DNA from: Candidatus Palauibacter polyketidifaciens
GTDB lineage: Bacteria > Gemmatimonadota > Gemmatimonadetes > Palauibacterales > Palauibacteraceae
Length of the DNA: 43,688 bases
Assembly: GCF_947581785.1 (NCBI RefSeq)
Contig: NZ_CANPVO010000006.1
Span: forward strand, 101,326 to 145,013
Direction of reading: 5' to 3'
In this document: piece by piece, positions 1 to 43,688 of the stretch
Numbering within the stretch: the first letter of the stretch is position 1
Layout: the number at the start of each line of letters is the position of its first letter
Position numbers and translations under genes: made by a program
The notes under the pieces: model-generated
Seen by the model: the letters and a program-made list of their open reading frames with translations, nothing else
What the model was told of the DNA's origin: nothing
The model's database searches: none

Positions 1-52
1 CGGTAGCGAGGGTGACTCTGAGCATGTTCCTTCTCTCGATCTTCATGGTCAT
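1..52 (-). CDS. N-terminus of a Tat-exported protein, cut by the window edge
   Basis: Reading leftward from 52, an ATG opens a frame that begins MTMKIERRNMLRVTLAT and runs off the window. The pair of arginines followed by NMLR and a hydrophobic start resembles a twin-arginine signal. The ATG overlaps the TGA of the upstream amidase (ATGA), and a GGAGG lies 4 bases before it (10 before a second ATG at 46), so the two genes are probably translated together. Seventeen residues are too few to name the product. A folded, cofactor-bearing periplasmic protein would be usual for a Tat substrate. Confidence 0.5.
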   Translation of the reverse strand, partial: MTMKIERRNMLRVTLAT

Positions 53-1629
53 CGTACCTCCGGGAACCCGTCCGGAGGACGGCGGTGTCGTGTTGCCTGT
101 TCGTATCCGTAAGCGATCCGGAAGAGAAGCCCTTCGTCGTACGGCCGGGCAAGAACCTGCAGTCCCGCCGGAAGCTCGCCGTAAGTGTACCCCATCGGGA
201 CCGTGATCGCGGGCATCCCGGTGGCGGGAGCCACGCGCTGGCTGTTGTCACCGCAGTATTCCTCGTCCCCCCTGTCGATAGGGGCGGGCACGCAGAGCCA
301 CGACGGGTAGAGGATCGCGTCCACGCGTTCGTCATCCATCGCTTCCACCAGGTTCGCCAGATAGGCCTGACGGCCCTCGTTCTCCGGGTAGTCCGGGCAC
401 GGCTCGTCCCATTCGGACGGATGTACGTCGAGCGGGGCTCCCTCGTTCCGCCGCAGCGACGCCTGCGCGTAGTCGGAGTACCGTCCGTCCTCCAGCACCT
501 CCAGGACGTCGGTCATCGGCGCTGCCGGGCCCAGCGACCGCAGATAGACCCACATGTCGTAGCGAAAGCGGCGGCAGAACATCCCCTCGCGCCCCAGTTC
601 CGCCGCGACGTCGAACTCGAAGGGGTCCACGATCTCGGCTCCGAGCGCCGCCAGGTCGTCGATGGCCGCCCCGAAGAGCGCGAGAATCTCCCCATCGGTC
701 TCCTCCGGATCCGCCAGCGCGCGCAGGACGCCGATTCTCGCGCCCCGCGCCCCGTCGGCGTCCAGGAAGGCCGTGTAGTCCTCTTCCGCGTGGCCGCGTC
801 CCGCTTCCGTGTACGGATCCGCGGGATCGTAACCGGCCACGACATTGAACACGCGCGCGACGTCCTCCACGGTCCGGCCCATCGGACCCGCGATATCGCG
901 GTCGAAGGAGAGGGGGATGACTCCGTCGCGGCTCGTGAGGCCGATGGTCGAACGGATCCCGACCAGGGCGAGGTGGGAGCTGGGGCCGCGGATCGAGTTG
1001 CCCGTGTCGCTGCCCAGCCCGATGACGCCGAACGAGGCGGCGACCCCCGAGGCTGTCCCGCCGCTGGATCCGGCGGGGACGCGGTCGAGGGCGTAGGCGT
1101 TGCGTGTCGTATCGAAGGAGGAACTGACGGACTGACGCGGACTGAACGCCCATTCCGCCATGTTCGTCTTGGCGATCACGATCGCGCCCGCCTCGCGGAT
1201 CTTCCGCACCATGAAGGCGTCGTCGGGCGGAAGGTTGTCCGCGAGCGCGATGGACCCCCCGGTCGTGACCATGTCGTGCGTGTCGAAGTTGTCCTTGACG
1301 AGCATGGGGACGCAGAAGAGCGGTCCCATCGCCTCGCCGGCGGCCTGCGCCGCGTCGAGCCGGTCCGCCCGTTCGAGAGCCCGGGGGTTGAGCACGGTGA
1401 TCGCGTTGATCGCGTCTTCATGGGCCGCGATCCGGTCGAGATGCAGCTCCACGACCTCGCGGCAGGTCGTCGTCCCATCGCGGATCGCCGCCTGCACGTC
1501 GCCGATCGTCGCCTCCACGACCTCGAACGCCGCGCCGGAGCCGTCGTCGGGATTGCATGCCGCCCACTGCATCCCCAGCGTAGCACACAGGAACGCAGGG
1601 AGAGTGCGCGTGTTTCTCCTCGGTGGCAT
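49..1629 (-). CDS. Exported amidase (amidase signature family)
   Basis: Amidase-signature enzymes hydrolyse amide bonds with a Ser-cisSer-Lys triad. Counting from the start at 1629 (526 aa), K112 lies in LVKDNFDT, S188 in the AGSSGGTAS loop, and the nucleophile S212 in DTGNSIRGP. The spacing of 24 residues between the two serines is the family norm. The N-terminus has a hydrophobic stretch ending MQWAAC, a lipobox with Cys25, so a lipoprotein facing the periplasm is likely. The substrate cannot be read from the sequence; close relatives are annotated as amidases or Glu-tRNA amidotransferase A-like. An alternative ATG lies at 1647. The 3' end overlaps a truncated Tat-type gene by 4 bases. Confidence 0.85.
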   Translation of the reverse strand: MPPRRNTRTLPAFLCATLGMQWAACNPDDGSGAAFEVVEATIGDVQAAIRDGTTTCREVVELHLDRIAAHEDAINAITVLNPRALERADRLDAAQAAGEAMGPLFCVPMLVKDNFDTHDMVTTGGSIALADNLPPDDAFMVRKIREAGAIVIAKTNMAEWAFSPRQSVSSSFDTTRNAYALDRVPAGSSGGTASGVAASFGVIGLGSDTGNSIRGPSSHLALVGIRSTIGLTSRDGVIPLSFDRDIAGPMGRTVEDVARVFNVVAGYDPADPYTEAGRGHAEEDYTAFLDADGARGARIGVLRALADPEETDGEILALFGAAIDDLAALGAEIVDPFEFDVAAELGREGMFCRRFRYDMWVYLRSLGPAAPMTDVLEVLEDGRYSDYAQASLRRNEGAPLDVHPSEWDEPCPDYPENEGRQAYLANLVEAMDDERVDAILYPSWLCVPAPIDRGDEEYCGDNSQRVAPATGMPAITVPMGYTYGELPAGLQVLARPYDEGLLFRIAYGYEQATRHRRPPDGFPEVR

Positions 1630-1633
1630 ACAT

Positions 1634-1663
1634 CTAATATGCCTCATTGCGCGGCCCTGCCAA
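1634..1663 (-). promoter_or_regulatory. Possible promoter for the amidase
   Basis: In a very GC-rich divergent gap, the minus strand reads TTGGCA (1663-1658), 18 bases, then TATTAG (1639-1634), a fair match to -35 and -10 boxes. The -10 box lies only 4 bases before the ATG at 1629, so if real the transcript would be leaderless or nearly so. On the plus strand the same AT-rich spot (TAATAT, 1635-1640) could serve the molybdenum enzyme at 1706. Pattern match only. Confidence 0.25.
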
Positions 1664-1705
1664 GCGTCTGGCGGGCCCGCAGCCTGCCAAGTGGAGGTGC
1701 CGTCG

Positions 1706-2917
1706 ATGAAGCAGACCAGCGAGATGTATCGCCTCACCCGGCGGGATTTCGTGCGTGCCGCCAGCGTGGCACCCGCCGCGGCCTGGCTCGCCGCCTGCGA
1801 CCGTGCGGGAGACGCCGGGTCATCGGACGCCGCGGACGAAGCCCTGGCCACCGGCCGGGAAGCGGAGCAGCCGCCGAGGTGGGCGAAGGATCCATCGCCC
1901 TTCATCCAGCGCACCTTGAACCTGGAAACGCGGCTCGAACTCGTCGACGGATTCATCACGCCGAACGAGCTGTTCTTCGTCCGAAACCACTCGCCCACGC
2001 CGGCGATCGATCCGGAGGGCTACTCGCTCCGAGTCGAGGGGGACGGCGCCGAGAGCGAGTTGCGGCTCGACCTCTCCACCCTCGAGTCGCTGCCGCAGCA
2101 CACGATCACCGCCTACCTTGAGTGCGCCGGAAACTGGCGCGGCCTTTACCCGGAACTCACGGGCACCCGCGCGAGCGGCGGCCAATGGACGACCGGAGCC
2201 GTGGGGTGCGCGGAGTGGTCGGGTCCGTCGCTCGGCACGGTGCTCGACCTGGCTGGCGTGCGGTCGGAAACGGTCGACGTGAACCTCGTGGGGCTGGACG
2301 ACGGCTTCGAGCGCGCCATGCCGCTCGCCAAGGCCCGGGATCCCGACACCATCATCGCCCTGCGCATGAACGGCGAGCCCCTCCCCGCCGATCACGGATT
2401 CCCGGCGCGCTCCGTCGTTCCGGGCTGGTCGGGGTCCAGCAGCATCAAATGGCTGGGGTCCATTCAGGTCTCCACCGAGCGGGTGTGGAACCGGAACAAC
2501 ACGTCGTCCTACGTCCTCATCGGCGATCAGTGGCCGGAAGCGGACTACGCGCCCGCCCAGGGCCCGGTGATCACGGAACTCGTCGTGAAGAGCGCGCTGG
2601 CCCTACCGAGACCCGCGCAGCTGGCGCCGGGGTCCCACGTCCTGCACGGGTTCGCGCACGCACCGGCGGGACCGGTGTCCGCCGTCGAATGGAGTCCGGA
2701 CGGCGGAGCGACGTGGCTGGAAGCCGAGATCGTGGATCCGGTTTTGCCCTTGGCCTGGCAACGCTTCGAGTTCGAGTGGGACGCGACCCCGGGGGCGCAC
2801 ACGCTGGTCACGCGCGCCACGGATGCGGCGGGGAACACGCAGCCGGACGAGCCTCTGATGAACGAGAAGGGCTACCTGCTGAACGTCCCGCTCCCGCACC
2901 CCGTGCAGGTGGAGTGA
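1706..2917 (+). CDS. Sulfite oxidase-like molybdopterin oxidoreductase, Tat lipoprotein
   Basis: The 403-residue product has the sulfite-oxidase layout: a molybdopterin domain, then a C-terminal Ig-like dimerisation domain (from about residue 290). The molybdenum-ligating Cys is C140 in LECAGNWRG, and GYS/PGWSGSSSIKWL marks the pterin pocket. The signal LTRRDFVRAAS is twin-arginine and ends WLAAC (Cys31), suggesting a Tat-exported lipoprotein. The start is fixed by GGAGG at 1693-1697, 8 bases before the ATG. Family members oxidise sulfite or reduce other S- or N-oxides; the Trp after Asn, where sulfite oxidases have Arg, makes the substrate uncertain. No cytochrome partner is adjacent. Confidence 0.85.
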   Translation: MKQTSEMYRLTRRDFVRAASVAPAAAWLAACDRAGDAGSSDAADEALATGREAEQPPRWAKDPSPFIQRTLNLETRLELVDGFITPNELFFVRNHSPTPAIDPEGYSLRVEGDGAESELRLDLSTLESLPQHTITAYLECAGNWRGLYPELTGTRASGGQWTTGAVGCAEWSGPSLGTVLDLAGVRSETVDVNLVGLDDGFERAMPLAKARDPDTIIALRMNGEPLPADHGFPARSVVPGWSGSSSIKWLGSIQVSTERVWNRNNTSSYVLIGDQWPEADYAPAQGPVITELVVKSALALPRPAQLAPGSHVLHGFAHAPAGPVSAVEWSPDGGATWLEAEIVDPVLPLAWQRFEFEWDATPGAHTLVTRATDAAGNTQPDEPLMNEKGYLLNVPLPHPVQVE

Positions 2918-2953
2918 AGCGCCCCCGGACGCGCTGACGAAGCCCGAATCGCC

Positions 2954-3334
2954 GTGCTGTACCGGTTGCTCGCGGACCTCGTCCTCGTCGTCCACCTGCT
3001 CTTCATCGCGTTCGTCGTCGCCGGCGGGTTCGCGGCGATCCGCTGGCCGAGGCTCGCGTGGGCGCACGTGCCCTGTTTCGTGTGGGGGGCCCTGATCGAG
3101 TTCGCCGGCTGGATCTGCCCGCTCACGCCGCTGGAGGTCAGGCTCCGGATTGCGAGCGGCCAGGCCGGTTACTCCGGCGGCTTCATCGAGCGCTACCTGC
3201 TGCCCATCATCTATCCCGGCGCACTCAACCGGGAGATCCAGATATGGCTCGGGCTGTCCGTACTGGCGCTCAACGCCGTGGCGTACGCCTGGCTCCTGCG
3301 CCGACTGCGCCGGCGCGCCCGAAGCGTTCGCTGA
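2954..3334 (+). CDS. DUF2784 family membrane protein
   Basis: A 126-residue protein starting at GTG, with about four hydrophobic segments (residues 5-27, 35-52, a weaker one around 80-90, and 97-115) and an Arg-rich C-terminus. The ordering, including VHLLFIAFVVAGG, the WICPLTPLE turn and the YLLPIIYPG stretch, is that of DUF2784, an inner-membrane family of unknown function. It follows the molybdenum enzyme by 36 bases on the same strand and may be co-transcribed. No cofactor ligands beyond a few conserved His and Cys can be assigned. Confidence 0.75.
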   Translation: MLYRLLADLVLVVHLLFIAFVVAGGFAAIRWPRLAWAHVPCFVWGALIEFAGWICPLTPLEVRLRIASGQAGYSGGFIERYLLPIIYPGALNREIQIWLGLSVLALNAVAYAWLLRRLRRRARSVR

Positions 3335-3341
3335 GCCGCGG

Positions 3342-3362
3342 CCCCCGCTCGCGAGCCGGGGG
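3342..3362. terminator. Hairpin between convergent genes
   Basis: Five C, GCT, a CGCG loop, AGC, one bulged C and five G form a very stable stem-loop between the convergent DUF2784 and molybdenum-enzyme genes. There is no T-run, so it may act with Rho or as a bidirectional transcript end. Confidence 0.5.
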
Positions 3363-3372
3363 GAGGGGACGG

Positions 3373-4533
3373 TCAGTCGATGACGACGTTCCGGGTGAGC
3401 TGTCCGTTGCTCTCCCAGTAGGTCCTCTTGTTCACGAGCATCGGGTCGTCCGCCGCCGGCTGGATGTTGCCTTCCGCGTCGACCGCCCTCGAGACGATCG
3501 CGTGCCGACCCGGCGGGGCGTCCCAGTCCATGCGCCAGAACGTCCACGTGTACGGGTCGCCCCGGCCTTCGCCCAGCGTCGCCGCCTGCCACGGCCCGTC
3601 GTCCACGCGGACCTCGACCGAGGCGATGTCCGCGCCCCACGCCGCCCCGTGGATCGCGTATCCGTCCCCGTTCCGCGTGACCTTCGCGGGGACGGAGTTG
3701 ATGTTCACGCGCCCCACCGAGGTCTCCGTCCACACGGTCTCGCCGTCGCGCTCCTCCGCTCGCAGCGTCACGTAGTCGCGGGCCATGAACTTGCCCATGA
3801 AGCGGCGGTCGCGGAGTTCGATCCGCGTCAGCCACTTCACGTTTGCGATGCCGTACCAGCCGGGGGCGATGACCCGCAGCGGAAATCCGTGCGCAGTCGG
3901 CAGCGGTTCGCCGTTCACCTCGTACGCGAGGATGATGTCGGGATTCATCGCGTCCTCGAGCGAAAGGCTGCGTGCGAAGTTCTGCGTCACCGTGTTGCCC
4001 CGGATCTCCTCCTCGCCTTCGTCCGCCCCGAAGAAGACGACCTCGATTCCGTCCTCCTGAACGCCGGCCTCCGTAAGGACATCGGCGAGCCGGGTCCCCG
4101 CCCAGCGCGCGTTGTGGACGCCGCCGATGAACGAGGGACGGCCGCGGTTCCCGGAGCACTCCAGCGTGAACACGACCTCCTGGCGGGGCCGCGCCTTCAT
4201 CTGGGCGAGATCGAGCGTCCGCGGCCGGTCGACGAGTCCGCCGATCTCGAGATTCCAGTCGCCCTCCGCGATGACCGGCAACCCGTAGTGCCCCACGCGG
4301 AACATCTGACTGACCGGCGTGATCCAGGAATCCAGCTCTTCCCAGTTCAGGATGTTCATCCGCTCCGTCAACCCGGGATGCGGCCGCTGAACCCATGGGA
4401 TCACCGCCTCCTGATCGAACCCGGCGAGCCAGCCGCGGAAGATGTCCGTCGGCAGGACCGCGAGACCGGCGGCTGCCGCGCCGCCCTGGATCAGCACCTG
4501 TCGTCGTGGAATCGGGTTTCGCTGGCTCATCAT
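3373..4533 (-). CDS. Sulfite oxidase-like molybdopterin oxidoreductase (SorA/SoxC type)
   Basis: The 386-residue product carries the motif LECSGNRGRP with the molybdenum-binding C126, then GFPLRVIAPGWYG and VKWL of the pterin domain, and a C-terminal dimerisation domain with VEVRVDDGPW. This is closer to canonical sulfite dehydrogenase and SoxC than the paralogue at 1706. The N-terminus, PRRQVLIQGGAAAAG, is a plausible twin-arginine signal. Two ATGs (4533, 4530) follow GAGG by 6 and 9 bases. Oxidation of sulfite in the periplasm is the likely role, but no cytochrome c partner lies nearby. It is transcribed toward DUF2784 and the paralogue. Confidence 0.85.
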   Translation of the reverse strand: MMSQRNPIPRRQVLIQGGAAAAGLAVLPTDIFRGWLAGFDQEAVIPWVQRPHPGLTERMNILNWEELDSWITPVSQMFRVGHYGLPVIAEGDWNLEIGGLVDRPRTLDLAQMKARPRQEVVFTLECSGNRGRPSFIGGVHNARWAGTRLADVLTEAGVQEDGIEVVFFGADEGEEEIRGNTVTQNFARSLSLEDAMNPDIILAYEVNGEPLPTAHGFPLRVIAPGWYGIANVKWLTRIELRDRRFMGKFMARDYVTLRAEERDGETVWTETSVGRVNINSVPAKVTRNGDGYAIHGAAWGADIASVEVRVDDGPWQAATLGEGRGDPYTWTFWRMDWDAPPGRHAIVSRAVDAEGNIQPAADDPMLVNKRTYWESNGQLTRNVVID

Positions 4534-4618
4534 GTCAGACCTCGCCTTCGGGGATGGTATGTTGCAAGCTCGGGTCCAATCACGCGTCGGAGCAAGACGT
4601 CGGCCGCAACCGCGCCTC

Positions 4619-6079
4619 TCAGCGAGCGGGTCTCCACGCGGACTCCTCCGAGGCATCCGCGGGCCCGATCCTGCCCTCCGCCGTCGCGAGCAGCTCATCC
4701 GGCGAATGAAGGCGTCCCCGCGCGAAGACGAACCAGACGTCGCGGGCGGCCCGGACATCCTCCAGCGGGTTCCCCCGCACAATCACCAGGTCCGCGAGCT
4801 TCCCTTCCTCGATGCTGCCGAGTTCGTCATCGAGGCCCATCGCGCGCGCCGAATTGAGGGTCGCGATGCGGAAGACGTCCGCGGGCGGGACGCCGGCGCG
4901 CGCGAACGCGAGGATTTCGCGGTGTACGGCAAACGGCGACCAGTACCGCCCCCAGCTCGGGTGGTCCGTGCCGAGCGTGATCAGGTCGCGTCCGCCGCCG
5001 TCGTAAAACGCCTTCAAGGTCCGGCGCTTGATCGGGGACATCTTCGCGAACGACTCGTTCACGGGGCGGGGCGGCCGCGCCTCGACGATCTCCCGCATGT
5101 ACGGCGTCAGGAAGCGGAGTTCGTCCGTCCAGTACTCCGTCATCTCCGGGTCGTGCGGACCCCAGTACCCGTAGATGGAGAGCGTGGCGTCGAAGTACAC
5201 GCCGCGGTCCACGTAGAGGTCGATGATGTCGCGGAGCGCGTCCCCCTCGAAGTCGTCGAACTCCTGCAGCGAAGCGTAGGCCGTGCGGTCGGCCGGCATC
5301 ATGTCGCCCCCGAGGAAGTGCTCGACGCGGTCGACGCCCATGAGGATCGCGTCGCGGGGATTCACCGTGTTCCCGAACCCGGAGTCGAGGTGGGCGGTGA
5401 CGGTGAGTCCGTGCTCGTGCGCCTGTTCGATGAGCACGGAGAGCTGCTCCGGTCCGGCCCCCTTGGCCTTGAAGCCGGCCGTGCCTTGCGCCGCCCAGTA
5501 GTCCACCTCGCGGCGGATCGAATCGGCGGTCATCGCGTCGTCGTCCCAGCCCCGCCGCCACGATCCGAAATAGGGGCCCGAGTTCAGGAGCCGGGGACCC
5601 CTGCGCTCGCCGCGCTCGATCGCGAGCCGCAGTTCCCGCATGCGGACCGGATCCAGCTCGCCGGCCGGGAAGGTCGTCGTCACGCCGTTGGCGAGGAAGA
5701 GTTCGGGATAGGCGGCCGTCTCATCGACGCGGCCATCGCCGAACAGGTCCACCGCGTAGTGAGCGTGCAGGTCGAAGAACCCTGGAAGGACCGTCGCTTC
5801 CCGGTCCAGGTCGATCGCAATTGTGACGTCGGCTCTATCCGCCGGAGGGCCGATGGAGACGATCCGCCCGTCGCGAATCGTGATGCCCTCGTTCTCGACC
5901 AGCGTGCCGGTGTGCACGTCCAGCCAGTGTCCCCCCGTGACCACGTAGGTCGCATTCTCGTCCACGAGATCGACGAGGTCCATCACGACCCCCTCGCATC
6001 CGGCAAGGGTCAGGGACAGGCCGCCGAGTCCCAGGGCGAGGAACGACCGCTTCCGCTGCATCCGCTGTCTCCGAACCAT
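4619..6079 (-). CDS. Lipoprotein amidohydrolase (metal-dependent, imidazolonepropionase/prolidase-like)
   Basis: A 486-residue TIM-barrel hydrolase of the amidohydrolase superfamily. Metal ligands visible are HAH at 105-107 in FFDLHAHY, a possible carboxylated Lys in GFKAKG, His in TAHLDSG and VEHFLGG, and Asp in LGTDHPSWG. The C-terminal [20 protein letters not shown] is the usual closing beta-sandwich motif. The N-terminus ends LTLAGC (Cys28), a clear lipobox. The start at 6079 has GAGG 9 bases upstream; ATGs at 6103 and 6061 are alternatives. Relatives cleave dipeptides, hydantoins or lactams; substrate not assignable. It is divergent from the MFS gene. Confidence 0.85.
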
Positions 6080-6155
6080 TCGATTACACCTCGCGCGGCA
6101 CACGTGTCGGCCTCCGGTTCACCCGAAACACGGACGGCCGGGAGGTTCAACATAG

Positions 6156-7466
6156 ATGCGCGCACGTTCCTCCACGACGGACTCGATCCTGTATACTGTG
6201 AGCCGTCGGCACGCGGCTGCCATCCGAACGGAATCGGAGTTCACACTGCACGAACCGAGCGCGGCGCTCGCCAATCCTCCCACCGGCCTCCCGGGGCGCA
6301 CGTCGATGCGCCCGGCGGCGGTCGTGGCGCTCATCGTCGTCTCGCACACGACGATCGATGCTTACACCGCGTTCCTGCCGCCGCTGCTGCCGCGGATCAT
6401 GGACAACCTCGGCCTCTCGATCACGCTGGCCGCGACGCTGTCGACCGTGCTCTCCATCTCGACCGCGCTCCCGCAGCCGGCCTTCGGCTACCTCGCGGAC
6501 CGCTTCGGGAGGCGCGCCTTCCTCGCCGCGGGGCCGATCGTGGGGGGCGTGTTCATCTCGCTGCTGGGGATGGCGCCCAGCTACTTCGTCCTCCTCCTGT
6601 TGCTGACGGTGGGAGGACTGGGGTCGGCCGCCTTTCACCCGCCGGGGGCCTCGCTCGTCGCGCGCGCCGGAGATGGTCGTGGAAGCGGCGTGCGCATGTC
6701 CATCTTCTCCTTCGGGGGGGCGGCGGGCTTCGCGCTGGGACCGATCAGCGCGGTCGCCATCGTGGGCTTGTTCGGCCTCTCCGGTCTGTGGATCGCGATG
6801 ATCCCGGGGGTCGTGCTCGGGGTCGCCCTCTGGTTCGTCGCGAAGGGTCGGACCCGGGTAGGGCCGGGGACCCCGCCGCCTCCCCCGCTGGAGGTGCTCC
6901 GCAAACTCAGGGGGCCGCTCGGTCTCGTGTTCGGGATCTCGGTCGTCGGATCCTTCGCGCAGAAGGCGATCCTCACCTTCATCCCGATCATCGCCCACCG
7001 CGCGGGACAGAGCGAGACGGCGGGCGCCATCGTGCTCAGCGTCTATCTCGGCGCCCAGGGCCTGGGGACGCTCGCCTCCGGCTACCTCACCGACCGGCTC
7101 AACCGGCAGCACCTCCTGGCCGTGATCAGCGTGCTCGCCGTGCCCACGCACATCCTTGCGTTCACGCTGGCGCCGGCCAGCCCCGCCGCGATCGTGATGG
7201 CCGTGTGTGCGGGCTTCCTGAACATGGCGCTGCTGCCTCCAATCGTCGTGGTTGCGCAGGAGATCCTCCCCTCGGGGACGGCGGTGAGTTCGGGCATCGT
7301 CATGGGGCTCGCGTGGGCCGTGGGGACGCTGGCGATTCCCGTCGTGGGCGGGTTCGCGGACGCGTTCGGGCCCGTCGCCGCGACCGCGTGGTCGATGCCG
7401 CTCCTGCTGCTCGGCGCGCTCTTCGCAATGCAGCCCTCGCTTCGCCCGTACCGCAGAGCCCGGTGA
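6156..7466 (+). CDS. MFS exporter, fosmidomycin-resistance (Fsr) type
   Basis: Twelve transmembrane segments can be traced. The stretch GLGSAAFHPPGASLVAR and the following SIFSFGGAAGFALGP match the Fsr branch of the major facilitator superfamily, which exports small drugs. Motif A-like GYLADRFGRR lies after the second helix and GYLTDRLNRQ in the second half. The ATG at 6156 has GGAGG 10 bases before it but gives 50 extra polar residues; an ATG at 6306 starts directly before helix 1 and is the main alternative. The stop overlaps the next start by one base (TGATG), so it is coupled to the amidohydrolase. Confidence 0.8.
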   Translation: MRARSSTTDSILYTVSRRHAAAIRTESEFTLHEPSAALANPPTGLPGRTSMRPAAVVALIVVSHTTIDAYTAFLPPLLPRIMDNLGLSITLAATLSTVLSISTALPQPAFGYLADRFGRRAFLAAGPIVGGVFISLLGMAPSYFVLLLLLTVGGLGSAAFHPPGASLVARAGDGRGSGVRMSIFSFGGAAGFALGPISAVAIVGLFGLSGLWIAMIPGVVLGVALWFVAKGRTRVGPGTPPPPPLEVLRKLRGPLGLVFGISVVGSFAQKAILTFIPIIAHRAGQSETAGAIVLSVYLGAQGLGTLASGYLTDRLNRQHLLAVISVLAVPTHILAFTLAPASPAAIVMAVCAGFLNMALLPPIVVVAQEILPSGTAVSSGIVMGLAWAVGTLAIPVVGGFADAFGPVAATAWSMPLLLLGALFAMQPSLRPYRRAR

Positions 7467-9220
7467 TGAACCGACCGAACCCATCCGTCGTCACGTTGGC
7501 CGGTGCCGTCCTCGCCGCCTGTGGGGGGCCACCGGCCGAGCCGGCCGACCTGATCCTCGTGGACGGAAGCGTGATCACGCTCGACGCGGAGAGCCGCGTC
7601 GCCGAAGCCGTGGCGGTGCGCGACGAACATGTCGTGGCGGTCGGTTCGACGGCGGACGTCGAGACGCTCGCGGGCCCGGAGACCCGCCGGATCGACCTCG
7701 CGGGACGCGCGGTGACGCCCGGCCTCATGGACGCGCACGTCCACTTCGCGAATGGCGGCGCGAACCGCCTGTACCGCCTCGACCTGAGCTATCCGAACGT
7801 GGAGAACATCGCGGACGTGCAGGGCATGGTCGCGGAGCGAGCCGGGCGGCTTTCCGAGGGCGAATGGGTGCGCGGCGGCGGCTGGGACGAAGGGAAACTC
7901 GACGAGTTGCGCTACATTTACGCCTCCGATCTGGACGCCGTCGCCGCGGGGCAGCCTGTGTGGCTGGCACACACGATGGGCCACTACGGCGTGGCCAACT
8001 CGCTCGCCCTCGACATGGCGGGCATCACGGCGGACACGCCCGATCCGCCCGGCGGCACCATCGATCGCGACGCGGCCGGGCAGCCGACCGGCGTCCTCAA
8101 GGAGTCCGCCATGGGTCTCGTGACCCGCCTCATCCCGTCGCTCGGACCCGGCGAGCGGCGCGAGGGGATTCGCGCGCTCGCCGACGCCTTCAACGCCGAG
8201 TGCATGACGGGCGGCAAGGATCCCGGGATCGGCCGCCGAAGCTGGGAGGCCTACCGCGATGTCCTCGCCGACGGCGACCTCACGGTCCGGATCTTCGTCC
8301 TGTGGGACGGCCGCGACGGGACGCTGGAGGAGGTCCGCGCCTACGCCGACAGCCTCGCGACCTTCACGCGGCCCTACGAGTCGACGGGGGACGACCGGCT
8401 CATCCCCGGCGGCGTCAAGTTGTACAGCGACGGCAGCGGCGGCGCCCGCACGGCCTGGCTGTACGAGGACTGGAACCGGGAGCGCACCGGGACCGACACC
8501 GGCAACCGCGGGTATCCGGCCATGGACCCGGACGAACTGCGCCGACGCTTCCGGGCGTATCACGACGCCGGCCTCCACGTCTCGATCCACTCCATTGGCG
8601 ACCGCGCGATCGACTGGACCGTCGACGGCTTCGTCGAGGCGCTCGAGGCGACCCCCACCCGCGGGCTCCGGCACGGGGTCATCCACGCGAACATCCCCTC
8701 GGACCGCGCGCTCGACGCGATGGCCGAACTCCAGCAGGAATGGCAGGCCGGCTACCCGGAGCCGTCCCCCACCTTCACGTGGTGGATCGGCGACACCTAC
8801 GCGGGGAACTTCGGGCCCGAGCGAGCCCTGCGGCTGAATCCGTTCCGCTCCTATCGGGACCGGGGCATGATCTGGGCGAGCGGCTCCGACTTCTTCGTCA
8901 CGCCCTACCCGGCGCGCTACGGCGTCTGGGCCTCCGTCGCGCGCCAGCCGCTGCTCGGCGTCTACGGGAGCGACCCGTACGGCACCGCAGAGTCCGTCGA
9001 TGTCGAGACGGCGCTGCGCTCGTTCACGACCTGGGCCGCGCACCAGATGTTCCTCGAGGAGAAGGTCGGAACGATCGAACCCGGCAAGTACGCGGATCTG
9101 GCGGTCTGGGACCGCAACCCGCTCACCGTCCCGACGATCGAACTGCGGGACATGTCGTGCGAGATGACCGTCTTCAACGGCGAAGTCGTATTCGACCGCG
9201 CGAGCGTCCCCGCACCATGA
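7466..9220 (+). CDS. YtcJ-like lipoprotein amidohydrolase (amidohydro_3)
   Basis: A 584-residue enzyme with the N-terminal strand ADLILVDGSVITLD, the metal pair HVH at 91-93 (LMDAHVHF), GGVKLYSDGSGG, HSIGDRAID, and a terminal GTIEPGKYADLAVWDRNPL. This is the layout of the YtcJ/exoenzyme amidohydro_3 family, a group of metal hydrolases with mostly unknown substrates. The signal ends VLAAC (Cys19), a lipobox. Translation is coupled to the MFS exporter ahead of it by a one-base overlap. An exporter beside an envelope hydrolase may mean that a small molecule is handled by both, which is inference. Confidence 0.85.
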   Translation: MNRPNPSVVTLAGAVLAACGGPPAEPADLILVDGSVITLDAESRVAEAVAVRDEHVVAVGSTADVETLAGPETRRIDLAGRAVTPGLMDAHVHFANGGANRLYRLDLSYPNVENIADVQGMVAERAGRLSEGEWVRGGGWDEGKLDELRYIYASDLDAVAAGQPVWLAHTMGHYGVANSLALDMAGITADTPDPPGGTIDRDAAGQPTGVLKESAMGLVTRLIPSLGPGERREGIRALADAFNAECMTGGKDPGIGRRSWEAYRDVLADGDLTVRIFVLWDGRDGTLEEVRAYADSLATFTRPYESTGDDRLIPGGVKLYSDGSGGARTAWLYEDWNRERTGTDTGNRGYPAMDPDELRRRFRAYHDAGLHVSIHSIGDRAIDWTVDGFVEALEATPTRGLRHGVIHANIPSDRALDAMAELQQEWQAGYPEPSPTFTWWIGDTYAGNFGPERALRLNPFRSYRDRGMIWASGSDFFVTPYPARYGVWASVARQPLLGVYGSDPYGTAESVDVETALRSFTTWAAHQMFLEEKVGTIEPGKYADLAVWDRNPLTVPTIELRDMSCEMTVFNGEVVFDRASVPAP

Positions 9221-9267
9221 CGCGCCCCGGCCGCTGCGGCGTGCTCCCGCCGTGGAAAGGATAGCGA

Positions 9268-9801
9268 ATGCCACCTCGACCCCTCGCGCCCGAACGTCCC
9301 ATCCCGGAGAGTTGGGAGCCGGACCTCAATGCGACCCTCCTCTACATCGTGCGGGGAGGGGAAATCCTCCTCATCCACAAGAAGCGCGGACTCGGCGCCG
9401 GCAAGCTGAACGGAGCCGGGGGCAAGGTCGAACCCGGCGAGAGCACGATCGAGGCCGCGATGCGGGAGTTTCAGGAGGAACTGCGGGCGCGGCCCGTGGC
9501 GCCCCGGAAGGTAGGCGAAGTGGGATTCGAGGTGCTGAGCGGCATGTCCATCCTGATCCACGTCTTCCGGTCGGACGTGCTGGAAGGAGAGCCGGTCGAG
9601 ACGAGCGAAGCGACCCCCGTTTGGGCGCCCCTCGACGACCTCCCGTACGATCGGATGTGGGAGGACGACCGCCACTGGCTGCCGCACCTCATCGAGGACC
9701 GCCCGTTCGAGGCGTACGCACGTTTCGTGGGCGACGACATGGTGCACTGCGAGGTGGCCTGTCTCTCCGACACCGAGAGCTTCCGCTGGGAGTCGTGCTG
9801 A
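9268..9801 (+). CDS. Nudix hydrolase (MutT/MTH1-like 8-oxo-dGTP diphosphatase)
   Basis: The 177-residue protein has a complete Nudix box at 52-74: G52-x5-E58, seven residues, RE at 66-67, then QEEL. The preceding HKKRGLGAGKLNGAGGK matches the MTH1 branch (WNG-GGK), which removes oxidised purine nucleotides from the pool. The hydrolase is cytosolic, with no signal peptide. It starts 47 bases after the amidohydrolase, behind GGAAAGG. Other nucleoside diphosphate-linked substrates cannot be excluded. Confidence 0.85.
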   Translation: MPPRPLAPERPIPESWEPDLNATLLYIVRGGEILLIHKKRGLGAGKLNGAGGKVEPGESTIEAAMREFQEELRARPVAPRKVGEVGFEVLSGMSILIHVFRSDVLEGEPVETSEATPVWAPLDDLPYDRMWEDDRHWLPHLIEDRPFEAYARFVGDDMVHCEVACLSDTESFRWESC

Positions 9802-9839
9802 AGCCCCGCGGAGCCTGATTCCGACGAGAGGAGATGAAG

Positions 9840-10634
9840 ATGGCGAACCGTTGCCCCCTTTTTCGAACAGCCCGCGTCGCCGTCTTTGGACTCGTGGCGC
9901 TTGCGCTTCCGCTCGCGGCCCAGGATGTCCGGCCGATTCCGCTGCCGGACCTGCTGGTTACGGGACGGAGCATCTGCCCGACAACGGCGGAGGAACTGCG
10001 ACGAGCCTTCGACCTCTACGAAGCGGTTCTCCCGGCCCTGACGTCGGCATCGTCCACTGCGGACCTTCGCAACCTGCAGGTCCGGATGACGAGACCGGGT
10101 GTCTCGTTGAGTCGCGGCGAACGCAGGTTCAGCGCGGATTCCATGACGGTCGTCGTTCCCACTTCTGCGGAGACCGCGTCGCCGCCGCACGTCGAGGCGT
10201 ATGGGTACGCAGAGGTGGATCCCGATGGGGAAACCACGTTCTACACCCCGGACGGGCACGCGCTTGCGTCGCTGGGGTTTCTGGCGACGCACTGCCTGAA
10301 CATCCTCGAGACGGAGGATCCGGCCAGGGTGGGGCTGGCCTTTGAGCCGAAGCCGGATCGGACCGTCGTCGATGTTCGAGGTGTCCTTTGGGTCGACGCC
10401 GACAGTCTCAGGCCGCGAGAACTCGTGTTCCACTATACGTCCCTTCGGCTATTCCTGAGACGGAATCTGGAGGCGGCGCTGCTGGAGGACGTGCGTTCCC
10501 GTGTGCCGAGATGGGCTTCGGATGCCGTATCCTTCTACCGGCTTGCCGTCGATGAGTCCCGGTTCGGGGGAGTGCTTCACTTCGAACGCCCCGATCCCAA
10601 TCGCGGGCCGATGGGAGAGTGGGTGGCGAGGTGA
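9840..10634 (+). CDS. Secreted protein of unknown function
   Basis: A 264-residue protein with a signal peptide ending ALPLAA before QD. The middle holds FLATHC and the later part GVLWVDADSLRPRELVFHYTSL and GGVLHFERP, resembling the C-terminal half of Gemmatimonadota proteins that usually begin with a carboxypeptidase-regulatory-like beta-sandwich; that N-terminal domain is missing here. No catalytic motif is visible. The ATG at 9840 is preferred because AGGAG lies 6 bases upstream; the ATG at 9834 would be only 2 bases from AGAGG. A periplasmic or surface role is inference. Confidence 0.7.
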   Translation: MANRCPLFRTARVAVFGLVALALPLAAQDVRPIPLPDLLVTGRSICPTTAEELRRAFDLYEAVLPALTSASSTADLRNLQVRMTRPGVSLSRGERRFSADSMTVVVPTSAETASPPHVEAYGYAEVDPDGETTFYTPDGHALASLGFLATHCLNILETEDPARVGLAFEPKPDRTVVDVRGVLWVDADSLRPRELVFHYTSLRLFLRRNLEAALLEDVRSRVPRWASDAVSFYRLAVDESRFGGVLHFERPDPNRGPMGEWVAR

Positions 10635-10703
10635 TCCGAGCCGCTCAGATCGACCTCTACCGGCCCGCGCCCGGGCTGTCATCGCAGCGACCGCGCTGCT
10701 CGG

Positions 10704-10738
10704 CGGTGGACGAAGCATTACGTTGAGACGGTCCACCG
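10704..10738. promoter_or_regulatory. Inverted repeat ahead of the restriction-like cassette
   Basis: CGGTGGAC at 10704-10711 and GTCCACCG at 10731-10738 are perfect 8-base inverted arms separated by 19 bases (10712-10730), 37 bases before the methyltransferase start. It could be an operator for the cassette or the transcript end of the preceding gene. Confidence 0.35.
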
Positions 10739-10774
10739 TGCAGACGCACCACGACGAAGGGTGAAAGGGCCGGG

Positions 10775-11704
10775 ATGACGGTAGGCGTCAACGAGATCAT
10801 GTCCGGAGCCGAGTCCTCGCTCAGCTTGAAACGTCAGGCCAAGATCGAGGCTTGGCGGGACGGAGCGGCTCCGGAGCGGACGGACCACAAGCTGTATCTT
10901 GGCGACGCCCGCGACATGCCCGAGATCGGCGAGCCGATCCATCTCGTCGTCACGTCACCGCCGTATTTCAACCTCATCGATTACGACGGTGGCCGCGCCG
11001 ACGACGGCCAGCTCGGCGGCATCGATGACTACGAATCCTTCCTGGATGAGCTGGACCATGTGTGGCGGCGGTGCTACGACCTCCTCACGCCGGGCGGTCG
11101 GCTGTGCGTGGTCGTGGGGAGCGTCTGCATTTCACGCCGGGCCGGAGGCCGTCATCACGTTCTGCCGCTCCCCGCCGACATCTCGGTCCGCGCGCGGCGG
11201 ATCGGGTTCGACTACCTCACGCCGATCCGCTGGTACAAGATCGCCAACATGGCGACGGAGGCGAGCGGAGTCGGGTTCCTGGGGAAGCCTTACGAACCCA
11301 ACGCGATCGTGAAGAACGACGTCGAGACCATCCTGATGCTGCGGAAGCCCGGGAGCTACCGGAAGCCGACGGCGGCACAGCGTGCGCTCAGCCTCATCGA
11401 ACCGGACGACCACCAGCGCTGGTTCCGATCGATCTGGGACGACATCCGCGGCGAAGCCCGCAAACGAGGCCATCCGGCGCCTTTCCCGGTGGAACTGGCC
11501 TCCCGTCTGGTCCAGATGTTCAGCTTCGTGGGGGACACCGTCCTCGATCCGTTCTGGGGGACGGGGACGACGACAGCCGCCGCCATGCTCACGGCCCGTT
11601 CGAGCGTCGGGTACGAGATCGAACCGAGATATGTCGAGATCGGACGGAGTCGACTGGAACAGCTTGACGCCCTGCAAGTGCCGGCGGAGGTGACCTTCCC
11701 TTGA
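10775..11704 (+). CDS. Beta-class DNA methyltransferase of a type II restriction-modification-like pair
   Basis: The 309-residue enzyme has motif IV TSPPY at 60-64 ahead of the AdoMet-binding motif I, DPFWGTGTT at 258-266, which is the beta-class order. TSPPY is the form typical of N4-cytosine methyltransferases, so m4C is the better guess over m6A. Lengths and the terminal YEIEPRYVEIGRSRL helix fit solitary type II enzymes. The stop overlaps the next start (TTGA), tying it to the putative endonuclease. Recognition sequence unknown. An in-frame ATG at 10799 is an alternative start. Confidence 0.88.
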   Translation: MTVGVNEIMSGAESSLSLKRQAKIEAWRDGAAPERTDHKLYLGDARDMPEIGEPIHLVVTSPPYFNLIDYDGGRADDGQLGGIDDYESFLDELDHVWRRCYDLLTPGGRLCVVVGSVCISRRAGGRHHVLPLPADISVRARRIGFDYLTPIRWYKIANMATEASGVGFLGKPYEPNAIVKNDVETILMLRKPGSYRKPTAAQRALSLIEPDDHQRWFRSIWDDIRGEARKRGHPAPFPVELASRLVQMFSFVGDTVLDPFWGTGTTTAAAMLTARSSVGYEIEPRYVEIGRSRLEQLDALQVPAEVTFP

Positions 11705-12468
11705 ACGCACCCGAAGCGTTCGTCCGCCACCTGGCCGAGAACAACTACCATCCACGATCCGACGCCCACAGCAACGCCATCTGCCTCGCGATCGTCGATG
11801 ACCTGCTCGCGCATTGTCCCGCCTTTGCCGAGCGAGCCCGGGCCGGCGAGATCGTCGCCAAGCTGAACCATACGGTCAAAGTCAACTACATGGACTGGAA
11901 TATTGACCTGGCGGTGGGACCGCCGCCGGGATCGCCCATCCAGCCCAGCAACGGTTCGATATCGTTCGAGACTCCGGCCACCATCGAGTTGGCTCTTGAA
12001 GCCAAGGCCATCATGACGGAACACGGTAAGGCACGCCGGAACCGGCTTCGTGACCTGCAGGCGTTCCACGGCTACGCCCACAGCTACAACGAGAAGACGA
12101 TCGCCGTGGGAACCGTGGCCGTGAACGTCGCGCGTGTGTTCTGGTCGCCGACAAGACCCAAGGAAGACATCACCGAACACGACAACATCGAGAAACTCGG
12201 AAAGAGCACCGTTGAACTCTTTCGAGGGCTTCCACTACGACACACTCCGGCGGAAGGCCCCGGCTTTGAGGCCGTGTCCCTGGTCGTTGTTGACTTCGAC
12301 AACCTGAAAAAGAACCCGGCCTTACCGTACGGCGCTCCGCGCCCGGAAGACCCAAAGCTCGTCACGGGAACTCCGGCGCCCCGGACGGGTGATCCCATGC
12401 ACTATGCCACGATGATCCAGCGGATCTGCGCTGCCTACGAAGGTCGCTGGCAGAGAAGGACCCGCTAG
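11701..12468 (+). CDS. Putative PD-(D/E)XK restriction endonuclease
   Basis: A 255-residue soluble protein starting at TTG, with an excellent GGAGGTGA at 11686-11693, 7 bases ahead. WNIDLAVG (D69) followed about 30 residues later by ELALEAKAIM (E100-A-K102) fits the PD-(D/E)XK nuclease core, and HGKARRNRLRDL after it is a basic, DNA-facing candidate helix. The 4-base overlap with the methyltransferase makes a restriction partner the natural reading. I do not recognise the family from the rest of the sequence. It uses somewhat more AT-rich codons than its neighbours (by eye), consistent with transfer. Confidence 0.65.
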   Translation: MNAPEAFVRHLAENNYHPRSDAHSNAICLAIVDDLLAHCPAFAERARAGEIVAKLNHTVKVNYMDWNIDLAVGPPPGSPIQPSNGSISFETPATIELALEAKAIMTEHGKARRNRLRDLQAFHGYAHSYNEKTIAVGTVAVNVARVFWSPTRPKEDITEHDNIEKLGKSTVELFRGLPLRHTPAEGPGFEAVSLVVVDFDNLKKNPALPYGAPRPEDPKLVTGTPAPRTGDPMHYATMIQRICAAYEGRWQRRTR

Positions 12469-12480
12469 CGCTCACCGGAG

Positions 12481-12537
12481 GCCCCTGCGTTCCGGGCTGG
12501 CCACATCCCGGCTGGCTACTCCAACGGACGCAGGGGC
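12481..12537. terminator. Long inverted repeat between convergent genes
   Basis: GCCCCTGCGT at 12481-12490 and ACGCAGGGGC at 12528-12537 are perfect 10-base arms around a 37-base loop that itself holds related CCGGGCTGGC and CCCGGCTGGC blocks. It sits between the convergent nuclease and htpX and probably ends both transcripts. No T-run. Confidence 0.5.
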
Positions 12538-12559
12538 TGCACTTTCTGCTTCGCCGCGA

Positions 12560-13402
12560 CTACCGGGTCCCGGAGGCCTGGGCTCTGAGGGCGGCGACCC
12601 GCTCGTCGGTGGGGGGGTGCGTCGTGAAGAGGGAAGTGAGACCGCGACGTCGCCCCGCGAAGGGGTTCACGATCGCGAGCGAGGCGCCGGCCGGGTTCAC
12701 CTCCATCGGGATGCGGCGCGCGCCGGATTCGAGGCGCTTCAGGGCGCCGGCCAGACCCATGGGATCGCCCGTGATCTCGCCCCCGGTGCGGTCGGCCTGA
12801 AACTCGTTGCGGCGGCTGATCGCCATCTGGATGATGATGGCGGCGAGCGGGGCGACGATGGCCATGACCAGCATGCCAAGCGGGTTGTCGCCGTCGTCGC
12901 GTCCGCCGCCGAAGATGAACCCCCAGCGGGCGATGGAGGCGATCATCGCGATGGCACCCGCCATCGTCGCCGCGACGGTGCCGACGAGCATGTGCCGGTG
13001 CTTGATGTGGGCCAGCTCGTGCGCGATGACGCCGTCGAGTTCGCGGGGAGGCAGCGCGCGCAGGATCCCCTCCGTGAAACAGACCACGGCGTGCTCCGGG
13101 TTCCGCCCCGTCGCGAAGGCGTTGGGCTGCGGCTGCGGCGAGACCGCCACGACCGGTGCCGGCAGCCCCGCCCGCTTCCGCAGCCGCTCGACCCGGTCGT
13201 AGAGGTCCGGCGCCTGCGACCGGTCCACCACCTTCGCCCGGTACATGCGAAGGACCACCCGGTCGCTGAACCAGTACATCCCGAAGTTCATCGCCGCCGA
13301 CAGCACCAGGAACAGGACCGCGCCCTGCTGCCCGAACATCATCTGACCGGCGAACACCAGGAGAAGCGTCAGACCCGTCATGAGGCCGAATACTCTGAAC
13401 AT
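12560..13402 (-). CDS. htpX: HtpX-type membrane zinc metalloprotease (M48B)
   Basis: A 280-residue inner-membrane protease that degrades misfolded membrane proteins with FtsH in well-studied species. The zinc site HELAH is at 128-132, with the third ligand E200 in RRNEFQAD. Hydrophobic segments are at about 8-22, 27-44, 143-165 and 176-195, and PQPNAFATGR precedes the active site as in the family. The C-terminal LFTTHPPTDERVAALR is the standard ending. GAGGG lies 8 bases ahead of the ATG. It stands alone, 93 bases downstream of the next minus-strand operon. Confidence 0.93.
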   Translation of the reverse strand: MFRVFGLMTGLTLLLVFAGQMMFGQQGAVLFLVLSAAMNFGMYWFSDRVVLRMYRAKVVDRSQAPDLYDRVERLRKRAGLPAPVVAVSPQPQPNAFATGRNPEHAVVCFTEGILRALPPRELDGVIAHELAHIKHRHMLVGTVAATMAGAIAMIASIARWGFIFGGGRDDGDNPLGMLVMAIVAPLAAIIIQMAISRRNEFQADRTGGEITGDPMGLAGALKRLESGARRIPMEVNPAGASLAIVNPFAGRRRGLTSLFTTHPPTDERVAALRAQASGTR

Positions 13403-13495
13403 TCCGCGAACCCTCTCTATCTCACGTTCCGAGCTGACGTGTCCGTCGCTCGCAGTGTTGCTACACCCCAGGCGGCAAGTGGGTCACGCTGTGCG

Positions 13496-14167
13496 TCACG
13501 CTGCCGCCGCGAGCAGATCGCAGAAGATGAAACCATCGCGTTCCACCACCTCGCCGCGCGCGACCGGGATCGGCCGCGACAGGATCGGCCCGTCCCACAC
13601 GAACGTATGGAACTCTCCGTTCTCCCCGCACGGATCCACGCCCTCCGGAAGATCGGCGACGAAAGACGCGTCGAAGGCGCGGCCCGCGAAGGCGGCGTCC
13701 AGCGCCGCCGGGTCGATGCACACCGCGATGGCCTCGAACCCGTCCCGGATGAAGGAACGCGCGAGCGCGGCCGTCGGTTGCTTCCAGATCGGAAAGAGAC
13801 ACTCCAGCCCCGAGGCGGCGAGTTGCCGTTCGCGGTACTCGCGGAGGTCCTCCAGGAAGATGTCTCCGAAGGCCACGCGGCGGATCCCGTCCTCGTGGAG
13901 GCGGTCGAAGGCCTCTCCCATCGCCCGTTCATAGATTTTATTCGAGGACTGCGGCGGGACGACGACCTCGACGAGCGGGATGCCGATAGCCTCAGCCTGG
14001 TCGCGCACGAGCGCGCGCCGCACGCCGTGCATGCTCACCCGATCGTAGGCGTCGGTCACCGTCGTGATCAGGGTCTCGACCCGCCAGGCTCCGGACTGCT
14101 GAAGCGCATGCAGGGCCAGGGCGCTGTCCTTGCCGCCGCTGAAGCACATCGCGATGCGTTCGCTCAC
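13496..14167 (-). CDS. Dph6-like PP-loop ATP-binding protein
   Basis: A 223-residue cytosolic protein with the PP-loop SGGKDSA at 10-16 and, near the end, the signature DPCGENGEFHTFV at 179-190 shared with diphthine-ammonia ligase and its bacterial homologues. These enzymes adenylate a substrate and transfer ammonia; bacteria lack diphthamide, so the bacterial substrate is unknown. Translation starts at GTG in a GTGA overlap with the gene before it, making it the third cistron of the 16868-13496 operon, an unexpected setting for it. Confidence 0.8.
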   Translation of the reverse strand: MSERIAMCFSGGKDSALALHALQQSGAWRVETLITTVTDAYDRVSMHGVRRALVRDQAEAIGIPLVEVVVPPQSSNKIYERAMGEAFDRLHEDGIRRVAFGDIFLEDLREYRERQLAASGLECLFPIWKQPTAALARSFIRDGFEAIAVCIDPAALDAAFAGRAFDASFVADLPEGVDPCGENGEFHTFVWDGPILSRPIPVARGEVVERDGFIFCDLLAAAA

Positions 14168-15651
14168 TCCATGACCGTCGCTTGGAACGCCCCCGTGAGG
14201 ACGCGGCCCTCCCGCTTGACCTGCACCCAGATCGTGTACTCGCCCGGCTGCGGGAACGCGAACGGGAACTCGACGACGCCGGCAGGGGCTGCTGTGCCGC
14301 CGCCGGCCATCGGCGACCCTTCGGGCGCGAGCACCGAGAGCGAGCCCATCGAAATCGTGCCCGCGGGATGCAGGTGCACGAACACCGCCCCGTCATCCCG
14401 GGTGAGCGCGGCGTGGCTGCGCATCCCCATGTAGGGCTCCAGCTCGGCCGGTTTCTCGTCGGGATCCCACACCCTGAACGACAGCACCGTCTCCTCGTCG
14501 ACCCGAAGCTCCCGGTCGCCCTGCCATTCGAGGATCGAACCGTCGGCCAGCGGCGCCTCGGAGCGCGGCCCCGCGAGCGCCATCGGACGGCCCGTCCACG
14601 CCGAGTCGTCCGGGTCCGGCAAGAGGTCCGCGCCCTCGCCGACCTCCTCGGGAACCACGAGCGCCGCCGCGTCGACGGTCACCGTGTCGACGACCGTCTG
14701 CGCGAAGCCGGACTCCTGGACGATGTCGCCGTAGATCCGGTACTCGCCCGGCGGAAGGTCCGGCCACGGGACGCGAAAGGTGGATGAGTCCACGGGAACG
14801 GGGTGCACATGGGCGAACGCGTCCATGCCCGGCGCGCCGACCACGAACATGTGCATCAGCTTGCCGTGGTCCGGCACCAGCGGGCTCCAGTCGCGGCCCC
14901 GCCAGGCGGGATCGGTGATCGTGATTTCCAGAGCAGGCGTCCCTCCGTCGCGTACGATCGCGCCCTCCACGGTGAGGCGCTCGAAGATCCCGCTGCGGAC
15001 GTCCCGGTCGACCGCCTCCCACCAGGCGTTCCCCAGGTAGAGGAGGCCCGCGACTCCCACGGCGGTGAGGGCCATGGCGATTCGGGCGCGGCGGCGGCCC
15101 GCCGGACCCGCCGCCTCCCCCGCCGGAATCTGGCTCTCCCGCACCGCGGCCCCCGTGATCGAGACCACGCCGGCGACGAGGAGCAGCGCGAGCGCGGCCA
15201 GGATCCAGCCGAGACCCGGCGGCAGGTCGCGCACTCCTAGCATGACCGAGGTCACGGGGACCGAGACCTCGCCGCTCCCCCGGGCCCCCTCCACCGCGAC
15301 CTCGACCCGGTACGCGCCGACCGTCATGAGCCACAGTTCCGCGGCGTACAGTTCGGGATCGCCCGCCACGGGAACGGCGACATCGGGGGGCGGCGCGCCG
15401 CCTTCCCGGGCCGCGTCCCAGCGCACGGGGCGCACGGTCACGCGGTCCGCGCCGCCGCCCGACACGCGGACAGAGACTTCCGCCAGTCCCGGGATGACCT
15501 CCGGCGGACGGATGACGACGGAGACGGGGTAGGGCCCCGCCTCGCCGGAGAAGAACACGTTCTTGCTCCCGACGTGCCCCGTCGCCACGACGTACAGCCC
15601 GGCCACGAACGCCGCTGTCCGCGCGAGGCGGGCGGCCCGGTCGGGCCTCAC
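14164..15651 (-). CDS. Membrane-anchored protein with tandem FixH/YtkA-like HxH domains
   Basis: The 495-residue product starts at GTG in a GTGA overlap. Helix 12-26 is followed by a YtkA-like beta domain (about 35-135), two further helices (147-168 and 190-207), then two related beta domains. The first holds H262, H267 and HVH 281-283; the second M408, M410, H413, HLH 426-428 and M435. Both keep the pattern H, about 14 residues, then F-x-HxHP. Such clusters of His and Met suggest copper or another soft metal bound outside the membrane; this is inference. FixH and YtkA relatives occur with copper or oxidase assembly genes. It is coupled to the membrane protein ahead and the PP-loop gene behind. 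Confidence 0.65.
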   Translation of the reverse strand: MRPDRAARLARTAAFVAGLYVVATGHVGSKNVFFSGEAGPYPVSVVIRPPEVIPGLAEVSVRVSGGGADRVTVRPVRWDAAREGGAPPPDVAVPVAGDPELYAAELWLMTVGAYRVEVAVEGARGSGEVSVPVTSVMLGVRDLPPGLGWILAALALLLVAGVVSITGAAVRESQIPAGEAAGPAGRRRARIAMALTAVGVAGLLYLGNAWWEAVDRDVRSGIFERLTVEGAIVRDGGTPALEITITDPAWRGRDWSPLVPDHGKLMHMFVVGAPGMDAFAHVHPVPVDSSTFRVPWPDLPPGEYRIYGDIVQESGFAQTVVDTVTVDAAALVVPEEVGEGADLLPDPDDSAWTGRPMALAGPRSEAPLADGSILEWQGDRELRVDEETVLSFRVWDPDEKPAELEPYMGMRSHAALTRDDGAVFVHLHPAGTISMGSLSVLAPEGSPMAGGGTAAPAGVVEFPFAFPQPGEYTIWVQVKREGRVLTGAFQATVME

Positions 15652-16868
15652 CGGCGGACGCGCAGCCACCAGTTCCCAAGCCACAGGCCTGAGCGGGCCG
15701 AGACGAACGCGATCGGCAGCGCCCACCACGCCGCGGACAGGAAGCTCGATACCGAGAACTCGCCCGCGAGGAACTGGCCGCCGTGCCAGAACACGTTCTC
15801 CCAGTCGCCGGGCGCGGTCGTGTAGCCCCACGTGCTGCCCTGGAAGAAGTAGTTCCGCGCCCCTTCGGAGAGCATGAAGTCGGCGAACACCCACTGGATC
15901 GCGCCGAAGATGCCCACGAAGGCGACGCCCCCCACGGCCGCGATCCGCCAGTCCGTCGAGGCCCGCTCGGGCGCCTCGCCCGGCGCCGAATGTCGCCGCA
16001 GCAGGAGGTCGATAACGATCGCGGGCGCGAACAGGAGAAGCGGGAACTCGGGCGCCACCATGTGGGTGACCGGACGCAGGATCGGCGCGAGCATCGGCTC
16101 CGCCGGGAAGAGCGGCAGCACCCACATCATCGCCAGCGAGACACCAGTATAGACGAGCGCCGCGCACGTCGCCGGCCAGCGCATCTGCCCGGCCCTCCCG
16201 ATGGCGAAGAAGAGGACCGGAAAGACCGCCGCCATGATGAGGTGGAACGTCGCCCCGTGCATCTGGTTCGGGAACGTGTACTCCAGCAGCAGCACCGAGA
16301 GCGACAGGATCAGCATCGCGGCGCTGAACACGTAGGCCCACGCGAGCTTGCGCCGGCCCGTCTCCGAGGCGCGGTTGTGCCACGACAGCGCCATCAGCAG
16401 AGCGCCGACCTGGATCGCATAGATTCCAAGCGCGAGGACCACGTGGGGCGGGCTCAGGATCTCGACGTCGAGCCCGTACGCGTTGTGCCACCAGTCGTCG
16501 AGCGGCGCGGACGTGAGCATGGCGATCGCGCCCCAGATCGCCACCCAGGCCCCGAGCGGCGCACGGAAGCCCCACATGCGGACGGAGCGTCCGACCTCCG
16601 CATCCGTCCCCGAGAACGTCGTCTTCAGCGCGAGCCACCCGCACGACAGCCCCGCCGCCAGCCCGCCCGCGTAGACGAGCAGGTGCGCGGGCGTGAAGAG
16701 GGTGTCCCGCCCGATCGTCCGGTGCCACGAGATGTCCCACGTGATGCCCACGATCACGGCCCCCGAGGCGAACAGGACCGCGGCCAGAGGCCAAGGGATG
16801 CTGTCCGCCGACTCCGCCGCGCCCTCGCGCCGCGCGAAGACGGAGGCAGGTGCTGCTGTCGATTCCAT
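15648..16868 (-). CDS. Histidine-rich 10-TM membrane protein of unknown function
   Basis: A 406-residue protein with about ten membrane segments, near 26-44, 58-80, 104-120, 142-161, 177-196, 207-224, 231-253, 273-290, 308-328 and 377-399. A motif appears twice: D45-x3-H49-x3-G53-x-D55-x4-P60-x-H62, and D124-x3-H128-x3-G132-x-D134-x5-P140-P-H142. Further histidines lie at 204, 209, 269 and 362 near membrane ends. I do not know the family; buried histidines in a repeated frame suggest heme or metal binding. It is the first gene of a three-gene operon with 4-base overlaps, behind a G-rich ribosome site, and diverges from the beta-lactamase-like gene. Confidence 0.65.
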   Translation of the reverse strand: MESTAAPASVFARREGAAESADSIPWPLAAVLFASGAVIVGITWDISWHRTIGRDTLFTPAHLLVYAGGLAAGLSCGWLALKTTFSGTDAEVGRSVRMWGFRAPLGAWVAIWGAIAMLTSAPLDDWWHNAYGLDVEILSPPHVVLALGIYAIQVGALLMALSWHNRASETGRRKLAWAYVFSAAMLILSLSVLLLEYTFPNQMHGATFHLIMAAVFPVLFFAIGRAGQMRWPATCAALVYTGVSLAMMWVLPLFPAEPMLAPILRPVTHMVAPEFPLLLFAPAIVIDLLLRRHSAPGEAPERASTDWRIAAVGGVAFVGIFGAIQWVFADFMLSEGARNYFFQGSTWGYTTAPGDWENVFWHGGQFLAGEFSVSSFLSAAWWALPIAFVSARSGLWLGNWWLRVRR

Positions 16869-16892
16869 CGCGTTCCCCCCGAATTCCTTGCT

Positions 16893-16922
16893 CCCGCGGC
16901 CGGCCGCTCCATGGGCCGCGGG
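16893..16922. promoter_or_regulatory. Inverted repeat in divergent promoter region
   Basis: CCCGCGGCC (16893-16901) and GGCCGCGGG (16914-16922) are perfect 9-base arms around a 12-base loop, in the 120-base gap between divergent genes. It may be an operator serving both. Confidence 0.3.
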
Positions 16923-16988
16923 CTATCGACACATCCGATCCAGCGCCCGAAGATAGGTCTGGTTCAACCGAGATGCAGGAGATTCGAC

Positions 16989-18470
16989 GTGAGATCAGAG
17001 AGATTCCGGCACGCGCGCCGGGGGTGGCCCGGGAGCGCGCTCGCCGCGGCGGCCCTCGCCCTTGGCGTCGGCGGCTGCGCCGGGCCCGACACGTCATCGG
17101 ACCCCGCCGCCTCCGATTCGTCCCCTGCCTCGCTTGCGGCGGACCAGATCGACGCGATTCACGCCATCGCCGCTTCCCCGATCGAGGCGGGTCGCGCCGC
17201 CGGCATGTCGATCGCGGTCGTGCGCGGGACGGACACGCTCCTGATCGAGGAGTTCGGTCACGCCGACCTCGAACTCGGCGTGCTCACGCCTCCGGACGCC
17301 GTCTACGAGGTCGGATCCGTGACCAAGCAGTTCACCGCGGCCGCCGTTCTCCTCCTGCAGGAGGAAGGGAAGCTCTCCCTCGACGACCCGCTCACGAGGT
17401 GGCTGCCCGACTACCCCGTCGGGGATCGGACCGTCACCGTCCGACAACTCCTGGACCACACCTCGGGCATCAAGGGCTACACCGAGATGGAGCATCTCTG
17501 GGCGGAACTCGCTCCCCTCGAACTCCCGCGGGACACGCTCGTCACGCTCTTCGCCGCCGAGCCGTTCGATTTCGAACCCGGCACGGCGATGACCTACAAC
17601 AACTCTGGCTACTTCCTCGCCGGACTCGTCATCGAGGCGGCGAGCGGGATGAGCTATGAGGATTTCGTCGAGGATCGCCTCTTCGGCGCGGCCGGGATGG
17701 AGAACTCCCGCTACTGCCACAAGGACGAACTCACCCCGAACCGCGCGAAGGGGTACGAGCCGGGCGACGACGGGCTGCACCCGGCGCCCTACCTCGACCA
17801 CCAGTGGCCCTACGCCGCGGGGTCGCTCTGTTCGACGGTGCGCGACCTCGTCGCCTGGAACCAGGCCCTCCACGGAGACGGGGAGGGCGGCGAGATCCTG
17901 ACTCCCGAGAGCTACGAACTGATGATCACGCCCGAGCCCCTGCTCGACGGCACGGAGCTGCGCTACGCGAAAGGCCTCGCGATCACGGATCGCGACGGGG
18001 CCCCGCGGATCGGACACGGCGGCGGGATTTTCGGCTACGTCACCGACCTCCGCTACGTCCCGTCCGAGGATCTATCCATCGCGGTGCTCATCAACACGGC
18101 CGGAGGCGCCTCCTCCGGCGGGATCGCGGGACAGATCGAAGATGTGGTGCTCGGCGCGCCGGACGAGCCCGCCACGGGGACCTTCGAGGGCGATCCGTCA
18201 CCCTACGAAGGCCGCTACGAAGGCCCGGCCCGCGGCCAGCGCATCACCGCGACGGTGGCGGCCGAGGACGGGCAACTGACGATCGACACGGGAGGCGGCG
18301 AACCGGCCACCCTCTCGTGGCTGGGCGGCGACGAGTTCGCCGATGGACGGACCCTGTATCGTTTCGTCCGGGACGAAGATTCCGGAGCCGCCGGAACCGG
18401 AGCCGCCTTCGATGAACTTCGGATGGACGTGGTTTCGGGACACTTCGTCCTGCGTAGGGTCAACCCGTGA
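16989..18470 (+). CDS. Serine hydrolase lipoprotein, class C beta-lactamase family
   Basis: A 493-residue protein with the catalytic S110-x-x-K113 in GSVTKQF, Y203-N-N205 in MTYNNSGY, and a HGGGIFGY motif replacing KTG. The family includes DD-peptidases, esterases and D-aminopeptidases, and true beta-lactamase activity is uncommon. After the catalytic domain a C-terminal lipocalin-like DUF3471-type domain (from about residue 400, beginning with YEGRYEGP) is likely. The signal ends GVGGC (Cys30), a lipobox. The GTG start at 16989 has AGGAG 7 bases upstream. Confidence 0.85.
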   Translation: MRSERFRHARRGWPGSALAAAALALGVGGCAGPDTSSDPAASDSSPASLAADQIDAIHAIAASPIEAGRAAGMSIAVVRGTDTLLIEEFGHADLELGVLTPPDAVYEVGSVTKQFTAAAVLLLQEEGKLSLDDPLTRWLPDYPVGDRTVTVRQLLDHTSGIKGYTEMEHLWAELAPLELPRDTLVTLFAAEPFDFEPGTAMTYNNSGYFLAGLVIEAASGMSYEDFVEDRLFGAAGMENSRYCHKDELTPNRAKGYEPGDDGLHPAPYLDHQWPYAAGSLCSTVRDLVAWNQALHGDGEGGEILTPESYELMITPEPLLDGTELRYAKGLAITDRDGAPRIGHGGGIFGYVTDLRYVPSEDLSIAVLINTAGGASSGGIAGQIEDVVLGAPDEPATGTFEGDPSPYEGRYEGPARGQRITATVAAEDGQLTIDTGGGEPATLSWLGGDEFADGRTLYRFVRDEDSGAAGTGAAFDELRMDVVSGHFVLRRVNP

Positions 18471-18522
18471 CGCCGACGCGGCGATCGCGATCCACCCACT
18501 CCAGCGAAACGAGGCAACGAAC

Positions 18523-20019
18523 GTGATTCCCCGACTGCGACAGGACATCGAGGATATCGCCAAGCGGATCAAGGAGGGCCGCTTTGAGAGCGAAGCGCAG
18601 GTCAGTGTCGGTGTGGTGCAGCGTCTCCTGGGGAGCCTCGGCTGGCCTCGGTACGACACACAGATCGTGATCCCCGAGTTCGCAGTCGGCGGTGGGCGGA
18701 GGGTCGACTACGCCCTCTGTCACCCCCAGAAAAAAGCCGTAGTCCTCGTCGAGGTGAAGAAGCCCGGAGCCGTGAATCCGAGGGCCGAGGAGCAACTCTT
18801 CGGCTACTGCGTGCGCGTGGGTGTGCCAATCGCGGTGCTTACGGACGGACAGACGTGGCATTTCTTCCTCCCGGCGGGACAGGGTTCCTTCGAGGAGCGA
18901 TGTTTCGCCCGAGTTGACTTGACGTCGGACGATTCCAGCAAGGCCGAAAAGCGACTCCTGAGGTATCTCCAGTATGAGGAGGTCAAGGATGGCCGCAGCC
19001 CGGAGAATGCGCAGCAGGATCTCACGAGGGCGCGCCTCGATCGCGCGTACAGGCAGGCATGGCGTCGCATCGTCGAGGAACCGGCAAACAAATTCCTGAG
19101 GCTGTTCATTCACGAGGTGAAGAACGTGGCGGCGCTGGACCCCTCGGAGGACGATGCCGCCACATGGCTTCGGCGTCGCGCATCGGCTAGGCGCAGCGCA
19201 CAGGGGCTCACGCCTCCGAAACTCGTTAAGCCGCCCCAGCCCCCGCCCCCGAAGCCAAAGCCCCGGGACTCTAGGTGTTGGGTGGAGTTCCGCGGAGAGC
19301 GGCATGCTGTCCGGAACGGCATAGAGATCCTCGTCAGGGCCTTCACGCTGCTTGCCGAAGAAGACCCAAGCTTGTGCCAGCGTGTCAGTGAGAAGCATCG
19401 GTGGTTGACGCGTGACGTGAAGCTGAAGCCAATGAGGATCCTGCACCGTGACTACAGACAGCTCCCGGGAGGATGGTGGATCTACAGCAACATCATCCAC
19501 CATGAAAAGTCGAAGCGGATCGAACAGGCGTGCCAAGTAGCGGGAGTGCGTTTCGGACGCGATCTGAAGATCCAGTTTCCCGGCCAGCAGCCAGTCCCGC
19601 CGAAGCCGGAACTCCCAGTGGACCACTCAAGACCGCAGGAAGCGGACTCCCAGCACTGGGTGGAATTCCGCGGAGAACGGCACGCCGTCCGCAACGGGAT
19701 AGAGGTTCTCGTTAGAGCCTTCACCCTATTGGCGCAGGACGACCCCACTTTCTGCCGGCGCTACAGCGATAGGTACCAGAGGAAGACGCGTGATCGGAAG
19801 CTGAGGCCGCGGGTCGCCCGTACCCGTTCCGAGATCCACCCGAACGATGCGGCCCTGCGGGAGCGCTGCAGGTCGCTCCCCGGGGGCTGGTGGGTCGATA
19901 GCAACGTTAGCAACAGGAGCAAGAGAGTGTGGGTCGAGCAGGCGTGCGGTCTGACGCGATTCCGTTTCGGGGAGGACTTGAGAATCCACTTTCCCGAGAA
20001 GTCAGCGGACGGATCATGA
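18523..20019 (+). CDS. Restriction-like PD-(D/E)XK protein with duplicated C-terminal domain
   Basis: The first 150 residues of this 498-residue protein match the N-terminal nuclease domain of type I HsdR-like proteins: E24, then VDYALC (D62) and VLVEVKKP (E77, K79), with LTDGQTWHFF after. No helicase follows. Instead, after a Pro/Lys linker (231-247), two copies of a domain of about 100 residues appear (251-353 and 378-491), each opening with WVEFRGERHAVRNGIE and containing LPGGWW and FGxDLxI. The start is GTG with GAGG 8 bases ahead. Its TGA overlaps the next ATG. A DNA- or RNA-recognition role for the repeats is inference; the family is not one I can name. Confidence 0.7.
   Translation: MIPRLRQDIEDIAKRIKEGRFESEAQVSVGVVQRLLGSLGWPRYDTQIVIPEFAVGGGRRVDYALCHPQKKAVVLVEVKKPGAVNPRAEEQLFGYCVRVGVPIAVLTDGQTWHFFLPAGQGSFEERCFARVDLTSDDSSKAEKRLLRYLQYEEVKDGRSPENAQQDLTRARLDRAYRQAWRRIVEEPANKFLRLFIHEVKNVAALDPSEDDAATWLRRRASARRSAQGLTPPKLVKPPQPPPPKPKPRDSRCWVEFRGERHAVRNGIEILVRAFTLLAEEDPSLCQRVSEKHRWLTRDVKLKPMRILHRDYRQLPGGWWIYSNIIHHEKSKRIEQACQVAGVRFGRDLKIQFPGQQPVPPKPELPVDHSRPQEADSQHWVEFRGERHAVRNGIEVLVRAFTLLAQDDPTFCRRYSDRYQRKTRDRKLRPRVARTRSEIHPNDAALRERCRSLPGGWWVDSNVSNRSKRVWVEQACGLTRFRFGEDLRIHFPEKSADGS
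19273..19995 (+). repeat. Tandem intragenic domain duplication
   Basis: Segment 19273-19581 and segment 19654-19995 encode two copies of the same domain. Their first 60 or so bases are close to identical at the DNA level (by eye), and copy 2 carries a short insertion in the middle (about residues 430-444), separated by a Pro-rich linker. The uneven divergence suggests either recent gene conversion or strong selection on the opening block. Confidence 0.75.
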
Positions 20020-21857
20020 AGGCGGGTTCGCGCATGCTGGCGCTTGTCTTGACCGTGTTGGCGCTGGGCGGCAGGGCTCCCGCGTCCGCCCAGGATGTCG
20101 CGGGGCTCGTCGGGGCCGAATCGAGCGAACTCGCACCGGTCGTGGAGCGCTACTCCGCCGACCGCGTCGCCCTCGGCCGCCGGTGGACCGTCTCATACTC
20201 ACCCGAACGCACCCGCCGATTCCACGAGTTTTTCTCCGGCTGGCAACAGGAGATCGACGCGCTCGATTTTGAGGCGCTGAGTCTCGAGGGACGCGTGGAT
20301 TACGTCCTCCTCCTCAACGAACTGCGCTACCAGCTGGATCTGCTGACGCGCGAGGCGGGGCTCGCCGCCGAGATGGACGGATTCATCTCCTTCACCTCGC
20401 TCATTGTGGAACTGGAGGAGCGTCGGCGTCGGCGCGAGCCGGTGGAGTCGGAGGCGGCCGCGGCCCGTCTCGCGGAGCTCCCGGCCGAGATCGAGGCCGT
20501 CCGAGGCGAAGTCGATGCCCGGCTCGAGGGCGGGGAAGGTGTCTCGCGGATCGTCGCGCTCCGGGCGGTCACGGCGCTGGCCGAGCGCACGCGGCTCCTC
20601 GAGAACTGGTACGAGCACTACGCCGGCTACGACCCCGTCTTCACCTGGTGGAACGAGGACCCGTACGCCCGCGCCAGGACCGCGCTCGACGGCTACGCGA
20701 CCTTCCTGCGCGAGTCGGTCATCGGCTACCGCGAAGGCGAAGACGAACCCATCGTCGGCGACCCGATCGGAGCGGAAGGTCTCGCCGCGGACCTGCGTCG
20801 CGAGATGATCCCCTACAGCCCTGCGGAACTCATCGCGATCGCCGAGCGGGAGTACGCTTGGTGCGAGGAGCGGATGATCGAGGCCTCGCGCGAACTCGGC
20901 TACGGCGACGACTGGCGGGCGGCCCTCGAGTACGTGAAGACGCTGCACCGCGATCCCGGAGACCAGCCGCAGATGATCCGCGAACTCGCCGATGAAGCGC
21001 TCGCCTTCGTCACCAAGCGCGACCTCGTCACCGTCCCCCCGCTCGCCGACGAGATCTGGCGCATCGAGATGATGTCCCCCGAGCGGCAGAAGGTGTCGCC
21101 CTTCTTCCTCGGCGGAGAGGTGATCCAGGTCTCGTTCCCCACGGACGGGATGGAGCACGAGTACAAGCTGATGAGCATGCGGGGGAACAACGAGCACTTC
21201 TCCCGCGCGACCGTTCACCACGAACTCATTCCCGGGCACCACCTGCAGGGGTTCATGACGAGCCGCTTCAACTCCCACCGGCGCGCCTTCTCCACCCCGT
21301 TCTGGGGCGAGGGGTGGGCGCTCTACTGGGAGATGCTGCTCTGGGACCTCGGCTTTCCGTCGACCCCCGAGGACCGCATCGGCATGCTCTTCTGGCGCAT
21401 GCACCGCACGGCCCGGATCATCTTCTCCCTCTCCTTCCACCTCGAGCGCATGACCCCGCAGGAGGCGATCGACTTCCTCGTCGAGCGGGTCGGGCACGAG
21501 CGGGCGAACGCGGAGGCAGAGGTGCGGCGGAGCTTCAACGGTTCCTATTCCCCACTCTACCAGGTCGCCTACATGATCGGCGGGCTCCAGTTCCGGGCGC
21601 TGCACGAACAACTCGTGCAGTCGGGGGAGATGACGAACCGCGCCTTTCACGACGCGATCCTCAAGGGTGGCCGGATGCCGGTCGAGATGGTGCGCGCGCG
21701 TCTGCTCGGCGAGGCGCCCGCGAAGGACTTCGAATCGGCGTGGCGCTTCCAGGGCGACCCGCTGCGCCGCACGACATCCGAGGAGGCGAGCGCGCCCGAG
21801 CCGACCTCGCGGGAGCCGACCTCGGCACGGCCGACCTCGCGGGAGACCGCACACTGA
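20016..21857 (+). CDS. DUF885 family secreted metallopeptidase-like protein
   Basis: A 613-residue, mostly helical protein with signal sequence MKAGSRMLALVLTVLALGG, cleaved near SAQ. It has the family's zinc-site motif, H402-E403-L-I-P-G-H408-H, and a downstream WGEGWALYWE Glu. DUF885 is related to M32 carboxypeptidases; members act on dipeptides or esters but few are characterised. The C-terminal tail is a PTSRE-type repeat outside the catalytic fold. The ATG at 20016 overlaps the stop of the nuclease-fold gene (ATGA); an ATG at 20034 is an alternative. Confidence 0.85.
   Translation: MKAGSRMLALVLTVLALGGRAPASAQDVAGLVGAESSELAPVVERYSADRVALGRRWTVSYSPERTRRFHEFFSGWQQEIDALDFEALSLEGRVDYVLLLNELRYQLDLLTREAGLAAEMDGFISFTSLIVELEERRRRREPVESEAAAARLAELPAEIEAVRGEVDARLEGGEGVSRIVALRAVTALAERTRLLENWYEHYAGYDPVFTWWNEDPYARARTALDGYATFLRESVIGYREGEDEPIVGDPIGAEGLAADLRREMIPYSPAELIAIAEREYAWCEERMIEASRELGYGDDWRAALEYVKTLHRDPGDQPQMIRELADEALAFVTKRDLVTVPPLADEIWRIEMMSPERQKVSPFFLGGEVIQVSFPTDGMEHEYKLMSMRGNNEHFSRATVHHELIPGHHLQGFMTSRFNSHRRAFSTPFWGEGWALYWEMLLWDLGFPSTPEDRIGMLFWRMHRTARIIFSLSFHLERMTPQEAIDFLVERVGHERANAEAEVRRSFNGSYSPLYQVAYMIGGLQFRALHEQLVQSGEMTNRAFHDAILKGGRMPVEMVRARLLGEAPAKDFESAWRFQGDPLRRTTSEEASAPEPTSREPTSARPTSRETAH
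21800..21844 (+). repeat. 15-base tandem repeat, three copies
   Basis: GCCGACCTCGCGGGA, a variant ending GGCACG, and the first form again, encoding a PTSRE/PTSAR pentapeptide array at the C-terminus of the DUF885 protein. Probably an unstructured tail and variable in copy number. Confidence 0.8.
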
Positions 21858-21876
21858 CGCGTTGAAAGGACGACAC

Positions 21877-23802
21877 ATGGCTCGCGATCCGCAGTTGACG
21901 GCGATCACCGGTATCCTCCTCGCTCTGGGCGCAGTGGCCGGCGGACGGAGCGAGCTTCACGCGCAGGACGGTCGCGATGGCGGCGACAGCGGCGCCCTCT
22001 CGGTCGACCAACTCCTTTCCATCGAGTCCGTCCTCGGAGGCGCGCCCGCCTGGTCGCCGGACGGCTCGGCGATCCTGTTCGAGTCGGGGCTCACCGGCGG
22101 GCTCATGACACTGCCCCCCGAGGGCGGTTTCCCCACGCGGGTGCCGGTGGACATGGGCGGATCCGGCCACTTCCTCACCTCCCAGATGCCGGGCTGGTCC
22201 CCGTCCGGGACGTGGATTTCCTACGTGTCGGACAAGAGCGGCGCGCCCGAGATCTGGCTCTGGTCGGTGCGCGACGGGGCCGACGTCCAGCTCACCGATC
22301 TCGGCGCGCGCATAAACTCCATGCGCTGGTCCCCGGACGAGCGCTCCATCGTCTTCGCCGGGGACCGCTACGGGAACTACGACATCTGGAAAGTCGACGT
22401 CGCCACGCGGCGCGTGGACCGCCTCACAGAGGACAAGCGCTACGAGGTCTTCCCCACCTGGACGCCCGACTCCCGCCACATCCTCTACGTCCGTCTCGAC
22501 GACACGTGGGAGGACCACGACGTGATCGAGGTCGACGCCGCCGGCGGCAGCCCGCGCACGGTGATCGAGGACCGCGACTTCTTCGACTACGGCGCCGGAG
22601 CGACCTTCGGCTACCCCAGCGTGTCCCCGGACGGCGGGTCGATCCTCTTCCGCTCGCACCGGAACGGCTGGATCAACTACTGGCTCGCCCCCCGCGACGG
22701 AAGCGACCCCCGCCCGATCGCCCCGGCCGAAGCCGACCAGAGCGCCGCGGTGTGGTCCCCCGACGGGCACTGGATCGCCTACACGGAGAACCACAACGGG
22801 CACCACGACCTGCGCGTGGTCTCGGCGGACGGCGGCGAGCCGCGGGTGCTCGTGTCACCGAAGGCCGGCGTCGCGTCGAGCCCGTCGTGGTCTCCGGACG
22901 GCGCGGCGATCGCGTACCTGCAGGAGGATCTGCTGAGCCCGCGCGACCTGTACGTCGTGTCGCTGGAGGACGGGAACAGCCGGCGGCTCACCTCCTCGAT
23001 GCCCGCCGGCAACTTCGGCGCGCGGCTCGTCGCGCCGGAGAAGATCCGCTACGAGAGCACGGACGGATATTCGATCCCGGCCTATCTCTATCGGCCGCCG
23101 GGGGCCGCGGCCGGAGACGATCTCCCCGGCGTGATGTGGATCCACGGGGGTCCCACGTCGCAGTTCCACGACACCTTCCAGCAGCACGTGCAGTTCTTCG
23201 TCCAGCGGGGATACGTCGTCCTCCTGCCCAACATCCGCGGGAGTTCGGGCTACGGGAAGGCGTTCGCCGACGCGAACAACGGCTGCTGGGGGCACTGCGA
23301 CCTGGAGGATGTCGTTGCGGGCGCGGACTACTTGCGGGCGCTCCCCGAGGTCGACCCGGAGCGGATCGGGATCACGGGGACGAGCTACGGCGGCGTGATG
23401 AGCATGTACGCGGTCGCCTTCGCGCCGGACGCCTTTCGCGCCGCGATCCCCGGTTCCGGATACACGGATTGGGTCCACTTCCAACACGGCGAGAACGAAC
23501 TCCGGCACATCAAGCTGCTCGACCACGAACTCGGCCCGTTCGAGACGAGCGAGGACGTGTGGAGCCACAGTTCGTCGATCTCGCACGTCGCCGACGTCTC
23601 GACGCCGATCCTCCTCGTGCACGGCGTGGGCCGCTATCCGGGCTCGGACCAGTCGGAGATCTTCGCGCGGGCGCTGGAGAACTACTACAAGCCCTTCCAG
23701 TACAAGACGTACCCGAACGAGAACTACTACGTGTACGGGAAGGCGAACCGCCGGCAGATGCTCCTCGACATGCTCGACTTCTTCGAGCAGTTCCTGAAGT
23801 GA
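21877..23802 (+). CDS. S9-like (prolyl oligopeptidase) protein with TolB-type propeller
   Basis: A 641-residue exported protein: signal (cut after LHAQ), beta-propeller with repeated WSPDG blades (about 55-385), then an alpha/beta-hydrolase domain. The nucleophile is S503 in GTSYGG. The family normally has Asp after the LLVHG strand and His in a (E)GHGF-like segment. Here these places read HGVGRYPGSDQS and YPNENYYVYG, so neither residue is where expected. It may use other residues, or be a non-catalytic relative. AAGGA lies 6 bases before the ATG. It follows DUF885 and overlaps the cyclophilin gene by 4 bases. Confidence 0.85.
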   Translation: MARDPQLTAITGILLALGAVAGGRSELHAQDGRDGGDSGALSVDQLLSIESVLGGAPAWSPDGSAILFESGLTGGLMTLPPEGGFPTRVPVDMGGSGHFLTSQMPGWSPSGTWISYVSDKSGAPEIWLWSVRDGADVQLTDLGARINSMRWSPDERSIVFAGDRYGNYDIWKVDVATRRVDRLTEDKRYEVFPTWTPDSRHILYVRLDDTWEDHDVIEVDAAGGSPRTVIEDRDFFDYGAGATFGYPSVSPDGGSILFRSHRNGWINYWLAPRDGSDPRPIAPAEADQSAAVWSPDGHWIAYTENHNGHHDLRVVSADGGEPRVLVSPKAGVASSPSWSPDGAAIAYLQEDLLSPRDLYVVSLEDGNSRRLTSSMPAGNFGARLVAPEKIRYESTDGYSIPAYLYRPPGAAAGDDLPGVMWIHGGPTSQFHDTFQQHVQFFVQRGYVVLLPNIRGSSGYGKAFADANNGCWGHCDLEDVVAGADYLRALPEVDPERIGITGTSYGGVMSMYAVAFAPDAFRAAIPGSGYTDWVHFQHGENELRHIKLLDHELGPFETSEDVWSHSSSISHVADVSTPILLVHGVGRYPGSDQSEIFARALENYYKPFQYKTYPNENYYVYGKANRRQMLLDMLDFFEQFLK

Positions 23803-24458
23803 AGATCGGCCTGCTCGCCGCGCGTTTCGTCGCGGCGACTGTCGTCCTGGCGGGCTGCGAGCGCGTCGAGCCCGTCCCGTCCACCGACGTCGGGGCCGAT
23901 GCCATCGCTGCCCGAGCCGCCACCGAGGCCGGCCCGGTCGAAGTGGTTGTCGAGACGAGCCAGGGCGAATTCGTCATCGCCATGCACCGCGAGTGGGCGC
24001 CGCTGGGAGCCGAGCGGTTCCTCACCCTCGTCGAATCCGGCTACTACGATGACGCGCGCTTCCACCGCGTCGTCCCGGACTTCATCGTCCAGTGGGGACT
24101 CGCCGGCGACCCCGCCCTCACCGCCGAGTGGATGAACGCCTACATCCCGGACGATCCCGTCCTCGCCTCCAACACCCGCGGCCGCATCGCCTTCGCCTTC
24201 ACCGACCCCGGGACCCGCGCGACCCAGGTGTATATCAGCGTCGTGGACAACGTGCGCCTCGACTCGACCGGATTCGCCCCCTTCGGCGAGGTCGTGAGCG
24301 GGATGGAGGTCGTGGATGCACTCTACTCCGGCTACGGAGAGGACTCCGGCGGCGGCCTGCGACGAGGCGACCAGACCCGGATCGTCGCCCAGGGCAATAC
24401 CTACCTCGACCGCGAATACCCCCTCCTCGACCGCCTCATCCGAGCCAGCCGCCGCTGA
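23799..24458 (+). CDS. Cyclophilin-type peptidyl-prolyl isomerase, lipoprotein
   Basis: A 219-residue protein with a lipobox VVLAGC (Cys20) and a cyclophilin domain from about residue 45: TSQGEFVIAMHREWAP, then FHRVVPDFIVQWG, which contains the catalytic Arg and the hydrophobic pocket. The later FGEVVSGMEVVDAL is the family ending. It catalyses cis-trans proline isomerisation in the envelope. GTG overlaps the stop of the S9-like gene (GTGA), so the two are co-translated. A folding helper beside exported peptidases is plausible context. Confidence 0.88.
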   Translation: MKIGLLAARFVAATVVLAGCERVEPVPSTDVGADAIAARAATEAGPVEVVVETSQGEFVIAMHREWAPLGAERFLTLVESGYYDDARFHRVVPDFIVQWGLAGDPALTAEWMNAYIPDDPVLASNTRGRIAFAFTDPGTRATQVYISVVDNVRLDSTGFAPFGEVVSGMEVVDALYSGYGEDSGGGLRRGDQTRIVAQGNTYLDREYPLLDRLIRASRR

Positions 24459-24490
24459 GCCGGTCGCGCGTATGGGCCGACCCGAACGCG

Positions 24491-25198
24491 CTAAGGGGCT
24501 GCTTTCTGTAGCTCGAACAGTTTGCCCGCGCCCGCCTCGCCCAGGCGGAGGAGTTCGTCGAGTTCTTCGCGCGTGAACGGCGCGCCCTCGGCCGTCCCCT
24601 GCACCTCGACCAGGCGTCCGTCCTCGAGATGGACGAAGTTGAAGTCGACGTCGGCCGCGGCGTCCTCCACGTACTCCAGATCGAGCCTCGCCTCGCCGTC
24701 CACCATGCCGGCGCTGATCGCGGCGACCCACTGGCGGAGCGGGCTGGCTTCGATCGCGCCTTCGGCGACAAGGTGCTGGAAGGCCATCTCGAGGGCCACG
24801 CACGCGCCCGTGATCGAGGCCGTGCGGGTGCCGCCGTCGGCGACGAGGACGTCGCAGTCCACCGTCACCGTCCGCTCGCCCAGCGCGCGGAGGTCGACTG
24901 CGGCCCGCAGCGAGCGGCCGATGAGGCGCTGGATTTCCTGCGTGCGACCTCTCGCGCCGCGACGCTCTCGCCGGGTGCGCTCCGCCGTGGCTCGGGGCAG
25001 CATGGCGTACTCCCCCGTGACCCAGCCGCCGCGGCCCTCGCGCCACGGTGGGACGCTCTCGTCGATGGAGGCCGTGCAAAGCACGCGCGTCATCCCCATC
25101 CTGATGGTGCACGATCCCTCGGCGAAGGGGGCGGTTCCCGTCTCCAGGGTCGTGGGTCGGAGGGCGTCCAGCGCCCGCCCGTGTGGACGTGCCGGCAT
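24491..25198 (-). CDS. rph: Ribonuclease PH
   Basis: A 235-residue phosphorolytic 3'-exoribonuclease that trims tRNA 3' ends. Recognisable parts are the opening GRALDALRPTTLETG, the VLCTASIDESVPPW strand, EYAMLPRATAERTRRE, GRTQEIQRLIGRSLRAAVD and DCDVLVADGGTRTASITGA, which holds the phosphate-binding and catalytic residues, and length close to the usual 238. The ATG at 25198 has GAGG 6 bases upstream. It is convergent with the cyclophilin gene and divergent from the D-aminoacylase-like gene. Confidence 0.95.
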   Translation of the reverse strand: MPARPHGRALDALRPTTLETGTAPFAEGSCTIRMGMTRVLCTASIDESVPPWREGRGGWVTGEYAMLPRATAERTRRERRGARGRTQEIQRLIGRSLRAAVDLRALGERTVTVDCDVLVADGGTRTASITGACVALEMAFQHLVAEGAIEASPLRQWVAAISAGMVDGEARLDLEYVEDAAADVDFNFVHLEDGRLVEVQGTAEGAPFTREELDELLRLGEAGAGKLFELQKAAP

Positions 25199-25237
25199 GG
25201 GGCAGCCTCGGTCGAAGGGTCGAAAAGGGGAGAACCG

Positions 25238-26953
25238 ATGAACGGCGAACGCGTTGAGAGTATGCCGGTCGCGATCCCGCTGCGATGGCGGATCTCCGCG
25301 CTCCGCTCGGCGGCGCGTCGCCACCTGCCCGCCCGTCCGGTGATCGCGTGTCTCGCGCTGGCGGGAGCAACTCTGGGCTGTGCAGCTGACGATGTGCCGG
25401 AAGCGGAAGCCGAGATCCCGCCGACGAGCGTGCTGTTCACCGGCGCGACCGTACTCGACGGGTCCGGTGACCCGTCCTTCGTGGCCGATGTGGCGGTGGA
25501 GGGCGACCGGATCACCTTCGTCGGCGATGCCTCGGCGGCGGACCTCGTGCTGCGCGACACCCTGGCACTCGACGGCCTGCTGCTCACGCCCGGCTTCATC
25601 GACATGCACAGCCATATCACGGTCATCAGCGTTGGCGAGGCGTACGGGCTCGGGGCGGCCGAATTCCTCACCCAGGGGATCACGACCGGCGTCATCGGGG
25701 TCGACGGCTCGAGCAGCACGGATCTCGCCGGGCTCTACGCGGACCTGGAAGCGTCCGGCGTCGGAAAGAACATCATCTCCTACATCGGACACGGTTCCGT
25801 CCGCGGGGCCGTCATCGGCATGGACGACCGCGATCCCACCGCGGGAGAACTCGACGAGATGAAGGCGCTCGTCCGCCAGGGCATGGAGGACGGCGCCTTC
25901 GGGCTCTCCTCCGGACTCTTCTACACGCCCGGGTACTACGCGGAGGCCGACGAGGTGATCGGACTCGGCCGGGTCGCGGCGGAGTACCCGATCGGCGGCG
26001 AGCACGCCCCCATCTACGACACGCACGACCGGGATCTCGGCGCGGCGTACCAGGGGATCGGCTACCACGATTCGATCCGCGAGGCGATCCACATCGGTGC
26101 GGAGTCCGGCCTCCGCACCATCTTCAGCCACTTCAACGCACAGGGAGCGGCGTTGTATGGGCGGGCTTCGGAAGGCGCCGCGATCATCGACTCGGCGCGC
26201 GCGGAAGGCCTCGAAGTGGCGGGCGCGCAGCACGTCTACACGTCCACGATGTCGAGCCTGCGAGCCTACACGATCCCGCGCTGGGCGCAGGCCGGCGGCC
26301 CGGAGCAGATGGTGCGCCGCTTCCAGCATCCCGACACGGCACGGGTCCTCGACGTGCAGACGATGGAGATGCTCGAGATCCGCGGCGGTCCGGAGCAGAT
26401 CGTGTTCGCCGACGCGAGGCCCGAGTTCAACGGCAAGACGCTGGCCGATGTGGCGGCCGAGCGAGGGCTGCCCGTCCCCGAGGCCGTGCGCGAGATCATG
26501 TCCGGGTCGAACCCGTGGGTGATGAACCGCGACCTCTACGACGTCGAGAACACGCGCTACCTCGCGACGATGCCGTGGATGATGACGTGCACGGACGGCG
26601 CGACGCCCGCGCCGGGGGCCGAAATCGTGCATCCTCGCGTGTACGGGGGTTTCCCGAAGAAGATCAAGGACTTCGTGGACCGGGACGGTGCGATCGGACT
26701 CCCGTTCGCGATCCGGAGCATGTCGGGCCTCGCCGCGGATTTCCTGCGGCTGGACGATCGCGGCTACATCCGCGAAGGTCTGGTCGCGGACATCGCGGTC
26801 ATCGACCTCGACCGGTTCACGGATCGGGCGACGTACGACGACCCGCACCAGTTGTCCGAGGGCGTCGTGCACGTGCTCGTGAACGGCCGCTTCGCGATCC
26901 GCGACGACGAGGTGACCGGCGAACTCGCCGGCCGTCCCCTGCGGCGCCCCTGA
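25238..26953 (+). CDS. N-acyl-D-amino-acid deacylase-like lipoprotein amidohydrolase
   Basis: A 571-residue member of the D-aminoacylase branch of the amidohydrolases. H124-x-H126 in FIDMHSH is the first metal pair, GAFGLSSGLFYTPG is characteristic of the branch, HFNAQG and the GLVADIAVIDLDRF closing strand follow. D-aminoacylases release free D-amino acids from N-acyl forms. The N-terminus has an Arg-rich stretch then LAGATLGC (Cys48), a lipobox; the ATG at 25262 would shorten the n-region. The start at 25238 follows AAGGGGAG. It precedes an S15 peptidase by 42 bases. Confidence 0.85.
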   Translation: MNGERVESMPVAIPLRWRISALRSAARRHLPARPVIACLALAGATLGCAADDVPEAEAEIPPTSVLFTGATVLDGSGDPSFVADVAVEGDRITFVGDASAADLVLRDTLALDGLLLTPGFIDMHSHITVISVGEAYGLGAAEFLTQGITTGVIGVDGSSSTDLAGLYADLEASGVGKNIISYIGHGSVRGAVIGMDDRDPTAGELDEMKALVRQGMEDGAFGLSSGLFYTPGYYAEADEVIGLGRVAAEYPIGGEHAPIYDTHDRDLGAAYQGIGYHDSIREAIHIGAESGLRTIFSHFNAQGAALYGRASEGAAIIDSARAEGLEVAGAQHVYTSTMSSLRAYTIPRWAQAGGPEQMVRRFQHPDTARVLDVQTMEMLEIRGGPEQIVFADARPEFNGKTLADVAAERGLPVPEAVREIMSGSNPWVMNRDLYDVENTRYLATMPWMMTCTDGATPAPGAEIVHPRVYGGFPKKIKDFVDRDGAIGLPFAIRSMSGLAADFLRLDDRGYIREGLVADIAVIDLDRFTDRATYDDPHQLSEGVVHVLVNGRFAIRDDEVTGELAGRPLRRP

Positions 26954-26995
26954 GAGCCACGCACCGCTACCCACTGACAGATCGGAACCGAACCC

Positions 26996-28852
26996 ATGAT
27001 CTCAGCGCGCTTCGCCACGCCCGCCGCAGCCCTTCTCGCGTTCGTCCTGCTTCCGGCGGCGGTCACCGCGCAGGCCGGACTCGTGATCGAGGACGGGCAG
27101 GCGCAGATCGTCGCGGCCTTCGCGGATTCGTCCGCCTGGATCCGCCATGAACTGTGGGTCGAGACCGGGTTCGACTCCGACGGCGACGGCCGGCCGGACC
27201 GGGTGCACCTGGATGTGACGCGCCCGGCGCAGACCGACGGCGAGGGGCTCCGGGTGCCGGTCATCTACGAAACGAGCCCTTACTACTCGGGCGTCGCCGG
27301 CATCGACTTCGCGCACTTCTGGGACCTCCGCCAGGAGGTGGGCGGCGAAGCTCCGCCGCGCGACCCGTTCCCGGCCACGATCCGCCACATTCCGAGCCAG
27401 CCGCGGATCTCGAACTCGCATGTGGCGACGTGGGTGCCGCGGGGATTCGCGGTCGTCCACTCGCAGTCGCCCGGGACCGGCCAGTCGCAGGGGTGTCCGA
27501 CCGTGGGCGGCGCGAACGAGTCGCTGGCGCCCAAGGCGGTGATCGACTGGCTCAACGGCCGGACGCGCGGCTTCACGAGCGTGGACGGAGACGAGGAGGT
27601 CGAGGCCTACTGGGCGACCGGAAGGGTCGGGATGACGGGCACCTCCTACAACGGCACGCTCCCCCTGGCCGCGGCGACGACAGGCGTGGAGGGGCTCGAG
27701 GCGATCATCCCCATCGCGCCGAACACCTCCTACTACCACTACTACCGCTCCAACGGCCTGGTGCGGTCGCCGGGCGGCTATCCCGGGGAGGATGTCGACG
27801 TCCTGTTCGACTTCATCTTCAGCGGCTTCCCGGAGGTCCGCGACTACTGCCTCGCGAACGTGCGCGACGAGATGACGGCGCGGCTGGACCGCGTCACGGG
27901 CGACTACAACGATTTCTGGGCGGGCCGCGACTACCTGAACCACGTCGACGGCGTGCGGGCGGCCACGCTCATGAGTCACGCCTTCAACGACTGGAACGTC
28001 ATGCCCGAGCACAGCCACCGCATTGCGATGGCGCTCGGGGAGCGGGGCGTGCCGCTGCAGATCTACTACCACCAGGGCGGGCACGGCGGGGCGCCCCCGC
28101 TCGAACTCATGAACCGGTGGTTCACCCGCTACGTGGTCGGCGTCGAGAACGGCGTGGAGGAAGACCCGGAGGCGTGGATCGTGCGGGAGGGAGACGACCG
28201 CGCGGAGCCCACGCCCTATCCGAGCTATCCCCACCCCGAGGCCGACGCCGTGACGCTCCGCCCCGGCGGCGACGGGCACTGGACCGGCACGCTCTCCCTC
28301 GACGATGCGGGCGCCGGGACCGGCGCGATCGTCGACAACTTCGCGTTCACCGGCGACCAACTTGCCGCGAGCGAGTGGTCGAATCACCGCCTGCTGTACG
28401 CGACGCCGGAACTGCGCGAGGACGTCCACCTGTCGGGCGTGGCGACCGTCCGCGTGCGGATGTCGGCCGATGCGCCCGCGGCCAACCTGTCCGTGTGGCT
28501 GGTGTCGCTGCCGTGGACCGAGAGCGGGGAAATCAACGACAACATCATCACGAAGGGTTGGGCCGACCCCGCCAACGCGGGCGCCGAGGACATCGCGTCG
28601 CCCCGGGCCGGCGCATCGCTCGCGCCGGGTGAGTTCGTCGACCTGGAGTTCGCGCTTCAGCCCGACGACCAGATCATCCCGGCCGGAGCCCGCATCGGAT
28701 TGATGATCTTCTCCAGCGACAAGTTCTTCACGCTGCACCCCGACCCCGGCACGACCCTCACCGTCGACCTGGGCGAAACCCGCATCGCGCTGCCCGTCGT
28801 GGGCGGCGCCGCGGCGCTACGGCGCGCCCTGGGCGTCCCCGCCTCCGAGTAG
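26996..28852 (+). CDS. S15 family X-Pro dipeptidyl-peptidase-like hydrolase, secreted
   Basis: A 618-residue protein with a signal peptide cut near VTAQA. The alpha/beta-hydrolase core has S217 in MTGTSYNG, the family's nucleophile motif, and the later YHQGGHGG provides the His. The C-terminal part (from about 420) is the beta-sandwich PepX_C-like domain. CocE and X-Pro peptidases belong here, so peptide and ester hydrolysis are both possible. Upstream ribosome signal is weak. Lies in a same-strand run with the deacylase. Confidence 0.88.
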   Translation: MISARFATPAAALLAFVLLPAAVTAQAGLVIEDGQAQIVAAFADSSAWIRHELWVETGFDSDGDGRPDRVHLDVTRPAQTDGEGLRVPVIYETSPYYSGVAGIDFAHFWDLRQEVGGEAPPRDPFPATIRHIPSQPRISNSHVATWVPRGFAVVHSQSPGTGQSQGCPTVGGANESLAPKAVIDWLNGRTRGFTSVDGDEEVEAYWATGRVGMTGTSYNGTLPLAAATTGVEGLEAIIPIAPNTSYYHYYRSNGLVRSPGGYPGEDVDVLFDFIFSGFPEVRDYCLANVRDEMTARLDRVTGDYNDFWAGRDYLNHVDGVRAATLMSHAFNDWNVMPEHSHRIAMALGERGVPLQIYYHQGGHGGAPPLELMNRWFTRYVVGVENGVEEDPEAWIVREGDDRAEPTPYPSYPHPEADAVTLRPGGDGHWTGTLSLDDAGAGTGAIVDNFAFTGDQLAASEWSNHRLLYATPELREDVHLSGVATVRVRMSADAPAANLSVWLVSLPWTESGEINDNIITKGWADPANAGAEDIASPRAGASLAPGEFVDLEFALQPDDQIIPAGARIGLMIFSSDKFFTLHPDPGTTLTVDLGETRIALPVVGGAAALRRALGVPASE

Positions 28853-28877
28853 CGCCCAGAGGATAGCGCCCAGCGGA
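28850..28877 (+). repeat. 14-base direct repeat including a stop codon
   Basis: TAGCGCCCAGAGGA is followed directly by TAGCGCCCAGCGGA. The TAG of the first copy is the stop of the S15 peptidase gene, so the repeat appears to be a small local duplication that left the end of the gene in place. Confidence 0.85.
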
Positions 28878-28972
28878 TACAACCCCCGATCGACATGGCG
28901 CCTCTAAAGAATGAGGCCGCCATGCCGCGGACAGCGGTCAACATCACCGATGTCTCAACCGGGACGGGAACC

Positions 28973-30178
28973 ATGCGCGCTTGCGGAAGCTTCCTCGCCG
29001 TCGGAGTCCTCAGTTGCGCGGCCATCGCCTGCGGCGGCGCTCACTCCGAACCCGAAGATCAGCCCCCGAACGCGGTTCTGGTCTCCGATTCCGCGGGCAT
29101 CACGAACATCGCCCTGGGCCGGGTGGAGGAGCTGTCGGTACCCCTGCTGGACGCGAACATCGTCTTCTCCACCCGCGATCTCGGGGTCGAGTTGTTCTGG
29201 GTCGGTGATGCCCTCCTCCTCGGGAACGGCGACCTCGCGCTCGCCAACACCGGTTCGGGCGAGGTGCTGCTCTTCTCCGCCGACGGTTCGCTCACGGCCC
29301 GGGTTGGCGGGCAGGGCGAGGGACCGGGCGAGTTCAGCGAGATCACGACGCTCCTCGGGACGGACGGGGGGTTCCTGGCCTACGACGCGCGGCTGGCCCG
29401 CCTCAACGAGTTCTCGGAGAGCGGGGAATTTCTCACGCAGTCACCTCTCTCCGCGCAGAGCGCCATCGTGAGCCTGAAACCGCTCGCGAGAGATACCGCC
29501 GGGCACCTGCTCGCGATTCTTGGACAACAGCGGTACTTCCTCCCGGAGGGGACGAAGCGGGACACGACCCCCCTGCTCCTGTTCGCCGATCTTGAGGCCG
29601 AGCCGGACACGCTGGGCGTGCTGCCCGCCACGGAGTGGAGCTACGGCGGCATGCCCGGCGGCGGGCTCACCCGCACCGAACCCGCCTTCGGGCGGGACAT
29701 CGTCGCCCGCGGATTCAGGGACCGGGCCCTTATCGGCGACACCGACGTGCTGAGCCTCTCCGTCCACGCGGCCGACGGGAGTCTGACACGCCGGATCCGC
29801 GCGTCGGCTGGCGGGTGGGCGGTGACGGCCGAAGAAATCGGGGCATGGAGAGCGGAGCGAGTCGCACGCAGGGGTCCGGACGCCCCAGACTGGTACATGG
29901 AGTTTGTCGAGAACGCACCCTACCGGGAGACGCACCCCGCCTTCCACTCGGCCGTGCTGGGTCCCGACGAGATGGTCTGGATCGGACTTGTGACCCGCCC
30001 CGGCGAGGAGACCCGCCGCTGGCTCATCCTCGGCCCCGACGGACAGCCGCGGGGATGGCTGGATCTTCCCGCCGAAGCGAGCGTGCTGGCCGTCGATGCC
30101 GACCGCTTCGTCCTCCTCCAGCGCGACGCGCTCGACGAGGAGGACGTGAGGCTCTACGATCTGCGCTTCTTGCCGTAA
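28973..30178 (+). CDS. Six-bladed beta-propeller lipoprotein
   Basis: A 401-residue protein with signal MRACGSFLAVGVLSC and lipobox AAIAC. Blade-like segments with GNGDLALANTGSGEVLLFSADG and GQGEGPGEFSEITTLLG are characteristic of the six-bladed (NHL-like) propellers common in Gemmatimonadota and Bacteroidota. The function is unknown; a ligand- or protein-binding role outside the inner membrane is likely. The start at 28973 gives a clean signal peptide. ATGs at 28922 (GAGG ahead) and 28895 would extend it by 17 or 26 residues. Confidence 0.75.
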   Translation: MRACGSFLAVGVLSCAAIACGGAHSEPEDQPPNAVLVSDSAGITNIALGRVEELSVPLLDANIVFSTRDLGVELFWVGDALLLGNGDLALANTGSGEVLLFSADGSLTARVGGQGEGPGEFSEITTLLGTDGGFLAYDARLARLNEFSESGEFLTQSPLSAQSAIVSLKPLARDTAGHLLAILGQQRYFLPEGTKRDTTPLLLFADLEAEPDTLGVLPATEWSYGGMPGGGLTRTEPAFGRDIVARGFRDRALIGDTDVLSLSVHAADGSLTRRIRASAGGWAVTAEEIGAWRAERVARRGPDAPDWYMEFVENAPYRETHPAFHSAVLGPDEMVWIGLVTRPGEETRRWLILGPDGQPRGWLDLPAEASVLAVDADRFVLLQRDALDEEDVRLYDLRFLP

Positions 30179-30204
30179 GTGGAAAGAACTGAAGAGGAGT
30201 ACGA

Positions 30205-30783
30205 GTGATCGATTCGCATACGAAAGCGTGGCCTCTCGCACCCGAGGCGACCGCCGGTCGGCTCTTGACGATGCCGCTCGCCGTGGCGCTGTTCGCGCTG
30301 CTCACCGCGCTCGGGGCCCATGTGGCGGTTCCGCTCGGAATCACGCCGGTGCCGATGACGCTTCAGACCCTGTTCGTACTGCTCGCCGGGGCGCTGCTGG
30401 GCCCGGTGGCCGGGGCAAGTTCCCAGCTGCTCTACCTCGGTCTCGGCGTCGCCGGCGTTCCCGTCTTCGCCATGGGTGCCGCGGGCCTGCCCTGGATCTT
30501 CGGTCCGACCGGCGGCTACCTGATGGCCTTCCCGCTCGCCGCGGCGCTGGTGGGGTGGATCTCGGGCTCCGACGGACGCGCCCTGCGCACCGCGATTGCG
30601 CTGGTCGTCGGCTCCTCGATCATCTTCGTCATGGGTGCAGGCTGGCTCTCGGTCGTCACCGATCTCGGCCCCGGCGCCCTCTTCGCTGTCGGCGTGCAGC
30701 CGTTCCTGGCAGGCGCCGTGGTGAAGGCGGCCATCTGCTTCCTGGCGACCCGCCGGATCGTGGCGACGCGACGGCGGCGCTGA
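30205..30783 (+). CDS. bioY: Biotin transporter substrate-binding subunit BioY
   Basis: A 192-residue membrane protein of about six helices with the family landmarks: LGAHVAVPLGITPVPMTLQT near the front, FGPTGGYLMAFPLA, and helical ending LVGSSIIFVMGAGWLS to GAVVKAAICF. BioY binds biotin and moves it alone or with an ECF transporter. No EcfA or EcfT gene and no biotin synthesis gene are present here, so it may act alone or use modules encoded elsewhere. GTG start with GAGGAG 5 bases ahead. Confidence 0.93.
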   Translation: MIDSHTKAWPLAPEATAGRLLTMPLAVALFALLTALGAHVAVPLGITPVPMTLQTLFVLLAGALLGPVAGASSQLLYLGLGVAGVPVFAMGAAGLPWIFGPTGGYLMAFPLAAALVGWISGSDGRALRTAIALVVGSSIIFVMGAGWLSVVTDLGPGALFAVGVQPFLAGAVVKAAICFLATRRIVATRRRR

Positions 30784-30802
30784 ATTCGCGTCCCGCCACC
30801 CA

Positions 30803-30860
30803 TCGAGGCGATGCACATGACGCCTCGAGCGCACCCTACGCCTCCGCGACGGGCGCGGAG
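30803..30860. terminator. Two hairpins in series after bioY
   Basis: TCGAGGCG (30803-30810) pairs with CGCCTCGA (30821-30828); then CTCCGCG (30842-30848) pairs with CGCGGAG (30854-30860) around ACGGG. Perfect arms in both. Their position after bioY suggests transcript end or a stability element; there is no T-run. The remaining stretch up to 31024 shows no gene. Confidence 0.45.
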
Positions 30861-31024
30861 ACCGCCAGCTTTCACCGGTTCGTCGCCCAACGGGAGCGAG
30901 CCGACCGCGATCCAGTGACGCGAAACCGTACGGGATTGTATTCGTACGCCTGATTCGGTATGCCTGTTCGGCAGATTTGATGCGGGACAGCCCTCCGGTA
31001 ACGGACGTCACCACACGGCGAAGC

Positions 31025-31735
31025 ATGAGGACCCACCACACAACGCACGTCACGCGCGCCAGGCGCGTTGCACTCTTCGGCCTGCTCGCGGTCGTGCAGG
31101 CGTGTGCGAGCGCGACGTCCGGCGGCCGTCCATCCGAGACGCCGACTCGCCCGGACGCGGTTCGTCCGGATGCGGCGCGGGTGGCGGAACTCGAGGCGAT
31201 CTACCGGGCACGCGCGGAAGCCGCCCTAGAGGGTGCGCACGAGGCGGACATCCGCTTCATGACGCACATGATCCCGCACCACGCGCAGGCGCTGGTGATG
31301 GCGGGCTTCGCTCCGGCCGCGGGCGCGAGTCCCTCGATCCGGACGCTGTGCGCGAGGATCATCAACGCTCAGACCGATGAGATCGCCATCATGAGCCGCT
31401 GGCTCTCCGACCGCGGCCTCCCCGTGCCCGACACCGGGGACATGCGGGGGCACGGGGAAGGGGCCATGCTCATGGCCGGGATGCTGACCCGCGAACAACT
31501 CGCGGAACTGGAAGCCGCGCGCGGCCCCGACTTCGACCGCCTCTTCCTCCGGTACATGATCCAGCACCACAAGGGCGCCGTCACGATGGTTCGGGAGTTG
31601 TTCGCCACCGATGGTGCGGCGCAAGACGACTTCGTATTCAAGCTGGCCTCCGACATCCACGTCGATCAGGCCACGGAAATCGCCCGCATGGAAATCATGC
31701 TCGAGGCGCTCGCCGCGCCGGAGCCGGGCGGCTGA
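31025..31735 (+). CDS. DUF305 family lipoprotein
   Basis: A 236-residue protein. The signal ends VVQAC (Cys27), a lipobox. Two DUF305 motifs occur: FMTHMIPHHAQAL (H81, H85, H86) and RYMIQHHKGAV (H181, H182). DUF305 is a ferritin-like helical fold, and its His and Met content fits metal binding, with copper often suggested; no direct proof is in the sequence. It precedes the LVIVD gene by 33 bases, probably one transcript. An upstream ATG at 30980 would add 15 residues. Confidence 0.82.
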   Translation: MRTHHTTHVTRARRVALFGLLAVVQACASATSGGRPSETPTRPDAVRPDAARVAELEAIYRARAEAALEGAHEADIRFMTHMIPHHAQALVMAGFAPAAGASPSIRTLCARIINAQTDEIAIMSRWLSDRGLPVPDTGDMRGHGEGAMLMAGMLTREQLAELEAARGPDFDRLFLRYMIQHHKGAVTMVRELFATDGAAQDDFVFKLASDIHVDQATEIARMEIMLEALAAPEPGG

Positions 31736-31768
31736 TTCGTGCAGTTCAACCCAATCGAAGGATCCGAC

Positions 31769-33808
31769 ATGTTCGCTGTGACGAAGAAACGCGACGACAC
31801 TCGATTCACCGCTCGCCTCGCGGCGCTGCTCGCCGGCGTGATCGCCGTGGGAGGGTTCGCCGGCTGTGCGTACCAGTCGGCGCAGACCGGCATGGCCACC
31901 GCTCCTGTGGCCCCTGCCGCCGCGCCCATGGGCCTTCAGGTCAATCCACCCACGCCGGACCCGCGCGTCGGGCTCGCGCCGGGCATGTTCGACGCGGGCG
32001 AGGCGATCTGGAACCTCGACCTCGTCTCCACCACGCCCCCGCCGGACCCGTTCGTGGGCCAGACCAACTCCGACCTCGCCTTCTCCGGCCCGTACGCGAT
32101 TCAGGGCAACTACGACGGGATTCAGATCTGGGACATCTCGGATCCAACGAATCCACAGACCGTCGTGACCTACGTCTGCCCCGCGTCCCAGAGCGATGTC
32201 TCCGTGTACGAAAATCTCCTGTTCGTATCCGGCGAGGGGTTCGGCGGAAGGCTGGACTGCGGTGACCAGGGCGTTGAAGAGGCCGTGAGCCACGACCGGC
32301 TGCGCGGGATCCGCATCTTCGACATCTCCGACATCACCGCGCCTGAATACGTGGCCAACGTCCAGACGTGCCGCGGCTCGCACACGCACACGCTGCTGGA
32401 ACACCCCGGGGACGACGAGAACGTCTACGTCTACGTGTCCGGTTCCGCCCCGGTGCGTCCGGCGGAGGAACTCGCCGGCTGCTCGGGCGCGCCGCCGTCC
32501 GAGGATCCGAACTCCGCCCTCTTCCGCATCGAGGTAATCCGCGTCCCGCTGGCCGACCCGGCGAGCGCCGAGATCGTGAGTTCGCCGCGCATCTTCGAGG
32601 ACCTGGTCGCGCCCCCGACGCACGGCCCGGCCCCCGACGACCTCGCGGCGCTCGAGGAGGCCCGGGCGCGCGGCGCCTTCATCATCGAGGTGCAGGGGCA
32701 GGAGATGGTGTTGCCCGAACCGGCCGCCCAGGGGATGCTCGGGCAGATGGTGGCCCAGCGGGGAGGCGAGGGTCCGCCCACCGCAGCCGACAGCGCGGCA
32801 CTGCGCGAAGCGCTACCCACGATCATCGCGCAGATGATGGGACAGCAGGGCGGGGAGGGCGACGGTCCGGAGCCCGGCCCGACGCAGTGCCACGACATCA
32901 CCGTCTACCCGGCCATCGGTCTCGCAGGCGGGGCATGCGAAGGCTACGGCATGCTGCTCGACATCAGCGACCCGGAGAACCCCCGGCGGCTCTCCGCCGT
33001 GTCCGACTCCAACTTCTCCTACTGGCACTCCGCCACGTTCAACAACGACGGCAGCGCCATCCTGTTCACGGACGAGTGGGGTGGCGGCGGCTCGCCGAAG
33101 TGCCGGGCCTCCGACCCGATGGAGTGGGGCGCGAACGCGATCTTCACCATCGAAGGCTCGGAGATGGTGTTCCAGAGTTATTTCAAGCTCTCCGCGCCGC
33201 AGACGCCCGAGGAGAACTGCGTGGCCCACAACGGATCGCTGATCCCGATCCCCGGTCGCGACATCATGATCCAGGGCTGGTACCAGGGCGGAATCTCGCT
33301 TCTCGACTGGACCGACACCGCGAACCCGGTCGAGATCGCCTACTTCGACCGCGGCCCGGTGAACCCCGACCGCATGCAGATGGGCGGCAGCTGGTCCGTC
33401 TACTGGTACAACGGCCTCATCGTCAACTCCGAGATCGCCCGCGGGCTCGACATCCTCGAACTGGTGCCGAGCGAGGCGCTCACGCAGAACGAGATCGATG
33501 CCGCCAACTCCGTGCAGTTGACGCACCTGAACTCCCAGGGTCAGCCGATCTTCGAGTGGCCCGCGACGTTCGCGCTCGCGAGGGCCTACCTGGACCAGTT
33601 GGAGCGGCACGGGGGTCTCGCCGCCGCGAGGATCGACCGTGTCCGGGCCGGACTGGCCGAGGCCGAGGGGATGACCGGATCCGCGCGCGCCGACGCGCTC
33701 CGGTCGCTGGCCGACGGCGTATCCCGTGGCGCCGCCGGGGCGGGAGACGCCGGGAAGGTCCGCATGCTGGCCGATGCCGTCCGGTCCCTCGCGGGAGCGG
33801 GGATGTAG
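31769..33808 (+). CDS. LVIVD-repeat beta-propeller lipoprotein
   Basis: The 679-residue product has lipobox VGGFAGC (Cys33) and at least four propeller repeats of the LVIVD type, such as GIQIWDISDPTNP, GIRIFDISDITAP, GMLLDISDPENP and GISLLDWTDTANP. The family is exported and of unknown role. A stretch at about residues 280-370, rich in Gly, Gln and Ala, interrupts the propeller. A helical C-terminus (about 580-679) follows. AAGGA lies 6 bases before the ATG. Same strand as DUF305, 33 bases apart. Confidence 0.82.
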   Translation: MFAVTKKRDDTRFTARLAALLAGVIAVGGFAGCAYQSAQTGMATAPVAPAAAPMGLQVNPPTPDPRVGLAPGMFDAGEAIWNLDLVSTTPPPDPFVGQTNSDLAFSGPYAIQGNYDGIQIWDISDPTNPQTVVTYVCPASQSDVSVYENLLFVSGEGFGGRLDCGDQGVEEAVSHDRLRGIRIFDISDITAPEYVANVQTCRGSHTHTLLEHPGDDENVYVYVSGSAPVRPAEELAGCSGAPPSEDPNSALFRIEVIRVPLADPASAEIVSSPRIFEDLVAPPTHGPAPDDLAALEEARARGAFIIEVQGQEMVLPEPAAQGMLGQMVAQRGGEGPPTAADSAALREALPTIIAQMMGQQGGEGDGPEPGPTQCHDITVYPAIGLAGGACEGYGMLLDISDPENPRRLSAVSDSNFSYWHSATFNNDGSAILFTDEWGGGGSPKCRASDPMEWGANAIFTIEGSEMVFQSYFKLSAPQTPEENCVAHNGSLIPIPGRDIMIQGWYQGGISLLDWTDTANPVEIAYFDRGPVNPDRMQMGGSWSVYWYNGLIVNSEIARGLDILELVPSEALTQNEIDAANSVQLTHLNSQGQPIFEWPATFALARAYLDQLERHGGLAAARIDRVRAGLAEAEGMTGSARADALRSLADGVSRGAAGAGDAGKVRMLADAVRSLAGAGM

Positions 33809-33844
33809 GGAACGCGGGGCGGGACGCCCGGCGCAGTCCGGGAC

Positions 33845-34207
33845 ATGCCCACCTTGATCGAAGCCCCGGCCGTCATCGAGGCGGCCGGGAACCAGCCCAA
33901 GCGGATCGAGGAGTACGCGGGCCGCGTCCGGACGGGACACGAGGGCGTCAGCGTGGCGCGCATGGTGGCGCCGTCCGGCTGGGTCGAACCGGGTCAACGT
34001 CCCGAGTTCGAGGAGATCACCGTCGTGCTGAGCGGATCACTGCGCGTGGAGCACGAGGACGGCGTCATCGACGTGGACGCGGGCCAGGCGATCGTCACCC
34101 ACCCGGGCGAATGGGTCCGCTACAGCGCGCCCGGCCCCGAGGGAGCCGAGTACGTCGCCGTCTGCCTCCCCGCCTTCTCCCCCGACACCGTCCACCGCGA
34201 CCCCTAG
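33845..34207 (+). CDS. Small cupin-domain protein
   Basis: A 120-residue single cupin barrel, with the strand PEFEEITVVLSGSLRVEHEDG giving the usual G(X)5 turn region and a second motif around IVTHPGEWVRY. Metal ligands typical of the first motif (HxH) are replaced by Glu residues, so a non-metal role or a different ligand set is possible. Cytosolic. Its TAG lies in a CTAG that also contains the stop of the converging methyltransferase gene. Confidence 0.8.
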   Translation: MPTLIEAPAVIEAAGNQPKRIEEYAGRVRTGHEGVSVARMVAPSGWVEPGQRPEFEEITVVLSGSLRVEHEDGVIDVDAGQAIVTHPGEWVRYSAPGPEGAEYVAVCLPAFSPDTVHRDP

Positions 34208-35052
34208 GTCGGGAGCCCCTCCCAGCGGACGTCGGGGACGCACTCGAATCGTTTCGCCATCACTTCGAGCGCCTCCGGGTTGTTGTCCACGAGGATGAAG
34301 TCCCGGCCCAGTTCGTGGGCGGCCATGCCGGTCGTGCCGCTTCCGGCGAAGAAATCGAGCACGAGGTCGCCGGGGTTCGAGGAGGCTGTGATGATGCGGC
34401 GGAGGATGCCGAGCGGCTTCTGGGTCGGGTATCCCGTCCGCTCGGCGCCGCTCGTGGGGACGATCGTGTGCCACCAGGTGTCCGTGGGGAGTTTGCCGCG
34501 CGCGGCCTTCTCGGGCCCCACCAGCCCCGGAGCCATGTATGGGATGCGCTCGATCTCGTCCACGTTGAAGACGTAGTTCGACAGATCCTTCACGTAGAAC
34601 AGGATGTTGTCGTGCTTCGCCGGCCACCGCGTCTTCGGTCGCGCGCCGTAGTCGTAGGCCCAGATGATCTCGTTCAGGAGATTCTCCGGGCCGAACAGGT
34701 CGTCGAGGAACAGCCGGCAGTGGTGCACCTCCCGGTAGTCGACATGGAAATAGAACGATCCGTGCGGCGCGAGAACGCGATACGCATCGACGAGCCGGGG
34801 GCCGAGGAACGCGAGGTAGTCGTCGAATCGATCCGCGAAACGCCGGGTGCCGAGGACGGTCGTCTCGTAGCGCTCGCCGTGGAAGCCCGTCCGGTCGCCG
34901 ACATCTCCGCCGGAGGCGCGCCGGGTTCGGATCCGGGTGCGCCGCTGCGTGCGGCCGGTGTTGAAGGGAGGGTCGATGTAGATGAGATCCGCGTGTCCAT
35001 CCGGCAGGCCCCGGAGCGCGTCCAGGTTATCTGCATGGATGATCCTGGGCAT
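34204..35052 (-). CDS. Orphan DNA methyltransferase (DPPF-type, probably N6-adenine)
   Basis: The 282-residue enzyme carries DPPF at 27-30, before the AdoMet motif DFFAGSGTT at 233-241: beta class, and DPPF usually means N6-adenine. YPTQKPLGILRRII and NPGDLVLD before the motif are typical. No nuclease is adjacent, so it may regulate or protect rather than restrict. The start at 35052 follows GGGAG by 5 bases; an ATG at 35079 is an alternative. Its stop overlaps that of the cupin gene by 4 bases at the palindrome CTAG. Confidence 0.88.
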   Translation of the reverse strand: MPRIIHADNLDALRGLPDGHADLIYIDPPFNTGRTQRRTRIRTRRASGGDVGDRTGFHGERYETTVLGTRRFADRFDDYLAFLGPRLVDAYRVLAPHGSFYFHVDYREVHHCRLFLDDLFGPENLLNEIIWAYDYGARPKTRWPAKHDNILFYVKDLSNYVFNVDEIERIPYMAPGLVGPEKAARGKLPTDTWWHTIVPTSGAERTGYPTQKPLGILRRIITASSNPGDLVLDFFAGSGTTGMAAHELGRDFILVDNNPEALEVMAKRFECVPDVRWEGLPT

Positions 35053-35324
35053 CGCATCTCCCGTGACGATGAAGCCCACGCGCCGTGGCGACGGTCAGAA
35101 CTCCCGAAGCTAGTGTAGAGCGGCGGAAACCTGCGAGTCACCGAGAGTGCCCGGGGCGCCGGCTCAGCGCGGCGAGGAGTGACGCCCATTGCCGGCTCGC
35201 CGTCTGGATACCACGATCAACCCCCGTTGGATCGTTCGCTCGAATCGCGGCCTGACTGCCTCCGGGCCGCGCCGCTGACAACGTTGGATACGCGCCTCGA
35301 CACGGCGCCGCACCGGAGACGCCA

Positions 35325-36587
35325 ATGGAATACGATCCCACCCTCCCCTGGTACCGACGCCTCCACTGGCAGGTGCTGTCGGCCATGATCCTCGGTCTCG
35401 GCGTAGGCTGGGCCTTCGGGCTGCCCGCGGCGAATGCGATCGGCTGGATCGGCGAGCTGTTCATGAAGCTGCTCCGGATGATCATCGTGCCGCTCGTGCT
35501 CACGTCGATCGTGTCCGGGGTCGCCTCCGTGGGCGGGGGGAGGGCGATCGGCCGCCTGTTCGGAAAGACGATGGGCTACTACGTGCTGTCCAGCATGCTG
35601 GCGGCGCTGACCGGCCTGCTGATGGTGAACCTCATCCGGCCGGGCGTGAACGCCGACATGGGTGCGGCGGCGCAACAGGACGTACCCGAACTCAGCACGC
35701 CGGACTCTGCCGTCGATCTCATCCTCGACATCGTCCCGAACAACTTCTTCGCCGCCGCTTCGGCCGGCGACATGCTGGCGATCATCTTCTTCTGCATCGT
35801 CTTCGGCGCAGCCATTACGGGACTGCCGGAGAAGCCCCGCGTGGTCGTCACCGACATCTTCAACGCCTTCTTCCAGGCGATGATGGCCCTCACGTCGGGG
35901 ATCATAAAGTTCCTCCCCATCGGCGTCTTCGCGCTGATCACGAAGATGGTGGGGGAGACCGGCTTCGAACGCTTCGCCGCGCTCGCGAAGTACTTCGCCA
36001 CGATCGGGTCGGGGCTCACGATCCACCTCTTCATCACGATGCCGCTTCTGCTCATCGTGCTGGGCCGCATCAAGCCGCTGGTACACTTCGCGAACCTGCG
36101 CGAGCCGCTCCTGACCGCGTTCTCGACGAGTTCGTCGGGCGCGACGCTCCCGGTCACGATCAAGACGCTGCGGGAGAAGGTGGGCGTCTCGAACAAGGTC
36201 TCGTCGTTCGTGCTCCCCATGGGCGCCACGGTGAACATGGACGGCACGGCGATCTTCGAGTGCGCCGGCGCCCTCTTCATCGCGCAGGTGCTCGGGGTCG
36301 ACCTTACCATCGGGCAGCAGGCGATCGTGGTCCTGACCGCGCTCCTCGCCTCGATCGGCGCGGCGGCGGTGCCCTCGGCCGGCGTGGTCGTGATCTTCAT
36401 CGTCCTCAACGCGATCGGCCTCGGTGACAACCCGGAGGCGATCACGATCGTGGGCGCGATGCTCGCCATCGACCGACCGCTCGATATGTACCGCACCGCG
36501 GTCAACGTGTTCAGCGACTCGTGCGGCGCCGCGATCATCGCCCGCTCCGAGGGAGAGGAAGGGGTAGACACCGAGGTTCGCCACTGA
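35325..36587 (+). CDS. Dicarboxylate/amino acid:cation symporter (DAACS)
   Basis: A 420-residue inner-membrane sodium- or proton-coupled importer for glutamate, aspartate or C4-dicarboxylates. It has the Ser-rich re-entrant loop TSSSGATLP at about 268-276, NMDGTA at 304-309, and a final DMYRTAVNVFSDSCGA helix. The last motif is slightly altered from the common N-x-x-GD form (here NVFSD), so substrate choice could differ. GGAG lies 6 bases before the ATG. It sits alone in an interval of about 270 bases that also holds the promoter of the divergent methyltransferase; nothing else is visible there. Confidence 0.9.
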   Translation: MEYDPTLPWYRRLHWQVLSAMILGLGVGWAFGLPAANAIGWIGELFMKLLRMIIVPLVLTSIVSGVASVGGGRAIGRLFGKTMGYYVLSSMLAALTGLLMVNLIRPGVNADMGAAAQQDVPELSTPDSAVDLILDIVPNNFFAAASAGDMLAIIFFCIVFGAAITGLPEKPRVVVTDIFNAFFQAMMALTSGIIKFLPIGVFALITKMVGETGFERFAALAKYFATIGSGLTIHLFITMPLLLIVLGRIKPLVHFANLREPLLTAFSTSSSGATLPVTIKTLREKVGVSNKVSSFVLPMGATVNMDGTAIFECAGALFIAQVLGVDLTIGQQAIVVLTALLASIGAAAVPSAGVVVIFIVLNAIGLGDNPEAITIVGAMLAIDRPLDMYRTAVNVFSDSCGAAIIARSEGEEGVDTEVRH

Positions 36588-36603
36588 CGGTGGGACGGGC
36601 CTG

Positions 36604-36636
36604 ACGCGGGGGCCGCGAGAACACCGGCCCCCGCGT
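36604..36636. terminator. GC-rich hairpin between convergent genes
   Basis: ACGCGGGGGCC (36604-36614) and GGCCCCCGCGT (36626-36636) are perfect 11-base arms around an 11-base loop. It lies between the convergent DAACS and plug-lipoprotein genes. Very stable, no T-run, possibly bidirectional. Confidence 0.6.
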
Positions 36637-36638
36637 GA

Positions 36639-37244
36639 TCACCTTGGTTTCAGCCCGTTCAGAATGGCGGCCTGCGCCCCGCGCTTCGTCTGAATGTCGA
36701 TCGCGCCGCCACGGGCGCGCGGCCCGTAGAGCAGGATCGCGGCGCGCCCCTTCACGACCTCCACGTGATCGATGTCCAGGGCCTCGCCATCCGATAGTTT
36801 GAAGTCATCCGGCTGCTTGACCCCGTCAATGATGATCAGCGGCGAGACCGAGCGACATTCCGTACTGATCGAGGTAGGCCCGCGCAGCACGATCGACTCG
36901 TCCTCTCCCGGTGGATCCCCCGGCGGCGCCGACCGGACCGCCGACTCCTTGCCGTCCTCGAGGGGCGGTGTGTCCGTCGCCGGTGTGGGGACCTCTTCGG
37001 TGAGAGCCGGTTCGGCCTCGGGCGGTTCTGCCGGAGGCTGTGCTACGGGAGTCCGTTCGACGGGGACGGAGAGCCGGGAGGGTTCTTCGACCCCGAAATC
37101 CGGCGCGAATGGCGACTCCGCGCGGTCGCACCCGACGCTCGCCAGAACGCAGGCCAGCAGCATGGCGGTGGCCGCCGGACTCGCGAACCCGAACCTGCCT
37201 GGCCGGCTGAACCGCACGAACCCTCCCTTCGCGTACGTCGTCAT
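36639..37244 (-). CDS. Lipoprotein with a free-standing TonB-receptor plug-like domain
   Basis: The 201-residue product has a signal ending VLASVGC (Cys39), then a Pro/Glu-rich region (about 50-115), then residues 134-190 resembling the plug of SusC/TonB-dependent receptors: SPLIIIDGV, DIDHVEVVKGRAAILLYG and ARGGAIDIQTKRG. No beta-barrel follows, and none is encoded nearby. The plug normally closes a barrel transporter; alone and lipid-anchored, it might bind a partner or block a transporter, but this is inference. The GC-rich signal has no strong GGAGG, though GGG lies near the ATG at 37244. Divergent from the amidohydrolase at 37375. Confidence 0.75.
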   Translation of the reverse strand: MTTYAKGGFVRFSRPGRFGFASPAATAMLLACVLASVGCDRAESPFAPDFGVEEPSRLSVPVERTPVAQPPAEPPEAEPALTEEVPTPATDTPPLEDGKESAVRSAPPGDPPGEDESIVLRGPTSISTECRSVSPLIIIDGVKQPDDFKLSDGEALDIDHVEVVKGRAAILLYGPRARGGAIDIQTKRGAQAAILNGLKPR

Positions 37245-37374
37245 CCGTAATCCCGTGTGCTAAACGCCCCGTTGCCGCGTTATGCGACAGTTCGATGGCC
37301 TCCACGGACCGCGATTCGGCTTGCGCGCGGCCGATCCGGGATCGAACGTGACCGCATGCAAGGAGGTTCGGCGA

Positions 37375-38832
37375 ATGCCTGATCGCAGGGAGTTTCTGAG
37401 CCTGGCCGGCATCGGCGGCGGCAGCGCGCTGCTTGGGGCCTGCGCGGGGGGCGAAGCGGGATTCGCTTCCGCCCGCGCGGGGAGCGAGGGGCTGGACCCG
37501 ACCGCTCGCGCACTCCTCGACGAGTTGCGCGAGATCCCCGTCGACGACACGCACTGCCACCCGATCACCTTCAACGACACGCAGACGGATCCCGACCAGT
37601 TCGTCGAGCGGCTCGCGCTCTCCGCCTTCCCGATGGACCGCTACTTCCCCGCCGGCGTCTACGGACGCTGGCAGGCGGGCGATGCCTCGGAGCGCGCCAC
37701 GCTCGACGCCGAATTCGACGTCGCCGCCACGCGCGCCCGCGTCCTCGAACAGGCCGGCGAAACCGTCTTTCTCCGCTATCTCGTCAAGGAACTCGCCGCC
37801 TTCCTCGACTGCGAGGCCACCTTCGAGGCCGTGATCGAAGCCCGGAACGAGAGGGGCCGGGACTACGCGAGCTATCTCGGCGCCCTGTTCGCCGACGCGA
37901 ACATCGAGAACGCGATGGTCGACATGGGCTACCGGGAGGGAATGGACCAGGCGGGCATCGACCGCTTCAAGGACGCGATCGCCCCGTCGCGCGGCCGCCA
38001 CATCCTGCGCGTGGACACGATCCTCCGCGGCCTCATGGGCGACGACCTCGACCTCGGGATCGACGAGATCGAGACCGGGATGATGGCCGAGATCGAGGCG
38101 GGACTCGACGGCGACGGCAACCTCGGCGCCCCCTCGTACGGGATGAAGTCGTACCTGCTCCCGCGCCTGGGCCTCCTCAAGCCGCACTTTGACCGAGAGG
38201 CGGCCCGCCGCTCATGGGACGCGTTCCGGGCGCGGCGCGCGCGCGGCGAGGTCCCGGCGGCGGACACCCGGGATCGCGACGAGTATTGGCAGTTGCAGGG
38301 CGAAGCGCTGATTTACCTCCACTCGCTTGCCCTCGAGGCGTGTCTGGAGCGCGACATGCCGATGCAGTTCCATGCCGGTGACGGGGAGGCACCGCGCGGG
38401 ATCATGCGGAACCAGGATCCGTTCCTCATGGAGGAGATGGTCCGCTTCGAGCGCGGCGGCGTGATGCGCATGCCGCAGGTCATCCTCATCCACGCGGGCT
38501 ACCCGCTGATCGGGCAGGCCGCATGGCTCACGCACCTGTACGCGAACTGCCACTTCGAACTGTCGCTCGCCGCGCCCCTCATCCACCACGGCATGCTGCG
38601 CATGTTCCTGGAGGTGATGGAGGTCGTCCCCCTGTCGAAGATCCTGTTCGGGAGCGACGCCTATCACCTGCCCGAGTTCTACTGGCTCGCGGCCAAGTGG
38701 GGCCGACGATTCCTCGCGCAGGCACTCGGGATCTACGTGGACGCCGGAATCCTGACCCGCGACGAGGCCGTGGCGGCCGCGCGCATGATCCTGCACGAAA
38801 ACAACCGCCGCCTCTACCACCTCGATGACTGA
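37375..38832 (+). CDS. Tat-exported amidohydrolase (amidohydro_2, FluG-like)
   Basis: A 485-residue TIM-barrel hydrolase. The N-terminus PDRREFLSLAGIGGG is a twin-arginine signal ending LLGAC (Cys23). Metal ligands include H60-x-H62 in DDTHCHP, then QFHAGDGE, LIHAGYP and FGSDAYHLPE. The spacing fits amidohydro_2 members including the N-terminal half of fungal FluG and plant nodulin-type proteins. Substrate unknown. AGGAGG at 37361-37366, 8 bases before the ATG, fixes the start. The next gene follows by 13 bases. Confidence 0.85.
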   Translation: MPDRREFLSLAGIGGGSALLGACAGGEAGFASARAGSEGLDPTARALLDELREIPVDDTHCHPITFNDTQTDPDQFVERLALSAFPMDRYFPAGVYGRWQAGDASERATLDAEFDVAATRARVLEQAGETVFLRYLVKELAAFLDCEATFEAVIEARNERGRDYASYLGALFADANIENAMVDMGYREGMDQAGIDRFKDAIAPSRGRHILRVDTILRGLMGDDLDLGIDEIETGMMAEIEAGLDGDGNLGAPSYGMKSYLLPRLGLLKPHFDREAARRSWDAFRARRARGEVPAADTRDRDEYWQLQGEALIYLHSLALEACLERDMPMQFHAGDGEAPRGIMRNQDPFLMEEMVRFERGGVMRMPQVILIHAGYPLIGQAAWLTHLYANCHFELSLAAPLIHHGMLRMFLEVMEVVPLSKILFGSDAYHLPEFYWLAAKWGRRFLAQALGIYVDAGILTRDEAVAAARMILHENNRRLYHLDD

Positions 38833-38845
38833 CCTCGGAGGACCC

Positions 38846-40513
38846 ATGAAGACGACCGGCCGCGCGATTCGAAGCGCCCTGAGCGCTCTCTCGGCGCTGA
38901 TCCTTCTGGCCACCGCCGCGGAAGCCCTGCAGCCGATGCAGATGATCGGGGCTCCGGACCGGGGCCCGGATGAAGGCGAAGGACCATACGACCGCCTCAT
39001 CATCCGCGGCGCCACCGTGATCGACGGCACAGGCGCGCCCCCCATAGGGCCGATGGACATCGTCATCGAGGGGAACCGGATCGTCGACGTCGTCGGCGTT
39101 GGCGTCCCGCAGCGCCCCATCGACGAGTCGCGCCGCCCCGGGCTTACGGTCGAGGGCAACCCGGACGCGGTCGTGCATGAAATCGACGCGACCGGCATGT
39201 ACGTCCTGCCGGGCTTCGTGGACCTCCACCTCCACACGGGCGGCGTCCCCAAGGCGCCCGAGGCCGAATACACGTACAAGTTGTGGATGTCGCACGGGAT
39301 CACGACCGGGCGCGGCGTCGCGTTCGGCCCCCACGACTGGTCCGTGCGGGAGAAGGCCCGGAGCGCGGCGAACGAGATCGTGGCCCCACGCATGTGGGTC
39401 TATCCCTTCACGGGCGCGGGCGGGGAGGGATGGAGCGGCCGCCTGATCGACACCCCGGAGGACGCGCGCGACTGGGCCCGGTACGTGAAGGAGTCGGGCG
39501 GCGACGGGCTCAAGCTCAACTCGTTCCGCCCGGAAATCATGGAGGCGCTGCTCGACGAGGCGGCACAACTCGGCCTCGGGAGCACGGCCCACCTCGGCCA
39601 GATGGGCGTCGCGCAGATGAACGCGCTCGACGCCGCGCGCCTCGGTCTCGGCACCGTCACGCACTTCTACGGGCTGTTCGAGGCGCTGTACAGGGACCAC
39701 GATGTCCAGCCGTGGCCCCCGGAGATGAACTACAACGACGAGCAGCACCGCTTCGGGCAGGTGCCCATGCAGTGGAACCTGATCCACGAGCCCGGGAGCC
39801 CGGAGTGGAACACCTTCCTCGAGGAGATGCTCGCGCTCGACGTCACCCTCGACCCCACGATGACCGCCTACCAGGCGAGCTGGGATATCGACGACCAGAT
39901 GTACGCGCCCTGGCACGAGACCTACACACTGCCGACGCTGTGGGAGTTCTACGAGGCGAACCGCGAGGACCACGGCTCGTACTACTTCGACTGGACGACC
40001 TGGGAGGAGGTCGCGTGGCGAGATTTTCTCGAGGTGTGGCACGACCTGCTCAACGACTACAAGAACATGGGCGGCCGCGTCACGGCGAGTTCGGACGCGG
40101 GCTACATCTACAACCTCATGGGGTTCTCCACGATCCAGGAGATGGAACTTCTGCAGCACGCCGGGTTCCATCCGCTGGAGGTGATCCGCGCCGCGACCAT
40201 GCACGCGGCCGAGACGCTGTTCAAGCCCACGGGCCGTCCCATCGAGTTCGGCGTCGTGCGGCGCGGCCTGTTGGCGGACCTCGTGATCGTGGAAGAGAAC
40301 CCGATCCAGAACCTCAAGGTTCTCCACGGCACCGGGGCGCGGCGCCTGAACGACGAGACGGGTGAGGTCGACACCGTCGGCGGCATCCTGTACACGATCA
40401 AGGACGGCATCGTCTACGATGCGAAGCAACTCCTCGCCGACGTGGCTGAAATGGTCGAGGCACAGAAGCGCGTCGTGACTACGACGACCGACTACGGAGA
40501 TTCGAATAGATGA
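38846..40513 (+). CDS. Secreted amidohydrolase
   Basis: A 555-residue metal hydrolase with a signal peptide (SALILLATAAEAL). Metal pair H128-x-H130 in FVDLHLH, then GLKLNSF with a possible carboxylated Lys, TAHLGQMG, TVTHFYG, and Asp in ASSDAGY. The ending RGLLADLVIVEENPIQNL is usual for the superfamily. The insert with MNYNDEQHRFG and the tryptophan-rich stretch that follows it look lineage-specific. GGAGG lies 4 bases before the ATG at 38846; an ATG at 38825 overlaps the preceding stop. Its stop overlaps msrA by 4 bases. Confidence 0.82.
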   Translation: MKTTGRAIRSALSALSALILLATAAEALQPMQMIGAPDRGPDEGEGPYDRLIIRGATVIDGTGAPPIGPMDIVIEGNRIVDVVGVGVPQRPIDESRRPGLTVEGNPDAVVHEIDATGMYVLPGFVDLHLHTGGVPKAPEAEYTYKLWMSHGITTGRGVAFGPHDWSVREKARSAANEIVAPRMWVYPFTGAGGEGWSGRLIDTPEDARDWARYVKESGGDGLKLNSFRPEIMEALLDEAAQLGLGSTAHLGQMGVAQMNALDAARLGLGTVTHFYGLFEALYRDHDVQPWPPEMNYNDEQHRFGQVPMQWNLIHEPGSPEWNTFLEEMLALDVTLDPTMTAYQASWDIDDQMYAPWHETYTLPTLWEFYEANREDHGSYYFDWTTWEEVAWRDFLEVWHDLLNDYKNMGGRVTASSDAGYIYNLMGFSTIQEMELLQHAGFHPLEVIRAATMHAAETLFKPTGRPIEFGVVRRGLLADLVIVEENPIQNLKVLHGTGARRLNDETGEVDTVGGILYTIKDGIVYDAKQLLADVAEMVEAQKRVVTTTTDYGDSNR

Positions 40514-41064
40514 GTGAGAGGACGGAGACGGCGACGCTGGGCGGGGGGTGCTTCTGGTGCCTCGAGGCCGTGTATCAGCTTCTGGGAGGCGTGCACGGCG
40601 TGAAGTCCGGGTACGCCGGAGGGCATGTCGAGAATCCCACCTACGAGCAGGTATGCACGGGTCGGACCGGGCACGCGGAAGTCGTGCGCGTCACCTTCGA
40701 TCCGGATACGGTCTCGTTCGACGATCTGCTGGATGTCTTCTTCACGATCCACGATCCGACGACGCTGAACCGGCAGGGTGCGGATGTGGGAACGCAGTAT
40801 CGTTCGGCGATCTTCCACGAGAGCGAGGCGCAGAAGGACGCGGCCGAGCGGAAGGTGGCCGAGATCACGGCGGCCGGCCTCTGGCCGGATCCGATCGTGA
40901 CGGAGGTGGCCCCGCTGGAGACGTTCTACCCGGCCGAGGCGTACCACGACGATTACCTGAATCGGAATCCGACCCAGCCGTACTGCCAAGCGGTCGTCGC
41001 GCCGAAGGTGGCGAAGTTCCGCCGCCAGCACCTCCAGCGCCTGAAGCGCGGAGCGGGCGTCTGA
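40510..41064 (+). CDS. msrA: Peptide methionine sulfoxide reductase MsrA
   Basis: A 184-residue enzyme that reduces S-methionine sulfoxide. The active-site motif GGCFWC is near the N-terminus, GYAGGHVENPTYEQVC and TGHAEVVRV follow, and GTQYRSAIF holds the substrate pocket. The C-terminal YCQAV Cys is a likely resolving residue. No signal, so cytosolic. ATG overlaps the amidohydrolase stop (ATGA), and GGAG lies 10 bases ahead. Confidence 0.95.
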   Translation: MSERTETATLGGGCFWCLEAVYQLLGGVHGVKSGYAGGHVENPTYEQVCTGRTGHAEVVRVTFDPDTVSFDDLLDVFFTIHDPTTLNRQGADVGTQYRSAIFHESEAQKDAAERKVAEITAAGLWPDPIVTEVAPLETFYPAEAYHDDYLNRNPTQPYCQAVVAPKVAKFRRQHLQRLKRGAGV

Positions 41065-41116
41065 CCGAGGCCGCCGCGCTGTCTGTGCGGCGCGGGCCTT
41101 CACCGCGGGTCGCCGG

Positions 41117-41752
41117 GTGACGACGCCGGCCCACGCGGCGCTCAGCCTGATCGTCCTGGGCCGGTCGGAGCGCAACGCCCTGCCGGTCGCGCTCGGGGCC
41201 GTCGCCCCCGATGTCCCGATGCTCGTCTTCTACGCCTGGGAGCGGCTCGTGCGCGGCGTATCGGAGGGCCGGATCTGGTCGGAGCGCTACTTCGATCCCG
41301 GCTGGCAGGTCGTGTTCGATATCCCGAGTTCGATTCCCCTCCTCGGGATCGCCATTTGCATCCTCCTGGCGCTCATCGGCCGACGCTCGACCGCCGGGCA
41401 CATCCCATCGGCGGGGGTGGCCGCCGCGCCGCGGCCGGCGAGGCTCACCGCATGGGCCCTGTTCATCGCAAGCATGATCATCCACGCTCTGGGCGACCTC
41501 CCCCTGCACCGGGAGGACGCGCACCGCCACTTCTTCCCCTTCAGCGACTGGCGGTTCACGAGTCCCGTGTCCTACTGGGACCCCGAGCACTACGGTGGGT
41601 ACGCGGCCGTCGGCGAAGTCATCCTCGTCCTGGCGGTTTCCATCTTCCTCTTCCGAGCCTACCGCGGCCGGGGCCGCTGGATTGTCGCCGGCGTGGCCGG
41701 CATCTACGCGCTCTTCATCGGCTTCGCCGTACTGGTGTGGTCCGGCTTGTGA
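41117..41752 (+). CDS. DUF457-like membrane protein (YdjM-type)
   Basis: A 211-residue protein, GTG start, with about four membrane segments (near 76-90, 110-126, 163-180, 188-208) and the motif HALGDLPLHREDAHRHFFP, which groups histidines and acidic residues as in the membrane-bound hydrolase family DUF457/YdjM. SDWRFTSPVSYWDPEHYG follows. A metal-dependent hydrolase is suspected for the family but not shown. It follows msrA by 52 bases. Confidence 0.65.
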   Translation: MTTPAHAALSLIVLGRSERNALPVALGAVAPDVPMLVFYAWERLVRGVSEGRIWSERYFDPGWQVVFDIPSSIPLLGIAICILLALIGRRSTAGHIPSAGVAAAPRPARLTAWALFIASMIIHALGDLPLHREDAHRHFFPFSDWRFTSPVSYWDPEHYGGYAAVGEVILVLAVSIFLFRAYRGRGRWIVAGVAGIYALFIGFAVLVWSGL

Positions 41753-41786
41753 TGGTCGTCGCGGCGGTCTTGAGCCGAGCCCGTCC

Positions 41787-43049
41787 GTGAGCAGGCCGAG
41801 CCGGCCCGTGGGCGTGCCGCGCATCGACCGGTTCCCGCTCGGGGCACGGGTCCGTCTCGCGGATCTGGCGGTCGACCCCTACCCGATCTTCGCCGAACTG
41901 CGAGAGGCCGAGCCCGTCACCTGGGTGCCGGAGATCCAGCGCTGGTTCCTCACGCGGCGTGACGACATCCTCGCCGTGCTCCGGGACCCCGACCTCTTCA
42001 CGACGGATGCGCCTTCCACGATCCGCGACATGTTCGGCGTCCACATGATGACGACGGAAGGTCCGACGCAGATCCGCTACAAGCGGAAGTGTCTGCCCCC
42101 GTTTCACGCCTCCCGCCTGACGACGACTTCACTGCCGCCCCTGGTCGCGGAAGTCGAGCGCAGGGTGGAGACGATGCGGTCTGCGGCCAGGCCGGCTGAC
42201 AGCGGACGGGAGGGTCGGTGGCAAGCCGGGGAGGTGCGGACAGGCGTGGCGCGGCCGGTCGCGCTCCACTCGGTGCTGTCCGTGCTCGGCATCCCGCTGA
42301 CCGAGACAGAGCGCGTGAACGAGTGGTACGAACACTTCGCCCGGGCGCTGGCGAACTTCGCGGGCGACCCGGACCTGCGCGCCGCCGGCAAAGGGGCGGC
42401 GGACGCGTTCGGCCGGGCGCTCGCCCCGATCCTCGAGGAACTCGAACGGGAACCGGACGGCAGCCTCCTCTCCGACCTCGCGTGCGACCACGTCGACCCG
42501 CTCACGGCGGAGGAGATCCGCTCCAACGCGCTCATCATCCTCTTCGGCGGCATCGAGACGACCGAGTCGATGATCGCCAACGCGGTGTGGGCGCTGCTCT
42601 CGCATCCCGAACAACACCCGGCGACGCGAGCGAGCGAGGCCGCCCTGGACCTGGCGATCGAGGAGACCCTGCGCTGGGAACCCGCGGTACAATCGGCCGC
42701 CCGCCACGCGACCCGCGACACCGAGATCCGCGGCGTCCGCATCGCGGAGGGAGAGGTGGTCCACTGCATGCTGGGCGCGGCGAACCGGGATCCCGCGCAC
42801 TTCGAGCACCCCGACCGCTTCGACGCGACCCGCCGGAATGCCGGCGACCACCTGTCGTTCGCGGTGGGCCGCCACTTCTGCCTCGGCGCCCCGCTCGCCC
42901 GCCTCGAGACCCGCGTCGTGCTCGAAACGCTATGGGCCCACTGCCCGGGACTGCGCCTCGACCCGGATCGTACCGCGGCCCCCCATGGCTACGAATTCCG
43001 GAAGCCCGAGACGGTGTGGGTGGAATGGACCGGAATGAGTTCCGGTTAG
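41787..43049 (+). CDS. Cytochrome P450
   Basis: A 420-residue soluble bacterial P450. The heme-thiolate ligand is C365 in FAVGRHFCLG; FGGIETTES is the I-helix oxygen-binding motif and EETLRWEP the E-x-x-R of the K helix. P450s insert one oxygen atom into organic substrates using ferredoxin or reductase partners; none is encoded nearby, and the substrate is unknown. The GTG at 41787 is a likely start; in-frame GTGs further on cannot be ruled out. Extra length at about residues 130-155 is Arg/Gly-rich. Confidence 0.85.
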   Translation: MSRPSRPVGVPRIDRFPLGARVRLADLAVDPYPIFAELREAEPVTWVPEIQRWFLTRRDDILAVLRDPDLFTTDAPSTIRDMFGVHMMTTEGPTQIRYKRKCLPPFHASRLTTTSLPPLVAEVERRVETMRSAARPADSGREGRWQAGEVRTGVARPVALHSVLSVLGIPLTETERVNEWYEHFARALANFAGDPDLRAAGKGAADAFGRALAPILEELEREPDGSLLSDLACDHVDPLTAEEIRSNALIILFGGIETTESMIANAVWALLSHPEQHPATRASEAALDLAIEETLRWEPAVQSAARHATRDTEIRGVRIAEGEVVHCMLGAANRDPAHFEHPDRFDATRRNAGDHLSFAVGRHFCLGAPLARLETRVVLETLWAHCPGLRLDPDRTAAPHGYEFRKPETVWVEWTGMSSG

Positions 43050-43061
43050 GTCGAACTCGCG

Positions 43062-43083
43062 ACGTTTCCGCGGGAACGTTTTT
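43062..43083 (+). terminator. Rho-independent terminator after the P450 gene
   Basis: ACGTT, a bulged T, CC, loop GCG, then GG and AACGT form a short stem followed by TTTTT, 13 bases after the P450 stop. Stem plus T-run is the textbook form. Confidence 0.6.
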
Positions 43084-43098
43084 CGGTGCTCGCGTCCG

Positions 43099-43688
43099 TC
43101 AGCAGTCCGCGCCGCAGTGTGCGGCGACGAGGCGCGTGAGGATGCCCATGTAGTCGCTCCACGGCGTCTGGGCGTCGGGCACCGTCTTGTGCGCGACCAC
43201 CATGCCCACCGACGGGATGACCGTGATGAACTGGCCGTAGGCGCCACGCCCGCTGTACGCCCCCTCGAATCCCTCCGGCACCGCGGGGCCGTCCCACACC
43301 CACCACATGTACCCGTATCCGAACTCGCCTCCGCGCAGGCCCTCCGGATTCATCTCCCCGGAGGGCGTGACCACGCTCGTGATGCGCTCGGCCCACCCCT
43401 GCGGCAACACGCGCGCTTCCCCCCACACGCCGCCAAGAAGCATGACGTGGCCGATGCGAGCCATGTCGCGCGTGGAGAGGACCATGTGGTAGGCGAGATT
43501 CCGGGAGCGCGCCGCGTCCCCCGACTTGCGGTGGATCGACCGGTCCCAGTCCTCAAACCCGAGCGGCAGGGCGAGGTCCGTTTCCAGCGCGTCGTAGATG
43601 TTGCGGCCGGTGAGCTGCTCGAAGACGGCCCCGGCCGCGTTGAAGTCCCAGTTGCTGTACAGGTAGTAGGTGCCGGGTTCCTGCGAGC
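43099..43688 (-). CDS. Serine hydrolase of the beta-lactamase family, C-terminal part only
   Basis: The gene enters the window from the right edge; its last 196 residues are visible. Just inside the edge EPGTYYLYSNWDFN gives the YxN motif of the class C beta-lactamase/DD-peptidase fold, followed by LPLGFEDWD, HMVLSTRDMARIG and the C-terminal YSGRGAYGQFITVIP, which takes the place of the KTG/HGGG strand. The SxxK motif must lie outside the window. A second family member, at 16989, is also lipid-anchored. The start is not visible. Confidence 0.8.
   Translation of the reverse strand, partial: SQEPGTYYLYSNWDFNAAGAVFEQLTGRNIYDALETDLALPLGFEDWDRSIHRKSGDAARSRNLAYHMVLSTRDMARIGHVMLLGGVWGEARVLPQGWAERITSVVTPSGEMNPEGLRGGEFGYGYMWWVWDGPAVPEGFEGAYSGRGAYGQFITVIPSVGMVVAHKTVPDAQTPWSDYMGILTRLVAAHCGADC

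Follow-up and report, generated by a model that had tools for sequence, protein, structure and literature searches.

A conserved bacterial two-gene unit with a PmoC/AmoC-like copper-site core and a candidate role in envelope copper handling

The locus and the conserved gene pair

In the window (the whole stretch of 43,688 nucleotides that was analysed), which comes from a marine-associated member of Candidatus Palauibacter in the Gemmatimonadota, three ORFs lie on the minus strand at positions 13496-16868. They exist as an earlier note on this DNA had described them, with a 4-base GTGA overlap at both the g1/g2 and the g2/gene 3 junctions. Its claim that they are separate from their neighbours agrees with the flanking genes, an HtpX protease downstream (12560-13402) and, upstream, a divergent gene on the opposite strand for a beta-lactamase-family protein. 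The genes and their main features are:

15648..16868, minus strand: g1, a 10-TM membrane protein of 406 aa with a PmoC/AmoC-like copper-site core in TM1-4
14164..15651, minus strand: g2, 495 aa, with a signal peptide, beta domain 1, two TM segments and beta domains 2 and 3
13496..14167, minus strand: gene 3, a Dph6-like PP-loop ATPase of 223 aa, an operon partner in Palauibacter only
16683..16736, minus strand: first half-site of g1, D45-x3-H49-x12-H62, equivalent by AmoC alignment to CuC Asp156/His160/His173; invariant in 81/81
16443..16499, minus strand: second half-site of g1, D124-x3-H128-x13-H142, equivalent by AmoC alignment to CuD Asn227/His231/His245 with Asp for Asn; invariant in 81/81 and an internal repeat of the first
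15574..15576, minus strand: g2 His26, the predicted first residue past signal-peptide cleavage; invariant in 79/79
14803..14868, minus strand: His cluster of g2 domain 2, H262-x4-H267 ... H281-x-H283; invariant in 79/79 and retained in stand-alone proteins of copper clusters
14368..14424, minus strand: cluster of g2 domain 3, M410, H413 ... H426-x-H428; 76/79 each, with the His but not the Met retained in stand-alone relatives

By scanning genomes with the g1 alignment we obtained 438 relatives, of which 80 from Gemmatimonadota, Acidobacteriota and Verrucomicrobiota were retained, with the genes around them assigned from a simple GC-frame rule. In 79 of these 80 diverse loci g2 adjoins g1 on the same strand; the sole locus without it (L062) has no trace of g2 inside its 17 kb. 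Gene 3 lies beside the pair in nine loci, all from the Palauibacter group, and is missing in the 71 others. It accompanies the pair in 12 of the 13 Palauibacter genomes where g2 was found, and it also occurs in genomes of other relatives that lack the g1-g2 pair. The conserved unit is thus two genes, g1 and g2, and gene 3 is a lineage-specific addition. The three-gene operon proposed earlier is real in Palauibacter, but a three-gene system is unsupported since gene 3 is not beside the pair outside this group and occurs without it; the expectation that relatives of the genes would be found together holds for g1 and g2 and not for gene 3. The Dph6-like assignment of gene 3 itself was correct (PF01902, Dph6/ATP_bind_4, E 1.4e-34; 120 bits vs a cut-off of 23.2), with a score below that of the Dph6 equivalog TIGR03679 (87 bits vs 197.3).

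g1 is present in 84 of 295 Gemmatimonadota genomes, and hundreds of soil and water bacteria bear the pair; no g1 relatives were found in viral contigs or phages. Among 24 diverse loci no shared neighbour family, including any recurrent copper or metabolic gene, was found beside g1-g2. Within its own phyla the pair is a stand-alone unit, so local context there is neutral as to its role. One locus (L087) carries a natural g1-g2 fusion on a contig that apparently lacks the g1 end, a possible misassembly.

Twin half-sites of g1 and their relation to AmoC

Both Pfam and NCBIfam place g1 residues 44-143 on AmoC, at scores below the curated cut-offs for subunit C (18 bits vs 26.7 for Pfam; 18.5 vs 280.6 for NCBIfam). 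A phmmer search against PDB sequences recovered three AmoC chains whose two ligand sets both align with g1 (E 6.7e-5 to 1.7e-4). Profile comparison by hhalign gave an E of 9.5e-6 against AmoC/PmoC of viral contigs and 1.3e-5 against a broader set including Methylomagnum, Methylocystis, Mycobacterium and Rhodococcus, compared to 0.48 and 0.55 for reversed controls. In the alignment D45, H49 and H62 of g1 fall on the CuC ligands of pMMO, which are Asp156, His160 and His173 (PMC12576850), and D124, H128 and H142 fall on the CuD ligands, Asn227, His231 and His245 (PMC11194816). In each half-site the spacing equals that of the pMMO ligands (x3, x12 for the first and x3, x13 for the second). Thus the CuC set of the C subunit, D-x3-H-x12-H, is found complete in g1, whereas the CuD set, N-x3-H-x13-H, keeps both His and its spacing with Asp in place of Asn in 81/81 sequences.

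All six ligand-matching residues, four His and two Asp, are invariant in 81/81 sequences. The earlier note had looked to conservation of the histidines in support of its reading: the four His of the half-sites, along with His26 and the domain 2 His of g2, are indeed invariant, but most g1 membrane His vary (H164, H209, H293 and H362). The double pattern occurs in 80/80 g1 ORFs, 14/14 AmoC/PmoC and 5/5 actinobacterial relatives, and in none of 5,661 other ORFs (1.25 million residues) or 40,000 shuffles; the six-residue pattern is beyond chance. When TM1-2 is compared with TM3-4, g1 shows an internal repeat (E 0.0016; reversed 0.2) in which D-H-H falls on D-H-H, and the two half-sites look like the products of an internal duplication.

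In both g1 and PmoC/AmoC (PF04896) the ends of paired helices carry two D/N-x3-H-x12/13-H half-sites whose spacing is the same in the two families; they also share a SWHxxIxRDTxFTPxH motif and about 20% identity in the core. They differ in the position of the remaining helices, six following the core in g1 and those of AmoC preceding it (by sequence inspection), as well as in the Asp for the CuD Asn, in the scores below the Pfam and NCBIfam cut-offs, and in that g1 is accompanied by no PmoA gene and no recognised PmoB. Taken at the level of sequence, these comparisons show that the four-helix core of g1 is a distant homologue of the PmoC/AmoC copper-site core. The C-terminal half of g1 was also considered as PmoA-like and rejected (hhalign 0.15 vs 0.2 reversed), as was g1 as a CopD, for which Pfam gave no match (PF05425).

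An AlphaFold2 model of g1 (pLDDT 91.4, pTM 0.90) has the 10 helices claimed earlier. Its ligands are at the end of TM1, the start of TM2, the end of TM3 and the start of TM4, and hence all at the same membrane face; within the core, confidence is lowest (about 69) in the second-site loop (131-140). Charge counts of the loops slightly and weakly favour an N-in topology, in which the sites would be on the periplasmic side. Foldseek with the whole g1 model gave no confident match, AmoC chains appearing at ranks 18 and 28 (E about 1, TM 0.28), and fold searches of g1 and g2 against the PDB and of g1 against viral models returned helical-bundle and generic Ig-like matches only, which were uninformative. 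The case for g1 and AmoC being homologous is therefore one of sequence, spacing and profile comparison rather than of fold.

The partner g2 and relatives in copper-resistance clusters

In the g2 model (pLDDT 92.6) a signal helix precedes the first beta domain, after which come two TM helices and two further beta domains. His26, invariant in 79/79 sequences, is preceded by a hydrophobic, signal-peptide-like segment, with Ala or Gly at −1 in 76/78 and Gly at +2 in 78/78; these features make it the probable N-terminal residue of mature g2. H262, H267, H281 and H283 are invariant (79/79), and H413, H426 and H428 are retained in 76/79, giving seven conserved His over two domains. The earlier description of an anchored protein with two His/Met clusters is therefore right as to two His-rich clusters, but the places that appear suited to metal are three, including the N-terminal His.

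The topology of g2 recalls PmoB/AmoB (PF04744), with which it has in common the order signal peptide-beta-TM-TM-beta and a His at the predicted mature N-terminus. In PmoB this residue is His33, which binds CuB through both its amino group and its side chain (PMC12576850). g2 differs in lacking the HxH of domain 1, in having an extra C-terminal beta domain and in carrying its His clusters in domains 2 and 3. Sequence homology of g2 to PmoB was not detected (hhalign 0.027 vs 0.025-0.042 reversed), and this identity was set aside. Of the features of a CuB-type B subunit, g2 has the N-terminal His and the topology and lacks the HxH in domain 1. We therefore regard the shared topology as a resemblance only. 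Some g2 members match YtkA weakly (best E 4e-5), and matches to CopC are also weak (5/61 members, best E 0.0046), with the N-terminal His invariant.

Searches of plasmids identified fused actinobacterial relatives that combine the g1 core with a C-terminal domain starting AHDPGQG. This family compares with g1 at an hhalign E of 2.3e-21 over 194 columns and with AmoC at 5.1e-4. These proteins, which are unnamed and encoded in metal-resistance regions of plasmids (for example WP_024126299 and WP_212728630), share the double metal pattern with g1 and carry a C-terminal periplasmic domain that starts A-x-A-H-D-P-G-Q-G; unlike g1-g2 they are one fused polypeptide without g2 domains 2-3, and homology of their C-terminal domain to g2 domain 1 was not significant (0.12). 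Five plasmids, from Streptomyces, Mycolicibacterium and Leifsonia, carry them, and on three of these the vicinity clearly includes copper or heavy-metal genes. On Streptomyces pFRL4 the genes around the fused gene include those for a multicopper oxidase, cytochrome c assembly and a cupredoxin. On S. mirabilis pI a cupredoxin is encoded nearby together with a heavy-metal-associated protein and a heavy-metal P-type ATPase. In Leifsonia the fused gene adjoins genes for a metal-sensitive regulator, two heavy-metal ATPases, a multicopper oxidase and a four-helix copper-binding protein. In M. aubagnense a distance of about 10 kb separates it from a heavy-metal ATPase, and in M. chubuense its surroundings offer only a CopY-family regulator and thioredoxin-type genes.

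Domains 2 and 3 of g2 are also found by themselves, in YtkA/FixH/cupredoxin-like proteins of copper clusters (P0007-P0010). In Gordonia and Rhodococcus they accompany heavy-metal-associated proteins, copper P-type ATPases and metal-sensitive regulators, in Haladaptatus the relative adjoins a four-helix copper-binding protein, and in Leptolyngbya a cation efflux gene lies close to it. The His ligands of g2 recur in these proteins, apart from one His replaced by Gln in the Leptolyngbya copy. They differ from g2 in having no domain 1, no TM hairpin and, in the four regions read, no adjoining g1 partner.

Possible roles of the g1-g2 pair

No conserved third gene that could supply an A subunit to go with C and B lies beside the pair, and g1 has no A homology. 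PF02461 and PF04744 matched nothing in the host genome, in searches whose controls likewise matched nowhere. With no PmoA and no detected homology between g2 and PmoB, we do not class g1-g2 as a copper membrane monooxygenase (CuMMO).

We suggest that the two genes encode a copper-binding membrane complex with the metal core of the CuMMOs, and that its role is probably copper handling in the envelope, a reading to which we assign a probability of about 0.55. Each of the two hairpins of g1 carries Asp-His-His, equivalent to CuC and CuD, and in this reading g1 and g2 would form a complex whose sites all face the periplasm and bind copper, the identity of the metal being suggested by homology and context. 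The exposed His clusters of g2 may capture copper and pass it to the twin sites of g1, or regulate it at these sites. Copper capture, transfer or Cu(I) oxidation in the envelope would be the most likely role, given that the closest relatives from other phyla are encoded in copper-resistance clusters. Of the copper- or heme-related envelope function guessed earlier, the copper part thus gains support, both from these relatives and from the PmoC/AmoC site pattern of g1, and for heme we found none.

The chief rival is a copper enzyme that activates oxygen, an oxidase or monooxygenase of two subunits that would use the CuMMO C-subunit core with neither PmoA nor PmoB and act on an unspecified substrate. 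The ligand sets equivalent to CuC and CuD are both strictly retained, which would be surprising for a passive carrier, and CuD has been reported as the methane-oxidising site of pMMO (PMC11194816); the PmoB-like topology of g2 and its mature N-terminal His, comparable to His33 (PMC12576850), point the same way. However, the CuD Asn is replaced by Asp, neither a PmoA-like protein (hhalign 0.15 vs 0.2 reversed for g1) nor PmoB sequence homology in g2 was detected, metabolic neighbours do not recur and the relatives are in copper-resistance clusters, so we hold this possibility only tentatively. A copper importer of the CopC/CopD type, with g2 as a CopC-like chaperone and g1 as the membrane channel, would likewise combine a periplasmic beta domain bearing an N-terminal His with a membrane protein. 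The weak matches of g2 members to YtkA (4e-5) and CopC (0.0046) and the resemblance of the N-terminal His to a histidine brace are consistent with it, but g1 is not a CopD by Pfam, the host genome has a separate true CopD elsewhere and the core of g1 matches AmoC, making such an importer unlikely.

It could also be argued that g1 resembles AmoC through convergence on a metal motif rather than homology, with a function unrelated to copper, since the similarity is limited to about 100 residues and the whole-model fold search recovers AmoC without confidence. Yet the agreement extends beyond the ligands to the SWHxxIxRDTxFTPxH motif, helix placement, spacing and internal repeat, and together with the copper contexts of the relatives this renders convergence highly improbable. 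We give next to no weight to the three genes acting as a single system, biosynthetic or translation-related, with some product modified by the Dph6-like ATPase: the GTGA overlaps and the presence of gene 3 in nearly all pair-bearing Palauibacter genomes would fit, but its absence beside the pair in 71 other loci and its occurrence without the pair largely refute this.

We found no description of the g1-g2 family in the open-access literature; one may exist elsewhere. In the literature searched, CuMMO C subunits are discussed only with A and B partners. It is conceivable, if somewhat doubtful, that g1-g2 represents a second architecture within the CuMMO C-subunit superfamily, independent of PmoA and PmoB: a two-subunit copper enzyme activating O2 at twin Asp-His-His sites and widespread in Gemmatimonadota, Acidobacteriota and Verrucomicrobiota, which would also point to a copper-handling ancestor of the methane and ammonia monooxygenases. 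The family is a concrete candidate for the ancestral state of the CuMMOs and a simpler, two-protein system in which to study the pMMO copper sites. It also suggests that actinobacterial plasmid proteins now labelled hypothetical have a role involving copper, and AmoC-like matches in metagenomes need not signify methane or ammonia oxidation.

Other reading frames of the window

10775-12468, forward strand, N6/N4 DNA methylase (PF01555; Type II methyltransferase by PADLOC) and an overlapping ORF
18343-20019, forward strand, ORF of 558 aa

The methylase gene is overlapped by an ORF of 255 aa for which no family match was found, and together the two look like a restriction-modification pair whose endonuclease is unrecognised. 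The 558-aa ORF had no Pfam match; by eye, its N-terminal part reads like the restriction-type HsdR_N domain, and a segment of about 100 residues (LPGGWW...) is present twice.

Departures from the two-gene arrangement, and doubtful titles

L073 6841-9150, soil Gemmatimonadota contig, g1 (the 10-TM protein) and g2 (its anchored partner) as a single ORF
L087 121-2775, soil Gemmatimonadota contig, likewise
L062 8001-9158, Bryobacterales contig, g1 without g2

Only one of the 80 loci (L062) carries g1 but lacks g2. The single ORFs may be true fusions or products of assembly. In L087 the end of g1 seems to have been lost, and L073 contains masked bases.

Three contigs (L043, L060 and L078) are titled Klebsiella pneumoniae and Akkermansia muciniphila, yet bear the pair, which is otherwise found in Verrucomicrobiota and relatives; these organism titles are probably wrong.

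Setting of the fused actinobacterial relatives

L193 6905-8374 and L183 4432-7495, Mycolicibacterium chubuense NBB4 plasmid pMYCCH.01

This plasmid carries, at separate places, a true copper membrane monooxygenase (CuMMO) CAB operon and a fused g1-like gene. Near several of the fused relatives at L184, L186, L191, L192 and L193 we observed cell-wall- or peptidoglycan-active proteins (RipB, M15, M23 and polysaccharide deacetylase types) together with metal genes.
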